Origin: Herbiconiux sp. SALV-R1
GTDB taxonomy: Bacteria > Actinomycetota > Actinomycetes > Actinomycetales > Microbacteriaceae
Direction: 5' to 3'
NCBI RefSeq assembly: GCF_013113715.1
Contig: NZ_CP053344.1
Span: forward strand, 1,922,001-1,986,000
DNA: 64,000 bases
In this document: in pieces, positions 1 to 64,000 of the stretch
Layout of the letters: every line of letters starts with the position of its first letter
Position numbering within the stretch: position 1 is the stretch's first letter
Position numbers and translations under genes: made by a program
The notes under the pieces: generated by a model
What the model saw: the letters and a program-made list of their open reading frames with translations, nothing else
Databases searched by the model: none
Told to the model about the DNA's origin: nothing

Positions 1-178
1 CTCCGTGGGAGCGAAAGGCGACCGGGCGCGGGCGACGGCGGGCCACGTGCTGCGCGGCACGGTGCAGTACCCCACCGAGGTCGTGATCATCGAGATCCTG
101 TCCCCCGCGCTCTCGCGCCGGGCGAACGACCGGGCGCGAGGCATCGCCACGCTCCACATCGAGGGCACGGCCGACTGA
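1..178 (+). CDS. C-terminal end of an unidentified protein (partial)
   Basis: An open frame enters from the left edge and ends at TGA 176-178, giving 59 residues that finish in LHIEGTAD. The codon pattern is GC-rich at third positions like the neighbours, so it is probably the tail of a real gene. The piece is too short to assign a family. Its stop touches the stop of the convergent gene on the other strand (TGATCA), so the two genes abut with no spacer. Confidence 0.5.
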   Translation, partial: SVGAKGDRARATAGHVLRGTVQYPTEVVIIEILSPALSRRANDRARGIATLHIEGTAD

Positions 179-940
179 TCAGACCGACGGGTCGTGCCTC
201 CGGTCTCCCGACGCCCAGCCGCGGTGGGAGTCGATCTGCTCGATCGAACGGGCGACCACGAACGAGATGATGGTCTCGCCCTTCTCCGCGGTCGAGGCGC
301 GCGGGTCACCGAACACGCCGCTCGGCGAGAGGGTGTCGAAGGGGATGGGCCGCGTGCCGAAGTCGGCCGGCAGCTGGGGATAGGCTGCCTCGTAGCGCTC
401 GGGCCTCACCAGGCTCGGCTCGATCGCGAGCACCATGGAGGTCTCGAGCTCGTCGGCGTGGCAGAGACCGGGAGCCGCCCAGGGCGACTCCTTCACCGCG
501 TCGCCCACCTCCACGAGCCCCGGGTAGTCGAGCACCAGCACGTCGCCGGCCCCGCCAAGGGCAGCGGCTGCGGCGTGCACCGGCGCGCGATTGCCGTAAT
601 CGCCGTTCACCACGACGAGGGTGGTGACGCCGAACGACCAGACGGCTTCGACGATGTCGGTGCAGAGGGCGGCGACGGTGGAGGGCTTCAGCGACACCGT
701 TCCGGGAAACGCCGCGTTGTCCCAGGTGCTGCCGTAGCAGACCGGCGGCAGGAGCAGGGCCGAGTAGTGCTCGGCGAGCCGCTCGGCGATCGCCGTGCAC
801 TGAAGGGTGTCGGTCGAGAGCGGGAGGTGCGGCCCGTGCTGTTCGAGCGCGCCGAAAGGGAGGAACGCGAGGGTGCCGCCCGCGTCGACATGGTCGCGCA
901 CGTCGGTCCAGCTCGCCTCGCCCAGTCTCAGCAGCGTCAT
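179..940 (-). CDS. Creatininase-family amidohydrolase
   Basis: A 253-residue protein starting at the ATG at 940 (MTLLRLGEAS); an upstream extension in the same frame would run into the amidase gene and is not used. Residues 29-44 read FGALEQHGPHLPLSTD, the metal-binding signature of the creatininase family (E33, H35, D44 as candidate ligands), and a second acidic motif HADELETSM lies further on. The family hydrolyses cyclic amides such as creatinine, or acts in cofactor pathways such as mycofactocin (MftE). The usual NGHGGN motif is here NGDYGN, so the exact substrate cannot be given. It lies just downstream of an amidase on the same strand, which suggests a shared role in amide breakdown. 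Confidence 0.8.
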   Translation of the reverse strand: MTLLRLGEASWTDVRDHVDAGGTLAFLPFGALEQHGPHLPLSTDTLQCTAIAERLAEHYSALLLPPVCYGSTWDNAAFPGTVSLKPSTVAALCTDIVEAVWSFGVTTLVVVNGDYGNRAPVHAAAAALGGAGDVLVLDYPGLVEVGDAVKESPWAAPGLCHADELETSMVLAIEPSLVRPERYEAAYPQLPADFGTRPIPFDTLSPSGVFGDPRASTAEKGETIISFVVARSIEQIDSHRGWASGDRRHDPSV

Positions 941-998
941 GCCCTCACGATAGCGCCAGGATAGAGCGGGCCGGGATCGAGCAGCCCCAGCGCCCCCC

Positions 999-2426
999 TC
1001 ACCACTGCGGCGGGTGCATCCGGTCGCCGTGCAGGCGGCGTTCAAGTTGCCGTGCAAGGGCGAGCAGGGTCGCCTCTCCCCCGGGTCGGCCGATGAGCTG
1101 GGCGCCCATCGGGAGGCCCTCCGCCGTCTGCAGCACGGGGAGGGTGATGGCCGGCAGCCCGCTCACGTTCACGAAGGAGGTGAACGGGGTGAACAGCACC
1201 TGCTGCTCGAAGTTGTGCTCCCCGTCGTCGGGGTCGTACCAGCCGAGGGGGCGCGGAGGCAGCGCGAGCGCGGGCGTGAGCACGGCGTCGAAGCGCCCGA
1301 GCTGGGCGAGGAGCGAATGCTCGTACAGCGACAGCGTGCGCAGCGCCCAGGCGAGCTCGGAGGCAGGCAGTGCTCGCCCGCGGTGCAGGAGCCACCGGGT
1401 GAGGGGCTCGAGCAGGTGCTCGTTCGACTCGTCGGCCGGCAGCTGCGAGGCACCGGCCTGCCAGATGACGCGGAACGCGCGACCGTAGTCGGGAGCCGGC
1501 TCGAGCGCGAGGCCCTCGACGCCGTGGCCGAGCGCGTCGAGGGTGTCGCGGGCGAGGTCGAGGGCGGCCTGCGCCTCGGGGGCGACGACGACGTCGTAGT
1601 CGGCTGCCCACGGGGTGTCGGTGGTGACGCCGATCTGGAACCGGCCCTCGCCGCGGATGGCGGCGCCGAGGAAGAGCCCGTCGTCGTACTCCGGCGGCCT
1701 CAGCGTGTGGGTGAAGGCGATGCGGTCGCCCCGGCGCTCGATGAGCCCGTCGAGCAGGAACGCCGCGTCGGTGACCGTGCGGGCGAGCGGCCCGGCCACG
1801 GGCAGCCCGGCGAGGGCGTCGAGCCCGGAGCCGGCGGGCACCAGCCCGCGCGACGGCTTCAGCCCCACCAGCCCGCAGGCGGCGGCCGGGATGCGCACCG
1901 AACCGCCGCCGTCGGACCCGGGAGCGAAAGGCAGCAGCCCCGCAGCCACGGCGACCGCCGCGCCTCCGCTCGACCCTCCGGGGCTAAGCGTGGTGTCGTA
2001 CGGGTTGCGCGCGGGCGGGGCGACGAGCGTCTCGGTGTGGCTCGGCAGCCCGAACTCCGGCGTCGCGGTCTTGCCGAGGCTCACGGCGCCTGCCGCATCG
2101 ACACGGAGCGGCAGCGCGTCGCTCTCGTCGGGCACGTAGTCGGCGAACAGCCGCGAGCCGAAGGTGGTGCGCACGCCCGCACGGCGCCACAGGTCTTTGT
2201 CGGCGAGCGGCAGCCCCCACAGCGGCGCGGTGCGGTCGTCGGAGGCGTCGAGCATGCGCGCCCGCTCCCGGGCGGCGTCGGGTGTGACGGTGGTGAAGGC
2301 CCCGAGCGACGGGTCGAGGCGCTCGATGCGGTCGAGGTAGTGGTCGACGACCTCGAGCACCGACAGCTCGCGGTTCTGCAGCAGGCGGTACTGCTCGAGG
2401 GCGGTCAGCTCGTGGATCTGCACCAT
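999..2426 (-). CDS. Amidase (amidase signature family)
   Basis: A 475-residue cytoplasmic amidase of normal family length. The Ser-cisSer-Lys triad is visible: K77 in ADKD, S152 in the GGSSGG loop and the nucleophile S176 in DGGGSVRIP. The family hydrolyses carboxamides to the acid and ammonia. The C-terminal half contains GLPAITLP and GAQLIG, which are typical of these enzymes. It has an ATG start. About 60 bp separate its stop from the creatininase-like gene downstream, so they may be co-transcribed. GatA is unlikely because no gatB or gatC is nearby. The substrate is unknown. Confidence 0.88.
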   Translation of the reverse strand: MVQIHELTALEQYRLLQNRELSVLEVVDHYLDRIERLDPSLGAFTTVTPDAARERARMLDASDDRTAPLWGLPLADKDLWRRAGVRTTFGSRLFADYVPDESDALPLRVDAAGAVSLGKTATPEFGLPSHTETLVAPPARNPYDTTLSPGGSSGGAAVAVAAGLLPFAPGSDGGGSVRIPAAACGLVGLKPSRGLVPAGSGLDALAGLPVAGPLARTVTDAAFLLDGLIERRGDRIAFTHTLRPPEYDDGLFLGAAIRGEGRFQIGVTTDTPWAADYDVVVAPEAQAALDLARDTLDALGHGVEGLALEPAPDYGRAFRVIWQAGASQLPADESNEHLLEPLTRWLLHRGRALPASELAWALRTLSLYEHSLLAQLGRFDAVLTPALALPPRPLGWYDPDDGEHNFEQQVLFTPFTSFVNVSGLPAITLPVLQTAEGLPMGAQLIGRPGGEATLLALARQLERRLHGDRMHPPQW

Positions 2427-2479
2427 CGTTCGAGCCTAGCGCCGCCGATCGAGCCGGCGCTGTAAGACCGTCGCGCCGC

Positions 2480-3070
2480 CTACTTGAGCGACTTCTGCAG
2501 CAGCACCGTGCCGAGCCAGTGCCCGAACTTGAAGCCCACCCGGCCGAGCCGCCCGGCCTCCTTGAACCCGAAGCTCTCGTGCAGCTTGATGGAGGCCTCG
2601 GCACCCTGGTCGGCGATCACCGCGAGCATCTCCTTGATGCCCGCCTGCTTCGCCCGCGCGATGAGCTCGCCGAGCAGCGCCCGCCCGAGCCCCTTGCCGG
2701 TCGCGGCCGGGCCGAGGTAGATCGAGTTCTCCACGGTGCGGCGGTACGCCGCCTTCTGCTTCCAGGCCGAGACGTAGGCGAAGCCGAGTAGGGTACCGGT
2801 CGGCGACACGGCGACGAGGAAGGGGTAGTTCAGCTTCCTGGTCCAGGCGAACTTGTGCCGCCACTCCTTGAGCGTCATGGCGTCTTCGTCGAAGGTCACC
2901 ACCGTGTTGGCGACGTAGTGATTGTAGATCTCGCGGATGTAGGGAAGATCGGTCTCGACGGCATCGCGGATGGAGTACTCGAACGGCACCTCGAGCGGCG
3001 GCTTCTCGGTGCTGGCGGGGCGCAGCCGCCGCGGCAGCTCGCGGCGCGGCTGGTACTCCTCTTCCAACAT
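2480..3070 (-). CDS. GNAT N-acetyltransferase, phosphinothricin acetyltransferase-like
   Basis: A 196-residue protein with an ~30-residue basic N-terminal leader and then a GNAT fold. Typical pieces are IRDAVETDLPYIREIYNHYV (family start), the AYRRTVENSIYL strand, and the acetyl-CoA loop GKGLGRALLGELI. The order and wording match the PAT/Bar/YncA branch, which acetylates small amino-group substrates such as phosphinothricin or methionine sulfoximine. The natural substrate here is not known. It starts at ATG 3070 and stands alone between the ung and amidase genes. Confidence 0.85.
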   Translation of the reverse strand: MLEEEYQPRRELPRRLRPASTEKPPLEVPFEYSIRDAVETDLPYIREIYNHYVANTVVTFDEDAMTLKEWRHKFAWTRKLNYPFLVAVSPTGTLLGFAYVSAWKQKAAYRRTVENSIYLGPAATGKGLGRALLGELIARAKQAGIKEMLAVIADQGAEASIKLHESFGFKEAGRLGRVGFKFGHWLGTVLLQKSLK

Positions 3071-3106
3071 GCTGCAAGCCTACCCAGCCCGCGCATCCGT
3101 CGGCGG

Positions 3107-3799
3107 CTACCGCACGCGCCAGTCGACCTCCGCGGCTCCCTGGGCGGCGAGCAGGGCGTTCGCGCGGCTGAACGGCTTCGACCCGAAGAAGCCCCGGCTC
3201 GCCGACAGGGGGCTCGGATGCGCCGACGACACGTGAGGCACCTCACTGAGCATCGGCACCAGCCCCGCGGCGTCGCGCCCCCACAGAATCGCCACGAGCG
3301 GCGTCTCCCTGGCGACGAGCACGCGGATAGCGTGCTCGGTCACCTCCTCCCAGCCCTTGCCCCGGTGCGAGGCCGGCGTGCCGGGTCGCACGGTGAGCAC
3401 GCGGTTGAGCAGCATCACGCCGTTCTCGCTCCAGGACGAGAGGTCGCCGTGCTCGGCGGGCGGGATGCCGAGGTCGTCGTTCAGCTCCCGGTAGATGTTC
3501 GACAGGCTCCGCGGCAGCGGCCGCACGTGGCGCTCGACGGCGAACGACAATCCGATCGGATGCCCCGGGGTCGGATAGGGGTCTTGCCCGACGATGAGCA
3601 CCCGCACGTCGGCCAGCGGCGCACGGAAGGCCCTCAGCACGTCGGGGCCTGCGGGGAGATAGCCCCGCCCCGCCCCGTTCTCGGCGCGGAGGAAGTCGCC
3701 GAGCGCGGCGATGCGCGGCGCGACGGGCTCGAGGGCCTCGGCCCAGCCGGGGTCGATCGACCCGGCGGCGGCGAGTTCGGGGAGAGAGAGTGCGGGCAC
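3107..3799 (-). CDS. ung: Uracil-DNA glycosylase, family 1
   Basis: A 230-residue enzyme that removes uracil from DNA in base-excision repair. I chose the GTG at 3799 because GGGGAGA precedes it and the conserved domain starts soon after; the open frame runs much further upstream but in shadow sequence. The water-activating Asp is D73 in GQDPYPTPG and the catalytic His is H194 in [14 protein letters not shown]. The usual GQDPYH is GQDPYP here. Length and both motifs fit a complete enzyme. It follows the S51-like gene by 13 bp and is likely in the same operon. Confidence 0.93.
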
Positions 3800-3812
3800 G
3801 GAGTCTCCCCGC

Positions 3813-4559
3813 TCAGGCCTCGGGGTCGGGCTCGGCGTCGGCGCCGACCGTCGACACCCGCACGCTGCCCGAGTCGGGGGTGACCTTCCAGACGCTCCCC
3901 CGGCCGGCCACCCGCAGCGGGCCCTCACCGATGATGAACGCCGTGTGCTCGTCGATCGCCACACCGCCGTCGACGAGGCCCGCCTCGGTCGCCGCGATGA
4001 GCCGCGAGACGGTTCCCCACTGGGCGGCGTGCACGTCGACCGCGAGGTCGATGAGGCCGATGCCCGGCGCGACCGTGAGCTGCTCGAGGTCTTCGGAGGC
4101 CTCCTCGGCGCCGATCTCGACGGAGTCGATCTTCCAGCCGCCCACCAGCGCCCGCTCGGCGGCGATCGCCGCTCCGGCCGAGAAGCCGAGGTAAGGCACC
4201 CCGCCCGCGACCAGGCGGCGGAGCTCACCGAAGGAGGGCTCGAGCGAGGTGCGGTAGGCGGGCGTGAGCCCACCCCACACGACGATGCCGTCGGCGTCGA
4301 CGAAGACGCCGGGCTCGATCGGCGCGTTCTCGGCGGCCAGCACGGCGACGGGCTGGATCTTGCCCAGCTGCTCGAAGGCGGCGACGATCTCGGCGAACCG
4401 CTCGGCGGCGTCGCCGTCGCGCACCAGCACGATGGGGAGGGTCGCGCCCTCGAGCTTGCCCGCCGCCTCGGCGTGGGCGGCGATCTCGGCGAAGAAGCGG
4501 CGGTAGACGACGGCGTCGTCGTCGATCGGCCAGCCGCCGCCGACGAGGTGGATGCTCAC
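3813..4559 (-). CDS. Type 1 glutamine amidotransferase-like / peptidase S51-family protein
   Basis: A 248-residue protein beginning at GTG 4559, whose first bases overlap the stop of the upstream phosphoribosyltransferase gene (GTGA). The nucleophile elbow GFSAGAAI puts a candidate catalytic Ser at 127, as in peptidase E and cyanophycinase-like S51 enzymes. The N-terminal LVGGGWP strand also fits this fold. The specific substrate is not predictable. The tail is acidic (DAEPDPEA). Start choice rests on the 4-bp overlap, which implies translational coupling. Confidence 0.75.
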
Positions 4560-5062
4560 GCGGAGCCCACCGGAGGCTGCGCCGACCAGGGGAAGACGAT
4601 CCACTTGTCGGTGGTCTTCCAGTGGAAGTCGGGGGCGATCACCGAGCGCGGCTTGATGTAGAGCGTCGCCGACCGCACCGTGATGTCGACCTTCTCGAGC
4701 AGCTCCACCACGAGGGCGAGCGTGCGGCCCGAGTCGGCGACGTCGTCGACGAGCAGCACGTTCTTGCCGATGAGCGGCTCGTTGTCGAGCAGCGGCGGGA
4801 GGATGATGGGCTCGGGCAGCGTCTCCTCGATGTCGGAGTAGAACTCCACGTTGAGGCTGCCGCAGCTCTTCACGCCCAGGGCGTAGGCGAGCGCGCCGCC
4901 CGGGATGAGCCCGCCGCGGGCGATCGCGATGACGAAGTCGGGGCGGAAGCCGGAGGCCACGATGTCTTCGGCGAGCACGCGGGTGGCGTCGCCGAAGTCG
5001 GAGTAGCTGAGCACCTCCCGCTCGGGCGCGGCTGTCGTGTCGGCGGTGTCGGTCTCGCTCAT
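4556..5062 (-). CDS. Phosphoribosyltransferase (xanthine/hypoxanthine-guanine type)
   Basis: A 168-residue type I phosphoribosyltransferase. The PRPP-binding loop VLLVDDVADSGRTL is at residues 102-115, and the IARGGLIPG loop near residue 48 is also typical. Such enzymes transfer ribose-5-phosphate from PRPP to a purine base in salvage. The exact base is uncertain. It has an ATG start, and the MFS gene diverges from it with only ~42 bp between them, so the two promoters must be tightly packed. It heads a likely operon with the S51-like gene and ung. Confidence 0.85.
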   Translation of the reverse strand: MSETDTADTTAAPEREVLSYSDFGDATRVLAEDIVASGFRPDFVIAIARGGLIPGGALAYALGVKSCGSLNVEFYSDIEETLPEPIILPPLLDNEPLIGKNVLLVDDVADSGRTLALVVELLEKVDITVRSATLYIKPRSVIAPDFHWKTTDKWIVFPWSAQPPVGSA

Positions 5063-5104
5063 GCGACAACTCTATTGGGTGCACGAATGCCCTAACATCC
5101 GATC

Positions 5105-6562
5105 ATGACGTCGACACTGCGCGGCTCGATCGGCATCACCGCCTCCCTCATCGGCTTCCTCGCGCTGGTCGAGGTGACCAGCGGCATCATCCAGGGCTTC
5201 TACGTTCCGCTCATCCCCGACCTGGTCGACCACCTCGGCATCGTCGATGCCGACTTCAACTGGTTCGAGGCCGCGCAGCTGCTGCTCTCGGCCATCGTGG
5301 TGCCGGTGCTGGCGAAGCTCGGCGACATGGTCGGCCATAAACGGATGCTGCTGGTGGCCACCGTGGTGACAGCCGGCGCCAGCTGGTGGCTGGTCGCCGC
5401 AGGCGACTTCACGAGCTTCCTCATCGCTTGGGCGCTGCAGGGCTTCTACGTGGTGTGGCTGCCGCTCGAGGTCGCCCTCATCTTCGATCGCGGGAGGCGC
5501 AGTGGCCGCGGCGCCTCGCAGACCCGGCGCGCAGCCGGCCTCCTCGTCGTCGCCCTCGAGGCCGGAGCCATCGCGGGTGCACTGGCGAGCGGCCGGGTGC
5601 TCGACGCCTTCGGCGGCGACGTCGCCCTCACCCTCATGGTGCCGGCGATCGCCGTGACTCTGGTGTTCTTCGTCATCCTGGTCGGCGTGCCCGAGTCGAC
5701 CCCCTCGCCCGGGCGGCGGCTCGACATCGTCGGGTTCACGCTGCTCACCCTGGCGCTCCTCCTCGTCACGAGCGGCCTCACCTTCGTGCGCATCAACGGG
5801 CCGGAGACCTGGTGGGTGTGGCTGCTGGTCGCCGCCGGCGTGCTGGCCTTCCTGCCGTTCGGGGCGTGGGAGCTGCGCTCCCCCGACCCCGCCATCGACC
5901 TGCGCATGCTGCGCCGCCCCACCATGTGGCCGGTGCAGCTCACGGCGGGCCTCATCGGCATCAGCCTGCTCGGCGCGCAGGCGCCCCTCAGCACCTTCGC
6001 CGGCACCGACCCCGTGAACGGCTATGGTCTCGGTCTCGACGCCACCGCCATCTCGAACCTCATCGGGCTCTACCTGGTGTCGATGATCGTGGGCGCGCTG
6101 CTGTTCCCCGTGGTCTCGAACCTCACCACGCCGCGCATCACCCTCATCGGGGCGGCGGCATTGGTGGGCGTCGGCTACGCGCTGTTCCTGCCCTTCCACG
6201 TCGAGACCTGGCAGGTGTTCGTGAACATGGCGGTGGCGGGCGTGGGCTCGGGGGCTCTCGTCGGTGCCATGCCGGCCGCGGCGGCGGCCGCCGCTCCGCT
6301 CGGCCAGACCGGCATCGCCTCGGCCCTCACGAACACGACGAAGACGATCGGCGGGTCGTTCGCCTCCGCCGTGTTCGGTGTCGTGCTCTTCCAGGGTGCG
6401 GCGAGCGCCGTCACGGCCACCGCATCCAGTCTCTCCGGCTACATGACGGTGTGGGCGGTGTGCGCGGGCGGCGCGTTCGTGGCGGCGGTGATGCTGCTGT
6501 TCGTGCCGAAGCTCGCCTTCGGCGACCCCCAGCAGCCCGCCCCCGCGCTGCCTACTCCTTGA
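5105..6562 (+). CDS. MFS transporter, likely 14-helix drug exporter type
   Basis: A 485-residue polytopic membrane protein in which about 14 hydrophobic segments can be counted, the pattern of the DHA2 drug:H+ antiporter branch. The motif-A loop GDMVGHKRML follows helix 2. The TNTTKTIGGSFASAVFG segment near the end is also common in this group. It probably exports a toxic compound or drug, but the substrate is unknown. The start is ATG 5105. The 3' end overlaps the convergent SDR gene by 11 bp. Confidence 0.88.
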   Translation: MTSTLRGSIGITASLIGFLALVEVTSGIIQGFYVPLIPDLVDHLGIVDADFNWFEAAQLLLSAIVVPVLAKLGDMVGHKRMLLVATVVTAGASWWLVAAGDFTSFLIAWALQGFYVVWLPLEVALIFDRGRRSGRGASQTRRAAGLLVVALEAGAIAGALASGRVLDAFGGDVALTLMVPAIAVTLVFFVILVGVPESTPSPGRRLDIVGFTLLTLALLLVTSGLTFVRINGPETWWVWLLVAAGVLAFLPFGAWELRSPDPAIDLRMLRRPTMWPVQLTAGLIGISLLGAQAPLSTFAGTDPVNGYGLGLDATAISNLIGLYLVSMIVGALLFPVVSNLTTPRITLIGAAALVGVGYALFLPFHVETWQVFVNMAVAGVGSGALVGAMPAAAAAAAPLGQTGIASALTNTTKTIGGSFASAVFGVVLFQGAASAVTATASSLSGYMTVWAVCAGGAFVAAVMLLFVPKLAFGDPQQPAPALPTP

Positions 6563-7322
6563 CCTTCAGCTCACCCCGGGCGACCTTGTAGACCGCCGAC
6601 TGCGCCACCGGCTTGATCACCACGAGGTCGAGGCTCACGTGCGGCGGCATGGTGAGCATGGCCGTGATGGTGGCGGCCACGTCGTCGGCGCTCAGCGGGT
6701 CGGGCACGTTCTGGTAGACGGAGTCGGCGCGATCCTGGTCGCCCTTGAAGCGGTTGAGCGAGAACTCCTCGGTCTTCACCATGCCCGGAGCGATCTCGAG
6801 CACGCGGATGGGTTCGCCCGAGAGCTCGAGCCGCAGCACGTCGACGAGCGAGTGCACCGCGAACTTCGCGGCGTTGTAGCCCCCGCCGCCCTCGTACGAC
6901 CAGTGTGCGGCCGTGGAGCTGACGGTGAGGATGTCGGCCGAGCCGCCCGGTTCGACCGAGGCGCGCAGCAACGGCAGCAGGGCGCTCGTCACCCGGCGCA
7001 CGGCGAGCACGTTCACGTCGAACATCCACTGCCAGTCGGCGGTGGAGCCGTTCTCCACCGAGTCCATGCCCGCGGCTCCGCCGGCGTTGTTGACCAGGGC
7101 GCCCACTCCGCCGGTGGCGGCGAGGTACTCGCGTAGCGCCTCGACGTCGGTGTCGGAGGTGACGTCGGCGACGAAGTACTCCGCGCCGGTCTCGGCGGCG
7201 AGCTCCTTCAGCCTGTCCTCCCGGCGGGCCACGCCCACCACCGGCCATCCCGCACTGCGGAGCGCGCGCACCGTCGCCGCCCCGATGCCCGAACTCGCCC
7301 CTGTGACCACCGCGCGCTTCAT
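6552..7322 (-). CDS. Short-chain dehydrogenase/reductase
   Basis: A 256-residue classical SDR. The cofactor motif TGASSGIG is at residues 8-15, NNAG lies near residue 78, and the catalytic Ser and YNAAK follow (VSSTAAHWS...GGYNAAKFAV). The ARRE after strand 2 suggests NADP preference. It is similar in outline to the NADP-dependent serine/3-hydroxy acid dehydrogenase (YdfG) group, though the substrate is not established. It overlaps the MFS gene at the 3' ends. Confidence 0.88.
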   Translation of the reverse strand: MKRAVVTGASSGIGAATVRALRSAGWPVVGVARREDRLKELAAETGAEYFVADVTSDTDVEALREYLAATGGVGALVNNAGGAAGMDSVENGSTADWQWMFDVNVLAVRRVTSALLPLLRASVEPGGSADILTVSSTAAHWSYEGGGGYNAAKFAVHSLVDVLRLELSGEPIRVLEIAPGMVKTEEFSLNRFKGDQDRADSVYQNVPDPLSADDVAATITAMLTMPPHVSLDLVVIKPVAQSAVYKVARGELKVKE

Positions 7323-7386
7323 CAGCGTCCTCTCACGACGACCGGGACCACCCCGGTCCCTTCCGTACCCTCAAAGGTAGTCTGGA

Positions 7387-8481
7387 ATGATGTCGTCTCC
7401 GGTCGCCGCAGCCCCCCGCACCCCGCGTCGACCGGTGCGCATGCCGCTTTGGGACAACGCGCGCTTCGTCGCCATCACCCTCGTGGTGATGGGCCACGCC
7501 ATCCTCAAGCTGATCGCCGAGTCCGACCCCGCCTACGGCGTCTACCTCTTCATCTACGCCTTCCACGTCCCCGTCTTCGTGGCGGTCGCGGGCTACTTCG
7601 CCAAGGCCACACCGCCCGGCGTCAAGCAGCTGAAGAAGCTCGTCACCGACCTCGCGCTCCCCTACCTCATCTTCGAGGTCATCTGGACGGTCATCCGCGC
7701 CCTCGTCACCGGCCGCTTCAACCCCGATCTCGCCACTCCGTCGTGGACCCTGTGGTTCCTCCTCGCCCTCATCATCTGGCGGGTCGCCCTGCCCTACCTC
7801 GCGCTGCTGCGCTTCCCGCTCGTCATCGCCGTCGTCATCTCGGTGGCGAGCGGCTACCTCCCTGCCGTCGGCAGCGTCTTCGCCCTCGACCGCACTCTCG
7901 CGCTCCTGCCCTTCTTCGTGCTCGGCTGGAAGCTCAGGATGCTGCCGGTCACCACCCTCTGGACCGAGCTCCCCCTGCGACGCGTCTGGTGGTGGCGGGC
8001 GGGCGCGATCGGCGTCTTCGCCGCCCTGGCACTCGTGATCGCCACGAACGTGCCGCTCTGGCGCGAGCTCAAGGTGCGCCGGGTGCTGCTGTTCGAGGAG
8101 GCCTACCCCGAGTTCGGTTACGACCAGTGGTGGGCGGGCGGGCTGCGGCTCGCGGCCATCGCCCTCGCCGTGCTCCTGGTGTTCTCGTTCCTCGTGCTCA
8201 TGCCCCGCCGGGCGACCTGGATCTCGCCGCTCGGTCAGGCCACCCTCTACGTCTACCTGCTGCACAGCTTCGTGCTCTACCCCCTGCGCGAGTCGGGCTG
8301 GCTCGACGTGCCCCGCGACGACCTGCTGCTGGTGGGCATGATCCTGTTCAGCATCCTGCTCACGCTCGCCCTGTCGAGCAGGCCCGTGCGACGGGTGTTC
8401 CGGCCGCTCGTCGAGCCCCGCGCCGAGTGGCTGTTCGCCCGTGGAGACGAGAAGGTTACGCCGCGCGTCGGCGCCGATTGA
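7387..8481 (+). CDS. Membrane acyltransferase (acyltransferase family 3)
   Basis: A 364-residue multi-pass membrane protein. The opening WDNARFVAITLVVMGH carries the conserved Arg and His of acyltransferase-3 enzymes, followed by about ten hydrophobic segments. The family O-acetylates surface sugars, cell wall or secreted metabolites; related proteins are annotated as fucose 4-O-acetylases. The C-terminus is basic and short. ATG 7387 is used; a second ATG follows immediately. It stands about 65 bp before metY on the same strand. Confidence 0.82.
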   Translation: MMSSPVAAAPRTPRRPVRMPLWDNARFVAITLVVMGHAILKLIAESDPAYGVYLFIYAFHVPVFVAVAGYFAKATPPGVKQLKKLVTDLALPYLIFEVIWTVIRALVTGRFNPDLATPSWTLWFLLALIIWRVALPYLALLRFPLVIAVVISVASGYLPAVGSVFALDRTLALLPFFVLGWKLRMLPVTTLWTELPLRRVWWWRAGAIGVFAALALVIATNVPLWRELKVRRVLLFEEAYPEFGYDQWWAGGLRLAAIALAVLLVFSFLVLMPRRATWISPLGQATLYVYLLHSFVLYPLRESGWLDVPRDDLLLVGMILFSILLTLALSSRPVRRVFRPLVEPRAEWLFARGDEKVTPRVGAD

Positions 8482-8547
8482 CCGTGTCCCGCGTCGCTCC
8501 CTACGCTTCCATCAGTCCCCCTCCCCACGACTTTGAGGAAGAAGTCC

Positions 8548-9873
8548 ATGAGCGACAACTCGGCGAACTGGAAGTTCGAGACCAAGCAGATCCACACCGG
8601 CGCGCAGCCCGACCCCACCACGAACGCGCGCGCCACGCCGATCTACCAGACCACCTCGTACGTCTTCAACGACGCCGACCACGCGAAGAACCTGTTCGCG
8701 CTCGCCGAGTTCGGCAACATCTACACGCGCATCCACAACCCCACGCAGGACGTCGTGGAGCAGCGGGTCGCCGCCCTCGAGGGCGGAACCGCCGCCCTCC
8801 TGGTCTCCTCCGGCCAGGCCGCCGAGACCTTCGCCGTGCTGAACATCGCCCAGGCCGGCGACCACATCGTCTCCTCCTCGTCGATCTACGGCGGCACCTA
8901 CAACCTCTTCAAGTACACGCTCGCGAAGCTCGGCATCGAGACCACCTTCGTCGAGAACCAGGACGACGCCGAGGAGTGGCGCCGCGCCGTGCGCCCCAAC
9001 ACCAAGCTGTTCTTCGCCGAGACCATCGGCAACCCGAAGATCAACATCCTCGACATCGGCCTGGTGTCGGGCGTCGCGCACGAGAACGGCGTGCCGCTCA
9101 TCGTCGACAACACCATCGCCACCCCCTACCTCATCCGCCCGCTCGAGCACGGAGCCGACATCGTCGTGCACTCCGCCACCAAGTTCCTCGGCGGCCACGG
9201 CACCGTCATCGGCGGCATCATCGTCGACGGCGGAAAGTTCGAGTGGTCGAAGAACGTCGAGAAGTTCCCCGGCCTCACCGAGCCCGACCCGTCGTACCAC
9301 GGCGTCAGCTACACCGGTGTGCTCGGCGACCCCATCGCCTACATCATCAAGGCGCGTGTGCAGCTGCTCCGCGACCTCGGTGCGGCGATCGCCCCCGCCA
9401 GCGCCTGGCAGCTCATCCAGGGCATCGAGACACTGTCGCTGCGCATCGAGCGCCACGTGCAGAACGCCCAGGAGATCGCGGAGTGGCTCGACCAGCACCC
9501 CGACGTCGCCACCGTCTACTACGCCGGCCTCCCCACCAGCCCCTGGTATGCCTCCGCCAACAAGTACGCCCCCAAGGGCGTCGGCGCCGTGCTGTCGTTC
9601 GAGCTGAAGGGCGGCGTGGACGCCGGCCGCACCTTCGTCGAGAGCCTCTCCCTGTTCAGCCACCTGGCGAACATCGGCGACGTGCGCTCCCTCGTCATCC
9701 ACCCCGCGTCCACCACCCACTCCCAGCTCACCCCCGAGCAGCAGCTCACCACCGGCGTCACCCCCGGCCTCGTGCGCCTGTCCGTCGGCCTCGAGAACAT
9801 CGACGACCTCAAGGCCGACCTCGAGAGCGGTCTCGCGGCGGCGCGGGAGACGGTTCGCGCGAATGCTGTCTAG
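8548..9873 (+). CDS. metY: O-acetylhomoserine aminocarboxypropyltransferase (sulfhydrylase)
   Basis: A 441-residue PLP enzyme of the Cys/Met metabolism family that makes homocysteine from O-acetylhomoserine and sulfide. The PLP-binding Lys is K212 in [16 protein letters not shown]. Upstream motifs [10 protein letters not shown] and SSGQAAE are typical of MetY rather than MetB. ATG 8548 is preferred over an ATG-like start at 8533 because GAGGAAG sits just before it and [10 protein letters not shown] is the expected N-terminus. It pairs with metX downstream, so the cell can use direct sulfhydrylation. Confidence 0.95.
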
Positions 9874-9899
9874 CCGCCGGTAGGGCCTTGGCTCGCGCG

Positions 9900-10012
9900 A
9901 ACCTTGTGCTAGCTGCCGGCGGGGCCGTGCTTCGCGCGGCTCCGCCGGGCGAAGCCGGTCCTCGCCCGGCTTCGCGCGACATGTGAAGGGGTGGTCGCTC
10001 TCGCGGCCACCC
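9900..10012 (-). repeat. ~110-bp inverted repeat, copy A
   Basis: Read on the minus strand this stretch matches the plus strand at about 10190-10301 at roughly 85% identity by eye. Shared blocks include GTGGCCGCG, TCACATGTCGCG, CCGGGCGAGGACCGGC, GGAGCCGCGCG and CAGCTAGCACA. The outer end is next to the metY stop. The end near 10010 also forms part of the metY terminator hairpin. Confidence 0.75.
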
Positions 10013-10018
10013 CTTCAC
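9983..10018 (+). terminator. Hairpin terminator after metY
   Basis: A perfect 12-bp stem GTGAAGGGGTGG / CCACCCCTTCAC closes a 12-nt loop. It lies about 110 nt after the metY stop, with no T-run, as is common in high-GC actinobacteria. The stem overlaps the end of repeat copy A. Confidence 0.65.
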
Positions 10019-10189
10019 CGTGGGTCGTCGAAAAAGGCCCGAAACGAGGTCGGTTCGGTACCCTCTCTCGGCACAATGGCGGGTTCGGTGCGGGGGATTG
10101 AAGGTCGGCACGTAACATTCACATCCGATGCCCTTCGTGTTGCCAGAATGAAAGCTGCGGGCCGCTCTTAGACAACCCAAGGTGAGTGC

Positions 10190-10301
10190 GTGGCCGCGCA
10201 AGCGACCGCGTGCTCACATGTCGCGTCGCGCCGGGCGAGGACCGGCGCGACCGGCCGGAGCCGCGCGCAGCACGGCCCCGGCCGCAGCTAGCACAGCGTC
10301 C
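10190..10301 (+). repeat. ~110-bp inverted repeat, copy B
   Basis: This is the inverted partner of copy A. It starts GTGGCCGCGCAAGCGACCG and ends near CAGCTAGCACAGCG, about 80 bp before the metX start. It lacks the extra palindromic arm that makes the hairpin at copy A. Several short self-complementary segments (for example GCCGGGCGAGGACCGGC) occur inside both copies. Confidence 0.75.
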
Positions 10302-10382
10302 CTGACCAAGAACACCCGGAACCTCACCGGTACCCACCCATCTGGCGGCACCCACCGTCGTCGAAAGGACACCCGCTCCCCC

Positions 10383-11606
10383 ATGGACTGGCAGACCAAC
10401 GAAGACACGGTGCCGAGTGGGTTCATCACGGAGGCGCAGATCCGGTCGTTGTTCGGGAAGCCGCCGGCGTCGGGGGCGTGGCGGGAGGGTGACCCGGTGG
10501 GGCGGCGGTTGTTCGCCGAGATCGGGAGGGTCGACTTCGAGAGCGGGGAGAGCATCCCGAACGCTCATCTGGCGTACCAGACCTACGGCACACTGTCGCC
10601 CGAGCGCGACAACGCGATCCTGGTGCTGCACGCCCTCACCGGCGACAGCAACCTGAACCACCCGGCCGAGCCCGGGCATCCGACCGACGGCTGGTGGCCG
10701 GGGCTCGTGGGCCCGGGACTGCCGGTCGACAGCGACCGCTGGTTCGTGGTGGCCCCGAACATGCTGGGCGGCTGTCAGGGCAGCACCGGCCCCGCCTCCA
10801 TCGCCCCCGACGGGGTGGAGTGGGGGGCGCGGTTCCCGTTCACCACCATCGCCGACCAGGTCAGGGCCCAGCACGCCCTGGCCCGCTCGCTCGGCATCGA
10901 CCGCTGGTTCGCCGTGCTCGGTGGCTCGATGGGCGGGATGCACGTGCTCGAGTGGGCGGTGCAGTTCCCCGACGAGGTCGACCGCATCGCCGTCATCGCC
11001 GCGCCCGCCATCAGCTCGGCCGACCAGATCGGGCTCAACTCGGTGCAGGTGCAGGCCATCAAGGCCGACCCGCTGTTCCGTGGCGGCAGATACTACGACG
11101 CCGCCGACGGCGAGGGGCCGCACCAGGGGCTCGCCCTCGCCCGGCGCATGGCCCTGTTGAACTACCGCAGCCCCACCGAGCTGAACGACAGGTTCTCCCG
11201 CAGCTGGCAGAGCGGCATCAGCCCGTTGGGCGGCGGCGGGCGCTTCGCTGTGGAGTCGTACCTCGACTTCCACGGCAACAAGTTCACCAGGCGCTTCGAC
11301 GCGAACAGCTATGTCACGCTCGTCGAGGCCATGAACTCGCACGACCTCGGCCGCGGGCGCGCCGGCGTGCAGGCGGCGCTCGAATCGATCACCGCCACCG
11401 CTCTGGTGGTGGGCATCGACAGCGACCGCCTGTTCCCCGTCGCCGACCAGGAGTACATCGCCCGGCACCTGCCCGGCAACCTCGACGGCGACGTGCCGGT
11501 CGTGATCGAGTCGAAGTTCGGCCACGACGGGTTCTTGATCGAGTTCGACGTGGTGGGGCGGGAGATCAGCAGACTGCTCGCCGCCGACGCCCCGAGACGG
11601 CCCTGA
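10383..11606 (+). CDS. metX: Homoserine O-acetyltransferase
   Basis: A 407-residue alpha/beta-hydrolase-fold enzyme that acetylates homoserine with acetyl-CoA to feed MetY. The nucleophile is S182 in LGGSMGGMHVLEW, and the catalytic His is in GHDGFLIEFD near the end. LVLHALTGDSNL is also diagnostic. The start is ATG 10383, preceded by GAAAGGA; the frame is open further upstream through the repeat, but that part is not protein-like. It is followed by a strong terminator. Confidence 0.95.
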   Translation: MDWQTNEDTVPSGFITEAQIRSLFGKPPASGAWREGDPVGRRLFAEIGRVDFESGESIPNAHLAYQTYGTLSPERDNAILVLHALTGDSNLNHPAEPGHPTDGWWPGLVGPGLPVDSDRWFVVAPNMLGGCQGSTGPASIAPDGVEWGARFPFTTIADQVRAQHALARSLGIDRWFAVLGGSMGGMHVLEWAVQFPDEVDRIAVIAAPAISSADQIGLNSVQVQAIKADPLFRGGRYYDAADGEGPHQGLALARRMALLNYRSPTELNDRFSRSWQSGISPLGGGGRFAVESYLDFHGNKFTRRFDANSYVTLVEAMNSHDLGRGRAGVQAALESITATALVVGIDSDRLFPVADQEYIARHLPGNLDGDVPVVIESKFGHDGFLIEFDVVGREISRLLAADAPRRP

Positions 11607-11615
11607 CACCACTGG

Positions 11616-11651
11616 GGCCGGGGGGCCGCACACGGTGCGAACCCCCCGGCC
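11616..11651 (+). terminator. Hairpin terminator after metX
   Basis: A perfect 10-bp stem GGCCGGGGGG / CCCCCCGGCC encloses a 16-nt loop with its own GCAC/GTGC pairing. It begins 10 nt after the metX stop. Confidence 0.75.
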
Positions 11652-11787
11652 AATTCCCCCCGGATCTACTCTCCACCATACCGACACCTGTCGAATGCTT
11701 CACGCCCCAATTGTGGGGACACGGCTCGCGTTATCATTCGAGAGTGCTGACACCCGCGGCGAGACGACGTCAGAGGCCGCGCGCCTG

Positions 11788-12951
11788 ATGGCCCGCACCG
11801 AGCGCGAGCGGCGCAAACTCCTTACCAGGGCCTCCCGGAGCCTCGGCCTCCTCTTCACCGGGGCGTCGCTGCTCAGCCTCCTCGTCGCCGTGCTCGACGA
11901 GCCCGCGGTGCTGTGGCCGAGCCTGTCGCTCATGGCTGCGACCGGTGTGGCGTTCTACTTCGTGGGCGGCTCCCGCACCCAGGCCTGGCCCCTCTTCACC
12001 TACGTCATCGCCCTGCTCGCCCTCGGCGCCTTCCTGGCGCCTGGCCAGGCGGTGTCGAGCGTCGCGGCGACCTCGGCGGTGACCTTCTTCGCCTCGACCG
12101 CCATCCCGTCGCTCATCCCCACGCTCGCCTCCTCGGGTCGCCTGCTCTGGCTGGTGCTCCCGGCCTACGTCCTGGTGCTCGGCCTCGCCGTCGCCGCCAC
12201 CTGGCCGTCTGGCCGCGGCGTCTTCGTCATCGCGTCCATCCTGGTGGGCTGGCTCTCCCTGTTCGTCTGCGCGGTCTGGCTCTCCGGGAGCCTCCGCCGC
12301 GCCTTCGTGGGAATGGCCCGCCTCGGCCGAGCCCATGCGCTCGAGCGCCAGTCGAGCGAGTTCGAGGCGCAGCGCCGGCAGGGCGCCCGACTCCTCCACG
12401 ACACCGTGCTCGCCACCCTCACCCTGCTCGCGCACTCGGGCATCGGCGCCGACCCCGACGCGCTGCGGCACCAGGCGGCCGAAGACGCGCGCCTGCTGCG
12501 GCAGCTGCGCCTGGGCGGCACGCCCATGCCGCGCTCCTCGGGCGGGTACACCCTCGAGCGGGTGGAGACCGGCGAGCTCGGCCACACGCTCGAGTCGGTG
12601 AAGCAGCGCTTCGGCCGCATGGGCCTGCAGGTCTCCTGGCACGGCACGGGCCAGATCCTGCTGCCGAGCCACGTGCTCGACGCCTTCCTGCTCTCGCTCT
12701 CGGAGTGCCTCGAGAACGTGCGCCGGCACGCCCAGGTGGGCACAGCCGATGTCACCATCACCGAAGACGATCTCAGCGTGCGCGCCATGGTCACCGACGC
12801 CGGGGTCGGCTTCGACCTCGACAGCGTCGACGTGGGCAGGCTCGGCCTCGCCGAGTCGGTGATCGCCCGGGTGCGCGACGTCGGGGGCAAGGTGCGGCTG
12901 TTCAGCTCCCCCGGTTCGGGCACGACGGTGGTGCTGGAGGTGCCGAAATGA
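11788..12951 (+). CDS. Membrane sensor histidine kinase (NarL/LiaS/DesK-like class)
   Basis: A protein of about 387 residues with six or so N-terminal membrane helices, then a HisKA_3-like dimerisation helix with RLLHDTVLATLTLL (phospho-acceptor His) and an HATPase domain. The HATPase shows an N-box ENVRRHA, DAGVGFD and GLAESV, and ends SSPGSGTTVVLEV. ATG 11788 is my best start (AGAGG at about 12 nt); the frame is open back to 11635, but that part lies in the metX terminator. Its TGA overlaps the next gene's ATG, so kinase and partner are translationally coupled. The signal sensed is unknown. Confidence 0.82.
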   Translation: MARTERERRKLLTRASRSLGLLFTGASLLSLLVAVLDEPAVLWPSLSLMAATGVAFYFVGGSRTQAWPLFTYVIALLALGAFLAPGQAVSSVAATSAVTFFASTAIPSLIPTLASSGRLLWLVLPAYVLVLGLAVAATWPSGRGVFVIASILVGWLSLFVCAVWLSGSLRRAFVGMARLGRAHALERQSSEFEAQRRQGARLLHDTVLATLTLLAHSGIGADPDALRHQAAEDARLLRQLRLGGTPMPRSSGGYTLERVETGELGHTLESVKQRFGRMGLQVSWHGTGQILLPSHVLDAFLLSLSECLENVRRHAQVGTADVTITEDDLSVRAMVTDAGVGFDLDSVDVGRLGLAESVIARVRDVGGKVRLFSSPGSGTTVVLEVPK

Positions 12952-14213
12952 GCGGGCAGACGAACTCGCGGGTGCGCACCCGGCCGAGCGACGACGGCGT
13001 GCTCACCCAGCTGGTGCGCGCCAGGCGGCTGGGTCCGGATGCGGTGGAAGCCCTCCGCAACGACCTCCAGCGCGATTCGCGGCTGGGTCTCGGCTACCTC
13101 GGGGTGGGGTCGGCGATCGTCGGCATCATCCTCATCGGCCGCGGCCTGGTGTCGTTCGGGTGGACGTTGCCGACCAGCCACTGGCTCTGGCTCACGGCCG
13201 CCGCGTGGCTGCTCGTCGTCGCCGCCTTCGCCGTGCTCACCGTCTCGGCCCGCCGCCGGCGGGGCATGGTGCCCGCCGGCGTGTACGTCATGGTGCTCGC
13301 CTTCGACGGCGTCGCGCTGCTGCTCGATTCCGTCGCGCTCTGGGGAAGCAGCGAACCGGTGAACTATCTCACCGTGAGCATCGGCATCGGTGCGACCCTG
13401 CTCGCCGCCGTCACCTACCGGCCGCTCGACAACACCGTCGCCGCGACGGCCTCGCTCACCGTGCTACAGCTCGCCGACGTCGTCGCGCGCGCCGTCATGG
13501 CACCCGACACCATCGGGCCGGCGGTCGGAACCCTGGTGCTGAGCGTCGCGCCCGTGGCGGCCGGCATCATCGTCGTGCGCTCGTTCGGGCAGCTGGTGCA
13601 ACGCGAACTCGACCGCACGGTCGCCGAGAGCACCATCACCGCTCCCCGCTACGGCCTCGGGCTCCTCGCCTCGACCGAGCTCGCCCGGCTCGACCTCGCC
13701 GCCGAGGAGCTGCTGCAAGACGTGGCCACCGGGCGGGTCGACCTCCCGCTCGATCGCGAGCTCGCCTCCACGGCCTCCGGGCTCGCCACCGACCTCCGCC
13801 GCATGCTCGTGGCGGGGCGGCGTGAGAGCTGGCTGCACCACGCCATCACCGAGTCGGAGTACCTCAACCCGACCGTCACCCTGGTCGATTCCGACGGGCT
13901 GGCCGGGTACCTCGACCCCGCCCAGCGCGACGGGCTGCTCTCGGCCGTGTGGCTCATCCTCGACGAGTCGGGGCGGCAGACGCCCACCATCGAACTCGAG
14001 ATCGGCCACCCCGCCGCCCGAACCGGGTCGGCGCCTGACGATAGGATGGTGCTCCCGATAGTCGTCTCGATCGGCGGAGTACCCCGTCGCCGCATCGAAT
14101 CGGCTGTGTGGTCTGCTCTGTCCCGAGTCGGCCAGTACTCGGTGGAATCCCGATCCGGACGCCTGCGAGTCAGAGTCGACGCCCACGTTGTCGTACCGGA
14201 TCCCTCGCGGTGA
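12948..14213 (+). CDS. Membrane protein between kinase and response regulator, possibly a degenerate kinase
   Basis: A 421-residue protein starting at ATG 12948 within ATGA. It has about six transmembrane helices between residues ~45 and 210, then a ~210-residue cytoplasmic part. No phospho-acceptor His motif and no G-box (DxGxG) are visible. AVWLILDES in the C-terminal part loosely resembles the N-box helix of HATPase domains. I therefore infer a degenerate kinase-like or signalling partner of the upstream kinase; I do not recognise a named family. Tight spacing on both sides supports a three-gene signalling unit. Confidence 0.65.
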   Translation: MSGQTNSRVRTRPSDDGVLTQLVRARRLGPDAVEALRNDLQRDSRLGLGYLGVGSAIVGIILIGRGLVSFGWTLPTSHWLWLTAAAWLLVVAAFAVLTVSARRRRGMVPAGVYVMVLAFDGVALLLDSVALWGSSEPVNYLTVSIGIGATLLAAVTYRPLDNTVAATASLTVLQLADVVARAVMAPDTIGPAVGTLVLSVAPVAAGIIVVRSFGQLVQRELDRTVAESTITAPRYGLGLLASTELARLDLAAEELLQDVATGRVDLPLDRELASTASGLATDLRRMLVAGRRESWLHHAITESEYLNPTVTLVDSDGLAGYLDPAQRDGLLSAVWLILDESGRQTPTIELEIGHPAARTGSAPDDRMVLPIVVSIGGVPRRRIESAVWSALSRVGQYSVESRSGRLRVRVDAHVVVPDPSR

Positions 14214-14232
14214 TCCGTTGGAAGGAGTTGCT

Positions 14233-14937
14233 GTGAGCATCGAGCGAGACCCGATCCGCTTGGCCATCGTCGACGACCACCGCATGCTCCTCGGTGCGCT
14301 CACGGAGTGGATCCGTGGCGCCGCCGACGACATCAGCATGGTCGCCGCCGTGACGACCTGGCCCGACCTGCTCACGCATCCGGAGTTCCCGGTCGACGTG
14401 GTGCTGCTCGACCTCGACCTCAAAGACAACCTGCCGGTCTCGGTGAAGCTGCGCGCGCTGAAGTCGGCGGGCGTGAAGACGGTGCTCATGAGCACCTACT
14501 CCGAGCCCGTGATGGTGCGCGAGGCGATCGCCGCGGGCGCGCTGGGCTACCTGGTGAAGAGCGAAGAGGCCGACATGATCGTCGAGGCCATCCGCGCCGC
14601 GTCGGTGGGTGACAGCTTCATCTCGACCGAGCTCGACCTCGCCCTCGCCGCCGACGACCTCGACTCCTCACCGCGCCTCAGCGCGCAGGAGCGCCGCGTG
14701 ATGGCCCTCTACGGCGGCGGCGAGCCGGTGAAGCAGGTGGCCAAGGCCCTCGACATCTCGGAGGAGACCGCGAAGTCGTACCTCAAGCGCATCCGCGAGA
14801 AGTACCGCATGGTCGGCATCGACGTGGGCACCAAGGTCGCGCTGCGCAAGCGCGCCATCCAAGACGGCCTGCTCCCGCGCGACGAGTACCTGGCGAACCA
14901 GACCGCCGACGACTTCGAAGACGACCTGCTCCCCTGA
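14233..14937 (+). CDS. LuxR-type response regulator
   Basis: A 234-residue protein: a receiver domain (AIVDDHRML at the start, phospho-acceptor Asp in VVLLDLDL, conserved Thr/Ser in LMSTYSE and Lys in GYLVKSEE), then a LuxR-like helix-turn-helix (residues ~150-215, LSAQERRVMALYGGG...SYLKRIREKY). GTG 14233 is chosen because GAAGGAG sits 5 nt before it. It is the output of the membrane kinase pair just upstream. It probably binds DNA, and the targets are unknown. Confidence 0.88.
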   Translation: MSIERDPIRLAIVDDHRMLLGALTEWIRGAADDISMVAAVTTWPDLLTHPEFPVDVVLLDLDLKDNLPVSVKLRALKSAGVKTVLMSTYSEPVMVREAIAAGALGYLVKSEEADMIVEAIRAASVGDSFISTELDLALAADDLDSSPRLSAQERRVMALYGGGEPVKQVAKALDISEETAKSYLKRIREKYRMVGIDVGTKVALRKRAIQDGLLPRDEYLANQTADDFEDDLLP

Positions 14938-14968
14938 CGCCCGGCCCGAGCTCGAGGGTCGAGCGGCG

Positions 14969-15277
14969 TCAGGGGTTCCGGCGGATGGCCTCTTCGAGGC
15001 GGTCGACCTTGCCGGTGAGCTCGCCGGTGTAGCCGGGCCGGATGTCGGCCTTCAGCACCAGGGAGACGCGCGTGCCGTAGGCGCCCACCGCCTCGGTGGC
15101 GCGGCGCACGACGTCGAAGACCTCGTCCCACTCCCCCTCGATGGTGGTGAACATCGCGTCGGTGTGGTTCGGCAGGCCGCTCTCGCGCACCACCTTCACC
15201 GCGGCCGCGACCGCGTCGTGAACACTCGCGTCGGGGGCACCGCCGCCCGAGGGGGCGACGGAGAAGGCGACCAGCAT
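14969..15277 (-). CDS. MTH1187/UPF0045-type thiamine-binding-like protein
   Basis: A 102-residue single-domain protein. The start MLVAFSVAP, the middle NHTDAMFTTIEGEWDEVFDVVRRA and the RVSLVLKADIRPG strand match the UPF0045 family, small ferredoxin-like-fold proteins related to YkoF that bind thiamine-type ligands. The family role is not firmly established. It follows the GT87-type gene by 2 bp on the same strand, so it is probably expressed with it. Confidence 0.8.
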   Translation of the reverse strand: MLVAFSVAPSGGGAPDASVHDAVAAAVKVVRESGLPNHTDAMFTTIEGEWDEVFDVVRRATEAVGAYGTRVSLVLKADIRPGYTGELTGKVDRLEEAIRRNP

Positions 15278-15279
15278 CG

Positions 15280-16560
15280 TCAGCTCCTCATGGTGGATCG
15301 GTCGGGGTCTGTTCCGACTCTACCCACCCGGCCCTCGGCCGACAGCCCCGCGGGCCGGCGCGAGCGCCACAGCATCACGGTGGCGAGCACCAGCATCGCG
15401 ACGCTGAGACCGTTGCGCAGGGTGAGCACGCCGATCATCAGCGGGTCGAGGCCGAGCAGCCAGTCGTAGCCGTTCGGGTAGATGATCTGGGTGAGCCCGC
15501 CCATCACGAAGGCGAGCACCGCGGGCGCGAAGAAGCGCCGCCCCTGGGTGACGATGCCCAGGATGATCGGGGCCGACAGCCACACCATGAACTGCGGCGA
15601 ACCCACCTTGTTGAAGACGATGAGGGCCATGACGAGCGCGAGCACGAGCGGCGGCAGCACCACGGTCGAGGGGGTTCCCGAACGCACCACGATCACGGCG
15701 AACACGAGCACCACGGCCACCGCCACGACGAGCAGCGGCGTCATGAGCATCGCGGCGACGTCGCTCCCGGCGCCGGTCACCTGGAAGGTCAGGATGTCGA
15801 AGTCGTAGTAGGCCCGAGCGCCGGTGCCGGCGTAGGCGAGCCACATCCAGATCGTCGACACGGGCGCCTCCACCTGCAGCCCGCGGCCGGTCTGCTCAGT
15901 GACGAAGCTGAACACGTTGAGCCCGGCGCCCATCGCGAGGGCCGCGACGGCGACCGAGACCAGCGTGACGCCCGCGCCCACGATCACGCGCATCCGGGTG
16001 CGCATGGCGATGACGGCGGCGGCGATGACGGCGGCCGGCCAGACCTTCACCCAGGTGGCGAGCGCGAGCAGCACCCCGGCCACGGCGGGCCGGTTGCGGA
16101 TGACGAGGAGACCGGCGATGACGAGGTCGACCGTGAAGATGTCGATGCGGCCCACGGCGACCGGGCCGATGAGCAGCAGGAACAGCAGCCACCACCAGGC
16201 GGCCGTGACGCGGCGCTCGCCCGCCGAGCCGCTGCGGCGGGTGCCGGTGAGCAGGTAGGCGAAGACCGCCGCGTCGGCGAGGGTGACCATGAGCATCCAG
16301 CCGATGCCGTAGAGGTCGGGGCCGAGCACCATCGACGCGAGCATGGGCACGAAGGCCAGCAGCGGGTACACCCACGGCCCGTCGATGCCGAGGCGGTACC
16401 CCTCGAGCGACTGCTCGACCCAGGGCCGGTACACGTTCGTGACGTCGCCGAAGGGGAGGTTCGGATGCGTCAGACCGGTGTAGCCGAGCCACAGGTGCAC
16501 GGCGAGGAAGACGATCCACAAGACCACCGGCGACGCGGCGAGTCGGCGGAGTGTGAGCAC
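15280..16560 (-). CDS. GT87-type membrane glycosyltransferase (DUF2029-like)
   Basis: A 426-residue membrane protein with about ten hydrophobic segments, starting at GTG 16560. The early loop after helix 1 contains FGDVTNVYRPWVEQSLEGYR, resembling the acidic catalytic loop of polyprenol-phosphate-mannose-dependent (GT-C) transferases. In actinobacteria such enzymes add mannose to lipomannan-like polymers. The donor and acceptor here are not known. It ends 2 bp before the start of the small thiamine-binding-like gene. Confidence 0.72.
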   Translation of the reverse strand: MLTLRRLAASPVVLWIVFLAVHLWLGYTGLTHPNLPFGDVTNVYRPWVEQSLEGYRLGIDGPWVYPLLAFVPMLASMVLGPDLYGIGWMLMVTLADAAVFAYLLTGTRRSGSAGERRVTAAWWWLLFLLLIGPVAVGRIDIFTVDLVIAGLLVIRNRPAVAGVLLALATWVKVWPAAVIAAAVIAMRTRMRVIVGAGVTLVSVAVAALAMGAGLNVFSFVTEQTGRGLQVEAPVSTIWMWLAYAGTGARAYYDFDILTFQVTGAGSDVAAMLMTPLLVVAVAVVLVFAVIVVRSGTPSTVVLPPLVLALVMALIVFNKVGSPQFMVWLSAPIILGIVTQGRRFFAPAVLAFVMGGLTQIIYPNGYDWLLGLDPLMIGVLTLRNGLSVAMLVLATVMLWRSRRPAGLSAEGRVGRVGTDPDRSTMRS

Positions 16561-16669
16561 GACGGCCAGCCTAGTGCCCGCGGCTCAGGCCCCCTTGCGC
16601 TCGCTCTCAGGCAGCCACCACCTTCGCTTGCTTGACTTGACGAGATCGTCCCGACCGGAAAGATGACGC

Positions 16670-17344
16670 GTGAACAAGCCCGCCAAGTACTTCGTCGCCC
16701 TCGCCGCCGGTGTCGCGGCCGTCGGCGTCGTGGCCGTGGTGGCCGTGCCCATCGTCTCGAAGGGCGCCGAGATCGACATGTCGGCGACGATGCAGCAGGT
16801 CGTGCCCACCGTGGTCGGCTCCTCGGCCGACGGCCACGACGTCGACGCCGCCCACACCTGGGCGCTCGACTCCGGCTCCTCGGTGGGCTACCGGGTCGGC
16901 GACGCCGACGCCCCCATCGTCACAGGCCGCACCGAGCAGATCTCGGGGGCCATCACCCGCACCGACACGGCCGTCACCGACGCCGAGTTCATGGTCGACC
17001 TGTCGACCCTGGTCGGCGACGACCTGGCGAAGGCCGCGATGCTCGACGCGCTCATCCGCGCCACCGGCGGCAACTCCGTCGCCTCCTTCGTGCTCACGAG
17101 CCCCGCCGAGCTGCCCGAGAACGGCGAGGGAACGGTGCCGATCGTCGGCACCCTCACCCTGCGCGGCGTGAGCCAGCAGGTGGAGGGCGAGGCGACCATC
17201 TCGTTCGACGACAGCTCGGCGGTGATCGAGGGGAGCATCCCGATCGAACTCTCCGACTACGGCATCCCGGTGCCGTCGCTCGGCGGCTCCGAGCTGAGCG
17301 GCTCGGCGGCGATCGACGTCGACCTCATGGCCTCGCCCCGCTGA
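16670..17344 (+). CDS. YceI-like protein with membrane anchor
   Basis: A 224-residue protein from GTG 16670. Residues ~7-30 are a hydrophobic signal/anchor (KYFVALAAGVAAVGVVAVVAVPIVS, no lipobox), and the rest is a YceI-like lipocalin domain: WALDSGSSVGYRV at the start, a GTLTLRGVSQQVEGEA strand, and a serine/glycine-rich end. The family binds isoprenoid-type lipids. It is probably outside the membrane. Its end overlaps the convergent nnrD gene by 20 bp. Confidence 0.82.
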   Translation: MNKPAKYFVALAAGVAAVGVVAVVAVPIVSKGAEIDMSATMQQVVPTVVGSSADGHDVDAAHTWALDSGSSVGYRVGDADAPIVTGRTEQISGAITRTDTAVTDAEFMVDLSTLVGDDLAKAAMLDALIRATGGNSVASFVLTSPAELPENGEGTVPIVGTLTLRGVSQQVEGEATISFDDSSAVIEGSIPIELSDYGIPVPSLGGSELSGSAAIDVDLMASPR

Positions 17345-18218
17345 CACCCCCGACGCCGGTGAGCAGACGGGCGACCATCGACGGCACAGCTGCGGCGATG
17401 TCGAGCGCCGCGATCGGCCCGCCGCCCGAGGCGCGCTCGGCGGCCCAGGCGTGCAGGTAGGCGCCGGTGGCGGCGAGACCGACGAGCCGGGCCGGGTCGT
17501 CGGCGAGGCGGTCGGCCTGCCCGGCGAGCAGCGCGCCCACGACGCCGCCGAGCACGTCACCCGAGCCCGCGGTCGCCGCCCAGCTCGAGGGCGCTTCGAC
17601 GCGCGCGGCGACGCGCACCCCGTCGCGGGCCCAGCGCCCCGAGGCGGGCCCGCAGACGTGGGTGACGCTCCCCTTCAGCAGCACCACCTTGCCGGTGAGG
17701 TCGGCGGCCCGCTCGGCCCAGGATGCGGGGTCGGCGCTCACGGTCGCCCGATCGGTCTCGACACCGCGGGCCGCGAGCAGGGTGACGAGCTCGCCGGCGT
17801 GCGGGGTGAGCACGGCGGGGCCGGTGGCGTCGTCGGCGAGGTCGAGCGCCCCGGCGTCGATGACGACCGGGGCGTCTTGGCCCAGCGCCTTCGCGAGGCG
17901 GGCGCGCGTGGACTCGTCGCGGGCGTCGGGAGACATGCCCGAGCCGATAAGCCATGCCTGCACGCGGCCGTCGGCGGTGACCGCCTCGGGCCGCGCCTGC
18001 AGCACGAGGGAACTCGGCCGCTCCGGGCCGAGATACCGCACCATGCCGAGGCCCGTGCGCACGGCTGCCTCCACACCGAGCACCGCGGCACCCGGGTACT
18101 CCTCCGACCCGGTGACGACCCCGAGCACGCCACGGGAGTACTTGTCGTCGTCGGCACGGGGCGCTCGAAGGTGCTCCGAGGCCGCGAGTTCGGTCCAGTC
18201 CCGCCACTCGGTCGTCAT
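17325..18218 (-). CDS. nnrD: ADP/ATP-dependent NAD(P)H-hydrate dehydratase
   Basis: A 297-residue CARKD-type enzyme that dehydrates damaged NAD(P)HX back to NAD(P)H. Typical pieces are KYSRGVLGVVTGS near residue 27, LTPHAGEL in the middle and the nucleotide-binding ATAGSGDVLGGVVGALLA. ATG 18218 (MTTEWRDW) is used; a longer frame reaches 18305 but is not protein-like. The fused epimerase domain (NnrE) found in many bacteria is absent, so this is the dehydratase alone. Confidence 0.9.
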   Translation of the reverse strand: MTTEWRDWTELAASEHLRAPRADDDKYSRGVLGVVTGSEEYPGAAVLGVEAAVRTGLGMVRYLGPERPSSLVLQARPEAVTADGRVQAWLIGSGMSPDARDESTRARLAKALGQDAPVVIDAGALDLADDATGPAVLTPHAGELVTLLAARGVETDRATVSADPASWAERAADLTGKVVLLKGSVTHVCGPASGRWARDGVRVAARVEAPSSWAATAGSGDVLGGVVGALLAGQADRLADDPARLVGLAATGAYLHAWAAERASGGGPIAALDIAAAVPSMVARLLTGVGGVSGARP

Positions 18219-18295
18219 GGTCCCACGATACGGCGGCCGTGACAGGAGGGGTCTCCCTGCCGGAGATAATCGAAGGCGACGACGAAAGGCGCAGC

Positions 18296-19390
18296 ATGAC
18301 CGCATCCGCTCTGTTCTCCCCCCTCACCGTGCGTGCCACCACGATGCGCAACCGACTGTGGGTGGCGCCGATGTGCCAGTACTCGGCCGAGGAACGGGAC
18401 GGACTCACCAGCGACTGGCATCTGGTGCACCTCGGCTCCTTCGCCGTGGGCGGGGCCGGCCTCGTGATGACGGAGGCGACGGCGGTGTCGCCCGAGGGCC
18501 GCATCAGCCCTGAAGACCTCGGCATCTGGAACGACGAGCAGCGCGACCGCTTCGCGCGCATCACCGCGTTCATCAGGGACCAGGGGTCGGTCGCCGGCAT
18601 CCAGCTCGCCCACGCCGGGCGCAAGGCGTCGACCTGGCGCACCTGGGCCGAGGAGCAGGGGTCGGTGCCGCTCGAGCAGGGCGGCTGGGAGACCGTGGGG
18701 CCGTCGGCGGTGGCCTTCGGCGACTACCGGGCGCCGCGCGCGCTGAACGTGCCGGAGATCGCCGGCGTCGTCGGCGACTTCGTGGCCGCAGCCCGGCGTG
18801 CCCTCGACGGCGGCTTCGAGGTGCTCGAGCTGCACGCGGCGCACGGGTATCTGCTGCACCAGTTCCTCTCCCCGCTGTCGAACCTGCGCGACGACCAGTA
18901 CGGCGGCTCGCTCGAGAACCGGGCGCGCCTGCTGCTCGAGGTGGTCGCCGCCGTGCGCGTGGTGGCGGGCGATGGCGTGCCGCTGTTCGTGCGGTTCTCG
19001 GCCACCGACTGGGCCGAGACGGGCGGGTGGACCGAGGAGGACACCGCCGTCGTCGCCCGCTGGGCGGGCGAGGCCGGCGCCGACGTGATGGACATCTCCT
19101 CGGGCGGCAACCACGCCGGGGCCCGCATCCCGGTGGGCCCGCTCTACCAGGTGCCGTTCGCCGGCTTCGTGAAGGAGCGCGTGCCCGAGTCGGTGCGGGT
19201 ATCGGCGGTGGGCCTCATCACGACGCCCGAGGAGGCGGCCGACGTCGTCGACTCCGGCCGTGCCGACGCGGTCATGCTCGGCCGCGAGATGCTGCGCGAC
19301 CCGCACTTCCCCCTCCGCGCCGCCACCGCCCTCGGCGTCACCATCCCCTGGCCCGTGCAATACGAGCGCGCCCGCCCCCGCCGTCCCTAG
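18296..19390 (+). CDS. NADH:flavin oxidoreductase, old yellow enzyme (YqjM/NamA type)
   Basis: A 364-residue FMN-dependent TIM-barrel ene-reductase. APMCQYSAEERDG holds the YqjM-type active-site Cys and Tyr. QLAHAGRKAS is the YqjM hallmark, HAAHGYLLHQFLSPLSNLRDD contains the substrate-binding His and Tyr, and NRARLLLEVV and the GLITTPEEA phosphate site follow. ATG 18296 has GAAAGG 6 nt upstream. It reduces activated C=C bonds; the physiological substrate is unknown. The stop overlaps the convergent CBS-protein gene by 4 bp. Confidence 0.92.
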   Translation: MTASALFSPLTVRATTMRNRLWVAPMCQYSAEERDGLTSDWHLVHLGSFAVGGAGLVMTEATAVSPEGRISPEDLGIWNDEQRDRFARITAFIRDQGSVAGIQLAHAGRKASTWRTWAEEQGSVPLEQGGWETVGPSAVAFGDYRAPRALNVPEIAGVVGDFVAAARRALDGGFEVLELHAAHGYLLHQFLSPLSNLRDDQYGGSLENRARLLLEVVAAVRVVAGDGVPLFVRFSATDWAETGGWTEEDTAVVARWAGEAGADVMDISSGGNHAGARIPVGPLYQVPFAGFVKERVPESVRVSAVGLITTPEEAADVVDSGRADAVMLGREMLRDPHFPLRAATALGVTIPWPVQYERARPRRP

Positions 19391-20421
19391 CGCCGGGTGG
19401 CGTCCTGCACTTCGCCGACGAGCTCCTCGATGATGTCCTCGAGGAAGAGCACGCCGCGGGTCGCCCCCGTCTCGGAGAACGAGCGGGAGAGGTGTGCGCC
19501 GGTGCGGCGCATGGTGGCGAGGGCGTCTTCGAGTTCGGTCTTCTCGAAGATCGATGGCAGGATGCGCACCCGCTTGGTCGGGATCGGGTCGTCGTACTCG
19601 TCGTCGTCGAGGTCGATGACGTCTTTGAGGTGCACGTAGCCGATCGGCAGACCCTCGTCGTCGACGAGCACATAGCGGGAGAACCCGTACTTCGCCACGG
19701 CCCGTTCCACATCGCCGGGGGTCGCCGTCTCGGGGAGGCTCACCAGCGACTCCAGCGGCACCGCCACATCCGCCACCGTCTTCGAGGTGAACTCGAACGC
19801 GGCGCTCAGCGTGCCGGTGCGGTCGGAGAGCACGCCCTCGCGGGTCGACTGCTCGACGATGGTCGACACCTCGTCGAGGGTGAACGCGCTCGCCGCCTCG
19901 CTCTTCGGCTCCACCCGGAACAGCCGCAGCACGCCGTTGGCGCTGGCGTTCAGCGCCACGATGACGGGCCGGAACACGCGGGCGATGCCCACGAGCGGCG
20001 GCGCCAGCAGCAGCACCGCGCGGTCGGGAAGCGAGAACGAGATGTTCTTCGGCACCATCTCGCCGAGCACCACGTGCAGGAACGACACCACGAGCAGCGC
20101 CACCACGAACGCGATGGTGCCGATCATCTCCTCCGGCAACCCGGTGAGGTGCAGCGGCACCTCGAGCAGATGGTGGATGGCGGGTTCGGAGACGTTCAGG
20201 ATGAGCAGCGAGCACACCGTGATGCCGAGCTGCGTGGTCGCGAGCATGAGCGTCGCGTGCTCCATCGCGTACAGCGCCGTCTTCGCGCTCGAGCGGCCCT
20301 GCTCGGCGAGCGGCTCGATCTGCGAGCGGCGGGCCGAGATGACCGCGAACTCGGCGGCGACGAAGAACGCGTTGCCGGCGAGCAGCACCACGAGCCAGAC
20401 GATTCCGAGCCAGTCAGCCAC
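19387..20421 (-). CDS. CNNM/CBS-domain membrane protein (hemolysin-C/CorC type), paralogue 1
   Basis: A 344-residue protein: an N-terminal CNNM transmembrane domain (~residues 1-190; NAFFVAAEFAVISARRSQIE at the start, GEMVPKNISFSLPD near residue 120) followed by a CBS pair (~205-335; VLVDDEGLPIGYVHLKDV). The C-terminal CorC_HlyC transporter-associated domain of longer family members is missing. Family members are linked to Mg2+/Co2+ handling. Its start overlaps the end of the longer paralogue by 8 bp, so the two are a coupled pair. Confidence 0.88.
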   Translation of the reverse strand: MADWLGIVWLVVLLAGNAFFVAAEFAVISARRSQIEPLAEQGRSSAKTALYAMEHATLMLATTQLGITVCSLLILNVSEPAIHHLLEVPLHLTGLPEEMIGTIAFVVALLVVSFLHVVLGEMVPKNISFSLPDRAVLLLAPPLVGIARVFRPVIVALNASANGVLRLFRVEPKSEAASAFTLDEVSTIVEQSTREGVLSDRTGTLSAAFEFTSKTVADVAVPLESLVSLPETATPGDVERAVAKYGFSRYVLVDDEGLPIGYVHLKDVIDLDDDEYDDPIPTKRVRILPSIFEKTELEDALATMRRTGAHLSRSFSETGATRGVLFLEDIIEELVGEVQDATRR

Positions 20422-21757
20422 GATCGGCCTCCTCCGCCACGGCCGCCGCTACGGCACTGGTCACCGGGTCGGCGATGAAGCGCAGCCGGTCGATGCGCCG
20501 CCCCTCGAGCCGCTCCACGCGGAGCGCGCCCTCGGGCAGCCGCACCGTGTCGCCGACGACGGGCAGCCGACCGAGCTCGCTCATCACGAACCCGCCCACG
20601 GTCTCGTACGGCCCGTCGTCGGGCACGCGGATGCCCGCCTGGTCGGCGAGCTCGTCGGGCCGGAGCAGCCCGGGGAACACGGTGTCGCCGCGCGACTGCA
20701 CGACCCCCGCCCTGGTGCGGTCATGCTCGTCGACCAGCTCGCCCACGAGCTCCTCGACGAGGTCTTCGAGGGTCACCACGCCGGCGGTGCCGCCGTACTC
20801 GTCGATCACCACGGCCATCTGGTACCCGCGCCCGCGGAGCTCGCCGAGCAGCAGGTCGAGCTGCATCGTCTCGGGCACGCGCAGCGCTTCGGTCATGATG
20901 GCCGCCGCCGGCACCTCGGGCCGCCGGTCGCGCGGAATCGCCACCGCCTGCTTCACGTGGGCCAGCCCGACGATGTCGTCGATGCCCTCGTCCATCACGG
21001 GGAAGCGCGAGTGCCCGGTCGTGCGGGCGAGCTCGAGCACCACCTCGACCGACTCGTCGCGCTTGACGCTCCGGATGCGCGGCCGCGGCGTCATGACGTC
21101 AGACGCGTCGTGCGAGGAGAACAGCAGGGTGCGGTTGAGCAGGGTGGCCGTGTCGACGTCGAGGCTGCCCTCCATCGCCGAGCGCCGCACGAGCGACGAC
21201 AGCTCCTCGGCGGTGCGCGCCCCCGAGAGCTCCTCCTTCGGCTCGATGCCGACGAGGCGGAGCAGGGCGTTGGCGCTGTTGTTGAGCAGCGCCACGGCCG
21301 GCCGGAACACCGTGGTGAACACGAGCTGGAATGGCACCACGATGCGGGCCGTCTCGCGCGGCAGGGCCAGTGCGAAGTTCTTCGGCACCAGTTCGCCGAT
21401 GATCATCGACAGCAGGGTGGCGACGGCGATGCCGATCACCGCGCTGAGCGGCGACACCACCGACTCGGGGATGCCGACGGCGGTGAACGGCCCACGCAGG
21501 AGGCTCGAGATCGCCGGCTCCATCGTGTAACCCGTGAGCAGCGTCGTCAGGGTGATGCCGAGCTGGGCGCTCGAGAGGTGCGTCGAGGTGTGTCGCAGCG
21601 CCGTGATGGGCGGCTGCAGCCCCTTCTCGCCGCGCGCCGCGCGCGCCTCGAGATCGGAGCGGTCGAGATTCACCAGCGAGAACTCGCTCGCCACGAAGAA
21701 GCCGGTGCCCACCGTGAGCACGAGGCCGATGCCGAGCATCACGAGCTCATAAGCCAC
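20414..21757 (-). CDS. CNNM/CBS-domain membrane protein with CorC_HlyC domain, paralogue 2
   Basis: A 447-residue full-length member: CNNM membrane domain (~1-195; GTGFFVASEFSLVNLDRSDLE, GELVPKNFALALP), CBS pair (~210-340; FPVMDEGIDDIVGLAHVKQA, VVIDEYGGTAGVVTLEDLVEELVGEL) and a C-terminal CorC_HlyC domain (~350-430; GGFVMSELGRLPVVGDTV). It is homologous to the shorter downstream gene; the pair probably forms a heteromeric divalent-cation transporter or sensor in the membrane. Confidence 0.9.
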   Translation of the reverse strand: MAYELVMLGIGLVLTVGTGFFVASEFSLVNLDRSDLEARAARGEKGLQPPITALRHTSTHLSSAQLGITLTTLLTGYTMEPAISSLLRGPFTAVGIPESVVSPLSAVIGIAVATLLSMIIGELVPKNFALALPRETARIVVPFQLVFTTVFRPAVALLNNSANALLRLVGIEPKEELSGARTAEELSSLVRRSAMEGSLDVDTATLLNRTLLFSSHDASDVMTPRPRIRSVKRDESVEVVLELARTTGHSRFPVMDEGIDDIVGLAHVKQAVAIPRDRRPEVPAAAIMTEALRVPETMQLDLLLGELRGRGYQMAVVIDEYGGTAGVVTLEDLVEELVGELVDEHDRTRAGVVQSRGDTVFPGLLRPDELADQAGIRVPDDGPYETVGGFVMSELGRLPVVGDTVRLPEGALRVERLEGRRIDRLRFIADPVTSAVAAAVAEEADRG

Positions 21758-21849
21758 GGCTGTCTCCGCTCGACGCCGAGACGGCGGTCACGATGGGAAC
21801 CGGATGCGCAGAGGGAGGGTCGTCCATGGTGTGCTCGATCCTACCCGCG

Positions 21850-23289
21850 CTACCAGCTGACCGGGAGCGCCTTGCCCTCCTCGTACCCCGCCGCCGACTG
21901 GATGCCGACGAGCGCACGGTCGTGGAACTCGGCGAGCGTCGACGCGCCCGCGTAGGTGAACGAGCTGCGCACACCCGAGGTGATCATGTCGAGCAGGTCT
22001 TCGAGCGAGGGGCGCAACGGGTCGAGGTAGATACGGCTCGACGAGATGCCCTCGGCGAACAGGGTCTTGCGCGCCAGCTCGTAGGCGTCGAGCCGGCCGA
22101 AGCGCTCCTTCACCGCCTTGGTCGAGGCCATGCCCCAGCTCTCCTTGTAGAGCCGGCCCTCCGCATCCGTGTGCAGGGTGCCCGGCGCCTCGATGGTGCC
22201 GGCGAACCACGAGCCGATCATCACCGACGACGCACCCGCGGCCAGCGCGAGCGCGACGTCGCGCGGGTAGCGCACGCCTCCGTCGGCCCAGACGTGCGCG
22301 CCGAGCTCGTGCGCCGCGGCCGCCGTCTCGAGCACCGCGGAGAACTGCGGCCGGCCCACCGCCGTCATCATGCGGGTGGTGCACATGGCGCCGGGGCCCA
22401 CGCCGACTTTCAGGATGGTCGCGCCGGCATCGACGAGATCGTTCACCGCCCGGGCCGTCACGACGTTGCCCGCGGCGATCGGCACCCCGAGGTCGGCCAC
22501 CTTGAGCGCGTGCAGCGCCCGCAGCATGCCCTCCTGGTGGCCGTGCGCGGTGTCGACCACGAGCACGTCGACCCCCGCGGCGACGAGCGCCTTCGCCTTG
22601 TCGACCACGTCGCCGTTGATGCCGACGGCCGCAGCCACCCGCAGCCGCCCGTCGCCGTCGACCGCGGGCGAGTAGAGCGTGGCGCGCAGCGCGCTGGTGC
22701 GGCTGAGCGTTCCCACCACGGCCCCGTGACGCAGCACCGGGGCGAAGTCGATGTCGGCGGCGACCATCGCGTCGAAGGCCTCGCGGGGCCCCACGATGTC
22801 GTCGGCGGCGAGCGAGGTGAGCGCTCCGTGCACCAGGTCGCCGAGCTTCGCGTCGGGCAGGGCCGTGGCCAGCCGCGCCGCGGGGATGCAGCCGAGGTAC
22901 TCCCCCGCACCGTCGTGCAGCACGATGCCCTGCCCCGCCACGGCCGGCACGAGCAGCAGCGCCTCCTCGACGGTCTGCTCGGGGCGCATCTCGAAGGGGG
23001 TGTCGTAGTCGACCGGCTGCGCCTTCACCCAGCGGATGGCCTCCGCCAGCTGCTGCAGCGGCATGTCCTGCGGCAGCACGCCGAGACCGCCCCGGCGGGC
23101 GAGACTCGCGGCAAGGCGCGGGCCGGTCACCGAGTTCATGTTGGCCGACACGATGGGGATGCTCGCGCCGGTGCCGTCGGCCGGCGCCAGCGAGACGTCG
23201 AGCCGCGAGGTCACCGCCGAGCGGGAAGGGATGAGGAACACGTCGGAATAGGTCAGGTCGTCACGCGCGGCGTCACCGTAGAACTCCAT
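21850..23289 (-). CDS. guaB1: GuaB1 IMP-dehydrogenase-related protein (likely GMP reductase)
   Basis: A 479-residue IMPDH/GMPR-family TIM barrel. YSDVFLIPSRSAVTSR opens the catalytic domain, two CBS repeats lie at ~95-200, VDTAHGHQ is conserved, and the active-site loop KVGVGPGAMCTTR holds the catalytic Cys. In mycobacteria GuaB1 acts as a GMP reductase rather than an IMP dehydrogenase, and that assignment is transferred here by family. ATG 23289 (MEFYGDAARDDL) is used. No guaB2 is in the window. Confidence 0.87.
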   Translation of the reverse strand: MEFYGDAARDDLTYSDVFLIPSRSAVTSRLDVSLAPADGTGASIPIVSANMNSVTGPRLAASLARRGGLGVLPQDMPLQQLAEAIRWVKAQPVDYDTPFEMRPEQTVEEALLLVPAVAGQGIVLHDGAGEYLGCIPAARLATALPDAKLGDLVHGALTSLAADDIVGPREAFDAMVAADIDFAPVLRHGAVVGTLSRTSALRATLYSPAVDGDGRLRVAAAVGINGDVVDKAKALVAAGVDVLVVDTAHGHQEGMLRALHALKVADLGVPIAAGNVVTARAVNDLVDAGATILKVGVGPGAMCTTRMMTAVGRPQFSAVLETAAAAHELGAHVWADGGVRYPRDVALALAAGASSVMIGSWFAGTIEAPGTLHTDAEGRLYKESWGMASTKAVKERFGRLDAYELARKTLFAEGISSSRIYLDPLRPSLEDLLDMITSGVRSSFTYAGASTLAEFHDRALVGIQSAAGYEEGKALPVSW

Positions 23290-23406
23290 GGGAACAACGC
23301 TAGACCGCCCCCGGCATGGCCGGAGCACCCGCGCAGAAGGTCTAGGCTTGACGGTGCACGTGTCCACGCGTGAACAAGCAGCGCAGCAGACACCGGCACG
23401 TGCCAG

Positions 23407-26400
23407 ATGAGGCAAACGGGAAGTGGGCGATCGGCTTTGGCTAGCCAGGTGACGGGAACGAGTACCGACGAGGGTGCATCAGGCGAATTCGGTGCGAACG
23501 AATGGCTCGTCGACGAGCTGTACGAGCAGTACGTCGCCGACAAGGAGTCGGTCGACAAGTCGTGGTGGCCGGTGCTCGAGAGCTACCGCTCGCACCTCGC
23601 CGCGAACGGCGGCTCGGCGCCGCAGGCCGGCGCCCCCGCGTCCCCTACTGCCGAGGCACCCGCCACCACCGAGGCCGCTCCCGCGGAGGCCGCAGCACCG
23701 GCACCCGCCCCCGCACCCGCGGCCCAGGCGACACCGGCCGAGTCTTCTCCCTCCCCCGCCACCGACCCGCGCCCGGCCACCCAGCCCATCGCGAAGACCA
23801 CCAGCGTGGAGGCCCGGCCGCAGCCCATCCCGGCAGAGGCCCCCTCCACCCGCTCGGTCACCGCGGAGGAGGCGGCGAAGGACGCCGCCGAAGACGCCGA
23901 GAAAGACGTCGTCACCCCGCTCCGCGGCATGGCGAAGTCGCTCGCCACGAACATGGACGCGAGCCTCACCGTTCCGACGGCCACGAGCGTGCGCTCCATC
24001 CCGGCCAAGCTGATGATCGACAACCGCATCGTCATCAACAACCACCTCCGTCGCGCCCGCGGCGGAAAGGTGTCGTTCACCCACCTCATCGGCTGGGCGC
24101 TGGTGCAGGCGCTCAAGGAGTTCCCGAGCCAGAACGTCTACTACGACGAGGTCGACGGCAAGCCCTCGGTCGTCGCCCCCGCCCACGTCGGCCTCGGCAT
24201 CGCCATCGACATCCCGAAGCCTGACGGCTCGCGCGCCCTGCTCGTGCCCGGCATCAAGCGCGCCGACACGATGAGCTTCAACGAGTTCCTCGGCGCCTAC
24301 GAAGACCTGGTGCGCCGGGCCCGCGCGAACAAGCTCACCGCCACCGACTTCCAGGGCACCACGATCTCGCTCACCAACCCGGGCGGCATCGGCACCGTGC
24401 ACTCCGTGCCGCGCCTCATGAAGGGCCAGGGCGCCATCATCGGCGCGGGCGCGCTCGAGTACCCGGCCGAGTTCCAGGGCTCCTCCCCGAAGGTGCTGGC
24501 GAACCTCGGCATCGGCAAGGTCATCACCCTCACCTCCACCTACGACCACCGCGTCATCCAGGGCGCGGGCTCGGGTGAGTTCCTCAAGAAGGTGCACGAG
24601 CTGCTGCTCGGCGAGCGCGGCTTCTACGACGACATCTTCGCCGAGCTGCGCATCCCCTACGAGCCCATCAAGTGGGCAGCCGACATCGACGTCGACCTGG
24701 CCAGCGCCATCGACAAGACCGCGCGCGTGCAGGAGCTCATCAACGCGTTCCGCGTGCGCGGCCACCTGATGGCCGACATCGACCCGCTGGAGTACCGCCA
24801 GCGCACGCACCCCGACCTCGACATCGCCACCCACGGCCTCACCTTCTGGGATCTCGACCGCGAGTTCGTCACCGGAGAGTTCGGCCTCACCCGCCAGTCG
24901 TACCTGCGCGACATCCTCGGTGTGCTCCGCGACTCCTACTGCCGCAAGATCGGCATCGAGTACATGCACATCCAAGACCCGGCGCAGCGCCGCTGGATCC
25001 AGGAGAAGGTCGAGCGCCCCTACGCGAAGCCCGGCCACGACGAGCAGATGCGCATCCTCGCCAAGCTCAACGAGGCGGAGGCCTTCGAGACCTTCCTGCA
25101 GACCAAGTACGTCGGTCAGAAGCGCTTCTCGCTCGAGGGCGGCGAGTCGGCGATCGCGCTGCTCGACGCCGTCATCCAGGGCGCGGCCGAGGAGGGCCTC
25201 GACGAGGTCGCCATCGGCATGGCGCACCGCGGGCGCCTCAACGTGCTCACGAACATCGCGGGCAAGACCTACGGCCAGATCTTCCGCGAGTTCGAGGGCA
25301 CCCAAGACCCGCGCACCGTGCAGGGCTCGGGCGACGTCAAGTACCACCTCGGCACCGAAGGAACGTTCACCTCGGCCGACGGCAAGGAGATCCCGGTCTA
25401 CCTGGCCGCGAACCCCTCGCACCTCGAGGCCGCCGACGGCGTGCTCGAGGGCATCGTGCGGGCCAAGCAAGACCGGAAGCCGATCGGCACCTTCTCGACG
25501 CTGCCCATCCTCATCCACGGCGACGCGGCCCTCGCCGGCCAGGGCGTCGTGGTGGAGACGCTGCAGATGTCGCAGCTGCGCGGCTACCGCACGGGTGGCA
25601 CCATCCACATCAACATCAACAACCAGGTGGGCTTCACGACTCCCCCCACCGAGTCGCGCTCGTCGGTGTACTCCACCGACGTGGCGAAGACCATCCAGGC
25701 GCCCATCTTCCACGTGAATGGCGACGACCCCGAGTCGGTCGTGCGCGTGGCGCGGCTGGCGTTCGAGTACCGCCAGCAGTTCCACCGCGACGTCTTCATC
25801 GACCTCATCTGCTACCGCCGCCGCGGGCACAACGAGGGAGACGACCCCTCGATGACCCAGCCGCTCATGTACAACCTCATCGAGGCCAAGCGCTCCGTGC
25901 GCAAGCTCTACACCGAGGCGCTGGTCGGCCGCGGCGACATCACCGAGGAGGAGTACGAGGCCGCGCACCGCGACTTCCAAGACCGCCTCGAGCGCGCCTT
26001 CGCCGAGACGCACGCGGCGCAGACCTCGTCGATCCCGGTCATCACCGACGACATGAAGGCGGTCGCCGACCTCGAGCGGCCCGAGTCGCAGCGCGACGAC
26101 AGCTCGACCGCGCCGTTCGAGACCGCCGTCTCGGAGTCGACCGTGCGCCTCATCGGCGACGCCTTCGACAACAAGCCCGCCGGCTTCACCGTGCACCCCA
26201 AGCTGCAGCAGCTGCTCACCAAGCGCGTCGACATGAGCCGCAACGGCTCGATCGACTGGGCCTTCGGCGAGCTGCTCGCTCTCGGCTCGCTGCTGGTCGA
26301 GGGCACCCCGGTGCGCCTCGCGGGTCAGGATGCGCGACGTGGCACCTTCGTGCAGCGTCACGCCGTGCTGCACGACCGTGAGAACGGCCAGGAGTGGCTG

Positions 26401-27270
26401 CCGCTGGCGAACCTCTCCGACGGCCAGGCCCGGTTCTGGATCTACGACTCGCTGCTCAGCGAGTACGCGGCGATGGGCTTCGAGTACGGCTACTCGGTGG
26501 AGCGCCCCGACGCGCTCGTGCTCTGGGAGGCCCAGTTCGGCGACTTCGCCAACGGTGCGCAGACCATCATCGACGAGTTCATCTCCTCGGCCGAGCAGAA
26601 GTGGGGCCAGCGCTCGTCGCTCGTGCTCCTCCTCCCCCACGGCTACGAGGGTCAGGGCCCCGACCACAGCTCGGCCCGCATCGAGCGCTACCTGCAGCTG
26701 TGCGCCGAGGACAACATGACCGTCGCGCGACCGTCGACCCCCGCGTCGTACTTCCACCTGCTGCGCCGCCAGGCCTACGCCCGCCCGCGGAAGCCGCTCA
26801 TCGTCTTCACACCGAAGGCGATGCTGCGCCTGCGCGGTGCGACGAGCTCGGTCGCAGACCTCACCTCGGGCCGCTTCGAGCCGGTGATCGACGACGCCCG
26901 CATCAGCGACAAGGGCGCGGTCACCAAGGTGCTGCTGCACTCGGGCAAGATCCACTACGACCTGGCGAGCGAACTGCAGAAGAACCCGAACGACACCATC
27001 GCCCTGGTGCGGCTCGAGCAGTTCTACCCGCTGCCGCTCGTGGAGATCAACCGCGTGGTGGCCCAGTACCCGAACGCCGAGCTGGTCTGGGTGCAGGACG
27101 AGCCGCAGAACCAGGGCGCCTGGCCCTTCATCTGCACCGAGCTCGCCTCGCGCCTCGAGGGCCGCACCATCTCGGTGGTCTCGCGCCCGGCCGCGGCATC
27201 GCCCGCCGCGGGCTCGGCCAAGCGCCACGCCGTCGAGCAGGCCGAACTGCTCTCGCGCGCGCTCAGCTGA
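23407..27270 (+). CDS. kgd: Multifunctional 2-oxoglutarate decarboxylase / dehydrogenase E1-E2 (Kgd/OdhA type)
   Basis: A ~1287-residue fused enzyme of the TCA cycle. In order it has a short E1 N-terminal helix ([18 protein letters not shown]), a Pro/Ala linker (~75-150), an E2-like succinyltransferase domain with catalytic His ~381 in TYDHRVIQG, then the ThDP-dependent E1 ([49 protein letters not shown]). There is no lipoyl domain, as is usual for the actinobacterial type. The true start is uncertain: ATG 23407, TTG 23437 and GTG 23449 are all in frame, and the conserved part begins after the last. A clear bidirectional hairpin follows the gene. Confidence 0.95.
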
Positions 27271-27281
27271 TCTCCGACGTC

Positions 27282-27331
27282 ACGAACGCCGCGGGCGGCC
27301 GGAACCCCATCCGGCCACTCGCGGCGTTCGT
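27282..27331. terminator. Bidirectional hairpin between kgd and the CWB2 gene
   Basis: A perfect 12-bp outer stem ACGAACGCCGCG / CGCGGCGTTCGT encloses an inner GGCCGG / CCGGCC pair and a loop. It sits between two convergent genes whose stops are about 70 bp apart and could serve both. Confidence 0.8.
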
Positions 27332-27340
27332 CGTCGGGTG

Positions 27341-28393
27341 TCACCAGGAACAGGGCGTCAACGCCTCCACCGCGCTCGAGAGCGAGGCGGTTCCGCCGAG
27401 CAGCACCACGCGGCTCGCAGCACCGTCGTCGAGCTGAGCGAGCACCCCTTTCGGCACGCAGTCCCGCGGCACGACGAACAGCGGTGCGTTCCGCGACCCG
27501 GCGAGCACACCGCCCGCGAGGGCATCCGGGAAATTCTCCCCGGTCACGAGGTAGGCCGCGCTGTAGTCCTGCAGGGCTCGGGCGTTGATCGCCTGGGAGA
27601 CCCGATACCGATCCGGCCCGTCGATGCGCTCGACGGTGTGGGTGAGCTTCAGCGCGAACTCCGCCTCGGCCGAGATCGACGACGTCCCCCCGACGAGCAC
27701 GGTGGAGGTCGTGCGGAGGCTGTGCAGGAACGACTCGGTGGGAATGTCGACGCCGGGGAGGGCGCCATCGACCAGCAGAATCGGCGTGTGCGTCGAACCG
27801 GCCACCGACCCCGCCGCCAACGCGTCGGGGAACGAACGGCCGGTTGCGACGAAGGCGGACGGCACCCAGCCGGAGTAGGCGTCCCTGATGACCGCGCGGC
27901 TTCCCGAATAGCGGTCGCTGCCGTACACCCGGGTGACCGTGGCACGCGGCACGGCCGCTCCGATCTGTCGCAGCACACCGTCGTCGACGGAGGACGGCCC
28001 TCCGACGACGATCACCGTGCGCGGGTCGAGCGTCGTGAGGGCCGAGGCGGCCTGCGCGGGGAGTGCGCCGGGTTGTACGAGGAGCAGCGGCGCGCCGCGG
28101 TGCACGGCGGCGGGGCCCGCACTCAGGGCGTCGGGGAAGTTCGCGCCCGACGCCACGTAGACGATGTCGGCCCCGGCCGGGCTGGTCTCCAGTGCCACCT
28201 TCGCCGCAAGATCGTAACGGTCGGTACCGGCGATGCGGGACACGACCGGACCCGTGCGCTCGAGCGGCTCGGAATCGGCGGCGGCGGCCTGCGGCACCAT
28301 CGCGGTGACGGCCACGACCACGACGATCACCGCGAGCCCCGACCTCGCCCTCCCGATCCGGCCCGGCCTGGCATGACGACGTAGAACACCCAT
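27341..28393 (-). CDS. Secreted cell wall-binding protein with three CWB2 repeats
   Basis: A 350-residue exported protein. An Arg-rich start and a long hydrophobic stretch ending VPQAAA form a signal peptide (~residues 1-40). Three CWB2-type repeats of ~95 residues follow; each begins R(I/V)xGxDRY and carries FPDALxAG and a VVGG/VLLGG strand (RIAGTDRY, RVYGSDRY, RIDGPDRY). Such repeats anchor proteins to anionic wall polymers. No extra catalytic domain is seen, so the function beyond binding is open. ATG 28393 is chosen because GGGAAGCGG precedes it. Confidence 0.88.
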   Translation of the reverse strand: MGVLRRHARPGRIGRARSGLAVIVVVVAVTAMVPQAAAADSEPLERTGPVVSRIAGTDRYDLAAKVALETSPAGADIVYVASGANFPDALSAGPAAVHRGAPLLLVQPGALPAQAASALTTLDPRTVIVVGGPSSVDDGVLRQIGAAVPRATVTRVYGSDRYSGSRAVIRDAYSGWVPSAFVATGRSFPDALAAGSVAGSTHTPILLVDGALPGVDIPTESFLHSLRTTSTVLVGGTSSISAEAEFALKLTHTVERIDGPDRYRVSQAINARALQDYSAAYLVTGENFPDALAGGVLAGSRNAPLFVVPRDCVPKGVLAQLDDGAASRVVLLGGTASLSSAVEALTPCSW

Positions 28394-28543
28394 AGCGACA
28401 CCGCTTCCCAAAGACGGAGCCGCACCCCTGCGGCTCGTTCGCGGGACAGCCTAGGGCCAGATGGCGCCATACGTGAGAAATGCTCAGCCCGTTGCGCGCC
28501 CGCCGCGGGAGGCACTACAGTCTTCGGTCGCCCGGGCCCCGGG

Positions 28544-28783
28544 TCAGTGCGTCTGCAGGGTGCGCAGCCGCGCCAGCAGCTGGTCGCGCAGCTCCTCGGG
28601 CGCCGTCTCCTTGCACGCGCGCTGCACCGTCTGGGTGAGCACGATGCCGATGTGGAGCTCGGACTGGCAGCCCTCGCAGCTCTCGACGTGCGCGCGGATG
28701 TCGTCGGCATCCGTTCGGCAGATCTCGTTGCGCAGATACTCCTCGAGCTCTGCCCTGGCCTTGTCGCAGCCGCAGTCGTTCAT
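28544..28783 (-). CDS. rsrA: Redox-sensing zinc anti-sigma factor (RsrA type)
   Basis: A 79-residue cytoplasmic anti-sigma factor. The ZAS zinc motif is HVESCEGC (HxxxCxxC), with a further Cys pair CGCDK near the N-terminus. The protein ends after an LLARLRTL helix. In this family disulfide formation releases Zn2+ and frees the sigma factor under thiol stress. It overlaps the end of the sigma gene by 4 bp, the standard sigR-rsrA order. Confidence 0.9.
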
Positions 28784-29466
28784 TTCTTGCTCCCTGTGCC
28801 GGTCGCCTGGGCGACGGCGAGGCCGCGCTCCCTGGCGTAATCGGTGAGAAGACCGCGCAGCAGCCGTCGGCCACGGTGCAGACGGCTCATGACGGTGCCC
28901 ACCGGGGTCTTCATGATGTCGGCTATCTCCTGGTAGGAGAAGCCCTCGACGTCGGCCAGGTACACGGCCAGACGGAAGTCTTCGGGAATCGACTGCAGCG
29001 CCTCTTTGACATCACTGTCGGGCAGGTGGTCGATGGCCTCGGCCTCGGCCGACCGGCTCGACATCGCCGTCGCCGACTCGGCGGAGCCGAGCTGCCAGTC
29101 CTCCATCTCGCTGGTCGAACCCTGGTAGGGGTCGCGCTGCTTCTTGCGGTACGTGTTGATGAAGGTGTTGGTGAGGATGCGGTACAGCCACGCCTTGAGG
29201 TTGGTGCCCTGCTCGAACTGCCCGAACGCGGCGTAGGCCTTCACGAAGGTCTCCTGCACAAGGTCTTGGGCATCGGCCGGGTTGCGCGTCATGCGCAGCG
29301 CCGCGCCGTACAGCTGGTCGAGGAACGGGATGGCCTGCTCTTCGAAGAGCGCGCGCGGGTCGGCCGGCGGGGTCGCCGGGGCGTCGCCTTCGGGTGCGGT
29401 GCTGGGAGTGCTCATCACCGGCAAGTCTACGACCGGTGGTGCCGTCAGAACGGCTGTGGCCATCAC
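28780..29466 (-). CDS. sigR: ECF sigma factor, SigR/SigH type (thiol-oxidative stress)
   Basis: A 228-residue ECF sigma factor. Region 2 is at ~45-115 ([43 protein letters not shown]) and region 4 at ~150-205 ([37 protein letters not shown]). It activates thiol-homeostasis genes when RsrA is oxidised. Two starts are possible: GTG 29466/ATG 29463 with GGAGG upstream, or the inner ATG 29415 (MSTPSTAPE). It is divergent from aroA with only 46 bp between them. Confidence 0.92.
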
Positions 29467-29512
29467 GCGGGGATCCTCCAGGGGTTTCGGGAGCGGACTA
29501 CTCTGATAACCG

Positions 29513-30886
29513 ATGCCTGTTCAGAGATATTCCGCGCCGCAGTTCAACCCCTACGGCGACGACGCACCGGTGGAGCGCGAGGAGCACTGGCCCGCGCCCC
29601 GTGCCGCGGCACCGCTCGACGCCGTGGTCTCGCTGCCCGGCTCGAAGTCGCTCACCAACCGCGAGCTCGTGCTCTCAGCTCTCGCCGCCGAACCCTCCGT
29701 GCTGCGCTCGCCGCTGCACTCCCGCGACTCCGACCTCATGGTCGAGGCGCTGCGCTCGCTCGGCACCACGGTGGAGGCGCTCCCGGGCGCCGGCCCGTTC
29801 GGCCCCGACCTCGCCGTCACCCCCGCCGCCGAGCTGCTCGGCAGCACCACCATCGACTGCGGGCTCGCCGGCACCGTCATGCGCTTCCTCCCGCCGGTCG
29901 CCGCGCTCGCGCTCGGCCCCACCACCTTCGACGGCGACGAGGGGGCACGGCGCCGGCCCATGGCCACCACCATCAGCTCGCTGCGCGCCCTCGGGGTCGA
30001 CATCGGCGACGACCGCCGCGCCGCCCTCCCGTTCACCGTGCACGGCACCGGCCGGGTGGCCGGCGGGTCGCTCACCATCGACGCCTCGGCCTCCAGCCAG
30101 TTCGTCAGCGGCCTGCTGCTGAGCGCCGCCCGCTTCGACGGAGGGCTCGAGCTGCGGCACGAGGGTGCCCGCCTCCCGAGCCAGCCGCACATCGAGATGA
30201 CCCTCGCGGCCGTGCGGGCCCGCGGGGTCGCCGCCGACAGCGCGGCCGAGGGGAGCTGGTCGGTCGCCCCCGGCCCCATCGCCGGGGCGGAGGTAGCGAT
30301 CGAGCCCGACCTCTCCAATGCAGCACCCTTCCTCGCCGCGGCCCTCGTCACCGGCGGCAGCGTCACCATCACGGGGTGGCCCGAGTCGACCACGCAGGTG
30401 GGCGCCGACCTCGCCGAGCTGCTCCCGCTGTTCGGAGCCACCGTCACCCGCGACGGCGACCGCCTCACCGTCACCGGGAGCCCCGACGGCATCCGCGGCG
30501 TCTCGATCGACCTCAGCACCGGCGGAGAACTCGCGCCGCCCCTGGTGGCCCTGGCCGCCCTCGCGACGGAACCGAGCGAGATCACCGGCATCGGCCACAT
30601 CCGTCATCACGAGACCGACCGGCTCGCCGCGCTCGCCACCGAGATCAACAACCTCGGCGGCGAGGTCACCGAGCTCCCCGACGGCCTCGCCATCACCCCC
30701 CGCCCGCTGCACGGCGGGCTGTGGTCGAGCTACGCCGACCACCGCATGGCCACCGCGGGCGCGCTGATCGGGCTCGCCGTCGACGGGGTGCTGGTCGAAG
30801 ACATCGCCACCACCTCGAAGACCCTGCCCCAGTTCCCCGAGCTGTGGCACGGCATGATCGCCGGCCGCGCGGGCACCGTCGCATGA
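29513..30886 (+). CDS. aroA: 3-phosphoshikimate 1-carboxyvinyltransferase (EPSP synthase)
   Basis: A 457-residue enzyme of the shikimate pathway that joins PEP to shikimate-3-phosphate. [18 protein letters not shown] holds the conserved Lys/Ser of the substrate site. [19 protein letters not shown], the SSQFVSGLL segment and the late [13 protein letters not shown] motif are all present. Length is normal with a ~40-residue N-terminal lead. The rsgA start follows 24 bp downstream, so the two are co-transcribed. Confidence 0.96.
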
Positions 30887-30910
30887 CGACGGAGGGGTGA
30901 GCCCGGCCGT

Positions 30911-31954
30911 ATGAGCTGGTGGAACGACGACTCCGACGACGAAGACGACGACGACTTCGACGAGTCGAGGGTGCGCGTGCGCCCCAACCCCAAGGGCAAC
31001 CGGCCGCGCACGAAGACCCGCCCCGACCACAAAGACGCCGTCGCCGGCCGCATCATGACGGTCGACCGCGGCCGCTTCGCGGTGCTCGTCGGGCAGGACA
31101 CCGACGACGAGCACGAGATCACCGCGTCGCGGGCCCGCGAGCTCGGCCGCACCCCGATCGTCACCGGCGACTGGGTCGATCTCGTCGGCGACACCTCCGG
31201 CGAGCCGGGAACCCTCGCCCGCGTGGTGCGCGTGCACGAGCGCAGCACGCTGCTGCGGCGCAGCGCCGACGACTCCGATGCCGTGGAGCGGGTGATCGTG
31301 GCGAACGCCGATCAGATGCTCATCGTGGTCGCCGCCGCCAACCCCGAGCCGCGCGCCCGCCTCATCGACCGTTACCTCGTCGCCGCCTTCGACGCGGGAA
31401 TCGAGCCGGTGCTCTGCGTCACCAAGACCGACCTCGCCGACCCGGCCCCGCTGCTCGCGGAGTTCGCCTGCCTCGACATCAGGGTGGTCACGCTCTCCCG
31501 CGACGCGGTGCCCGTCGACGAGCTCACCGAGCTGCTGTTGGGGCGCACCACGGTGACGGTGGGGCACTCGGGTGTGGGCAAGTCGACGCTCGTGAACGCG
31601 CTGGTTCCGGATGCGCGGCGCGCGACGGGCGTGGTGAACACGGTCACCGGTCGCGGCCGGCACACCTCCTCCTCCACCGTGTGCCTGCGGCTGCACGCCC
31701 CCGACGGCCGCACCGGCTGGATCATCGACACCCCGGGCGTGCGCTCCTTCGGCCTCGGACACGTCGACCCCCAGAACATCCTGCGCTCCTTCGCGGCCAC
31801 CGCCCACGTGTCGGAGGGCGACCCGCCCGACGGCATCCCGCTCGCCGAAGCGCACGACTGGGAGATCGTCGATCGCGTGCAGGCCGGCGAGCTCGGCGAG
31901 AGCGGCAGGGCACGGCTGGAGTCGCTGCAGAAGCTGCTCGAGAGCACCGCCTGA
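30911..31954 (+). CDS. rsgA: Ribosome small-subunit-dependent GTPase A
   Basis: A 347-residue circularly permuted GTPase that helps mature the 30S subunit. An acidic N-terminus (DDEDDDDFDE) precedes an OB-like domain (~45-110). The GTPase motifs come in the permuted order G4 TKTD (171-174), G1 GHSGVGKS (218-225), G3 DTPG (273-276). The usual C-terminal zinc site (Cys/His cluster) is absent, with no Cys after the G3 motif. It follows aroA and precedes hisN on the same strand. Confidence 0.93.
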   Translation: MSWWNDDSDDEDDDDFDESRVRVRPNPKGNRPRTKTRPDHKDAVAGRIMTVDRGRFAVLVGQDTDDEHEITASRARELGRTPIVTGDWVDLVGDTSGEPGTLARVVRVHERSTLLRRSADDSDAVERVIVANADQMLIVVAAANPEPRARLIDRYLVAAFDAGIEPVLCVTKTDLADPAPLLAEFACLDIRVVTLSRDAVPVDELTELLLGRTTVTVGHSGVGKSTLVNALVPDARRATGVVNTVTGRGRHTSSSTVCLRLHAPDGRTGWIIDTPGVRSFGLGHVDPQNILRSFAATAHVSEGDPPDGIPLAEAHDWEIVDRVQAGELGESGRARLESLQKLLESTA

Positions 31955-32009
31955 GCTGTCGGCGCTCGCCGGGCGCCGGCCGCCGGGGGCGCGCCGGTAG
32001 CCTGAGGGG

Positions 32010-32834
32010 GTGACCCAGAACCACACGGCCGACGCCGACCTCGACCTCGCCCTCCGCCTCGCCGACCTCGCCGACGGCATCTCCCGCTCGCGCTTCCGCG
32101 CCTTCGACCTCCACGTCGTCGCCAAGCCCGACCGCACCCCTGTCACCGACGCCGACCGGGCCGTGGAGGAGGCGCTGCGAGGCCTGCTCGCCGAGGAGCG
32201 CCCGCACGACGGGCTGCTCGGCGAGGAGTTCGGCGAACGGGCGGGCGACGAGGGCGCCTCGACGAGGCAGTGGATCATCGACCCCATCGACGGCACCGCG
32301 AACTTCATGCGCGGTGTGCCGGTGTGGGCCACCCTCATCGCCCTCGCGGTCGACGGGGTGCCCGTCGTGGGCGTCGTGAGCGCACCCGCACTGGGCCGCC
32401 GCTGGTGGGCGGCGAAGGGCCTCGGCGCGTTCACCACCGACCTCCTCGACGGTGGGGCGGATGCGCCGGTGCGGTTGCGCGCATCCGGCATCTCGGAGCT
32501 CGCCGACGCCTCTCTGAGCTACAACAGCCTGAAGGGGTGGGACGAGGCGGGCCGGCTCGACGAGCTCACCACGCTCTCGCGGGCGGTGTGGCGCACCCGG
32601 GCCTACGGCGAGATGTGGTCGTACATGATGGTGGCCGAAGGGCAGCTCGAGCTCGCCGCCGAGTTCGACCTGCAGCCCTACGACATGGCGGCGCTGGTGC
32701 CGATCGTCGAGGAGGCCGGGGGCCGGTTCAGCTCGGTCGACGGCGTGCCCGGCGTCTGGAACGGGAGTGCTCTGGCGAGCAACGGCCTGCTGCACGACGC
32801 GGCCCTCGAGATCGTGGCGCGGCCGTCGAATTGA
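32010..32834 (+). CDS. hisN: Histidinol-phosphatase, inositol monophosphatase family
   Basis: A 274-residue metal-dependent phosphatase. The metal site reads EEF (LLGEEFGE), WIIDPIDGTANFMRG (the IMPase signature) and QPYDMAALVPIVEEAGG near the C-terminus. In actinobacteria proteins of this form next to rsgA/aroA are the HisN histidinol-phosphatases, and that specific role is inferred from family and context. It starts at GTG 32010. Confidence 0.88.
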   Translation: MTQNHTADADLDLALRLADLADGISRSRFRAFDLHVVAKPDRTPVTDADRAVEEALRGLLAEERPHDGLLGEEFGERAGDEGASTRQWIIDPIDGTANFMRGVPVWATLIALAVDGVPVVGVVSAPALGRRWWAAKGLGAFTTDLLDGGADAPVRLRASGISELADASLSYNSLKGWDEAGRLDELTTLSRAVWRTRAYGEMWSYMMVAEGQLELAAEFDLQPYDMAALVPIVEEAGGRFSSVDGVPGVWNGSALASNGLLHDAALEIVARPSN

Positions 32835-32847
32835 CCCCCCGGACGGG

Positions 32848-32878
32848 GAACCCCCATAATGGGGGCACGAGGGGGTTC
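32848..32878 (+). terminator. Hairpin after hisN
   Basis: GAACCCCC pairs with GGGGGTTC (8 bp), with an alternative inner CCCCC/GGGGG pair. It lies 14 nt after the hisN stop and before the lipoprotein gene; no T-run follows. Confidence 0.5.
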
Positions 32879-32922
32879 TCAGCCTCTTCACAGGCACCAC
32901 ATCCCTACGCACCGGAGTACCC

Positions 32923-33426
32923 ATGACGATCTCAGCCCCTGCCCGCATCGCCCTCGGAGCCGCCGCACTCGCCCTCGGCCTCACCTTCTCCGGCTGCACC
33001 GCCCTGTTCCCGAGCTCGGCGCCGCCGGCGACCGACTCGACAACCGGCGAGGAGATCGAGCAGACCGACACCGACGTGTTCACGCTCGCCGTGGGCGACT
33101 GCCTGAACGACACCTCCTCCACCGAGGTCACCGAGGTGCCCATCGTCGACTGCGCCGACGAGCACGACTTCGAGGTGTACTACGACTTCCAGCTCGACGG
33201 CACCGACTTCCCGGGCGACGAGGCGGTCGACACCGACGCGAACGCCGGATGCCTCGAGGCCTTCGACAGCTTCGTCGGCATCTCGTACGACGAGTCGAAG
33301 TACGACTACACCTACTTCACCCCCACCGAGGGATCGTGGACCGACGGCGACGACCGTCTGGTCTCGTGCCTCATCGGCGACGCGAACGGCAAGCTCACGG
33401 GCTCGCTGAAGGGCGTCGCCCAGTAG
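32923..33426 (+). CDS. Lipoprotein of the septum-formation-like family
   Basis: A 167-residue lipoprotein. The signal peptide ends in the lipobox LTFSGC (Cys ~26), followed by a Ser/Thr-rich spacer. The mature domain has FTLAVGDCLND, IVDCADEHDFEVYY and a later CL/SCLIGD pair, so four Cys that could form two disulfides; this matches the Septum_form domain layout of actinobacteria. It is anchored outside the membrane. The molecular function is not known. Confidence 0.8.
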   Translation: MTISAPARIALGAAALALGLTFSGCTALFPSSAPPATDSTTGEEIEQTDTDVFTLAVGDCLNDTSSTEVTEVPIVDCADEHDFEVYYDFQLDGTDFPGDEAVDTDANAGCLEAFDSFVGISYDESKYDYTYFTPTEGSWTDGDDRLVSCLIGDANGKLTGSLKGVAQ

Positions 33427-33481
33427 GCGAAGCTCGAGGCCCGGTCAGGGCCGTCTTCCCGGGCGCCCCGGTCGCGTCGCT

Positions 33482-34291
33482 CTACCCGTCGAGGCGGAGC
33501 GTGCCGATCGGGGCGCCTGCCGCATCCACCACCGTCGCCGATGACGAGCCGTCGAGGCTGAGCGCGTTGGCGCGCGAGAGCCAGGTGTCGACGCCGTCGC
33601 AGGCCTTGCGGGTGCTGGCCAGGCCGCCGAGGGTGACGACGCCGTCGGCCTCCGTCCAGCTGCCGGTGAGGGTGTTGCAGCCGTCGGAGCCCTGCACCGT
33701 GCCGTCGCTCTCGAGGGTGAGGTGCACGTCGACCCCCGCGGGAGCCTCCGCGCGCCACGTGCCCGCGGCGCCGCCAGTGGCAGCCTCCGCGCTCGCGTCG
33801 GCGCTCGGCTCGCCCGCTGCGGCGTCGCCCGTCGGCTCGTCGGAGGGCACGAGCGTGACGATCGTCGCCCCGTCGCTGTCGGTCAGCAGCAGCGACCCGT
33901 CGTCGAGGAGCGCCTTCGACGCCTTCGTGAGCGACTTCGGCAGCGGCGCGCCGGAGCAGGCCATGAGCGTGCTGAGACCGGCGCTGGTGGTGAGGGCACC
34001 GTCGGAGGAGATCGACCACTCCCCCGAGTTGCCGTTGCAGCCGTCGGAGCCGCTCCAGCTGCCGTCGGCGGCGAAGGCGAGGAAGGGCAGTTCGGGCGAG
34101 TCGTAGCTCTCACCGGTCACCCAGGTGCCGACGAGCTGCTCGGCGGTCGCCGGAACGGGGCCGGCAGCGGGGTCGTCGCTCGCGTCGGCACCCGTCGACG
34201 AGCTGCTGCCCGCACAGGCGCTGAGCGTCAACAGAACCGAGAGCCCCAGCGCAGCGGCGCCCGAGACTGCCGAGAGTGTGCGGAATCGCAT
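33482..34291 (-). CDS. Lipoprotein with two META-like domains
   Basis: A 269-residue lipoprotein from ATG 34291 (GAGGAG upstream). The lipobox LTLSAC is near residue 25. Two META/HslJ-type domains follow: residues ~40-130 (GSWSGSDGCNGNSGEW) and ~155-268 (DGTVQGSDGCNTLTGSW), joined by an Ala/Asp linker. The SDGCN motif repeated in both indicates internal duplication. META domains occur in envelope and heat-shock-related proteins. The open frame extends upstream to 35011, but that part is the shadow of the phosphatase gene. Confidence 0.8.
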   Translation of the reverse strand: MRFRTLSAVSGAAALGLSVLLTLSACAGSSSSTGADASDDPAAGPVPATAEQLVGTWVTGESYDSPELPFLAFAADGSWSGSDGCNGNSGEWSISSDGALTTSAGLSTLMACSGAPLPKSLTKASKALLDDGSLLLTDSDGATIVTLVPSDEPTGDAAAGEPSADASAEAATGGAAGTWRAEAPAGVDVHLTLESDGTVQGSDGCNTLTGSWTEADGVVTLGGLASTRKACDGVDTWLSRANALSLDGSSSATVVDAAGAPIGTLRLDG

Positions 34292-34423
34292 GATGCTCCT
34301 CACCGCGACCCCCGCACCTCGGGGTGCCGCCCCTACCAGGCTAGCGACCGCTCGCCGCCACGGGTCGAGGGTTCCCTCCGAATCGCCGCCCCGCCATCCG
34401 TCGATCACCGTAGGCTGAGACGG

Positions 34424-35083
34424 ATGCGACTCCTCCTCATCCGCCACGGCCAGACCATCGACAACGTCAAGGGCGAACTCGGCACCGTCGTGCCGGGGCC
34501 CGGGCTCACCGCTCTCGGGCGGAGGCAGGCCGAGGCCGTCCCCGCCGCACTCGCGGCCGAGCGCATCGACGCGATCGCGGTCTCCACCATGCTCCGCACG
34601 CAGGAGACCGGTGCGCCGCTCGCAGCCGCCACAGGCCTCACGCCGCACGTGCTCGCCGGTCTGCGCGAGATCGATGCGGGCGACCTCGAGGGGCGCTCCG
34701 ACGAGGAGGCGATCACCACCTACCAGCGCACGATGTTCGCGTGGTGGACCGACTTCGACGCCCGCATCCCCGGCGGCGAGAGCGGCACGGAGTTCGCCGC
34801 CCGGTACGACGCGGCGATCGCCTCGCTCTTCGCCGAGCATCCCGACGGCACGGTCGCCGTGTTCAGTCACGGTGCCGCCATCCGCACCTGGGCGGCCTGG
34901 AACTCCACCAACGTCGACGCCGAGTTCAGCCGCACCCACGGCCTCGAGAACACCGCCGTCGTCGTCTTGGAGGGCGGCCCCACCACCGGCTGGCACGCCC
35001 TCTCCTGGCAACAGACCCCCCTCGGCGGTGCAGCCCTCGACGACGTGACGGCTCCCGACCCCACGGGTGAGCCGGTCGCCTGA
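34424..35083 (+). CDS. Histidine phosphatase family protein (phosphoglycerate mutase-like)
   Basis: A 219-residue cytoplasmic phosphatase. The catalytic RHG motif is at the start (LLLIRHGQTIDN), ALRTQET is here STMLRTQET, GDLEGRSDEE supplies the acid, and the second His is in VAVFSHGAAIRTW. The substrate is not given by the sequence. ATG 34424 is used. It is divergent from the META lipoprotein across 132 bp. Confidence 0.87.
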   Translation: MRLLLIRHGQTIDNVKGELGTVVPGPGLTALGRRQAEAVPAALAAERIDAIAVSTMLRTQETGAPLAAATGLTPHVLAGLREIDAGDLEGRSDEEAITTYQRTMFAWWTDFDARIPGGESGTEFAARYDAAIASLFAEHPDGTVAVFSHGAAIRTWAAWNSTNVDAEFSRTHGLENTAVVVLEGGPTTGWHALSWQQTPLGGAALDDVTAPDPTGEPVA

Positions 35084-35094
35084 CTGGTCGCTCG

Positions 35095-35577
35095 CTAGAC
35101 CCCAGGGAGCACCGTCAGCGTGGAGGCATCACTTGTCGCGCCATTCGTGGCGATACAGGTGACCGTGGTGGGCGCGGGTCCTCCCTCGAGGACCCGGAAG
35201 ACGACCCTCGAGTTGGTGATCGATGCGCCCGCGGCGATCCCTCCGGTGTACATCATGCCGTAGCCACCATCTCGCATGAAGAACAACGACCATCCCGGCT
35301 CTCCCCTCAATCCGTTGAACCTGAAGGGACCGTCCGAGGAGAACACGAGCTGCACCGGATCGACGACGGGGACGGAACCGGTGTTGGTCAAGGTCAACAC
35401 GGTGTATGCCTCGGTTGGGAGGTTCATCGCGGGGTTGGGCGTGATGGAGATCGTGACGGTCGGTGCGACCGAAGCCGCCGCGACGGGGGTCGCCACGGCG
35501 AGGGCGACCACGGGAAGAGACCACGCGCCGGCTGCTACGACACTCCGTCGGGTGATGGGAGACTCAGTCGGTTCCAT
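35095..35577 (-). CDS. Secreted Tat-type protein of unknown function
   Basis: A 160-residue protein. The N-terminus ITRRSVVAAGAWSLPVVALAVATPVAAAS is a twin-arginine-like signal with an Ala cleavage site near residue 35. The rest is a beta-rich, Gly/Thr/Val-rich domain resembling extracellular beta-sandwich modules (VTISITPNPA, VLTLTNTGSVPV). Codon use is slightly less GC-rich than the neighbours. I cannot name a family. Confidence 0.65.
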   Translation of the reverse strand: MEPTESPITRRSVVAAGAWSLPVVALAVATPVAAASVAPTVTISITPNPAMNLPTEAYTVLTLTNTGSVPVVDPVQLVFSSDGPFRFNGLRGEPGWSLFFMRDGGYGMMYTGGIAAGASITNSRVVFRVLEGGPAPTTVTCIATNGATSDASTLTVLPGV

Positions 35578-35984
35578 AGTGCGACACTACACCGAATTGC
35601 TTCACCGGCCGCGTTGACAACCTGCGAGAAGAATTCCGGACACGCGCATACATCGAGGGTGAAACTGGGATGCTTGTGCGCGAACTACCTTCGCACGGTC
35701 ACGCTGTCGCGGCCCGCCACAACCCGCTCTCTTGGCTCGATCGGCACGCGGTTGACTAGGCATCCGGAGGTACTCTGGACATTGAAGCAGCGATGGATCA
35801 GCGCCAGCGCCGTCACCTTTACGACCAACGATCAAGGCACTCTGGAATGGTTGGTCCAGCGGGAGACCTTCTCAGCAATGCGAGCCTTTGCAAGATCGAT
35901 GGCCGCAGTGTGACCGCGTTCCTAGAGATCTGACAGGCCTCATTACGCGGGATTTGGGCTCCTCAGCGTGCGACAGCGGCCGTG
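35578..35984. other. Gene-free, lower-GC stretch downstream of tmRNA
   Basis: About 400 bp with visibly lower GC and no frame that looks coding; a 99-codon frame on the plus strand and a 77-codon frame on the minus strand lack family features and normal codon bias. It lies directly past the tmRNA 3' end, a common integration site for islands, so it may be a decayed insertion scar. No att repeat was found within the window. Confidence 0.5.
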
Positions 35985-36382
35985 GGTGGAGATGGGGGGA
36001 ATTGAACCCCCGTCCATCGCTGTGATCCCACGTCTTCTACGGGTGTAGCCTGTGCAGGCGTTCTGCTCGGCCCCGACCTTTGCCACAGGCAGCTAGGTCG
36101 ACGGGCCCAGTCACAGTAAGAGTCCCGCGTGACCCTGAGACACGATCACGCAGCAAGCTCTCTAGCTGATGCCGGAACCCGGGTAGAGAGCATTCCCGGA
36201 CCGACAGTTCCTAAGTGCTAGGTAAGGGGACCTTACGCCGCGAGGGCGAAGGCGGCCTTCTTAGCCGGAACAGTGCTGTTGGAATTGGCACTTATAGGTT
36301 GCGGAGGGCGTTAACGAGATAACCCCGCATCCTCGACCCGCTTCTCGTCGTTTCGCAGGCGATGTCGAAACCGATCATCCCC
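35985..36382 (-). ncRNA. ssrA: tmRNA (transfer-messenger RNA)
   Basis: A ~398-nt RNA on the minus strand. The 5' end GGGGATGATCGGTTTCGAC pairs with the 3' end (CATCTCC), and GGGTTCAATTCCCCC forms the T-arm. CCA is not fully encoded. The tag reading frame (36289 to 36233) encodes ANSNSTVPAKKAAFALAA and then TAA, ending in the proteolysis signal ALAA. It rescues stalled ribosomes together with SmpB, encoded about 1.9 kb away. Confidence 0.97.
36233..36289 (-). other. tmRNA proteolysis-tag reading frame
   Basis: The resume codon GCC begins an 18-residue tag, followed by TAA; the frame continues through AAGAAGGCC. The last residues FALAA match the ClpXP/ClpAP degron. The tag is longer than many bacterial tags (8-15 residues) because of the STVPAKKAA stretch. 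Confidence 0.85.
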
Positions 36383-36512
36383 GTGCTGGGTCGCTGTCGC
36401 ACGCTGTGGAGTTGTGAACTGCTCCCGGGAACGAGCCCGTTCTGAAGCAGCCCTCAAGTCTACGACAGCGACGGCCCTCCGGTCCACTCCCCGATGGAAT
36501 ATCGTGGGATTC

Positions 36513-37277
36513 ATGCCAGACACCATCATCACCGTCTCCGGGTCGAACGAGCAGCACCACAACCCCGAGCTCGCTGTGGTGCGCATCGGCGTCGGCTTCG
36601 AGGGATCGAAGCGCGACAGCGTGCTGGCCGCCACCCGCGCCGCCCACGAGTCGCTCACCGGCTCGCTCGAGAGCCTCCGCGACGAAGACCACGGGCCCGT
36701 GCGGGTCTGGCACTCCGAAGACATCAGGGTCTGGGGACAACGCCCGTGGAGCCAGGACAACCAGAGGCTCCCGGTGGAGTTCCATAGCGCCGTCTTCGTC
36801 GACGCCGAGTTCGACGACTTCGAGGCCCTCTCCGAGTGGATCGACGTGGTCGCCGTGCGCGAGGGCATCGCCGTCGACGGCATCACCTGGTCGCTCGCCC
36901 CCGAGACCGACGCCGTGGTGCGCGCCGAGGCGCGCCGCGCGGCGGTCGCCGACGCCGTCGCGAAGGCCGAGGAGTACGCCGCAGCGCTCGGCCTCGACGA
37001 GATCAGCCCGGTGTCGATCGCCGATGCCGGCCTGCTCGACGACGCGCGCGGGGCGGGCGGCGGCGGCCAGGCACCCCGCGCGATGGCCCTCATGGCCAAG
37101 AGCGCCCCCACCCCGGGTGGCATCGAGCTGCGCCCCGCCACGATCGTCGTGGAAGCGTCGGTGCACGCGCGCTTCGTCGCCTCCCGCGCATCCGGAACCC
37201 CCGCGAGGAGCACCGCCGACACCGGCACCCCCGGCACCACCGGCACGGCCGCGACCGACACCCCCGCCGCGCGATGA
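36513..37277 (+). CDS. SIMPL domain protein (DUF541)
   Basis: A 254-residue protein from ATG 36513 (MPDTIITVSGSNEQ). The opening ITVSGSNEQHHNPELAVV and central IAVDGITWSLAPETDAVVRAEARRAAVADAVAKAEEYAAALG match SIMPL domains; the last ~25 residues are Thr/Gly/Ala-rich. No signal peptide is seen, unlike many relatives. Function is unclear; some homologues interact with signalling kinases. The stop overlaps the next start (ATGA). Confidence 0.82.
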   Translation: MPDTIITVSGSNEQHHNPELAVVRIGVGFEGSKRDSVLAATRAAHESLTGSLESLRDEDHGPVRVWHSEDIRVWGQRPWSQDNQRLPVEFHSAVFVDAEFDDFEALSEWIDVVAVREGIAVDGITWSLAPETDAVVRAEARRAAVADAVAKAEEYAAALGLDEISPVSIADAGLLDDARGAGGGGQAPRAMALMAKSAPTPGGIELRPATIVVEASVHARFVASRASGTPARSTADTGTPGTTGTAATDTPAAR

Positions 37278-38224
37278 CCGCCGAGCGCCGACCGAGCCGC
37301 GCACGCACCGCACCCGACGCCCGCGGCACCACCCACATCGTCACCGGCGGCACCGGTGGCCTCGGCTATTGGGCCGCCGAGCAGCTCGCCGCGGCGGGCG
37401 CCTCGGTCGTCGTCGCCGCCCGCTCCGAGGCCAGGGGCGAGGCCGCTCTGGCGAGCCTGAAGCGCCACGTTCCCGGCGCCGACGTCTCCTTCGTGCACCT
37501 CGACCTCGCCGACCAGTCCTCCGTCGCGCGCGCCGCCGACGAGCTCTCCGCCCTCCCCCACATCGACTCGCTGCTCGCCAACGCCGGCGTGCTCTCGACG
37601 AAGGGCCGGCGCGAGACCACCGACGGCTTCGAGACCATGATGGGCACCAACCTGCTCGGCCACGCAGCCCTCATCGGCCGGATGCTCCCCGCCCTCTCCG
37701 CCCAGCCCTCGGCCCGCGTGGTGAGCCTCGGCAGCATCAGTCACGAGTTCTTCCGCCTCGACCTCGACGACCTGCAGTCGACGAAGGGCCGTTTCCGCGA
37801 GTTCCGCAGCTACGGGCGCTCGAAGCTGGCGGTGATGACCTTCGCGTTCGAGCTCGACCGGCGCCTGCGGGCAGCCGGTTCCCCGGTGTCGAGCCTGGTC
37901 GCGCATCCGGGTTTCGCGGTCGACGAGCTGGCTCCGGCCCGCGACATCCTGCCCCGCCCCAAGACGGGCACGGCTCTCAGTCGCGCGGCGTTCCGCACCA
38001 TCGGCCAGGGAAAGGATGCGGGGGCCCGGCCCCTCGTCGCAGCCGTCACCGATTCCCAGGCCGCCGGCGGCCAGTACTGGGGGCCTGACGGATGGCGACA
38101 GCTGAAGGGCTCACCCGCCATCGTCGCGGCCAAGAACTACGCCCGCGACCCCGCCGTCGGCCGGGCGCTCTGGGCCGAGGTCGAGTCGCTCACCGGCGTG
38201 CGCTTCGGCCTCGACCCGGCCTGA
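37274..38224 (+). CDS. Short-chain dehydrogenase/reductase
   Basis: A 316-residue SDR coupled to the SIMPL gene by ATGA. TGGTGGLGYWAAEQLAAAGA is the cofactor site (TGxxxGxG), LLANAG is the NNAG equivalent, LGSISHE carries the catalytic Ser and YGRSKLA the Tyr/Lys. The overall shape resembles retinol-dehydrogenase-like or protochlorophyllide-reductase-like SDRs. The substrate is unknown. Confidence 0.85.
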   Translation: MTAERRPSRARTAPDARGTTHIVTGGTGGLGYWAAEQLAAAGASVVVAARSEARGEAALASLKRHVPGADVSFVHLDLADQSSVARAADELSALPHIDSLLANAGVLSTKGRRETTDGFETMMGTNLLGHAALIGRMLPALSAQPSARVVSLGSISHEFFRLDLDDLQSTKGRFREFRSYGRSKLAVMTFAFELDRRLRAAGSPVSSLVAHPGFAVDELAPARDILPRPKTGTALSRAAFRTIGQGKDAGARPLVAAVTDSQAAGGQYWGPDGWRQLKGSPAIVAAKNYARDPAVGRALWAEVESLTGVRFGLDPA

Positions 38225-38230
38225 CCTCGG

Positions 38231-38707
38231 CTACTCGCCGAGGTTGCGCCGGCTCGCGATGGCGCGATCGGCCTCGCGCTTGTCTTGCCGCTCGCGCAAC
38301 GCGTGACGCTTGTCGTACTCGCGCTTGCCCTTGGCCACCGCCAGCTCGACCTTCACCCGCCCGTCGCTGAAGTACAGCGACAGCGGCACCAGCGTGTAGC
38401 CGCCCTCTTTGGTCTTGTTGTGGATCTTGAGGATCTGCTCCTTGTGGAGCAGCAGCTTGCGCTTGCGCCGCGGCGGGTGATTGTTCCAGGTGCCCTGGTT
38501 GTACTCGGGGATGTGCACGGCGTCGAGCCACGCCTCTCCCCCGTCGATGAAGGCATAGCCGTCGACGAGAGACGCGCGGCCGGCGCGCAGCGACTTCACC
38601 TCGGTGCCGGTGAGCACGAGCCCGGCCTCGTAGGTGTCTTCGATCGTGTAGTCGTGGCGCGCCTTGCGGTTGGTCGCGACGGTGGTCTGTCCGCGTTCGC
38701 GTGGCAT
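38231..38707 (-). CDS. smpB: SsrA-binding protein SmpB
   Basis: A 158-residue RNA-binding protein required for tmRNA action. [19 protein letters not shown] opens the OB fold, [21 protein letters not shown] and [24 protein letters not shown] are diagnostic, and the basic tail ([22 protein letters not shown]) is the part that enters the ribosome. ATG 38707 (MPRERGQT) is used. It follows ftsX on the same strand by about 60 bp. Confidence 0.96.
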
Positions 38708-38768
38708 GGCGCCCCCTTTGGGTCGAGTGAGAGATGATGAGCCGCCCCGAAGGAGGCAGCCCACCATT

Positions 38769-39683
38769 CTAGACCTTGAGGTACCTCGTGATGGCGAACT
38801 TCGCCGAGAACGCGGCGAGCACCGCCCCGAGCACGATGAGGATCGGCACGACCAGCAGCGCGTCGCCGAGGTTCACGAACGAGGTGAACGGCAGCGACGG
38901 CACGAGGAAGTCGCGCACGAAGAACTTCACGATCGCCACGATGGCGAGGCCCGCCAGCACCGAGCCGATGAGCGACGCGATGATGCCCTCGAGGATGAAC
39001 GGGGTCTGGATGAACCGGTTGGAGGCGCCCACCAGCCTCATGATGCCGAGCTCCCGTCTCCGGGAGAACGCGGAGAGCCGGATGGTGGTCGCGATGAGCA
39101 GCACGGCGGCGACGAGCATGAGCGCGGCGATACCGATGGCGGTGTAGCTCGCGGCGTTCAGGATGGAGAAGATCTGCTCCAGGTAGCTGCGCTGGTCGGT
39201 GACGCTCTCGACACCGGCGAGGCCCGAGAGGCTCTCGACGAGCACGTCGGACTGCGTCGGGTCGACCAGGTTCACCCAGTAGGTCTGGTTGAGCAGGTCG
39301 GCGGTGACGTAGTCGGTGACCGGGTTGCCGGCGAACTGCTGCTGGAAGTTCTCGAACGCCTGCTCGTGGTCTTCGAAGTAGTACTGCTCGATGAAGGGAG
39401 CGAGGGTGGGCGAGTCGAGCTGCGCCTTCACCGCGTCGATCTGGTCTTGCGAGGCCTCTCCCCCGGCGCAGTTGTCGCCACCGGATGTCGCGGTGCACAT
39501 GTAGATGGCCACCTGCGCCTTGTCGTACCAGAAGCTCTTCATCTGGTCGATCTGCATCTGCAGCAGGATGGCGACGCCCACGAAGGTGAGGGAGATGAAG
39601 GTCACCAGCACGACGGAGACGACCATCGAGACGTTGCGTCGGAGGCCGGTGCCGACCTCGCTGAGGATGAGTGCGAATCTCAC
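38769..39683 (-). CDS. ftsX: Cell division permease FtsX
   Basis: A 304-residue membrane protein with one N-terminal helix, a ~110-residue extracellular loop (~45-165; contains two Cys), then three C-terminal helices. Start [20 protein letters not shown] and [27 protein letters not shown] are typical. Partnered with FtsE it controls peptidoglycan hydrolases at division. It overlaps ftsE by 4 bp. Confidence 0.94.
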
Positions 39684-40786
39684 GTCGTGGGCCCCACGTT
39701 CTGGTCGTTCGAGGAGGAGCCGCTGCTGCCGGGCGCGCGCAGCCCGAGCTTCTCGGCCAGCGACAGCGACTCCGTCGCGGGGTCGCCCGGCTCGGGAGCG
39801 GTCGGGGTGAGCGGCATCGGGGGCACGACACCGGTGTGCTGGGGGGCCGCGGGCGCGGCCTGGGCGACCTGCGGCGCCTCGACGGGCGCCGTCGGAGGCT
39901 GCGGCGCCGCGGGGGCCACGGCCGGCATCTGGGGTGCTGCTGCAGAGGGGGCAGCGGCTGCCGCGCCCTGCGAGGGCGCACCCGCTGGCGCGCCGACGGG
40001 CTGGGGTGCCGGGTGCGGCTGCGCCGGACCGGCGCGGCGCACGAGCCCTTCGGCGAGAGCGATCTCGGCCGTGAGCCCGGAGTCTTGGAGGGCGATCTCG
40101 GCGGTCATGCCGTAGCCGCCCTGGTCTTCGTCGCGCACGATCTGGCCGGTGACCAGCTCGATCACGCGACGCTTCATGTGGTCGACGATGGCGTTGTCGT
40201 GCGTGGCCATGACGACGGTGGTGCCACCGGCGTTGATGCGCTCGAGCACCGTCATGATGCCGGCGCTCGTGGAGGGGTCGAGGTTGCCCGTGGGCTCGTC
40301 GGCGAGCAGGATGGCGGGCTTGTTCACCACGGCGCGGGCGATCGCCACACGCTGCTGCTCACCGCCGGAGAGCTCGTTGGGGAGTCGGTTCGCCTTCTCG
40401 GCGAGGCCCACCATCTGGAGCACGTCGGGAACGGCCTCCTGGATGAAGCCCTTCGACTTGCCGATGACCTGGAGCGTGAACGCCACGTTGTCGAAGACGT
40501 TCTTGCCGGGGAGGAGACGGAAGTCTTGGAAGACGACGCCGAGGTTGCGCCTGAAGTACGGGACCTTGCGGTTCGAGATGGCACCGAGGTCTTGGCCGAG
40601 CACATGGATGTTGCCGCTCGACGGCTTGTCTTCCTTGAGGATGAGCCTCAGGAAGCTCGACTTTCCGGAGCCCGACGCCCCCACGAGGAACACGAACTCA
40701 CCACGGAGGATCTCAAGGTCGATGGCGTTGAGCGCCGGCCTCTTGGTGCCCCGATAGGTCTTGGTTACACGGTCAAAGCGAATCAT
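39680..40786 (-). CDS. ftsE: Cell division ATP-binding protein FtsE with long tail
   Basis: A 368-residue ABC ATPase. Walker [12 protein letters not shown] is at ~36-46, [14 protein letters not shown] is the signature, and [12 protein letters not shown] is Walker B. The ATPase core ends near residue 225, the usual full length of FtsE; a further ~140 residues are Pro/Ala/Gln-rich ([16 protein letters not shown] and similar). ATG 40786. The tail has no domain I recognise and may be a flexible binding region. It is in an operon with ftsX and smpB. Confidence 0.94.
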
Positions 40787-40912
40787 GTCGTGACGACTTT
40801 AGGCAGACGCATCCGGAATCGCCGCCGCGACTCGCTGGCCGCCCGGATTCATAGGATTCACATGTTCGCAGGGCGCCACGGGCCGCCGCCGGGCCGCGGC
40901 CGACCCGGGTGA

Positions 40913-42019
40913 TCAGTCGTGCTTTTGCTTGCGCCACCGGATGCCGGCGTTGATGAAGCCGTCGAGGTCGCCGTCGAACACGGCCGAGGGGTTGTTGACC
41001 TCGAACTCCGTGCGCAGGTCTTTCACCATCTGGTAGGGCGCCAGCACGTAGCTGCGCATCTGGTCGCCCCAGCTCGCGGTGATGTTCCCGGCGAGCTCCT
41101 TCTTCTGCGCCGCCTCCTGCTCGCGCTGGATGAGCATGAGGCGCGACTGGAGCACCCGCATGGCCGCGGCGCGGTTCTGGATCTGGCTCTTCTCGTTCTG
41201 CATCGACACCACGGTTCCCGTCGGGAGGTGGGTGATGCGCACCGCGGAGTCGGTGGTGTTGACCGACTGGCCGCCGGGCCCCGACGAGCGGAAGACGTCG
41301 ACGCGGATGTCGCTCTCCGGGATCTCGATGACCGCGGCCTCCTCCATCAGCGGAATGACCTCGACCGCGGCGAAGCTGGTCTGGCGCTTGCCCGCTGCAC
41401 CGAACGGGCTCATGCGCACCAGGCGGTGGGTGCCGGCCTCGACGCCGAGCGTGCCGAAGGCGTAGGGGGCGTCGATCTCGAAGGTCGCCGACTTGATGCC
41501 CGCCTCCTCGGCGTAGCTCGTGTCCATGACCGTGGAGGAGTAGCCGTGCTTCTCAGCCCAGCGCAGGTACATGCGCATGAGCATCTCGGCGAAGTCGGCG
41601 GCGTCGACACCGCCCGCGCCCGCGCGGATGGTGACCACGGCGGGCCGCGCGTCGAATTCGCCGTTCAAGAGGGTCTGCACCTCGAGGTCGCCGAGCACCT
41701 TCTGGATGGCGGTCAGCTCGGCCCGCGCCTCCTCGGCGCTGTCTTCGTCGCCCGCCTCGTTGGCGAGCTCGACCAGCACCTCGAGGTCGTCGAGCCGGGT
41801 CTGGATGCTCTCGATCTTCGCCAGCTCCCCCTGCCGGTGGCTGAGTGCGCTGGTGACCTGCTGCGCCTTCGCCGTGTCGTCCCACAGGTCGGGCGCCCCG
41901 GCCTCCTCGCTCAACCGGGCGATCTCCGCGGTGAGGGCGTCGACGTCGACGACGGTGCGGATGTCGTGGAAGGTGCTGCGCAGAGCGGCGATCTGTTCGG
42001 AGAGGTCGAGTTCAAGCAT
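40913..42019 (-). CDS. prfB: Peptide chain release factor 2
   Basis: A 368-residue release factor that terminates at UGA and UAA. The tripeptide anticodon SPF is in [14 protein letters not shown], and the GGQ peptidyl-hydrolysis motif is in [16 protein letters not shown]. There is no in-frame stop near codon 25, so the programmed frameshift of many prfB genes is absent. It lies upstream of ftsE on the same strand, the usual actinobacterial order. Confidence 0.96.
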
Positions 42020-42084
42020 CGTGCCGCAAGTCTATCGAGTGGGCCGACGCGCCCGAGGTACTTGCCGCGCGTAAACTAGACGGA

Positions 42085-43359
42085 ATGACGAGCACAGCCG
42101 ACGACGGGTTCCGGTTCCGGTCGATCGCCCTCCCCGCTCTCATCCCCACACTGCTCTTCGGAATCGGCGAGGGCGCCGTCATCCCGATCATCCCCGCGGT
42201 CGCCGCGTCGCTCGGCGCCGACCTGGCGGGCGCGGCGCTCATCGCGGCGATGATCGTGGTCGGGCAGCTCGCCGGCGACATCCCGGCCGGCTGGCTGGTG
42301 TCGAAGATCGGCGAGCGGCGGGCGATGATCGGCGCCGCCGTGCTCTCGCTCGTCGGCGTCGGCATCGCGATCGTCGCGCTTCAGGCCGCGGTGTTCGGCC
42401 TCGCCGTCTTCCTCATCGGGCTCTCGGCCGCCACCTTCGCCCTCGCCCGCCAGGCCTTCATGACCACCTACGTGCCGGTGCGCATCCGTGCCCGCGCCCT
42501 GTCGACGCTCGGCGGGGCGTTCCGCGCGGGGTGGTTCGTGGGCCCGTTCCTCGGCGCGGTCGTGATCGCCTGGACGGGCACGGTCGAGGCCGTGTTCTTC
42601 GTGCACGTCACCTGCGCCGTCGCCGTGCTCGTGATCCTGCTGGTGATGCGCGACCCCACCGAGGGACTGCAGAGACCGGATGCGGGAGGGCGCGAGGTCG
42701 CCGCGGAGGCGCACGGGCTGTTCCGCACCGTCTGGCTGTACCGGGGCGTGCTGCTGCGGATGGGCACGGGAGCCGGCGTGGTCGGCGCCCTGCGGGCGAG
42801 TCGCCTCGCCATCCTCCCGCTGTGGGCGGTGAGCATCGGGCTCTCCGAGCAGACCACCGCCGTCGTCATCGGCATCGGAGCCGCCGCCGACTTCGCCCTG
42901 TTCTACACCTCGGGGCAGATCATGGACCGCTTCGGGAGGCTTTGGAGCGTCGTGCCCTCGATGCTCGGGATGAGCATCGCCCTCCTCACGCTCTCGGTCA
43001 CCCACGACCTCGGCAGCGCCGTGCAGTGGTTCGTGGTGATCGCCGTGTTCCTGGGCGTGGCGAACGGCATCGGGAGCGGCATCATCATGACGCTGTCGGC
43101 CGACCTCGCGCCGCGCGAGAACCCCGCGCCGTTCCTCGGCGCGTTCCGCTTCACCGCCGACGCGGGGGCCGCCGTCGCGCCACTGGTGGTGGCGGGCGTC
43201 GTGGCGGTCGCCTCGCTCTCCCTCGCGACCGCACTTGTGGGCGTCGTGGGGCTCGCGGGAGTCGGCATCCTGTGGCGGAACATCCCCCGCTACGTGCCGC
43301 ATCGGCGAGCCGGCGGCGGGGCCGTGGGCGAGCAGCCCGCGGCGGGCGGCACCGGCTGA
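42085..43359 (+). CDS. MFS transporter
   Basis: A 424-residue membrane protein with about 12 hydrophobic segments in two six-helix halves. The loop after helix 2 is SKIGERRAMI, a weak motif A. RQAFMTTYVPVRIRARALSTLGG is found in drug-exporter-like MFS proteins. The substrate is unknown. It is divergent from prfB over 65 bp. A tRNA gene follows. Confidence 0.85.
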   Translation: MTSTADDGFRFRSIALPALIPTLLFGIGEGAVIPIIPAVAASLGADLAGAALIAAMIVVGQLAGDIPAGWLVSKIGERRAMIGAAVLSLVGVGIAIVALQAAVFGLAVFLIGLSAATFALARQAFMTTYVPVRIRARALSTLGGAFRAGWFVGPFLGAVVIAWTGTVEAVFFVHVTCAVAVLVILLVMRDPTEGLQRPDAGGREVAAEAHGLFRTVWLYRGVLLRMGTGAGVVGALRASRLAILPLWAVSIGLSEQTTAVVIGIGAAADFALFYTSGQIMDRFGRLWSVVPSMLGMSIALLTLSVTHDLGSAVQWFVVIAVFLGVANGIGSGIIMTLSADLAPRENPAPFLGAFRFTADAGAAVAPLVVAGVVAVASLSLATALVGVVGLAGVGILWRNIPRYVPHRRAGGGAVGEQPAAGGTG

Positions 43360-43401
43360 GGATGCGCCGCCAAGCCACCCCCTACACTGGATTCCAGCCG
43401 C

Positions 43402-43483
43402 GCGGGAGTGGTGAAATTGGCAGACACGCAGGATTTAGGTTCCTGTGCTTTCGAGCGTGAGGGTTCAAGTCCCTTCTCCCGCA
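43402..43483 (+). tRNA. tRNA-Leu (anticodon TAG)
   Basis: The acceptor arm GCGGGAG (43402-43408) pairs with CTCCCGC (43476-43482), discriminator A, no encoded CCA. The anticodon stem CAGGA/TCCTG frames the loop TTTAGGT with anticodon TAG, reading CUA codons. GGTTCAAGTCC is the T-loop and a long variable arm is present, as expected for Leu. Confidence 0.95.
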
Positions 43484-43541
43484 CTCCCCGGCCGACTCAC
43501 CGCCGGGTGGCGTGGCCGCCCCGACGACTGGAGACCATGCA

Positions 43542-44300
43542 GTGACCGCCGTACCGTCAGCCCTCATCCCGTGGCTCGATCCCAACACACTCCTGGGCGG
43601 GGTGTTCGGCCCGGTGGCGCTCCTCGTGGTGTGCGCGATCGTCTTCGCCGAGACGGGCCTGCTCGTCGGGTTCCTCCTCCCGGGTGACACCCTGCTGTTC
43701 TTCACGGGCGTGCTCGCGGTGGGCGGCAAGTTCGGCATCGACATCTGGTGGGTGTGTCTCGCCATCTCGCTCGCGGCCTTCCTCGGCGGCGAGGTCGGCT
43801 ATCTCATCGGCCACAAGCTCGGCCCGCGCGTGTTCGAACGGCGCGAGTCAGGGCTGTTCAGCGTGCGCAACGTCGAGCGCACCAACGCCTTCTTCGAGCG
43901 CTTCGGCGCCCTCGCCGTCATCATGGCCCGCTTCGTGCCGATCGTGCGCACCTTCGCCCCGATCGCCGCGGGCGTCGGCCACATGAACTACAAGAAGTAC
44001 TCGCTCTACAACGCCATCGGCGCCATCATCTGGGGCTCCGGCGTGACGCTGCTCGGCTACGGTCTGGGGCAGATCCCGATCGTGAAGGAGTTCGCCGAGA
44101 AGTATCTCGACGTCGTGCTCATCGCGGTGGTCGTGCTCACCGTCATCCCCACGGTCTTCCACTACCTGCGCGAGCGCAGCAAGGCGAAGAAGTCGGTCGC
44201 CGCCGCCGAAGCCGAAGAGGTGGAGATCACCGGCGCCGCCGAGAAGCTCACCCTCGAGCCCGAGGTGTTCGGCAACGACCTCGACACCCCGCGCTCCTAG
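43542..44300 (+). CDS. DedA-family membrane protein
   Basis: A 252-residue protein with about five helices. The family motif is at FGALAVIMARFVPIVRTFAPIAAGVGHM (conserved Arg and Pro), with the N-terminal loop LPGDTLLFFTGVLA. DedA proteins act in lipid scrambling (undecaprenyl-phosphate recycling) and membrane homeostasis. GTG 43542 is preferred since GGAG lies 9 nt upstream; GTG 43512 is the alternative. The C-terminal 40 residues are acidic and soluble. Confidence 0.9.
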   Translation: MTAVPSALIPWLDPNTLLGGVFGPVALLVVCAIVFAETGLLVGFLLPGDTLLFFTGVLAVGGKFGIDIWWVCLAISLAAFLGGEVGYLIGHKLGPRVFERRESGLFSVRNVERTNAFFERFGALAVIMARFVPIVRTFAPIAAGVGHMNYKKYSLYNAIGAIIWGSGVTLLGYGLGQIPIVKEFAEKYLDVVLIAVVVLTVIPTVFHYLRERSKAKKSVAAAEAEEVEITGAAEKLTLEPEVFGNDLDTPRS

Positions 44301-44313
44301 CGCGACTCGCCGC

Positions 44314-45354
44314 TCACTCGTGGGCGCTCTGCTCGTGCCGGGCGTGCTCGGCGGGTTCGAGCTGGAAGGTCGAGTGCTCGACGTCGAAGTGCCCTGACAG
44401 GCAGCCGCCGAGGCTGTCGAGCAGAGGCCCGGTCTCGCCGCGCTCGAACACCTCCCGCTCGACCACGACGTGCGCCGAGAAGACGTACCGGCCCGAGGTG
44501 ATCGCCCACACGTGCACGTCGTGCACGTCGGCGACACCCGGCTCGGCGAGGATGTGGTCGCGGATGCCCGCGACGTCCATCGACGCCGGAGTCGACTGGC
44601 TGAGCACGGCCACGACGTCGCGGAGCAGCGAGATCGCACGCGGCACGATCATGGCGGCGATGGCGAGCGAGGCGATGGCGTCGGCCTTCTCGAAGCCGGT
44701 GAGCAGGATGACGCCCGCCGCGACGATGACGGCCACCGATCCGAGCAGGTCGCCGAGCACCTCGAGGTAGGCGCCGCGCATGTTGATGGAGGTCTTGGCG
44801 CCGCCGCGCAGGATCATCAGCGAGACGAAGTTGGCCACGAGGCCGATGCCGGCCACCAGCAGCATGAGACCGCCGCGCACCTCGCCCGAGTCCTCGGCGA
44901 TCAGCCGGGAGACCGCCTCCCAGGTGACGAAGACGGCGAGGCCCACCAGGATGAGACCGTTGGCGAGCGCCCCGAACACCTCGGCCCGCTGGTAGCCGTA
45001 GCTGTGGCGCTGGTTGGCCGGGCGGGCCGCCACGATGGTGGCGACCAGCGCGATGAGCAGGCCGATGAGGTCGGAGAGCATGTGCCCGGCGTCGGCGAAC
45101 AGCGAGAGCGAGCCGCTCAGCACCGCCCCGACGGTCTCGACGACGAGCACGGTGGCGACGATGGCGATGGCGATCGACAGCCGCGTGCGGTTGGCGCCGG
45201 AGGCGTGGTCGTGCGAGTGACCGCCGTGCCCGCCGCCCTTCGCGGCGGCCGAACCCGCTCCGTCGGAGACGGCGTGCGGGCGCGCGACCGAGCCGCCGCA
45301 TCCGTGGTCTGCGACGTGGTCGTGGGGGTCGGTGTGCTCGGCCATCGCCTCCAC
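44314..45354 (-). CDS. Cation diffusion facilitator (CzcD/ZitB type)
   Basis: A 346-residue heavy-metal/H+ antiporter. His-rich segments lie at both ends (DPHDHVADHGCGG, GGHGGHSHDH; EHARHEQSAHE). Six helices follow, and FADAGHMLSD carries the HxxxD metal site of helix 2. The matching site of helix 5 is EVLGD rather than HxxxD or DxxxD. The C-terminal cytoplasmic domain is present. Zn2+ is the likely cargo by family. Confidence 0.88.
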   Translation of the reverse strand: MEAMAEHTDPHDHVADHGCGGSVARPHAVSDGAGSAAAKGGGHGGHSHDHASGANRTRLSIAIAIVATVLVVETVGAVLSGSLSLFADAGHMLSDLIGLLIALVATIVAARPANQRHSYGYQRAEVFGALANGLILVGLAVFVTWEAVSRLIAEDSGEVRGGLMLLVAGIGLVANFVSLMILRGGAKTSINMRGAYLEVLGDLLGSVAVIVAAGVILLTGFEKADAIASLAIAAMIVPRAISLLRDVVAVLSQSTPASMDVAGIRDHILAEPGVADVHDVHVWAITSGRYVFSAHVVVEREVFERGETGPLLDSLGGCLSGHFDVEHSTFQLEPAEHARHEQSAHE

Positions 45355-45391
45355 CGTAGCCCCCTGAGAGCGGCGCGAGGTCGCGTCGGGG

Positions 45392-45988
45392 CTAGTCGGG
45401 AATGACGTTCATTCTCAACACCGGGATGGCCGCCTCGAACGCCCGGGCGCGGTGGCTGATGGCGTTCTTCTGCTCGGCCGTGAGCTCGGCGGCCGTGATG
45501 TCGTGGCCCTCGGGCACGAAGATCGGGTCGTAGCCGAAACCGCCCTCACCGTGTACCTCGGTCGCCAGTCGCCCCGGCCAGGTGCCCGACACGACGGTCT
45601 CGAAGCCGGATGCCGGGTTCACGATCGCGATGTGGCAGGCGAAGGAGGCGGCACGGTGCTCGGGGGCGATGTCGGCGAGCTGGTCGAGGAGCAGCTCGAG
45701 GTTCGCCACGGCTCCCTTGCCGTGCCCGGCCCAGAGGGCCGAGAAGATGCCCGGGGCGCCGCCCAGCACGTCGACGCAGATGCCCGAGTCGTCGGCGAGG
45801 GTGGGGAGGCCGGTGTGGGCGGCGGCGACGCGCGCCTTGATGAGCGCGTTCTCGTCGAAGCTCGTGCCGTCTTCGACCGGGTCGGGGCCGTCGTAGGCGA
45901 CGATCTCGAGCTCGGGCAGGGCCCGGCCGAGGATGCCCTGGAACTCCTCGACCTTGTGCGCGTTGTGGGTGGCGAGCACGACCTTCAT
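45392..45988 (-). CDS. rdgB: Non-canonical purine NTP pyrophosphatase (RdgB/HAM1)
   Basis: A 198-residue enzyme that removes ITP, dITP and XTP from nucleotide pools. [17 protein letters not shown] at the N-terminus and the [23 protein letters not shown] motif are diagnostic. [13 protein letters not shown] is also conserved. It overlaps rph by 4 bp. Confidence 0.95.
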
Positions 45989-46749
45989 CGGCCGGCCGCC
46001 TCGTCGCCCGAAGCGGCGAGCACAGCGCCCTGGAGCAGGGCGAGCTCGGAGGTGCCGACCAGGGCCAGGTCGAGCAGCGAGTCGAGTTCGCGGCGGTCGA
46101 AGGGGGCTCCCTCGGCGGTGCCCTGCACCTCGACGAAAAGACCGCGGCCGGTGACGACGACGTTCATGTCGGTCTCGGCGCGCACGTCTTCGACGTAGGC
46201 CAGGTCGAGCATCGGTTCACCGTCGATGATGCCCACCGAGACCGCCGACACCGAGTCGATGAGCGGCTTCGCCTTCTGGCCGATGAACTTCTTGGTGCGC
46301 GCCCACTCGATGGCGTCGGCGAGGGCGACGTAGGCGCCCGTGATGGCCGCGGTGCGGGTGCCGCCGTCGGCCTGCAGCACGTCGCAGTCGATGACGATGG
46401 TGTTCTCGCCGAGCGACTTCATGTCGACCACGGCGCGCAGCGACCGGCCGATGAGGCGCGAGATCTCGTGGGTGCGGCCGCCGATGCGGCCCTTGACGGC
46501 TTCGCGGTCCATGCGGTCGTTCGTGGAGCGCGGCAGCATCGCGTACTCGGCGGTCACCCAGCCCTTGCCGGAGCCCGCCTTCCAGCGCGGCACGCCGTTG
46601 GTGAAGGATGCGGTGCAGAGCACCTTGGTCTTGCCGAAGGAGACCAGCGCGCTGCCTTCGGCCTGCTCGCTCCACCCCCGCTCGATGGTGACGGTGCGGA
46701 GCTGGTCGGCGGTTCGGCCGTCCTTGCGGAGGCTTGCGGTGTCGGTCAC
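45985..46749 (-). CDS. rph: Ribonuclease PH
   Basis: A 254-residue phosphorolytic 3' exonuclease for tRNA maturation. [22 protein letters not shown] at the start, [22 protein letters not shown], and [18 protein letters not shown] are family hallmarks; the RNase PH phosphate site is in the last. It overlaps murI by 4 bp upstream and rdgB by 4 bp downstream, so rdgB-rph-murI is one unit. Confidence 0.96.
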
Positions 46750-47642
46750 GGGTTCTCCTCGGGTGATCGGTGGGGCGCGACGGAGTCGCGGGCGGGGTCG
46801 TGGACGGAGCCGCGGGCTTGGTCGCGGACGGGCAGCGGGATGGTGCTGGTGTGCACCAGCTCGACCGAGGAGACCTCCGGGCCGAGGAACTGCTCCGCGA
46901 GGCGGAGGAATTCGGCCGCGCTGCCGCCGGTGGCCTCGTAGCGGTAGACCGGGCGGCCGGGCGAGGTGCGCTCGATGCCGGCGCCCACCAGGGTGCGGTA
47001 GACGTCGTTCGCGGTCTCGGTGTCGCTCGACACCAGGCGCACGCCCTCGCCCATCACGTAGCTGATGGCGCCCTTGAGGAACGGGTAGTGGGTGCAGCCG
47101 AGCACGAGGGTGTCGACGTCGGCGGCGACGAGGGGCGCGAGGTACTCCTCGGCCAGGGCGACGAGCTCACGGCTCGTGGTGTCGCCCGCCTCGACGTGGC
47201 TGACGAACTCGGGGCAGGCCTGGGTGAACAGCTCGAGGTGCGGTGCGGCGGCGAACGCGTCGTCGTAGGCGCGCGACATGATGGTGGCGGCGGTGCCGAT
47301 CACTCCCACACGGTTGTTGCGGGTGGTGGTGACCGCCGTGCGCACGGCGGGCTGGATGACCTCGACCACGGGCACGCTGTAGCGCTCCCTGGCGTCGCGG
47401 AGCATCGCCGCCGACGCGGTGTTGCAGGCGATGACGAGGAGCTTCACGTCCTGGGCGACGAGGTCGTCGAGCACCTCGAGGGCGTAGCGTCGCACCTCGG
47501 CGAGCGGTTTCGGGCCGTAGGGCGAGTGCGCGGTGTCGCCGACGTAGAGGATCGACTCGCGGGGCAGCTGGTCGCGCACCGAGCGGGCCACCGTGAGCCC
47601 GCCGACCCCGGAGTCGAAGATGCCGATGGGTCTGTCGCTCAC
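46746..47642 (-). CDS. murI: Glutamate racemase
   Basis: A 298-residue enzyme that makes D-glutamate for peptidoglycan. [13 protein letters not shown] at the N-terminus; the two catalytic cysteines are C73 (ACNTAS) and C183 (LGCTHYP). GTG 47642 ([12 protein letters not shown]) is the start. The frame is open far upstream to 49076, but that part is the shadow of pncB. The ~20-residue tail is repetitive ([16 protein letters not shown]) and not conserved. Confidence 0.94.
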
Positions 47643-47678
47643 GACAGACCAGCCTACGACGTGCGGAGACGCCCCCGT

Positions 47679-49019
47679 ATGCTCGGAGGCGTGGACACGT
47701 CGACGGCACTCCTCACCGACCGGTACGAGCTCACCATGATCGATGCGGCGCTGCAGGCGGGCACGCACGACCGGGAGAGCGTCTTCGAGGCCTTCGGGCG
47801 CAAGCTCCCGGGCGGCAGGCGCTACGGCGTCGTGGCCGGCACCGGGCGGTTGCTCGAGCTCGTGGAGCGGTTCCGCTTCGGCGACGCCGAGCTCGACTTC
47901 CTGCGCGAGCACTCGGTGGTGAGCTCCGCCGCGCTCGACTGGCTCGCCGACTATCGCTTCACCGGCACCATCCGGGGCTACCGGGAGGGAGAGGCCTACT
48001 TCCCCGACTCCCCCATCCTCATCGTCGAGTCGGGATTCGCCGAAGGGGTCGTGCTCGAGACGCTCATCCTGAGCGTGCTCAACTACGACTCCTCGGTCGC
48101 CGGCGCCGCCGCGCGCATGGTCTCGGCGGCCCGCGGCCGCCCGCTGGCCGAGATGGGCTCGCGGCGCACCGGTGAGCGCTCGGCCGTCGCCGCCGCCCGC
48201 GCCGCCTACATCGCCGGGTTCGGCGCCACCTCGAACCTCGAGGCCGGCCGCACCTGGGGCGTTCCCACGATGGGCACCGCCGCCCACGCCTTCACCATGC
48301 TGCACGACAGCGAGGAGCAGGCCTTCCGCGCACAGGTCGCGGCGCTCGGCGCCTCGACGACACTGCTCGTCGACACCTACGACGTGCCGGCCGGCGTGGA
48401 GACCGCGGTGAAGGTCGCAGGCCCCGAGCTCGGCGCGGTGCGGCTCGACTCGGGAGACCTGCTCACCCTGGTCGGCGAGGTGCGCCGGCAGCTCGACTCG
48501 CTCGGCAACACGGGCACGAAGATCACCGTCACGAACGACCTCGACGAGTACGCCATCGCCGCCCTGGCCGCGACCCCGGTCGATTCCTACGGCGTGGGCA
48601 CCTCGCTGGTGACCGGCTCCGGGCATCCGGCCGCCGGCATGGTCTACAAGCTCGTGGCGCGCCGCGGCGACGACGGCCGCTGGGTTCAGGTCGCCAAGCG
48701 CTCGGCCGACAAGGCGACCCACGGTGGGCGGAAGGATGCGGTGCGGGTGCGGAGCGCATCCGGAACCGCCGTGTCGGAGACCGTGCTCGTGGGTGAGCCC
48801 ACGGGCGCACTGCCCGAGGGCAGACGTCTCGTCGTGCCGCTCATGGTCGACGGGGTCGCCGAGCCGGGAATGACCGGGGCGGCGGGCGTGCGCGCCGCCC
48901 GGGAGCACCGCGAGCTGTCGCTCGGCGAGCTGCCGCGCGAGGCGTTCCGTCTCACCGCAGGAGACCCGGCGCTGCCGACGGTGTTCGTCGACTACTCGTC
49001 GTCGAGCAGTCGCTCGTAG
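47679..49019 (+). CDS. pncB: Nicotinate phosphoribosyltransferase
   Basis: A 446-residue enzyme of the Preiss-Handler NAD salvage route. [13 protein letters not shown] at the start, [29 protein letters not shown] and VRLDSGDL in the core are typical. ATG 47679 is used; GTG 47691 is an alternative. It is divergent from murI by 36 bp. Its 3' end overlaps the convergent DUF3039 gene by 28 bp. Confidence 0.93.
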
Positions 49020-49291
49020 ATCTCCTTGCAGGTGGGGCAGATGGGGAACTTGTCGGGGTCGCGCCCGGGAGTCCACTTCTTGCCGCAGAGTGCCTTCACG
49101 GGCTTGCCGGTGAGTGCCGACTCGAGGATCTTGTCTTTCTCGACGTAGTGCGAGAAGCGCTCGTGGTCACCGGGATCGATGTTCTCGGTGTTGAGCAGCT
49201 CTTCGAGCTCGCGGTCGAGCGTCGTGGTGCCGCCACCGCCGTCGGGGAGGCCGCCCGGCTCGGAGACACGAGCGGAGGGGATGTGTGCCAT
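48992..49291 (-). CDS. DUF3039 protein
   Basis: A 99-residue actinobacterial protein. The conserved core is [46 protein letters not shown]. The CG and CPTC pairs suggest a small zinc-ribbon-like site. Function is unknown. The gene is convergent with, and partly inside, the end of pncB. Confidence 0.9.
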
Positions 49292-49314
49292 GTCGTCGAT
49301 TCTAGGCGGAGGGA

Positions 49315-49387
49315 TGCGCGGGTCGGTCAGTTGCGCTGGGTATCGGCCGCGCTGCGGGTCGGGTGCGCGGGTCGGTCAGTTGCGCTG
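49315..49387. repeat. Two 24-bp direct repeats around the permease stop codon
   Basis: TGCGCGGGTCGGTCAG plus TTGCGCTG (24 bp) occurs at 49315-49338 and again at 49364-49387, 49 bp apart. The second copy contains the permease stop codon (reverse TGA at 49378-49376), so the first is a duplicated gene end lying just downstream. Confidence 0.85.
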
Positions 49388-50947
49388 CGCGGCGGCGAGG
49401 ATCTCGGGGCCGCGGCGATTGAAGATGCGGGCGCCGAGCGCCACGCCCGCCACGAGCACCACCACGCCGATGCCGATGCCCCACCACAGCGACACCCAGT
49501 AGTACTCCCGGTCGACGAACACGCCGAGCACGCCGTAGACGATGGCCGGGGTCGACAGCAGCACGGTGCCGAGCAGCGAGAACCCGGGTGAGAGCACCCA
49601 CGCCGCACCCGCCGACTGCGGCTGGGTGAACGCCCCGTCGCCCGGCCGCGTCGCCGCGTACGGGAAGCGTGCCGAGAAGATGCTGCCGAGGCCGAGGCCC
49701 ACGAGCACCAGGCACGTGCTGGTGCCGAGCACCGCGGGCAGGGCGTCGAGCTCGTTGGCGAAGAACACGCTGAGGAACGAACCGATGCCGATGAGCGGGA
49801 TGGCGATGAACACGATGGGGATCATGCGGCCGATGCGATCGGCGACGCCGAGGCGGCCGGCCGCGACGTGCAGCCAGATGGCGGTGTTGTCGAAGGCGAC
49901 GTCGTTGTGCACCACCCAGCCGAGGAACATGCACATCACCGGCACCGGCAGCAGCGCGGTGTACTCGATGGGCACACCCACGAAGACGAACACGATGATG
50001 GCGACCACGGGCACCACGGGCACGATGACGAGCTGGGCGTAGTAGCGCGGGTCGCGCGCCCAGTAGGTGAGGAGGCGTGCGGCGATGGCGCCGGTGGGCG
50101 TGGTCGGCGTACGGCCGAACCAGCCGAGGCCACTGTGCTCGCGCACCTCGAGGCTCCGCCCCGGGGTCACCGTCATGACGGCGACGAGGCCCTTCCAAGC
50201 CAGCCAGATGAGGGCGAGGGTGGCCGCCGCGATGAGCAGCTTCAGCACCGCGAACACCCACTGGCCGTTGGCCGCGTCGGCGGGCACGGCCCAGACCGCG
50301 CCGAGCGGGGTCCAGCTGAGCACGGAGGAGAGCGAGGAGAAGAACCCCCGCCCGTCGTCGCCCCAGCCGGTGAGGGCGAGCAGCACGATGGCGGGCACGA
50401 TGAGGATGATCGCGAAGACCCCGGTCGCCGCACCGACCTCCCTGGCCCGCCTGGTCGCGAAGGCGAACGCCGCGAGCGAGACGCTCAGGCGGGCGCCGAG
50501 CACGCAGGTGACCGCGCCGACGATCGCCGAGACGAGGGCGAGCGCCGTGAGACCGGGCGACCGCGACCAGGTCGCCACGGTGGCGAAGCTCGCGACCGTG
50601 GCGACGAGCGAGGGAACGCTCACGAAGGCCACCACGGCGAGTGCGGTGGCGATCTTGGAGTCGGTGAGCCCGAGCAGGCTGAACGAGCGCGGGTCCATCG
50701 AGTCGCGGATCGAGAACACGACGGGCACGAGGAGGAAGCCCGCCACCACGAGCGAGCCGCCGATGACGACGACGTTGCGGGCGAACTCGGGTTCGGCGTC
50801 GCGGAGGCCCGCCAGCACGAGCACGAGCAGCACGGCCATGATGACGGCGTAGGCGATGCCGATGATGAGGCCGATGAGCTGGGGGGTGCTGCGCCTTCCG
50901 GCGTTGCCGATCAGGCGGAACTTCAGTCGGAGGAACTCAGCAACCAT
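49376..50947 (-). CDS. ABC-2 type exporter permease
   Basis: A 523-residue membrane protein, ATG 50947 (MVAEFLRLKFRLIGN), with about twelve hydrophobic segments in two similar halves (a fused ABC-2 permease). It overlaps the upstream ATPase gene by 25 bp, so they form a two-component exporter. The substrate is unknown. The 3' end is duplicated downstream of the stop (see the repeat). Confidence 0.8.
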   Translation of the reverse strand: MVAEFLRLKFRLIGNAGRRSTPQLIGLIIGIAYAVIMAVLLVLVLAGLRDAEPEFARNVVVIGGSLVVAGFLLVPVVFSIRDSMDPRSFSLLGLTDSKIATALAVVAFVSVPSLVATVASFATVATWSRSPGLTALALVSAIVGAVTCVLGARLSVSLAAFAFATRRAREVGAATGVFAIILIVPAIVLLALTGWGDDGRGFFSSLSSVLSWTPLGAVWAVPADAANGQWVFAVLKLLIAAATLALIWLAWKGLVAVMTVTPGRSLEVREHSGLGWFGRTPTTPTGAIAARLLTYWARDPRYYAQLVIVPVVPVVAIIVFVFVGVPIEYTALLPVPVMCMFLGWVVHNDVAFDNTAIWLHVAAGRLGVADRIGRMIPIVFIAIPLIGIGSFLSVFFANELDALPAVLGTSTCLVLVGLGLGSIFSARFPYAATRPGDGAFTQPQSAGAAWVLSPGFSLLGTVLLSTPAIVYGVLGVFVDREYYWVSLWWGIGIGVVVLVAGVALGARIFNRRGPEILAAAQRN

Positions 50948-52161
50948 TCCATGCCTTCCGCGCTCTTGCGCCCGCCCGCGAGGTCGAGGAACCGCTGTTC
51001 GAGAGTGCCGCCCTCGCGCACCTCGTCGACGGTGCCCTTGGCGAGCACCTTGCCCTCGACGATGATGGCCACGCGGTCGCAGGTGCGCTGGATCATGTCC
51101 ATGCTGTGGCTGGAGAGCACCACGGTGCCGCCGCCCGAGACGTACTTCTCGAGGATCTCGACGACGTTGGCCGCCGAGACCGGGTCGACCGACTCGAACG
51201 GCTCGTCGAGCACGAGCAGGCGCGGCGAGTGGATCATCGACGAGGCGAGCGCGATCTTCTTCGTCATGCCCGCCGAGTAGTCGGCGACGAGACGGCCGAG
51301 GGCGTCCTCGAGACCGAAGGCCGCGGCGAGGTCGTCGCTGCGCTGGCGCACGGTGGCGGAGTCGAGGCCACGGAGCGACCCGGAGTAGTGCAGCAGCTGC
51401 CGGCCGGTGAGGCGGTCGAACAGGCGCAGGCGGTCGGGCAGCACGCCGATGAGGCGCTTGGCGGCCGCCGGGTCGCGCCACACGTCGTGGCCGAGCACCG
51501 TGATGCTGCCGCCGTCGGGGCGCAGGAGGCCGGTGACCATCGACAGCGTCGTGGTCTTGCCGGCGCCGTTCGGGCCCACGATTCCGTAGAAGGAGCCGAC
51601 GGGAACGTCGATGTCGACACCCGCGACGGCGGTGGTGCTGCCGAACTTCTTGGTGAGCCCGGTGATCGACAGACCGATGTCGTTCGGGTCGAGGTCGCGC
51701 ACCACCGAGGGCGGGGGCGCGGCGACCGTGCGGGGGCGGGCCGGGGTGCGCGGAGTGCGTGGGGTGCGTGGTGTCGCGGCGGTTCCGCCGCCGGCGGTGC
51801 GGGTCGCCGGGGGTTTGCGCGGGGCGGCGGGGCGCTTGGGCGCGGCGGCCTTGGCGGCGGGCGCGGCGTCGGCTTCCGTGGCGGCGGTTTCTGCGGCCTC
51901 GTCGGCCACGACCTCAGCGGCGGGCGCCTCGTCGGCGACGACCTCAGCGACGGCCGCCTCGTCGGCAACGGGGGCGGCCTTCTTCGCGGCGGTCGTTCGC
52001 GCGGCGGCCGTCTTCGCCGGGGTCGTGCGGGGCTTCGACGCGGCGGGCCGCTTGGCGGGCTGACGGGTACCCGAACCCGTCTTGGCGGGAGCTCGACGTG
52101 GGGCGGGAGCACGTCCCGACTCGGCGGCGCCGACGTCTGGAGTGTCTGACTCTGAGCTCAC
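50923..52161 (-). CDS. ABC exporter ATPase with long Ala/Lys/Pro-rich N-terminal tail
   Basis: A 412-residue protein from GTG 52161. The ATPase core starts near residue 165: GPNGAGKTTTLSMVTGLL (Walker A), YSAGMTKKIALASSMI (signature), LLVLDEPFESVDP (Walker B). Residues ~1-155 are low-complexity, with KTAAARTTAAKKAAP and AEVVADEAPAAEVVADEA repeats and RTPRTPRTPARP, resembling histone-H1-like tails. Nothing catalytic is seen there. It pairs with the overlapping ABC-2 permease. Confidence 0.85.
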   Translation of the reverse strand: MSSESDTPDVGAAESGRAPAPRRAPAKTGSGTRQPAKRPAASKPRTTPAKTAAARTTAAKKAAPVADEAAVAEVVADEAPAAEVVADEAAETAATEADAAPAAKAAAPKRPAAPRKPPATRTAGGGTAATPRTPRTPRTPARPRTVAAPPPSVVRDLDPNDIGLSITGLTKKFGSTTAVAGVDIDVPVGSFYGIVGPNGAGKTTTLSMVTGLLRPDGGSITVLGHDVWRDPAAAKRLIGVLPDRLRLFDRLTGRQLLHYSGSLRGLDSATVRQRSDDLAAAFGLEDALGRLVADYSAGMTKKIALASSMIHSPRLLVLDEPFESVDPVSAANVVEILEKYVSGGGTVVLSSHSMDMIQRTCDRVAIIVEGKVLAKGTVDEVREGGTLEQRFLDLAGGRKSAEGMEWLLSSSD

Positions 52162-52320
52162 CGCACCAACCTATCAATCCCGCCGATGCCGCGCACCGAC
52201 AGGCGCCAGGCATCGAACCCCTGCCGCGCGGAGCGTCTCGGGCCACTCCCCCTCGCGGCATCACGAAAGAGAAACGATACAGGCCCCACGCCCTTGCCGC
52301 GACCGGGGACCCGGATAAAC

Positions 52321-52352
52321 TGTTCACGAAATGTTCACCCTTGTGAACAAGG
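52321..52352 (+). promoter_or_regulatory. Operator-like array of three phased TGTTCAC half-sites
   Basis: TGTTCAC occurs at 52321 and 52332 in direct orientation, and GTGAACA at 52343-52349 in inverted orientation, each 11 bp apart. The last two form TGTTCAC-CCTT-GTGAACA, and CCTTGT-GA-ACAAGG overlaps it at 52339-52352. A possible -10 (TAAACT at ~52316) lies just before, so a bound regulator would act at this promoter. Confidence 0.55.
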
Positions 52353-52372
52353 AACGTCGTTAGGAGCTGCTC

Positions 52373-53065
52373 GTGACCACCCAGGTCGTCATTCTCGCCG
52401 CAGGCATGGGAAGCCGGCTCGGTCGCGCCCTCCCGAAGCCCCTCACCGAGCTGAGCGACGGCCGCACCATCATGGGTCAGCAGTTCGACAACATCCGTCA
52501 CACCTTCGGCTCCGCCGCACGCGTGAGCATCGTGGTCGGCTACAAGCTCGAGCACATCATCGAGGCGTTCCCGTCGGCCTCCTTCGTCTACAACGAGGAG
52601 TACGACCAGACCAACACCTCGAAGAGCCTCCTGCGCGCCCTGCTCGCCTCCCCCGCGGGCGGTGTGCTCTGGATGAACGGGGACGTCGTCTTCGATCCGA
52701 GCGTTCTCGACCGTGCGGTTCCGTTCATCGCCCGCGACCAGTCGTTCGTGACGGTGAACACCGCGAAGGTCAGCGACGAAGAGGTGAAGTACACCACCAC
52801 CGCCGAGGGCTACATCGACGAGCTCTCGAAGACGGTCGTCGGCGGTCTCGGCGAGGCCGTGGGCATCAACTACATCTCGAGCCGCGACAAGGCGGCGTTC
52901 ATCCGGCAGCTGCAGCGCGTCGACGACCAGGACTACTTCGAGCGCGGCCTCGAGCTCGCCATCGCCCGCGACGGCGTGCTGGTGGAGCCGATGGACATCT
53001 CCGACCTCTACGCCGTGGAGGTCGACTTCGCCGAAGACCTCGACCGCGCGAACCTCTTCGTCTGA
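52373..53065 (+). CDS. Nucleotidyltransferase (sugar-phosphate or choline-phosphate type)
   Basis: A 230-residue NTP_transferase-fold protein from GTG 52373 (AGGAGC upstream). The nucleotide loop is VVILAAGMGSRLGRALPKPL, and VLWMNGDVVF and IDELSKTVVGG fit the LicC-like (phosphocholine cytidylyltransferase-like) or sugar nucleotidyltransferase group. It makes an activated building block for a surface polymer; the compound is not known. An ABC-2 polysaccharide exporter follows on the same strand. The stop is followed by a 20-bp tandem copy of the gene end. Confidence 0.8.
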   Translation: MTTQVVILAAGMGSRLGRALPKPLTELSDGRTIMGQQFDNIRHTFGSAARVSIVVGYKLEHIIEAFPSASFVYNEEYDQTNTSKSLLRALLASPAGGVLWMNGDVVFDPSVLDRAVPFIARDQSFVTVNTAKVSDEEVKYTTTAEGYIDELSKTVVGGLGEAVGINYISSRDKAAFIRQLQRVDDQDYFERGLELAIARDGVLVEPMDISDLYAVEVDFAEDLDRANLFV

Positions 53066-53095
53066 GTCCACCGGGCTTCGTCTGAGTGCACCGGG
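53056..53095 (+). repeat. 20-bp tandem duplication spanning the stop codon
   Basis: CTTCGTCTGAGTCCACCGGG (53056-53075) is followed directly by CTTCGTCTGAGTGCACCGGG (53076-53095); 19 of 20 bases match. The first copy holds the last codons and TGA of the nucleotidyltransferase. Confidence 0.9.
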
Positions 53096-53113
53096 CGCCG
53101 CCCGCCGCGGTGC
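53088..53113 (+). terminator. Possible hairpin before the polysaccharide exporter genes
   Basis: GCACCG (53088-53093) pairs with CGGTGC (53108-53113) around a GC-rich loop with further short pairing. No T-run follows, and the exporter genes start 35 bp later, so attenuation rather than full stop is possible. Confidence 0.35.
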
Positions 53114-53147
53114 TCCGTTAGAGTGAGCCCTTGATGAGGGAGCTTCC

Positions 53148-53954
53148 GTGGTGAGTGCGCCGGCCGTGACGCCGCGGGGTCGACGCCCCACCGGGTGGCG
53201 CTCGTACGGGCACTCGCTCTGGCTCCTCACCCGCCGCGACCTGCGGGTGCGCTATTCGACGTCGGCGCTCGGCTACCTCTGGTCGATCCTCGACCCGCTG
53301 GTGATGGCGGGCATCTACTGGTTCGTGTTCACGCAGGTGTTCCACCGGCCGGTCGGCACCGAGCCGTACATCGTGTTCCTGCTCACGGCGCTCCTGCCCT
53401 GGATGTGGTTCAACGGCGCGGTCTCCGACTCCACGCGCGCCTTCCTGCGCGAGGCGAAGCTCATCCGTTCCACCAAGATCCCGCGCACCATCTGGGTCAA
53501 CCGCCTGGTGCTGTCGAAGGGCATCGAGTTCGTGGCCAGCATCCCGGTTCTCGCCGTCTTCGCGATCGTGGGCGGAGCATCCGTCGGGCCCGACCTGCTG
53601 CTGTTCCCGCTCGCCATCGTGCTGCAGGGCGTGCTCACCGCGGGGGTCGCCCTGATCGTCGCGCCGCTCGTGGTGTTCTTCCGCGACCTCGAGCGGGCCG
53701 TGAAGCTCGCGCTGCGCTTCCTCTTCTACGCCTCCCCCATCATCTACGGCACCCACGACCTCCCCGAGGGCCTGCAGCCGCTCGCCGCCTTCAACCCGCT
53801 GAGCGGCATCTTCTCGCTCTACCGCTCGGGATTCTTCGCCGACCAGCTCGACTGGTACCAGGTCGGGGTCGGCGCCGCGATGTCGGTGGCGCTGCTCGTC
53901 GTGGGCCTCGTGGTGTTCCGCTCCTCGGAACGATCCGTGCTGAAGGAGATCTGA
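53148..53954 (+). CDS. ABC-2 polysaccharide/teichoic acid export permease (TagG/Wzm type)
   Basis: A 268-residue membrane protein with six helices. RRDLRVRYSTSALGYLWSILDPLVMAGIYWFVF is the family N-terminus, and LLTALLPWMWFNGAVSDSTRAF and PIIYGTHDLPEGLQPLAAFNPLS follow. It is the membrane half of a polymer exporter whose ATPase starts 1 bp after it. The start is GTG 53148 with AGGGAGC upstream. Confidence 0.9.
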   Translation: MVSAPAVTPRGRRPTGWRSYGHSLWLLTRRDLRVRYSTSALGYLWSILDPLVMAGIYWFVFTQVFHRPVGTEPYIVFLLTALLPWMWFNGAVSDSTRAFLREAKLIRSTKIPRTIWVNRLVLSKGIEFVASIPVLAVFAIVGGASVGPDLLLFPLAIVLQGVLTAGVALIVAPLVVFFRDLERAVKLALRFLFYASPIIYGTHDLPEGLQPLAAFNPLSGIFSLYRSGFFADQLDWYQVGVGAAMSVALLVVGLVVFRSSERSVLKEI

Positions 53955-53955
53955 G

Positions 53956-54741
53956 ATGAGCGAGCAGGGCGGGCACGGCGCCCCGGTGATCGAGCAGGGC
54001 GGGCACGGCGCCCCGGTGATCGAGGTGACGGATGCGGGAATCCGGTTCAAACGCAACCGTCGCGCCCGGCGCAGCTTCAAAGACCTGTTCGCCGGCAGCC
54101 GGCGACGGGCGCGACCCGGCGAGTTCTGGGCCCTGCGCGGCGTGAGCTTCACTGTGCAGCCCGGCGAGGCGATCGGGGTGATCGGGCGCAACGGTCAGGG
54201 CAAGTCGACACTGCTGAAGCTGGTGGCCGAGGTGGTGCTGCCCGACGAGGGCCGGGTCGCCGTGCGCGAGGGGGTCGCGCCGCTCATCGAGATCACGGGC
54301 GGCTTCGTCGATGACCTCTCGGTGCGCGAGAACGTGTACCTCACGGCGGGCCTGCACGGCATGACCAAGCGCGAGGTCGACGCGCGCTTCGACGACATCA
54401 TCGCGTTCGCCGAGATCGGCGACTTCCTCGACACCCCCTACAAGCACCTCTCGAGCGGCATGCGGGTGCGCATCGCGTTCTCGGTGATCGCGCAGCTCGA
54501 GGAGCCGGTCATCCTCGTCGACGAGGTGCTGGCCGTCGGCGACAAGGCGTTCCGCGAGAAGTGCTACCGGCGCATCGAGGAGCTGCTGGCGGGCGGGCGC
54601 ACGCTGTTCTTCGTCTCGCACAACGAGCGCGACCTCAGGCGCTTCTGCACCAGGGGCCTCTACCTCGACGGCGGACGCCTGGTGTTCGACGGCCCGATCG
54701 ACGAGGCGCTCGAGCTCTACGCCTCCACCACAGGCAGCTGA
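53956..54741 (+). CDS. ABC polysaccharide/teichoic acid export ATPase (TagH/Wzt type)
   Basis: A 261-residue ATPase. Walker A IGRNGQGKSTLLKLVA is at ~75-90, HLSSGMRVRIAFSV is the signature and VILVDEVLAVGD is Walker B with the Wzt-typical EVLAVGD. The N-terminus carries an exact in-frame duplication (EQGGHGAPVI twice). There is no C-terminal carbohydrate-binding domain. It is coupled to the permease upstream. Confidence 0.9.
   Translation: MSEQGGHGAPVIEQGGHGAPVIEVTDAGIRFKRNRRARRSFKDLFAGSRRRARPGEFWALRGVSFTVQPGEAIGVIGRNGQGKSTLLKLVAEVVLPDEGRVAVREGVAPLIEITGGFVDDLSVRENVYLTAGLHGMTKREVDARFDDIIAFAEIGDFLDTPYKHLSSGMRVRIAFSVIAQLEEPVILVDEVLAVGDKAFREKCYRRIEELLAGGRTLFFVSHNERDLRRFCTRGLYLDGGRLVFDGPIDEALELYASTTGS
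53962..54021 (+). repeat. Exact 30-bp tandem duplication in the exporter ATPase
   Basis: The 30-bp unit beginning GAGCAGGGCGGGCACGGCGC is present twice back to back (53962-53991, 53992-54021), giving two copies of the decapeptide EQGGHGAPVI. Perfect identity at third positions indicates a recent event. Confidence 0.92.
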
Positions 54742-54822
54742 TCGGCACCGGTTCTCCACAGCTCTGCGCCACCGGGGCGGATACCGGCCCCGAGCGTCGG
54801 TGGTCGGGTCTTCACTTCCCGC

Positions 54823-55128
54823 ATGGCAACCAGCTCACTCACCGAACCCCGCCCGCTCCCGACCGCCTACCCCGTGCCACTCCGCCTCGACCGACGCGAC
54901 GCCCCGCACAGCTACACCCTCCGCAACATCGGCGACGAACCGCTGCGCGGCATCTCCTTCAACCTGCTCGGCCCCGGCCTCATGCGGGCGACACCACCCG
55001 TTCTGCTGGAGCCGGGTGAACGACTGCGCCTGCGCATCCGCGGTGCCGGCCTGTCGGTCGGAACGGTGCTCGTGGTGCGCTGGTTCCGGCCGGGAGGCGA
55101 CGAGTACTTCTGGCGCATCAGCTTCTGA
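54823..55128 (+). CDS. Small protein of unknown function
   Basis: A 101-residue protein with normal GC-rich codon use. Its core (YTLRNIGDEPLRGISFNLLGPGLM, LEPGERLRLRIRG, VRWFRPGGDEYFWRISF) reads as a small beta-sandwich-like domain. There is no signal peptide. I recognise no family. It is convergent with the XRE regulator 8 bp away. Confidence 0.6.
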   Translation: MATSSLTEPRPLPTAYPVPLRLDRRDAPHSYTLRNIGDEPLRGISFNLLGPGLMRATPPVLLEPGERLRLRIRGAGLSVGTVLVVRWFRPGGDEYFWRISF

Positions 55129-55136
55129 GCCGCGGC

Positions 55137-55442
55137 TCAGTCGACGGAGCCCTGCTCCCTGGCCCTGATGAGGTCGGCGACGGTGATCTTGTGCGGCCGG
55201 TCGGGCAGCATGTCGGCGGTCATGCCGTCGACGAGCACCGCGGGGTTCAGGTTGAGGGCGCCCGCGATGCGCAGGATGGTGTGCAGCGACGGGTTCGCCT
55301 GGCCGCGCTCGATCTTGCCCAGGTTGGTGAAGTGGAGGCCGGCGAGTTCAGCGAGCTCCATCTGGTTGATCGCGAACTTCTGGCGTTCGTCACGGATGCG
55401 GGAGCCCAGCAGCCGTGCTGCGTCGGAAGGCGTCGAACTCAC
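55137..55442 (-). CDS. XRE-family transcriptional regulator
   Basis: A 101-residue helix-turn-helix protein. LGSRIRDERQKFAINQMELAELAGLHFTNLGKIERGQANPSLHTILRIAGAL is a Cro/C1-type HTH (residues ~12-65). The C-terminal ~30 residues are short (HKITVADLIRAREQGSVD). It lies ~100 bp downstream of the ATP-grasp fusion on the same strand and could regulate the nearby genes; no operator was matched to it. Confidence 0.85.
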   Translation of the reverse strand: MSSTPSDAARLLGSRIRDERQKFAINQMELAELAGLHFTNLGKIERGQANPSLHTILRIAGALNLNPAVLVDGMTADMLPDRPHKITVADLIRAREQGSVD

Positions 55443-55545
55443 ACACCATGCCTACCTGCCCGACGCCCGCGCAACCAGAGCTTCACCCACGCATGTGTCG
55501 CAGCCCACGGCATGGACACCATATGTGAGTACAGCTCATGCCCTG

Positions 55546-58500
55546 TCATAGCCCGGAGCGCGTGACCAGGGGCACGGCGACCCCGCGCACGACGAGTTCG
55601 AGCGCGGCCCAGCCGAGGCGCCGGCGCCAGGACAGATGGCGGGTCGAGACGGCGGTGTACTCGAGCTCGGGCTCGGCACCGCGGTGGCGCTTGAAGTCGG
55701 CGACGCCGCTGGAGTTGTGGAGCTCGACCCCCGCGGCGTGGGCCCGTCGGGCCACCAGGAGGCTGAGCATGCGGTAGAGGCCGAGCCGCTGCGGGAGCGC
55801 GGTGTCGTAGCCGAAGACGGGGGCGGCGAGGTAGCCGTGCGCGACCGCGTAGCCGAAGACGCCGTCGACGCGGCCGTCGGGGCGCTGCAGGAGCACGAAG
55901 CGCAGGAAGCCCGCGCGCTGGGCAGCGCCGACGAACTCGGCCGTGTAGCGGGGGTTGAGCGGCGAGTACTTCTCGACGTACAGCAGGCGGTAGAGGTGAG
56001 CGATGCGGTCGCGGAGCTCGGGCGACGACGTGCCCGTCGCCGGATCGAGCGGGGCGTCGACCTCCCGGTACCCCGAGCGGTCGAAGACCGCGCGGTCGCG
56101 GGCGGTGTCGCGGGGGCCCTCCCAAACGCTCGTGCTCGTCGGCGTGAAGAGCACGCTGCGCGACGGGATGAGGCGGTAGCCGGCGCGCCGCAGCACCTGC
56201 GGGTTCGTGCTGCGCCTGCCGTGCACGCTGCGCCAGGCGATCGCGCAGTCGGGGTGCTCCAGGGCGAGTCTGCGGGTGAGTGCGCGCAGCTCCGTCTCGG
56301 CCAGTTCGGGGAGCAGATTCGTCGACACGAGCGCGTTGCCGACGATGACGGTGCGGTCGAGCCGGGCGGGGGCGACGAGCCGGTCGAGCACCGAGATGAC
56401 GACACCGGCGATCGCGCGGAGGGCGCGGGAGTCGAGCTCGTGGAGCTCCTCGCGGGCGTAGCCGATGAAGTGGGTGCGAGGTGCGACGACGTAGCTCAGC
56501 GGCTCGTCGGTGGCGCGGTCGCCTCTTTGGCTCGCGGGAGGCGGGGCGGTGACGGGGACGGTCTCACCCGACACCTCGACCGTGCTCAGCTCGCCCGCGA
56601 GGTTCGGCGCGAGCGCCGCCAGTCCGCCTTCGCGCGCGATCTCCTCGACCAGTCGTGCTCCCCACCGAGGATCGCGCTCGGCGCCACGCGACACCGGGCC
56701 GTTCCACTCGAGATCGTGGGTCGAGGCGGCGGTGAGCGGAACGCGCTCGCTGGCCGCGGTGCGCACCTGCACCGCGAGCGAGCGGAGCAGCGCCGGAGTG
56801 CCCACCCCGTCGCCTCGGGTGACCAGTGCATCCGGCGCCCCCAGCTGACGCAGAAACGCGACCGCATCACGCCGACTCCGGATGCTTCCAGCGGCCATGA
56901 CATGCGGCAGCCCCAGCCGAGCCGCCTCCCGCGACGCCGTGAAGAGGCGGCCGCCCGCGGTCGTGTCGCCACCCCACGTATCGGCCGCAGGCGCGGATGG
57001 GTGGGGTTCGGCCGCCACCGCAGCGGAGTTACCGGACCGACCGGCGACCGCTACCGCCCCGGCGGAGCTCGCGGACGGGTGGGGCGCGCCCATCACCGAG
57101 GCGGAGCCGGAGGGCGGGTAGCGATCGGCCACCACCGCGGTCGAGTCGCCGGAATGCCCATGCTCGGCCACTATCGCGGCGGGGCCAGAAATCACGGCGG
57201 GGTCGGCGGCGGTGGTGGCGGACGTGGTGGTGGCGGGGGTAGCTGACGCGGGGGCGGCGGACGCGGAGGTGGCTGAGGCGCTGGTGGTCGCGGGGGCGGG
57301 GGTGGCGAACGCGGGAGTGGCGGGGGTTGCTGACGCGGGGGTGGCGGACGTGGTGGAGTCAGACGCGGGGGCTGCGGACACGGGGATGGCGGACGCGGGG
57401 GCGGCGGAAGCGGAAGTGGCGGACGCGGGGGCGGCAGAAGCGGGGGTGGCTGAGGCGCTGGTGGCGGATGCGGGGGCGGCGGACGCGCTGGACGGCGGCG
57501 CGGGGGTGGACAGCACGGCAGGGGTGGGGGGCACGGGGGTGCCGGACGCGGGGGCGGCCGACGCGCTGGTCAGCGGCGCGGGGGCGACCGACGCGCTGGT
57601 CAGCGGCGCGGGGGCGACCGACGCGCTGGTCGGCGGCGCGAGGGCGGCCGACGCGCTGGTGGGCGGCGCGGGGGTGGACGGCACGGCAGGGGTGGGGGGC
57701 GCGGGGGTGGGTGGGGTGAAGGCGTGCGGGAGGTGGTCGGTAGGGGTGAAGAGGTGGATGCCGCTGGTGGAGCGGGGGTTGCATTCGAGGAGGGTGATGC
57801 CGTGGGGGGTGGCGATGAGGTCGAGGCCGAACTGGCCGGTGAGGTGGAGGGAGGCGGCGAGGCGGGTCGCGGCGGCGAACGCCTTGGCGGCGGCGCCGGT
57901 GCGGTGGTCGAGGCGCTCGAAAGAGACGGCGGCGCCGGTGCCGAAGCGCCAGGCGGGGCGGTAGGCGACGAAGGCGGTGAGGCGGCCGGCGACGCTGACG
58001 GCCGTGGTGCAGAGTTCCTCGCCCACGACACGCTCCTGGAGCAGCCACGGCGCATCGGGGTGGATGCCGCGCAGCTCGGGCAGCGGCTCACCGCGGTCGA
58101 TGCGCAACACCTGAGTTCCGAAGCGGGAGAAGGCGGGCTTGGCGATGAGCGTGGGAGAGTCGCTCCCCCGGCCCGCCGAGCGGCGTCGCCAGGCGATGCC
58201 CGAGGTGATGACCTCGGTCTCGGGTGCCCGTAGGCCGAGCTCGGTGACGAGGGAGACGAATGCGGCCTTGTCGTGGAGCCGCGTCAGGGTCGGTAGGTCG
58301 GGCGCGAACAGAGCGCCCTCGAGATCTCCGCCTGCACCGCGTGCGTCCCCCGAGTGATTGGGCGCCACCGCACCTCCCGCGAGCCAGAAGATCTCCTCGC
58401 AGGTCGGCACCACGAGATCGACGGAGTGCCTCGCCACGATCCCGGCGATGGCGGCGCGGTACTCCTCGGGCCGAAAGCGCGCCGACGGCACACGGTAGGC

Positions 58501-58671
58501 CCTCGTCACCGACCTCGACCGCGAAGCGAGCGCCGGCTGACTGTCGGCGGTGAACACCGTCGCGCCGTCGGCGGCGAACAGGCGGGCGAGGTCGAGGGCG
58601 ACGGGCGCCCGCGAGCCCGTCACGAGCACACGGCGCCCACTCGGCCAGGGAGCGACGTCGCTTCCGCTCAC
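55546..58671 (-). CDS. ATP-grasp / GNAT-like fusion protein with ~250-residue low-complexity insert
   Basis: A 1041-residue protein from GTG 58671 (GGAGACGGG upstream; overlaps the SRPBCC stop). Residues ~10-100 are a Rossmann-like lead (RRVLVTGSRAPVALDLARLF). Residues ~110-310 are an ATP-grasp core (LIAKPAFSRFGTQVLRI, LLQERVVGEEL, FGLDLIATPHGITLLECNPRSTSGIHLF). Residues ~318-565 are Ala/Pro/Ser/Thr low-complexity. Residues ~570-670 look like the end of the ATP-grasp part (ASTHDLEWNGP). Residues ~730-1041 contain a GNAT-like acyltransferase (GFLRFVLLQRPDGRVDGVFGYAVAHGY). An amide- or peptide-ligase plus acyl-transfer role is inferred; substrates are unknown. Confidence 0.78.
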   Translation of the reverse strand: MSGSDVAPWPSGRRVLVTGSRAPVALDLARLFAADGATVFTADSQPALASRSRSVTRAYRVPSARFRPEEYRAAIAGIVARHSVDLVVPTCEEIFWLAGGAVAPNHSGDARGAGGDLEGALFAPDLPTLTRLHDKAAFVSLVTELGLRAPETEVITSGIAWRRRSAGRGSDSPTLIAKPAFSRFGTQVLRIDRGEPLPELRGIHPDAPWLLQERVVGEELCTTAVSVAGRLTAFVAYRPAWRFGTGAAVSFERLDHRTGAAAKAFAAATRLAASLHLTGQFGLDLIATPHGITLLECNPRSTSGIHLFTPTDHLPHAFTPPTPAPPTPAVPSTPAPPTSASAALAPPTSASVAPAPLTSASVAPAPLTSASAAPASGTPVPPTPAVLSTPAPPSSASAAPASATSASATPASAAPASATSASAAPASAIPVSAAPASDSTTSATPASATPATPAFATPAPATTSASATSASAAPASATPATTTSATTAADPAVISGPAAIVAEHGHSGDSTAVVADRYPPSGSASVMGAPHPSASSAGAVAVAGRSGNSAAVAAEPHPSAPAADTWGGDTTAGGRLFTASREAARLGLPHVMAAGSIRSRRDAVAFLRQLGAPDALVTRGDGVGTPALLRSLAVQVRTAASERVPLTAASTHDLEWNGPVSRGAERDPRWGARLVEEIAREGGLAALAPNLAGELSTVEVSGETVPVTAPPPASQRGDRATDEPLSYVVAPRTHFIGYAREELHELDSRALRAIAGVVISVLDRLVAPARLDRTVIVGNALVSTNLLPELAETELRALTRRLALEHPDCAIAWRSVHGRRSTNPQVLRRAGYRLIPSRSVLFTPTSTSVWEGPRDTARDRAVFDRSGYREVDAPLDPATGTSSPELRDRIAHLYRLLYVEKYSPLNPRYTAEFVGAAQRAGFLRFVLLQRPDGRVDGVFGYAVAHGYLAAPVFGYDTALPQRLGLYRMLSLLVARRAHAAGVELHNSSGVADFKRHRGAEPELEYTAVSTRHLSWRRRLGWAALELVVRGVAVPLVTRSGL
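57548..57667 (-). repeat. Four 30-bp tandem repeats in the low-complexity insert
   Basis: A 30-bp unit starting GCGGGGGCGGCCGACGCGCT occurs four times in register (57548, 57578, 57608, 57638), with few changes. On the coding strand it encodes a decapeptide of the APAPLTSASV type. A second related block is near 57500-57545. Confidence 0.88.
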
Positions 58672-59177
58672 CCCGTCTCCGCCACGCGGGCGCAGACGGC
58701 GATGCTGCGTCGCATGTAGCGCATCCAGAGGGGTCCGATCACTCGCCGCACCAGAAAGCGCCGACCGGGCAACGGCCGGTACCCGTAGCTCCACTCGATG
58801 ACCGAGCCTGCCGCGGTCGAACCGCCCGCACCGGTACCCGGCCGATAGCGCCAGCTCGCGACGGCATCGGAGACGACGAGCGACAGGATGCCCGTGAAGC
58901 GGTCGACCGCGTAGTCGAAGCGGCCCTCGCCGTCGGGCTCGTCCGGGCGGTCATAGCGGGTGATCCGCTCGCGGAAGCTCCCGCCGTCGGAGAGCAGCAC
59001 CGTGCGCTCCTGGCCGACCACGTTCCACGGACCGGTGGCGCCCCGCACACCGGCGACCGCCGGCAGCACGAGATACCCCGTGAACAGGGTGCTGTCGTCG
59101 CGCGGCACCACCCGGTCGAACGCCAGCTGCGACGACACCGCGGCGGGCGCGGACACTGCGAACCGCACGAGCTCCAT
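58668..59177 (-). CDS. SRPBCC-like protein
   Basis: A 169-residue cytoplasmic protein from ATG 59177 (MELVRFAVSAPAA). It has START/SRPBCC-like strands (NVVGQERTVLLSDGGSFRERITRYD, FDYAVDRFTGILSLVVSDAVASWRY, GSVIEWSYGYRPLPGRRFLV). The helix near the end is basic. Ligand binding is inferred from the fold family. Its TGA overlaps the GTG of the ATP-grasp fusion by 4 bp, so the two are translationally coupled. Confidence 0.7.
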   Translation of the reverse strand: MELVRFAVSAPAAVSSQLAFDRVVPRDDSTLFTGYLVLPAVAGVRGATGPWNVVGQERTVLLSDGGSFRERITRYDRPDEPDGEGRFDYAVDRFTGILSLVVSDAVASWRYRPGTGAGGSTAAGSVIEWSYGYRPLPGRRFLVRRVIGPLWMRYMRRSIAVCARVAETG

Positions 59178-59236
59178 TCCCCCACCGTAGCCCGTGGGTG
59201 CCCCGTGCCACAGCCGCACACCCTAGCCTGGGGAGC

Positions 59237-59527
59237 ATGAGCTCCTATCGCGTCACCATGATCGTCGGGCCCCTCGAGCTGGGCGTGAAGCCCGAGACCG
59301 TGCTGCCCACGCTCACCCAGGCCATCGCGGACTTCACCGTGGTGGAGTCGTCCGACATCGCCGTGGTCGCCGGGGCGCCCCGCGTGACGGTGCGGTTCAC
59401 CGCCGACACCGACGAGGCGGCGTTCCTCATCGCCGAGCAGGGCATCGACGGAGCCCGGGTCTCGGCCCAGCCCATCGCCTGGCGACTCACCCGGATGGTG
59501 CAGGGCCGCTGGGAGCCTCTCGACTGA
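59237..59527 (+). CDS. Small protein of unknown function
   Basis: A 96-residue protein from ATG 59237 (GGGAGC just before). Start MSSYRVTMIVGPLELGVKPETVLPTL; no signal peptide or clear motif. Codon use is normal for the genome. I do not recognise a family. Its end overlaps the convergent TM0106-type gene by 41 bp. Confidence 0.55.
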   Translation: MSSYRVTMIVGPLELGVKPETVLPTLTQAIADFTVVESSDIAVVAGAPRVTVRFTADTDEAAFLIAEQGIDGARVSAQPIAWRLTRMVQGRWEPLD

Positions 59528-62500
59528 GCCGCAGGAAGGCCGAGAGCGTCGCGAGTTCGCGCGCGTCGTAGGGCAGATGGTCGGCCAGCGCCGGTGAGTA
59601 CACCAGGTGCGCCGCCCATTTCGCGCGGGAGATGGCGACGTTCAGCCGGTTCTTCATGAGCAGGAACTCCATGCCGCGCGGCACCTCGGCCGCCGACGAG
59701 GCGGCGAGGGTGACGATCGCCACCACCGCCTCCCGGCCCTGGAACTTGTCGACGGTACCGACCGGCACGCCCTCGAGCCCCGCCGCGGCGAGGGCGGCAC
59801 GCACCGTCTCGACCTGCGCGTTGTAGGGCGCCACGACGATGACGTCGTCGAGCCCCAGCGGCCGAGCGCCGCCGCCGACCCCATCACCACCATTGCCCCC
59901 GCTGCCGTCGACGCCCCTGTCGCCTCCGACCCCGTCGCCTCCGCCCCCGTCGCCGTCGCCTCCGACCCCGTCGCCTCCTACCCCGTCGCCGTCGCCGTCG
60001 ACCCCGTCGCCGACCTCACCGTCGCCCTCGCGCCACAGGCGCCCGAGCACGCTTCTCACGATCTCGACCACCACCTCGGCCTCCGCCACCGACGACGTCG
60101 CGTCGCCGTGATGCACCACCGGATGCACGCTGAGCCCGGGCGAGACACCCTCGAGCGAGCGGTCGGTGGTCTCGGGCAGCTTCGAGTGCAGCGCGCCCTC
60201 GTAGGAGAGCTCGCTGACCGGGGCGCACACCGCGGGATGCATCCGCCAGCTCAGGTCGAGGAAGTAGCCGAGGTTCGCGGGAAGCACGTCGTGGCCGTCG
60301 CTCAGCCAGCCGAGTGCCGAGCTGTCGACCGCCTCAGGATGCACGCCCTGGCTCACCTGCGGAAGCTGCTGGGGGTCGCCGAGCAGCAGCAGATTGCGCG
60401 CGGCGACGCTCACCGCGATGGTGTTCGCGAGCGAGTACTGCCCCGCCTCGTCGATGACGAGCAGGTCGAGGCGACGCCGGGGCACGCGGCCGACGTTGGT
60501 GAAGTCCCACGCCGTTCCGCCGACCACCACGCCCCGGCCTGCCTCGGCCGCCTCGTGCAGGAACCTGCCGAGTCCGTTCGGACGCTTCGGCAGAGCCGTG
60601 TAGACGGTTCCCTCGTGCTCGTCGACCTTCGCCACCGAGCCGGCGTCGAGGCCCGCCCGCACGACGGCCGCGAGCATGTTCTCGACGACGGCGTGCGACT
60701 GGCCGACGACTCCGACCGTCCAGCCGTGGTCGCGTACCAGCTCGGCGATCACCCGGGCACCCGTGTAGGTCTTGCCCGTTCCGGGCGGACCTTGCACGGC
60801 GAGGTAGGAGTCGTCGAGCGCGAGCAGGGTGTCGCGGATGGCCGCGGCCATGCCGTCTGCTCCCACCGGTTCGGGCCCCAGCCCGTCGCGTCGGCGGGGC
60901 GGCCTCCGGCGGAGCAGGTCGACGGCGGCGTCGGCGGGAAAGGCGGGCAGCGCGGTCGCGAGGGCCCGGCCCCAGGAGGTGATCGCCGCCTGCAGGGGCG
61001 CCGTCATGGGTGGTCGCGCCGGCACCACCGCCAAGGGTATGGCGCGGTACCGCTCGCCCCCGAGGGGTAGAGCCTCCTCGAGGTGGTACACGGTCGCGCC
61101 GTCGGCGGCGACGGTGACGTCGGTGATGAGCGTGCGGTCGTGGGCCACCCGCTCGCTCGCCCGCGACCGGGGTGAGGGCCACGGATGCGGCGGGTCGTAC
61201 ACGACGAAACGCCGGCTCGCCCCCGCCTCCAGCCGGCTGCCCGGGGCGAGCTCACCGCGGAGCCGCACCAGCCTGCGCTCCGCGCGGCGGGCGCCGTCGC
61301 TCGACCAGTCGTCGTCGACGCGCGCGGCGCTCACGATCAGCACGTCGCGGCTCTCGGCCCACTCCTCCACCGGCTGGTCGAGCCGGTTGTAGTGCTCCCA
61401 CCAGAACGACTTCTCCTCGCGCCGGTGGTAGTCGATCGCCGCCGCCGCGAGCGCCAGGGCCGTCTGGTCGGCCGAGCGGCCGCCACCGGCGGGAGACTCC
61501 CCGTCGACGGGGCTGTCGGGTGCTCCTCCGGCCGCGGGGAGATGATCGATCCACGCCACGAGCGCGCGGTGCAGAGCGCTCGGCTCGAAGGCGGCCTCGA
61601 CCTCGCTGCGGGTGGGCGGCGCGGCCTCCTCGTCATCGCTCGGCTGCGGCACCGCGACGGGCGGATCGGGGCGCACGCCGTTCTCGGCGGCACGATCGCG
61701 CAGCCAGTCGCGGAGGCCGAGGGTGCTCACGCAGTCGTACTCGTTGTAGTCGGCGATCTCACGCAGCTGCACCTCGGCCTCGGCCGCCGCCGCGGGGTCG
61801 GTGCGCCCGGCCTCGCGCAGCTCGGCGTAGTGCACGTAGGCCGTGATCGAGTCGGCACCCGTGGTGACCTCGCTGTCGCGGTAGCGCTCCCCCATGTAGA
61901 GCGGCTCGAGCTTCTTCAGACCGTACGAGGGTGAGCCCACTCTGATGGACTTCTTCACCAGCGGGTAGAGGTCGACGAGCACGCCGCGGCGCAGCAGCTC
62001 GTCGAGCTGCTCCTCCCCCACCCCGTGACGAGCGCACAGCGACTGCAGGTGCGCGCGCTCGTAGTTGGCGTAGTGGTAGACGTGCAGGCCCGGGTGCCTG
62101 CGGAGCCGTGCGGTGACGTGGTCGAGGAAGGCGACGAGCGCCCGCTTCTCCTCCGCGTGGTCGTGGGCCCAGAACGGCCGGAAGACCGTGCCGCCGGGCA
62201 GCAGCGGGTCGTGCTCGACCAGACCGAAGAGGTAGTCGAGGCCCCAGTCGTGGCCGTCGCCCTCGGTGTAGAGCGGGTCGCCCTCGAAATCGAAGAAGAT
62301 GTCGCCCTCGTCGGGCTCGGGCAGCGCACCGAGGGGAGCGGCGTCGTAGACGCGGTAGACCAGACCTCCCGAGCGAGGCAGCCCGGCCGGAGGCGCCGCC
62401 TGCATGCGTGCCTGGTCGCGCAGCGACTCGAGAGTGGAGGCGGCGAGGGCGGGAACCGCGCCCGTCGAGGCGGCGAGCTCGTCGATGGTGGTGATGCCCG

Positions 62501-63296
62501 CGGCGCGCAGGCGCTCGCGCTGCGACGGGCGCATGCCGGCCACCAGCAGCAGGTCGCGGTGCAGCTCCACCTCGGGCTGGCACACCTCGCAGCGGCCGCA
62601 GGCGGTGTACCTCGGGTCGCCCCACTGCACCGCCTCGTCGTCGAGACGGGAGTCGAGCAGCACTTCGAGCCGCTCCCGACGATCGAGGTAGACGGGGAGG
62701 ATGTCGCGCAGCGCGTGGCTCGAGGTCGACCCGTCGCCGAGCAGCAGGTGCACCTGCTCCTCGACCGGGATTCCGGAGCGCACGAGCTGGTCGGCGTAGG
62801 CCGCCACCTGGAGCAGCGCCGTGACCTTCGCCCGCCGCGCCAGCTTCGTGTCGTACACCGCGTACCGGGGGGCTCCGGCCTCCGACTCCCCCACGCGCAC
62901 CAGGAAGTCGGCGTAGCCGAGGAAACGGCCGTCGAAGAACGCCGCCTGGAACACCACGTCGGCGCCGGCCCGCAGTGCCGCGAGCGACTCCGCCTTGGCC
63001 GTGACGAGACCGTCGGGGAAGGCCCGCTCGGGCCGGTCGATCTCGGCGACCCCGCGCCCCTCGGCGGGACGGAACGGGCCGAACCGCTCCCGGTACTGCT
63101 CGAGCACGCGCTCCTCATGACGGTCGCCGAGTCGCGCCGCCCGTTCGAGCATGGGATCGTCGGGGTCGGGCGGCGTCTCGACCCGGCCGAGCTTGGCGTC
63201 GAGACGCCGCACCAGGTTGAACTCGCAACGCGCTGCCGCGGTGAGGTCGGTGGCACTGTAGAGCACGGTGGGCCCCGGCCCGTCGACGACTATCAC
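59487..63296 (-). CDS. TM0106-type RecB-like nuclease fused to SF1 helicase
   Basis: A 1269-residue protein from GTG 63296 (GAGGGAG upstream). The N-terminal RecB-like nuclease (~1-260) shows YDTKLARRAKVTALLQVAAYADQL and a Cys cluster (ACGRCEVC). An RNase H-like exonuclease domain (~310-540; FFDFEGDPLY, YNEYDCVSTLGLRDWL) follows. The C-terminal helicase (~800-1269) has VQGPPGTGKTYTG (Walker A, ~835), LLVIDEAGQ (Walker B, ~945) and GDPQQLPQVSQG. A Gly/Asp repeat (~1089-1140) interrupts the helicase. It probably acts in DNA repair or defence; the family role is not defined. Confidence 0.88.
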   Translation of the reverse strand: MIVVDGPGPTVLYSATDLTAAARCEFNLVRRLDAKLGRVETPPDPDDPMLERAARLGDRHEERVLEQYRERFGPFRPAEGRGVAEIDRPERAFPDGLVTAKAESLAALRAGADVVFQAAFFDGRFLGYADFLVRVGESEAGAPRYAVYDTKLARRAKVTALLQVAAYADQLVRSGIPVEEQVHLLLGDGSTSSHALRDILPVYLDRRERLEVLLDSRLDDEAVQWGDPRYTACGRCEVCQPEVELHRDLLLVAGMRPSQRERLRAAGITTIDELAASTGAVPALAASTLESLRDQARMQAAPPAGLPRSGGLVYRVYDAAPLGALPEPDEGDIFFDFEGDPLYTEGDGHDWGLDYLFGLVEHDPLLPGGTVFRPFWAHDHAEEKRALVAFLDHVTARLRRHPGLHVYHYANYERAHLQSLCARHGVGEEQLDELLRRGVLVDLYPLVKKSIRVGSPSYGLKKLEPLYMGERYRDSEVTTGADSITAYVHYAELREAGRTDPAAAAEAEVQLREIADYNEYDCVSTLGLRDWLRDRAAENGVRPDPPVAVPQPSDDEEAAPPTRSEVEAAFEPSALHRALVAWIDHLPAAGGAPDSPVDGESPAGGGRSADQTALALAAAAIDYHRREEKSFWWEHYNRLDQPVEEWAESRDVLIVSAARVDDDWSSDGARRAERRLVRLRGELAPGSRLEAGASRRFVVYDPPHPWPSPRSRASERVAHDRTLITDVTVAADGATVYHLEEALPLGGERYRAIPLAVVPARPPMTAPLQAAITSWGRALATALPAFPADAAVDLLRRRPPRRRDGLGPEPVGADGMAAAIRDTLLALDDSYLAVQGPPGTGKTYTGARVIAELVRDHGWTVGVVGQSHAVVENMLAAVVRAGLDAGSVAKVDEHEGTVYTALPKRPNGLGRFLHEAAEAGRGVVVGGTAWDFTNVGRVPRRRLDLLVIDEAGQYSLANTIAVSVAARNLLLLGDPQQLPQVSQGVHPEAVDSSALGWLSDGHDVLPANLGYFLDLSWRMHPAVCAPVSELSYEGALHSKLPETTDRSLEGVSPGLSVHPVVHHGDATSSVAEAEVVVEIVRSVLGRLWREGDGEVGDGVDGDGDGVGGDGVGGDGDGGGGDGVGGDRGVDGSGGNGGDGVGGGARPLGLDDVIVVAPYNAQVETVRAALAAAGLEGVPVGTVDKFQGREAVVAIVTLAASSAAEVPRGMEFLLMKNRLNVAISRAKWAAHLVYSPALADHLPYDARELATLSAFLRLSREAPSGPAPSG
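59876..60030 (-). repeat. Gly/Asp-encoding low-complexity repeat in the helicase
   Basis: Short units of CCGTCGCCTCC/CCGTCGCCGTC recur on the plus strand, encoding GDGVGGDGVGG-like peptide on the minus strand. The block sits between RSVLGRLWRE and LGLDDVIVVAPYNAQ, inside the second helicase domain. Confidence 0.85.
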
Positions 63297-63367
63297 CTGT
63301 ACTCCCTCATGTCACGCCCCAGGCTAGTCGGGGCCACTGACAGCCGAGGGGTCTAGGGTCAAGCACC

Positions 63368-64000
63368 ATGGACAGGACGATCGTGGTGACGGGCGCGAGC
63401 GACGGGATCGGGGCCGCCGCCGCGCGCGCCTTCGCCGCCCAGGGAGATCGGGTCGTCGTGGTGGGGCGTTCGGCCGAGAAGACCCGCGCCGTCGCAGAGA
63501 GCATCGGGGCCGAGCACCACCTCGCCGACTTCTCCCGGCTCGAGCAGGTGCGCGACCTCGCCGATGTGCTGCTCGAGCGGCACGAGCGCATCGACGTGCT
63601 GGCGAACAACGCCGGCGGCATCATGGGCGAACGGACGATGACCGTCGACGGTCACGAGCTCACCTTCCAGGTGAACCACCTCGCACCGTTCCTGCTCACC
63701 ACCCTGCTCCTGCCGCGCCTCGTCGCCGCCGGAGGGCGGGTCATCACCACCTCGAGCGTGGCGCACCGCTTCGGCGGCCGCCTCGACCTCGACGACCTCG
63801 ACTCCGAGCGGCGGCACAGCCCGGAACGCGCCTACGGGGCGTCGAAGCTCGCGAACATCCTGTTCACCGTCGAGCTGCACCGGCGGTTTCGGGCCGAGGG
63901 ACTGCTCAGCGCCGCCTTCCACCCGGGGGTGGTCGCCACGGGTTTCTCGGCCGACTCGAGCACCGCACTCAGGCTGCTCTACCGCACGGGACTCAGCCGC
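63368..64000 (+). CDS. Short-chain dehydrogenase (partial, runs off the window)
   Basis: 211 residues from ATG 63368 to the window edge. VVTGASDGIGAAAARAFAAQG (TGxxxGxG), LANNAGG and YGASKLANILF (YxxxK) place it in the SDR family, similar to retinol-dehydrogenase/WW-domain-oxidoreductase-like forms. The C-terminus is outside the window. It starts 71 bp after the divergent helicase gene. Confidence 0.88.
   Translation, partial: MDRTIVVTGASDGIGAAAARAFAAQGDRVVVVGRSAEKTRAVAESIGAEHHLADFSRLEQVRDLADVLLERHERIDVLANNAGGIMGERTMTVDGHELTFQVNHLAPFLLTTLLLPRLVAAGGRVITTSSVAHRFGGRLDLDDLDSERRHSPERAYGASKLANILFTVELHRRFRAEGLLSAAFHPGVVATGFSADSSTALRLLYRTGLSR

Follow-up and report, generated by a model that had tools for sequence, protein, structure and literature searches.

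ATP-grasp ligases, which join carboxylates to amines, and FemX-like transferases provide two well-known routes to amide bonds outside the ribosome and NRPS; GNAT-like enzymes, more generally, transfer acyl or aminoacyl groups. Both domain types are found together in the Pat/PatZ protein acetyltransferases, which carry an ATP-grasp-containing, acyl-CoA-synthetase-like part and a GNAT domain (Acetyltransf_1) in one chain, and in N-acetylglutaminylglutamine synthase (Ngg), which is made up of a GNAT plus an ATP-grasp domain. The protein analysed here is encoded in a 64,000-nucleotide stretch of Herbiconiux sp. SALV-R1 DNA (the window) and resembles Pat/PatZ in having an ATP-grasp-related region and a GNAT domain on a single chain. 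Membership in that group was rejected, given that PF02655 and PF15632 are its only Pfam matches at E<=1 and none of the domains typical of Pat/PatZ is among them. Ngg differs in its ATP-grasp family and has the reverse domain order, and none of the five NCBIfam families matched by the window protein at E<=1 bears its name, so that membership in this group was rejected as well. In the accessible part of the source on Ngg, both N-acetylation and peptide-bond formation are credited to the one protein (PMC8070244). The accessible parts of the papers on puromycin Pur6 (PMC11641026) and scleric acid SclG (PMC6335953) have no bearing on the fusion, and searches of the open-licence PMC literature yielded none that links this gene set to a product. 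The window protein is, on balance, probably a bifunctional ligase/transferase of an undescribed acyl-amino-acid pathway that leads to a small molecule derived from a fatty acid, encoded as a single fusion, with the pathway divided between two loci of the same genome.

A fused gene and its ATP-grasp half

The fused gene (55546..58671, minus strand) encodes 1041 aa and was delimited from the open ORF, profile matches, a structural model and Foldseek; across this interval the plus-strand reading contains stops, and the minus-strand ORF is open, in agreement with the coordinates given earlier. The longest ORF begins at 58794, and the GTG at 58671, which overlaps the TGA of the upstream gene, is the likely start. 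The polypeptide comprises, in this order, an ATP-grasp ligase, an insert rich in Ala, Pro, Ser and Thr, the remaining C-terminal piece of the ATP-grasp protein and, last, a GNAT-like domain. A preliminary description had proposed from the sequence that both enzymes share one polypeptide with a low-complexity insert between them, and the profiles, the model and Foldseek agree.

The ATP-grasp part (residues 13-322; 57706..58635, minus strand) is defined by NF005315, PF02655, invariant residues and a RizA/PylC fold, which confirms the core predicted earlier at residues ~110-310. The nearest profile is NCBIfam PRK06849 (NF005315), a group named 'hypothetical protein', which matches residues 13-322 with E=7.7e-64 and 216 bits and has no other match in the genome; this score does not reach the equivalog cut-off of 406 bits, and a stand-alone Paenibacillus ATP-grasp protein scores 381.5 bits. 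PF02655 matches above its cut-off (29.8 bits over 23.2; E=7.5e-7). Five residues, K178, D284, E296, N298 and R300, are invariant in 13/13 aligned ATP-grasp proteins, and the first four of them, which presumably have the nucleotide and metal roles of Lys, Asp and Glu-x-Asn, are kept in all 17 fusions. The 50 listed Foldseek matches are ATP-grasp enzymes (E 1e-12 to 1e-9), with target-normalised TM-scores of up to 0.64 among the matches listed and with RizA, a split carbamoyl-phosphate-synthase-like protein, PurK and PylC at the top. The L-amino-acid ligase RizA (4wd3) is the best match (E 1.1e-12), and PylC (4ffr) and a Bacillus licheniformis ligase (3vot) are also among them, but the search of the PDB with the whole protein gave no informative match and none at sequence level to L-amino-acid ligases of the RizA type or to PylC, and, unlike these enzymes, the window protein bears a GNAT domain. 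Beyond the insert, residues 583-658 (56698..56925, minus strand; alignment and model) align to stand-alone ATP-grasp proteins, in their C-terminal part, as far as the conserved THDLEWNG motif in which they end, which bears out the continuation of the ATP-grasp protein suspected at ~570-670.

The GNAT-like half and its donor

The GNAT-like domain, placed at ~730-1041 in the preliminary description, spans residues 690-1041 (55546..56604, minus strand) and carries the motifs GYD...GLYRMLS and SSG..xFKRxRG; it was recognized from alignments, the model, Foldseek and the PF13480 matches of relatives. In the profile searches, which had been suggested, PF02655 was found on the window protein itself, PF13480 on relatives only. 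The window domain has no Pfam match, PF13480 included, and a PF13480 search of the whole genome gave no match at E<=0.001. PF13480 is matched by six of the 12 members of a GNAT alignment (A1) at E<=0.1 (best 1.9e-8), and it is the sole Pfam family matched among these 12. In a fused relative, G244, a species of another family, one ORF matches both PF02655 (36.8 over 23.2 bits) and PF13480 (23.2 over 22 bits).

The model of the GNAT half (pLDDT 85.7, pTM 0.84) has 102 matches in the PDB at E<=0.001 by Foldseek, and the best 50 of the 102 are mostly named GNAT-type transferases, the remainder being unnamed proteins. The top matches are the Sbb17/Sba18 peptide synthases, L-PGS/A-PGS and MprF, with FemX at rank 24; double-GNAT folds of the FemABX/MprF type are the best matches, though with modest query TM-scores of about 0.44-0.49. 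An hmmsearch of the PDB with the GNAT profile gave no FemX or MprF match; two kinases were all that it matched up to E 10. The fold of the GNAT half appears to be shared with the aminoacyl-tRNA-dependent GNAT transferases (Sbb17/Sba18, FemX and MprF; VlmA, DhpH-C, PacB and Orf11), but, unlike these, the window GNAT half is fused to an ATP-grasp protein. The FKRxRG motif is present in 27 of 30 GNAT sequences, its Phe-Lys is invariant in 12/12 members of alignment A1, and K994 is kept in 17/17 fusions. As a motif, this Phe-Lys calls to mind Phe328-Lys329 of DhpH-C and Lys305 of FemX, which are described in the accessible part of the source (PMC12945691). The basic C-terminal tail might, judging from the sequence, bind tRNA or a membrane, and, by analogy, the role of the GNAT half may be an MprF-like lipid aminoacylation.

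The motif Q/R-x-x-G-x-G/A, the acetyl-CoA motif of classical GNATs, is only scattered and occupies no conserved site in 30 GNAT sequences, which, together with the tRNA-dependent transferases as best fold matches, speaks against another reading that is nevertheless quite possible: the enzyme would be bifunctional, but the GNAT donor would be an acyl-CoA or acyl-ACP supplied by the ketosynthase or the adenylating enzyme, not an aminoacyl-tRNA, and the product an N-acylated ATP-grasp dipeptide. This N-acylation would fit PF13480 as the sole Pfam family in the alignment, the frequent partners ketosynthase III (KASIII) and F390-like adenylating enzyme, which would make activated acyl groups, and the precedent of Ngg with its N-acetylation and peptide bond in a single protein, as described in the accessible part of PMC8070244. 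In the favoured reading an aminoacyl-tRNA is the guessed donor, and the product class is likewise a guess.

Partner genes and the history of the fusion

The preliminary description had asked whether homologues are fused or encoded as two genes, and both arrangements were found. The 17 measured fusions form one exclusive clade in the trees of both halves (support 0.997 and 0.993). At 15 loci the pair is encoded as separate genes, adjacent in Nonomuraea, Symbiobacteriaceae, Paraburkholderia and Deinococcus, or within one cluster in Paenibacillus, Roseateles, Shinella and Rhizobium. The fusion would have arisen once, from two genes that in other genomes are neighbours or members of one cluster. 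The distance matrices of the two halves are highly correlated (0.885 over 11 representatives, 0.96 over 13 separate pairs; p=1e-4, the lowest value that 9,999 permutations allow), and thus the ATP-grasp and GNAT genes appear to be co-inherited. The ATP-grasp gene also occurs in clusters with no GNAT relative nearby, in Pontibacillus, P. polymyxa and three Halomonas-type loci. In a phylum-wide sample the window's own genome was the sole match (1/396), and 4-6 candidates were scored per genome in the order and phylum samples, at which depth weak relatives could be missed.

The recurrent neighbours of the pair are a ketosynthase III, a reductase, an adenylating enzyme, an MBL hydrolase and a P450/Rieske oxygenase, and they point to small-molecule synthesis. 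The alternative suggestion of the preliminary description, modification of a surface polymer, received no specific support, and it was set aside as first choice since no supporting neighbours were seen. A ketosynthase III is present at 8/15 separate-pair loci, usually with an OleD-like reductase, an F390-synthetase-like adenylating enzyme and an MBL hydrolase, and the ketosynthase and adenylating partners recur in three phyla (Actinomycetota, Bacillota and Pseudomonadota). At the other seven loci (five in Nonomuraea, two on Deinococcus plasmids) no ketosynthase III lies in the examined stretch, and none of the five Nonomuraea genomes has the F390-like family above the cut-off; thus, the pair can act without these partners, or with others. 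At one Nonomuraea locus (L006) an acyl-CoA-ligase-like gene follows the pair.

In the window genome the F390-like, OleD-like, ketosynthase III and P450 partners lie about 41-47 kb from the fusion, so that a joint function of the two loci is inferred. The order F390/OleD-like/KASIII/P450/ADH/nitrilase of this second locus was found in all five examined of the 16 genus genomes, and in G244 a single operon contains F390/fusion/KASIII/P450/OleD-like. Among 297 genomes of the order, three have the GNAT half and 15 the F390-like family above the cut-off, and all three carry both (hypergeometric, 1e-4; 0.002 without the window's own genome), whereas 12 of the 15 do not have the GNAT half. The set is reminiscent of the Ole olefin/beta-lactone pathway (OleA, OleC, OleD) in that an OleD-like reductase and a ketosynthase III adjoin an adenylating enzyme, but ATP-grasp, GNAT and P450/Rieske proteins are additional here, and the reductase is far below the OleD cut-off (152 vs 580 bits). 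The adenylating enzyme matches TIGR02304 only. The best PDB sequence matches of the ketosynthase are FabH-type synthases (4ryb, E 1.1e-33), with a weaker match to 3row (E 3.9e-28), presumably an OleA entry; PDB sequence searches with the F390-like protein and the reductase gave no informative match.

Directly upstream of the fusion, with its stop overlapping the fusion start, lies the gene for a 171-aa SRPBCC/Polyketide_cyc2 protein (58668..59183, minus strand; profiles and locus comparison), which is upstream in 14/14 same-genus loci with enough flank, at a gap of about 1 kb in three of them (L043, L052, L053). An XRE-type HTH regulator (55137..55442, minus strand) follows downstream in 15/15 same-genus loci tested, and a TM0106-family RecB-like nuclease fused to a helicase (59487..63296, minus strand; profiles) is conserved at 14/14 same-genus loci with enough flank and is probably functionally unrelated to the fusion. 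It should be noted that the nuclease gene contains a GC-rich repeat similar to that of the insert.

The conserved SRPBCC neighbour, the 41-47 kb between the loci, the seven loci without ketosynthase and the five Nonomuraea genomes without the F390-like family above the cut-off would all suit a possible but rather doubtful alternative, namely that the two enzymes form a unit of their own (for example, for dipeptide formation or lipid aminoacylation) that was recruited by several clusters, and that the F390-OleD-KASIII-P450 operon of the genus is a separate pathway. Both sets are, however, found together in the G244 operon and in Paenibacillus, Paraburkholderia and Shinella clusters, and the fusion and the F390-like family (the latter above its cut-off) are each present in 16/16 genus genomes.

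The insert and the proposed pathway

The insert (residues 331-580; 56932..57681, minus strand) was delimited from composition, model and spacer comparison. The low complexity noted earlier for residues 318-565 was borne out by their composition (31% A, 19% P, 18% S, 12% T), by a degenerate 15-bp tandem repeat beneath much of the insert (57233..57710; 31.7 copies, 65% matches) and by a pLDDT <50 across residues 331-580, which are predicted to be disordered. Comparison of its length across close relatives, as had been proposed, gave a spacer of 277 aa in the window protein vs 31 aa in the closest species and 23-67 aa in the 16 other fusions (G009, whose contig starts inside the gene, was excluded from these counts). 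The long insert is thus private to the window genome among the 17 fusions, an expansion of a short spacer, and a conserved design was ruled out. It would be a flexible loop that grew by slippage and has no special role. A functional element, either a PAST-rich secreted or surface-spanning linker or a regulatory switch, could be imagined for an in-frame insert of such length and strongly biased composition, but is very improbable in view of the short spacers elsewhere, the predicted disorder and the repeat in the nuclease gene. That the ORF is dead or mis-assembled, as the very biased insert and an in-frame TGA in G009 (a fragmented assembly, 1/16 genus genomes) might suggest, can practically be dismissed, because the matched frame is stop-free in the other 15/16 and K178, D284, E296, N298 and K994 are retained in 17/17 fusions.

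In the favoured reading, a bifunctional ligase/transferase, the ATP-grasp half would join a carboxylate and an amine, spending ATP, and the GNAT half, with its FemX/MprF-like build, would furnish the same small molecule with an activated aminoacyl (or acyl) group. The fusion would work with the second-locus pathway of F390-synthetase-like adenylating enzyme, OleD-like beta-keto reductase, ketosynthase III and cytochrome P450, and the product would likely be a small oxidised acyl-amino-acid or lipodipeptide. The computation shows the two domains, one clade of fusions, the private disordered insert and, in a relative, partner genes in a single operon; from these we infer the activity of both halves, the order of the steps and the membership in this pathway in the window strain. 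The earlier proposal of activation followed by transfer, for example in making a small peptide, would fit the fold matches to amino-acid ligases and aminoacyl-tRNA-dependent transferases; its chemistry is a prediction.

On a bolder and distinctly speculative view, the fusion would mark an undescribed, widely scattered class of biosynthetic pathways with ketosynthase III, OleD-like reductase, F390-like enzyme, P450/Rieske, ATP-grasp and tRNA-dependent GNAT proteins, in which a single polypeptide makes two amide bonds in succession, the one with ATP and the other with aminoacyl-tRNA, on a fatty-acid-derived core. If true, a natural ATP-grasp/FemX-like fusion with ketosynthase and adenylating partners in three phyla would be a compact handle on an unassigned class of metabolites, and because the five genes form a single operon in G244, the question is directly testable.

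The fused gene and its two enzymes

The fusion is encoded on the minus strand, where an ORF spanning 58794-55546 is open; the plus frame contains stops. The coordinates of the preliminary description proved correct in the window sequence, and the frame runs through the insert without a stop. The likely start is the GTG at 58671, where GTGA overlaps the stop of an upstream 171-aa SRPBCC/Polyketide_cyc2 gene. The 1041-aa product consists of an ATP-grasp part (residues 13-322), an Ala/Pro/Ser/Thr insert (residues 331-580), the C-terminal portion of the ATP-grasp protein (residues 583-658) and a GNAT-like domain (residues 690-1041). The proposed ATP-grasp identity was borne out by a PF02655 match above the cut-off, by a PRK06849 match with an E of 7.7e-64, under its cut-off and with no second match elsewhere in this genome, and by a full-length model (pLDDT 72, pTM 0.60; insert below 50) for which a PDB search gave 369 matches at E<=0.001, with the L-amino-acid ligase RizA ranking first. 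PurK, PylC and GAR synthetase were among the 50 matches listed.

The GNAT-like domain was likewise supported, mainly through relatives and structure. The window's own GNAT half matched no Pfam model; PF13480 is matched by six of the 12 members of an alignment that includes it, and in a fused relative (G244), which belongs to a different family of the order, a single ORF exceeds the curated cut-offs of PF02655 and PF13480. Modelled alone (pLDDT 85.7, pTM 0.84), the GNAT half best matched the aminoacyl-tRNA-dependent peptide synthases Sbb17/Sba18, next L-PGS, A-PGS and MprF, with FemX lower, the TM-scores of these matches being about 0.44-0.49 by query; a GNAT profile run against the PDB by sequence found no FemX or MprF relative.

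ATP-grasp and GNAT occur in one chain in Pat/PatZ and in Ngg, which are precedents for such a fusion. Ngg is credited with both N-acetylation and peptide-bond formation (PMC8070244), and GNAT-fold aminoacyl-tRNA transferases are described in natural-product pathways in parts of two others (PMC12945691, PMC2922099). An acyl-CoA or acyl-ACP donor is possible for the GNAT half. Aminoacyl-tRNA is more likely than acetyl-CoA, because an acetyl-CoA motif is absent from any conserved position in the GNAT sequences and the top-ranking structures by fold are those of tRNA-dependent enzymes. An FKRxRG motif is present in 27 of the 30 GNAT sequences, its Phe-Lys in all 12 members of the alignment; this pair appears to recall Phe328-Lys329 of DhpH-C and Lys305 of FemX, residues described in passages of a review (PMC12945691).

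The variable insert

Comparison of insert lengths across relatives found the long form in the window alone among 17 fused proteins (the window, 14 of the same genus, G244 and G112, also from outside the genus). From the ATP-grasp core (HLF) to LGLPH the spacer measures 277 aa in the window versus 23-67 aa in the other 16, and 31 aa in the closest species (G015), whose GNAT core is 86% identical; the long insert is therefore an expansion, private to this lineage, of a loop that varies in length, and a degenerate 15-bp repeat underlies it. A second spacer, from EWNG to the GNAT core, varies as well (64-175 aa). The base composition of the insert by codon position (0.66/0.85/0.88) is unlike that of the domains on either side, a difference due to its amino-acid content. 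For all its prominence, the insert is incidental.

Another GC-rich in-gene tandem repeat, with 36-bp and 15-bp periods, lies at 59904-60031 within the neighbouring nuclease-helicase gene. It is as if this strain tended to grow such repeat loops.

Distribution and co-inheritance of the two halves

The GNAT half is present in all 16 Herbiconiux genomes (loci L001-L003 are the same as three of these and were counted once). Outside the genus it is rare: it occurs in 3/297 genomes of the order, the window's own included, and among 396 genomes sampled from the phylum in the window's own alone. All 14 same-genus loci with enough flank share the gene order nuclease-helicase, SRPBCC, fusion, XRE regulator; about 1 kb separates SRPBCC and fusion in three loci (L043, L052, L053), and in L052 this gap holds an aldo/keto reductase gene. 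The nuclease-helicase gene (59487-63296), syntenic with the fusion in these 14 loci, joins a TM0106-family RecB-like nuclease to a helicase. In a single genus member (G009), a TGA is reported within the frame of the GNAT half; its assembly is fragmented and the contig begins inside the gene.

Whether homologues are fused or encoded by two genes had been raised as a check, and both forms occur. Among 15 loci of a genome-collection scan, only the three of Herbiconiux are fused. In five Nonomuraea loci (L005-L009) the proteins are encoded by adjoining genes, followed by an acyl-CoA-ligase-like gene in L006 (NCBIfam, Pfam) and, to judge from visual inspection of the ORF starts, also in L007-L009; none was seen in L005. 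By eye, these pairs lie directly behind a glmM-like gene, preceded in L006-L009 by rplM/rpsI-like genes.

In midpoint-rooted trees of 30 GNAT and 33 ATP-grasp sequences, all 17 fused proteins form one exclusive clade (support 0.993 and 0.997, respectively). The distance matrices of the halves correlate at 0.885 for 11 representatives, 0.96 for 13 separate pairs and 0.955 for all 30 (p 1e-4, the lowest value that the permutation test can give; shared species history adds to such a correlation), so that the two genes are inherited together also where they are separate.

A recurrent gene context and a putative pathway

In two Paenibacillus loci the pair is clustered with genes for ketosynthase III, OleD-like reductase, MBL hydrolase, F390-synthetase-related protein and SDR (family names taken from proteins of the P. 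polymyxa locus L014), and on a 5.5-kb Symbiobacteriaceae contig it lies beside ketosynthase and F390-like genes. The cluster and the ATP-grasp gene are also present in L014 and in three Halomonas-type loci, where the stretch examined contains no relative of the GNAT half; in one of the latter (L011) a Rieske-type protein, recognised by eye from Cys-His motifs, is next. A plasmid search matched 18 records, of which 8 were examined: five carry GNAT and ATP-grasp genes with the ketosynthase/reductase/MBL set, two from Deinococcus carry the pair alone, and in Pontibacillus the GNAT gene is absent from the stretch examined. On the Roseateles plasmid the GNAT gene, recognised by alignment, and the presumed CoF-synthetase gene are annotated as hypothetical. 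The plasmids of Roseateles, Shinella and Rhizobium have the ATP-grasp gene next to a Rieske protein and oriented convergently to the other cluster genes. Ketosynthase III lies in the stretch at 8 of 15 separate-pair loci and is absent from it at 7.

In Herbiconiux, TIGR02304, the F390-synthetase-related family, is over its cut-off in 16/16 genomes. The gene of this strain (G000:C1, about 2026557-2027996) is grouped with genes for OleD-like reductase, ketosynthase III (Cys, His and Asn present in its sequence), P450, zinc alcohol dehydrogenase and a nitrilase-like protein; this group and the fusion are about 41-47 kb apart. The same six genes recur in all five such loci examined, out of 16 genomes of the genus. 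In G244, one operon contains, in this order, the F390-like gene, the fusion, ketosynthase III (67% identical to that of the window genome), P450 (53%) and OleD-like reductase. This operon is the strongest evidence for the fusion and the second locus belonging together. TIGR02304 is over its cut-off in 15/297 genomes of the order, and these include all three that carry the GNAT half (hypergeometric 1e-4, or 0.002 when the window genome is left out, taking both samples as one set of 297).

Alternatively, the pathway at the second locus may be separate from the ATP-grasp/GNAT pair: TIGR02304 is over its cut-off in 0/5 Nonomuraea genomes, and the GNAT half is missing in 12 of the 15 order genomes with TIGR02304. 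In G112 the fusion and an OleD/MBL/F390/ketosynthase cluster lie on different contigs. The OleD/MBL/F390/ketosynthase set may be a pathway core that exists without the ligase-transferase. Five other genomes of the order have these genes in tight order and gave no GNAT match.

If fusion and second locus do belong together, a beta-hydroxy acyl chain would be built by ketosynthase and reductase, activated by the adenylating enzyme and oxidised by the P450, and the fusion would add amino acids, one via ATP-grasp chemistry and one via GNAT transfer; the order of steps and the substrates are guesses. We found no published description of the cluster in the open-licence literature searched; passages of a Herbiconiux pangenome study list antiSMASH clusters (carotenoid in 14/14, T3PKS, NAPAA and others) and name nothing resembling the gene set of the fusion (PMC10011130). 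The fusion is a real, open and genus-wide joining of two co-inherited enzymes, in a biosynthetic context that is uncharacterised but recurrent.
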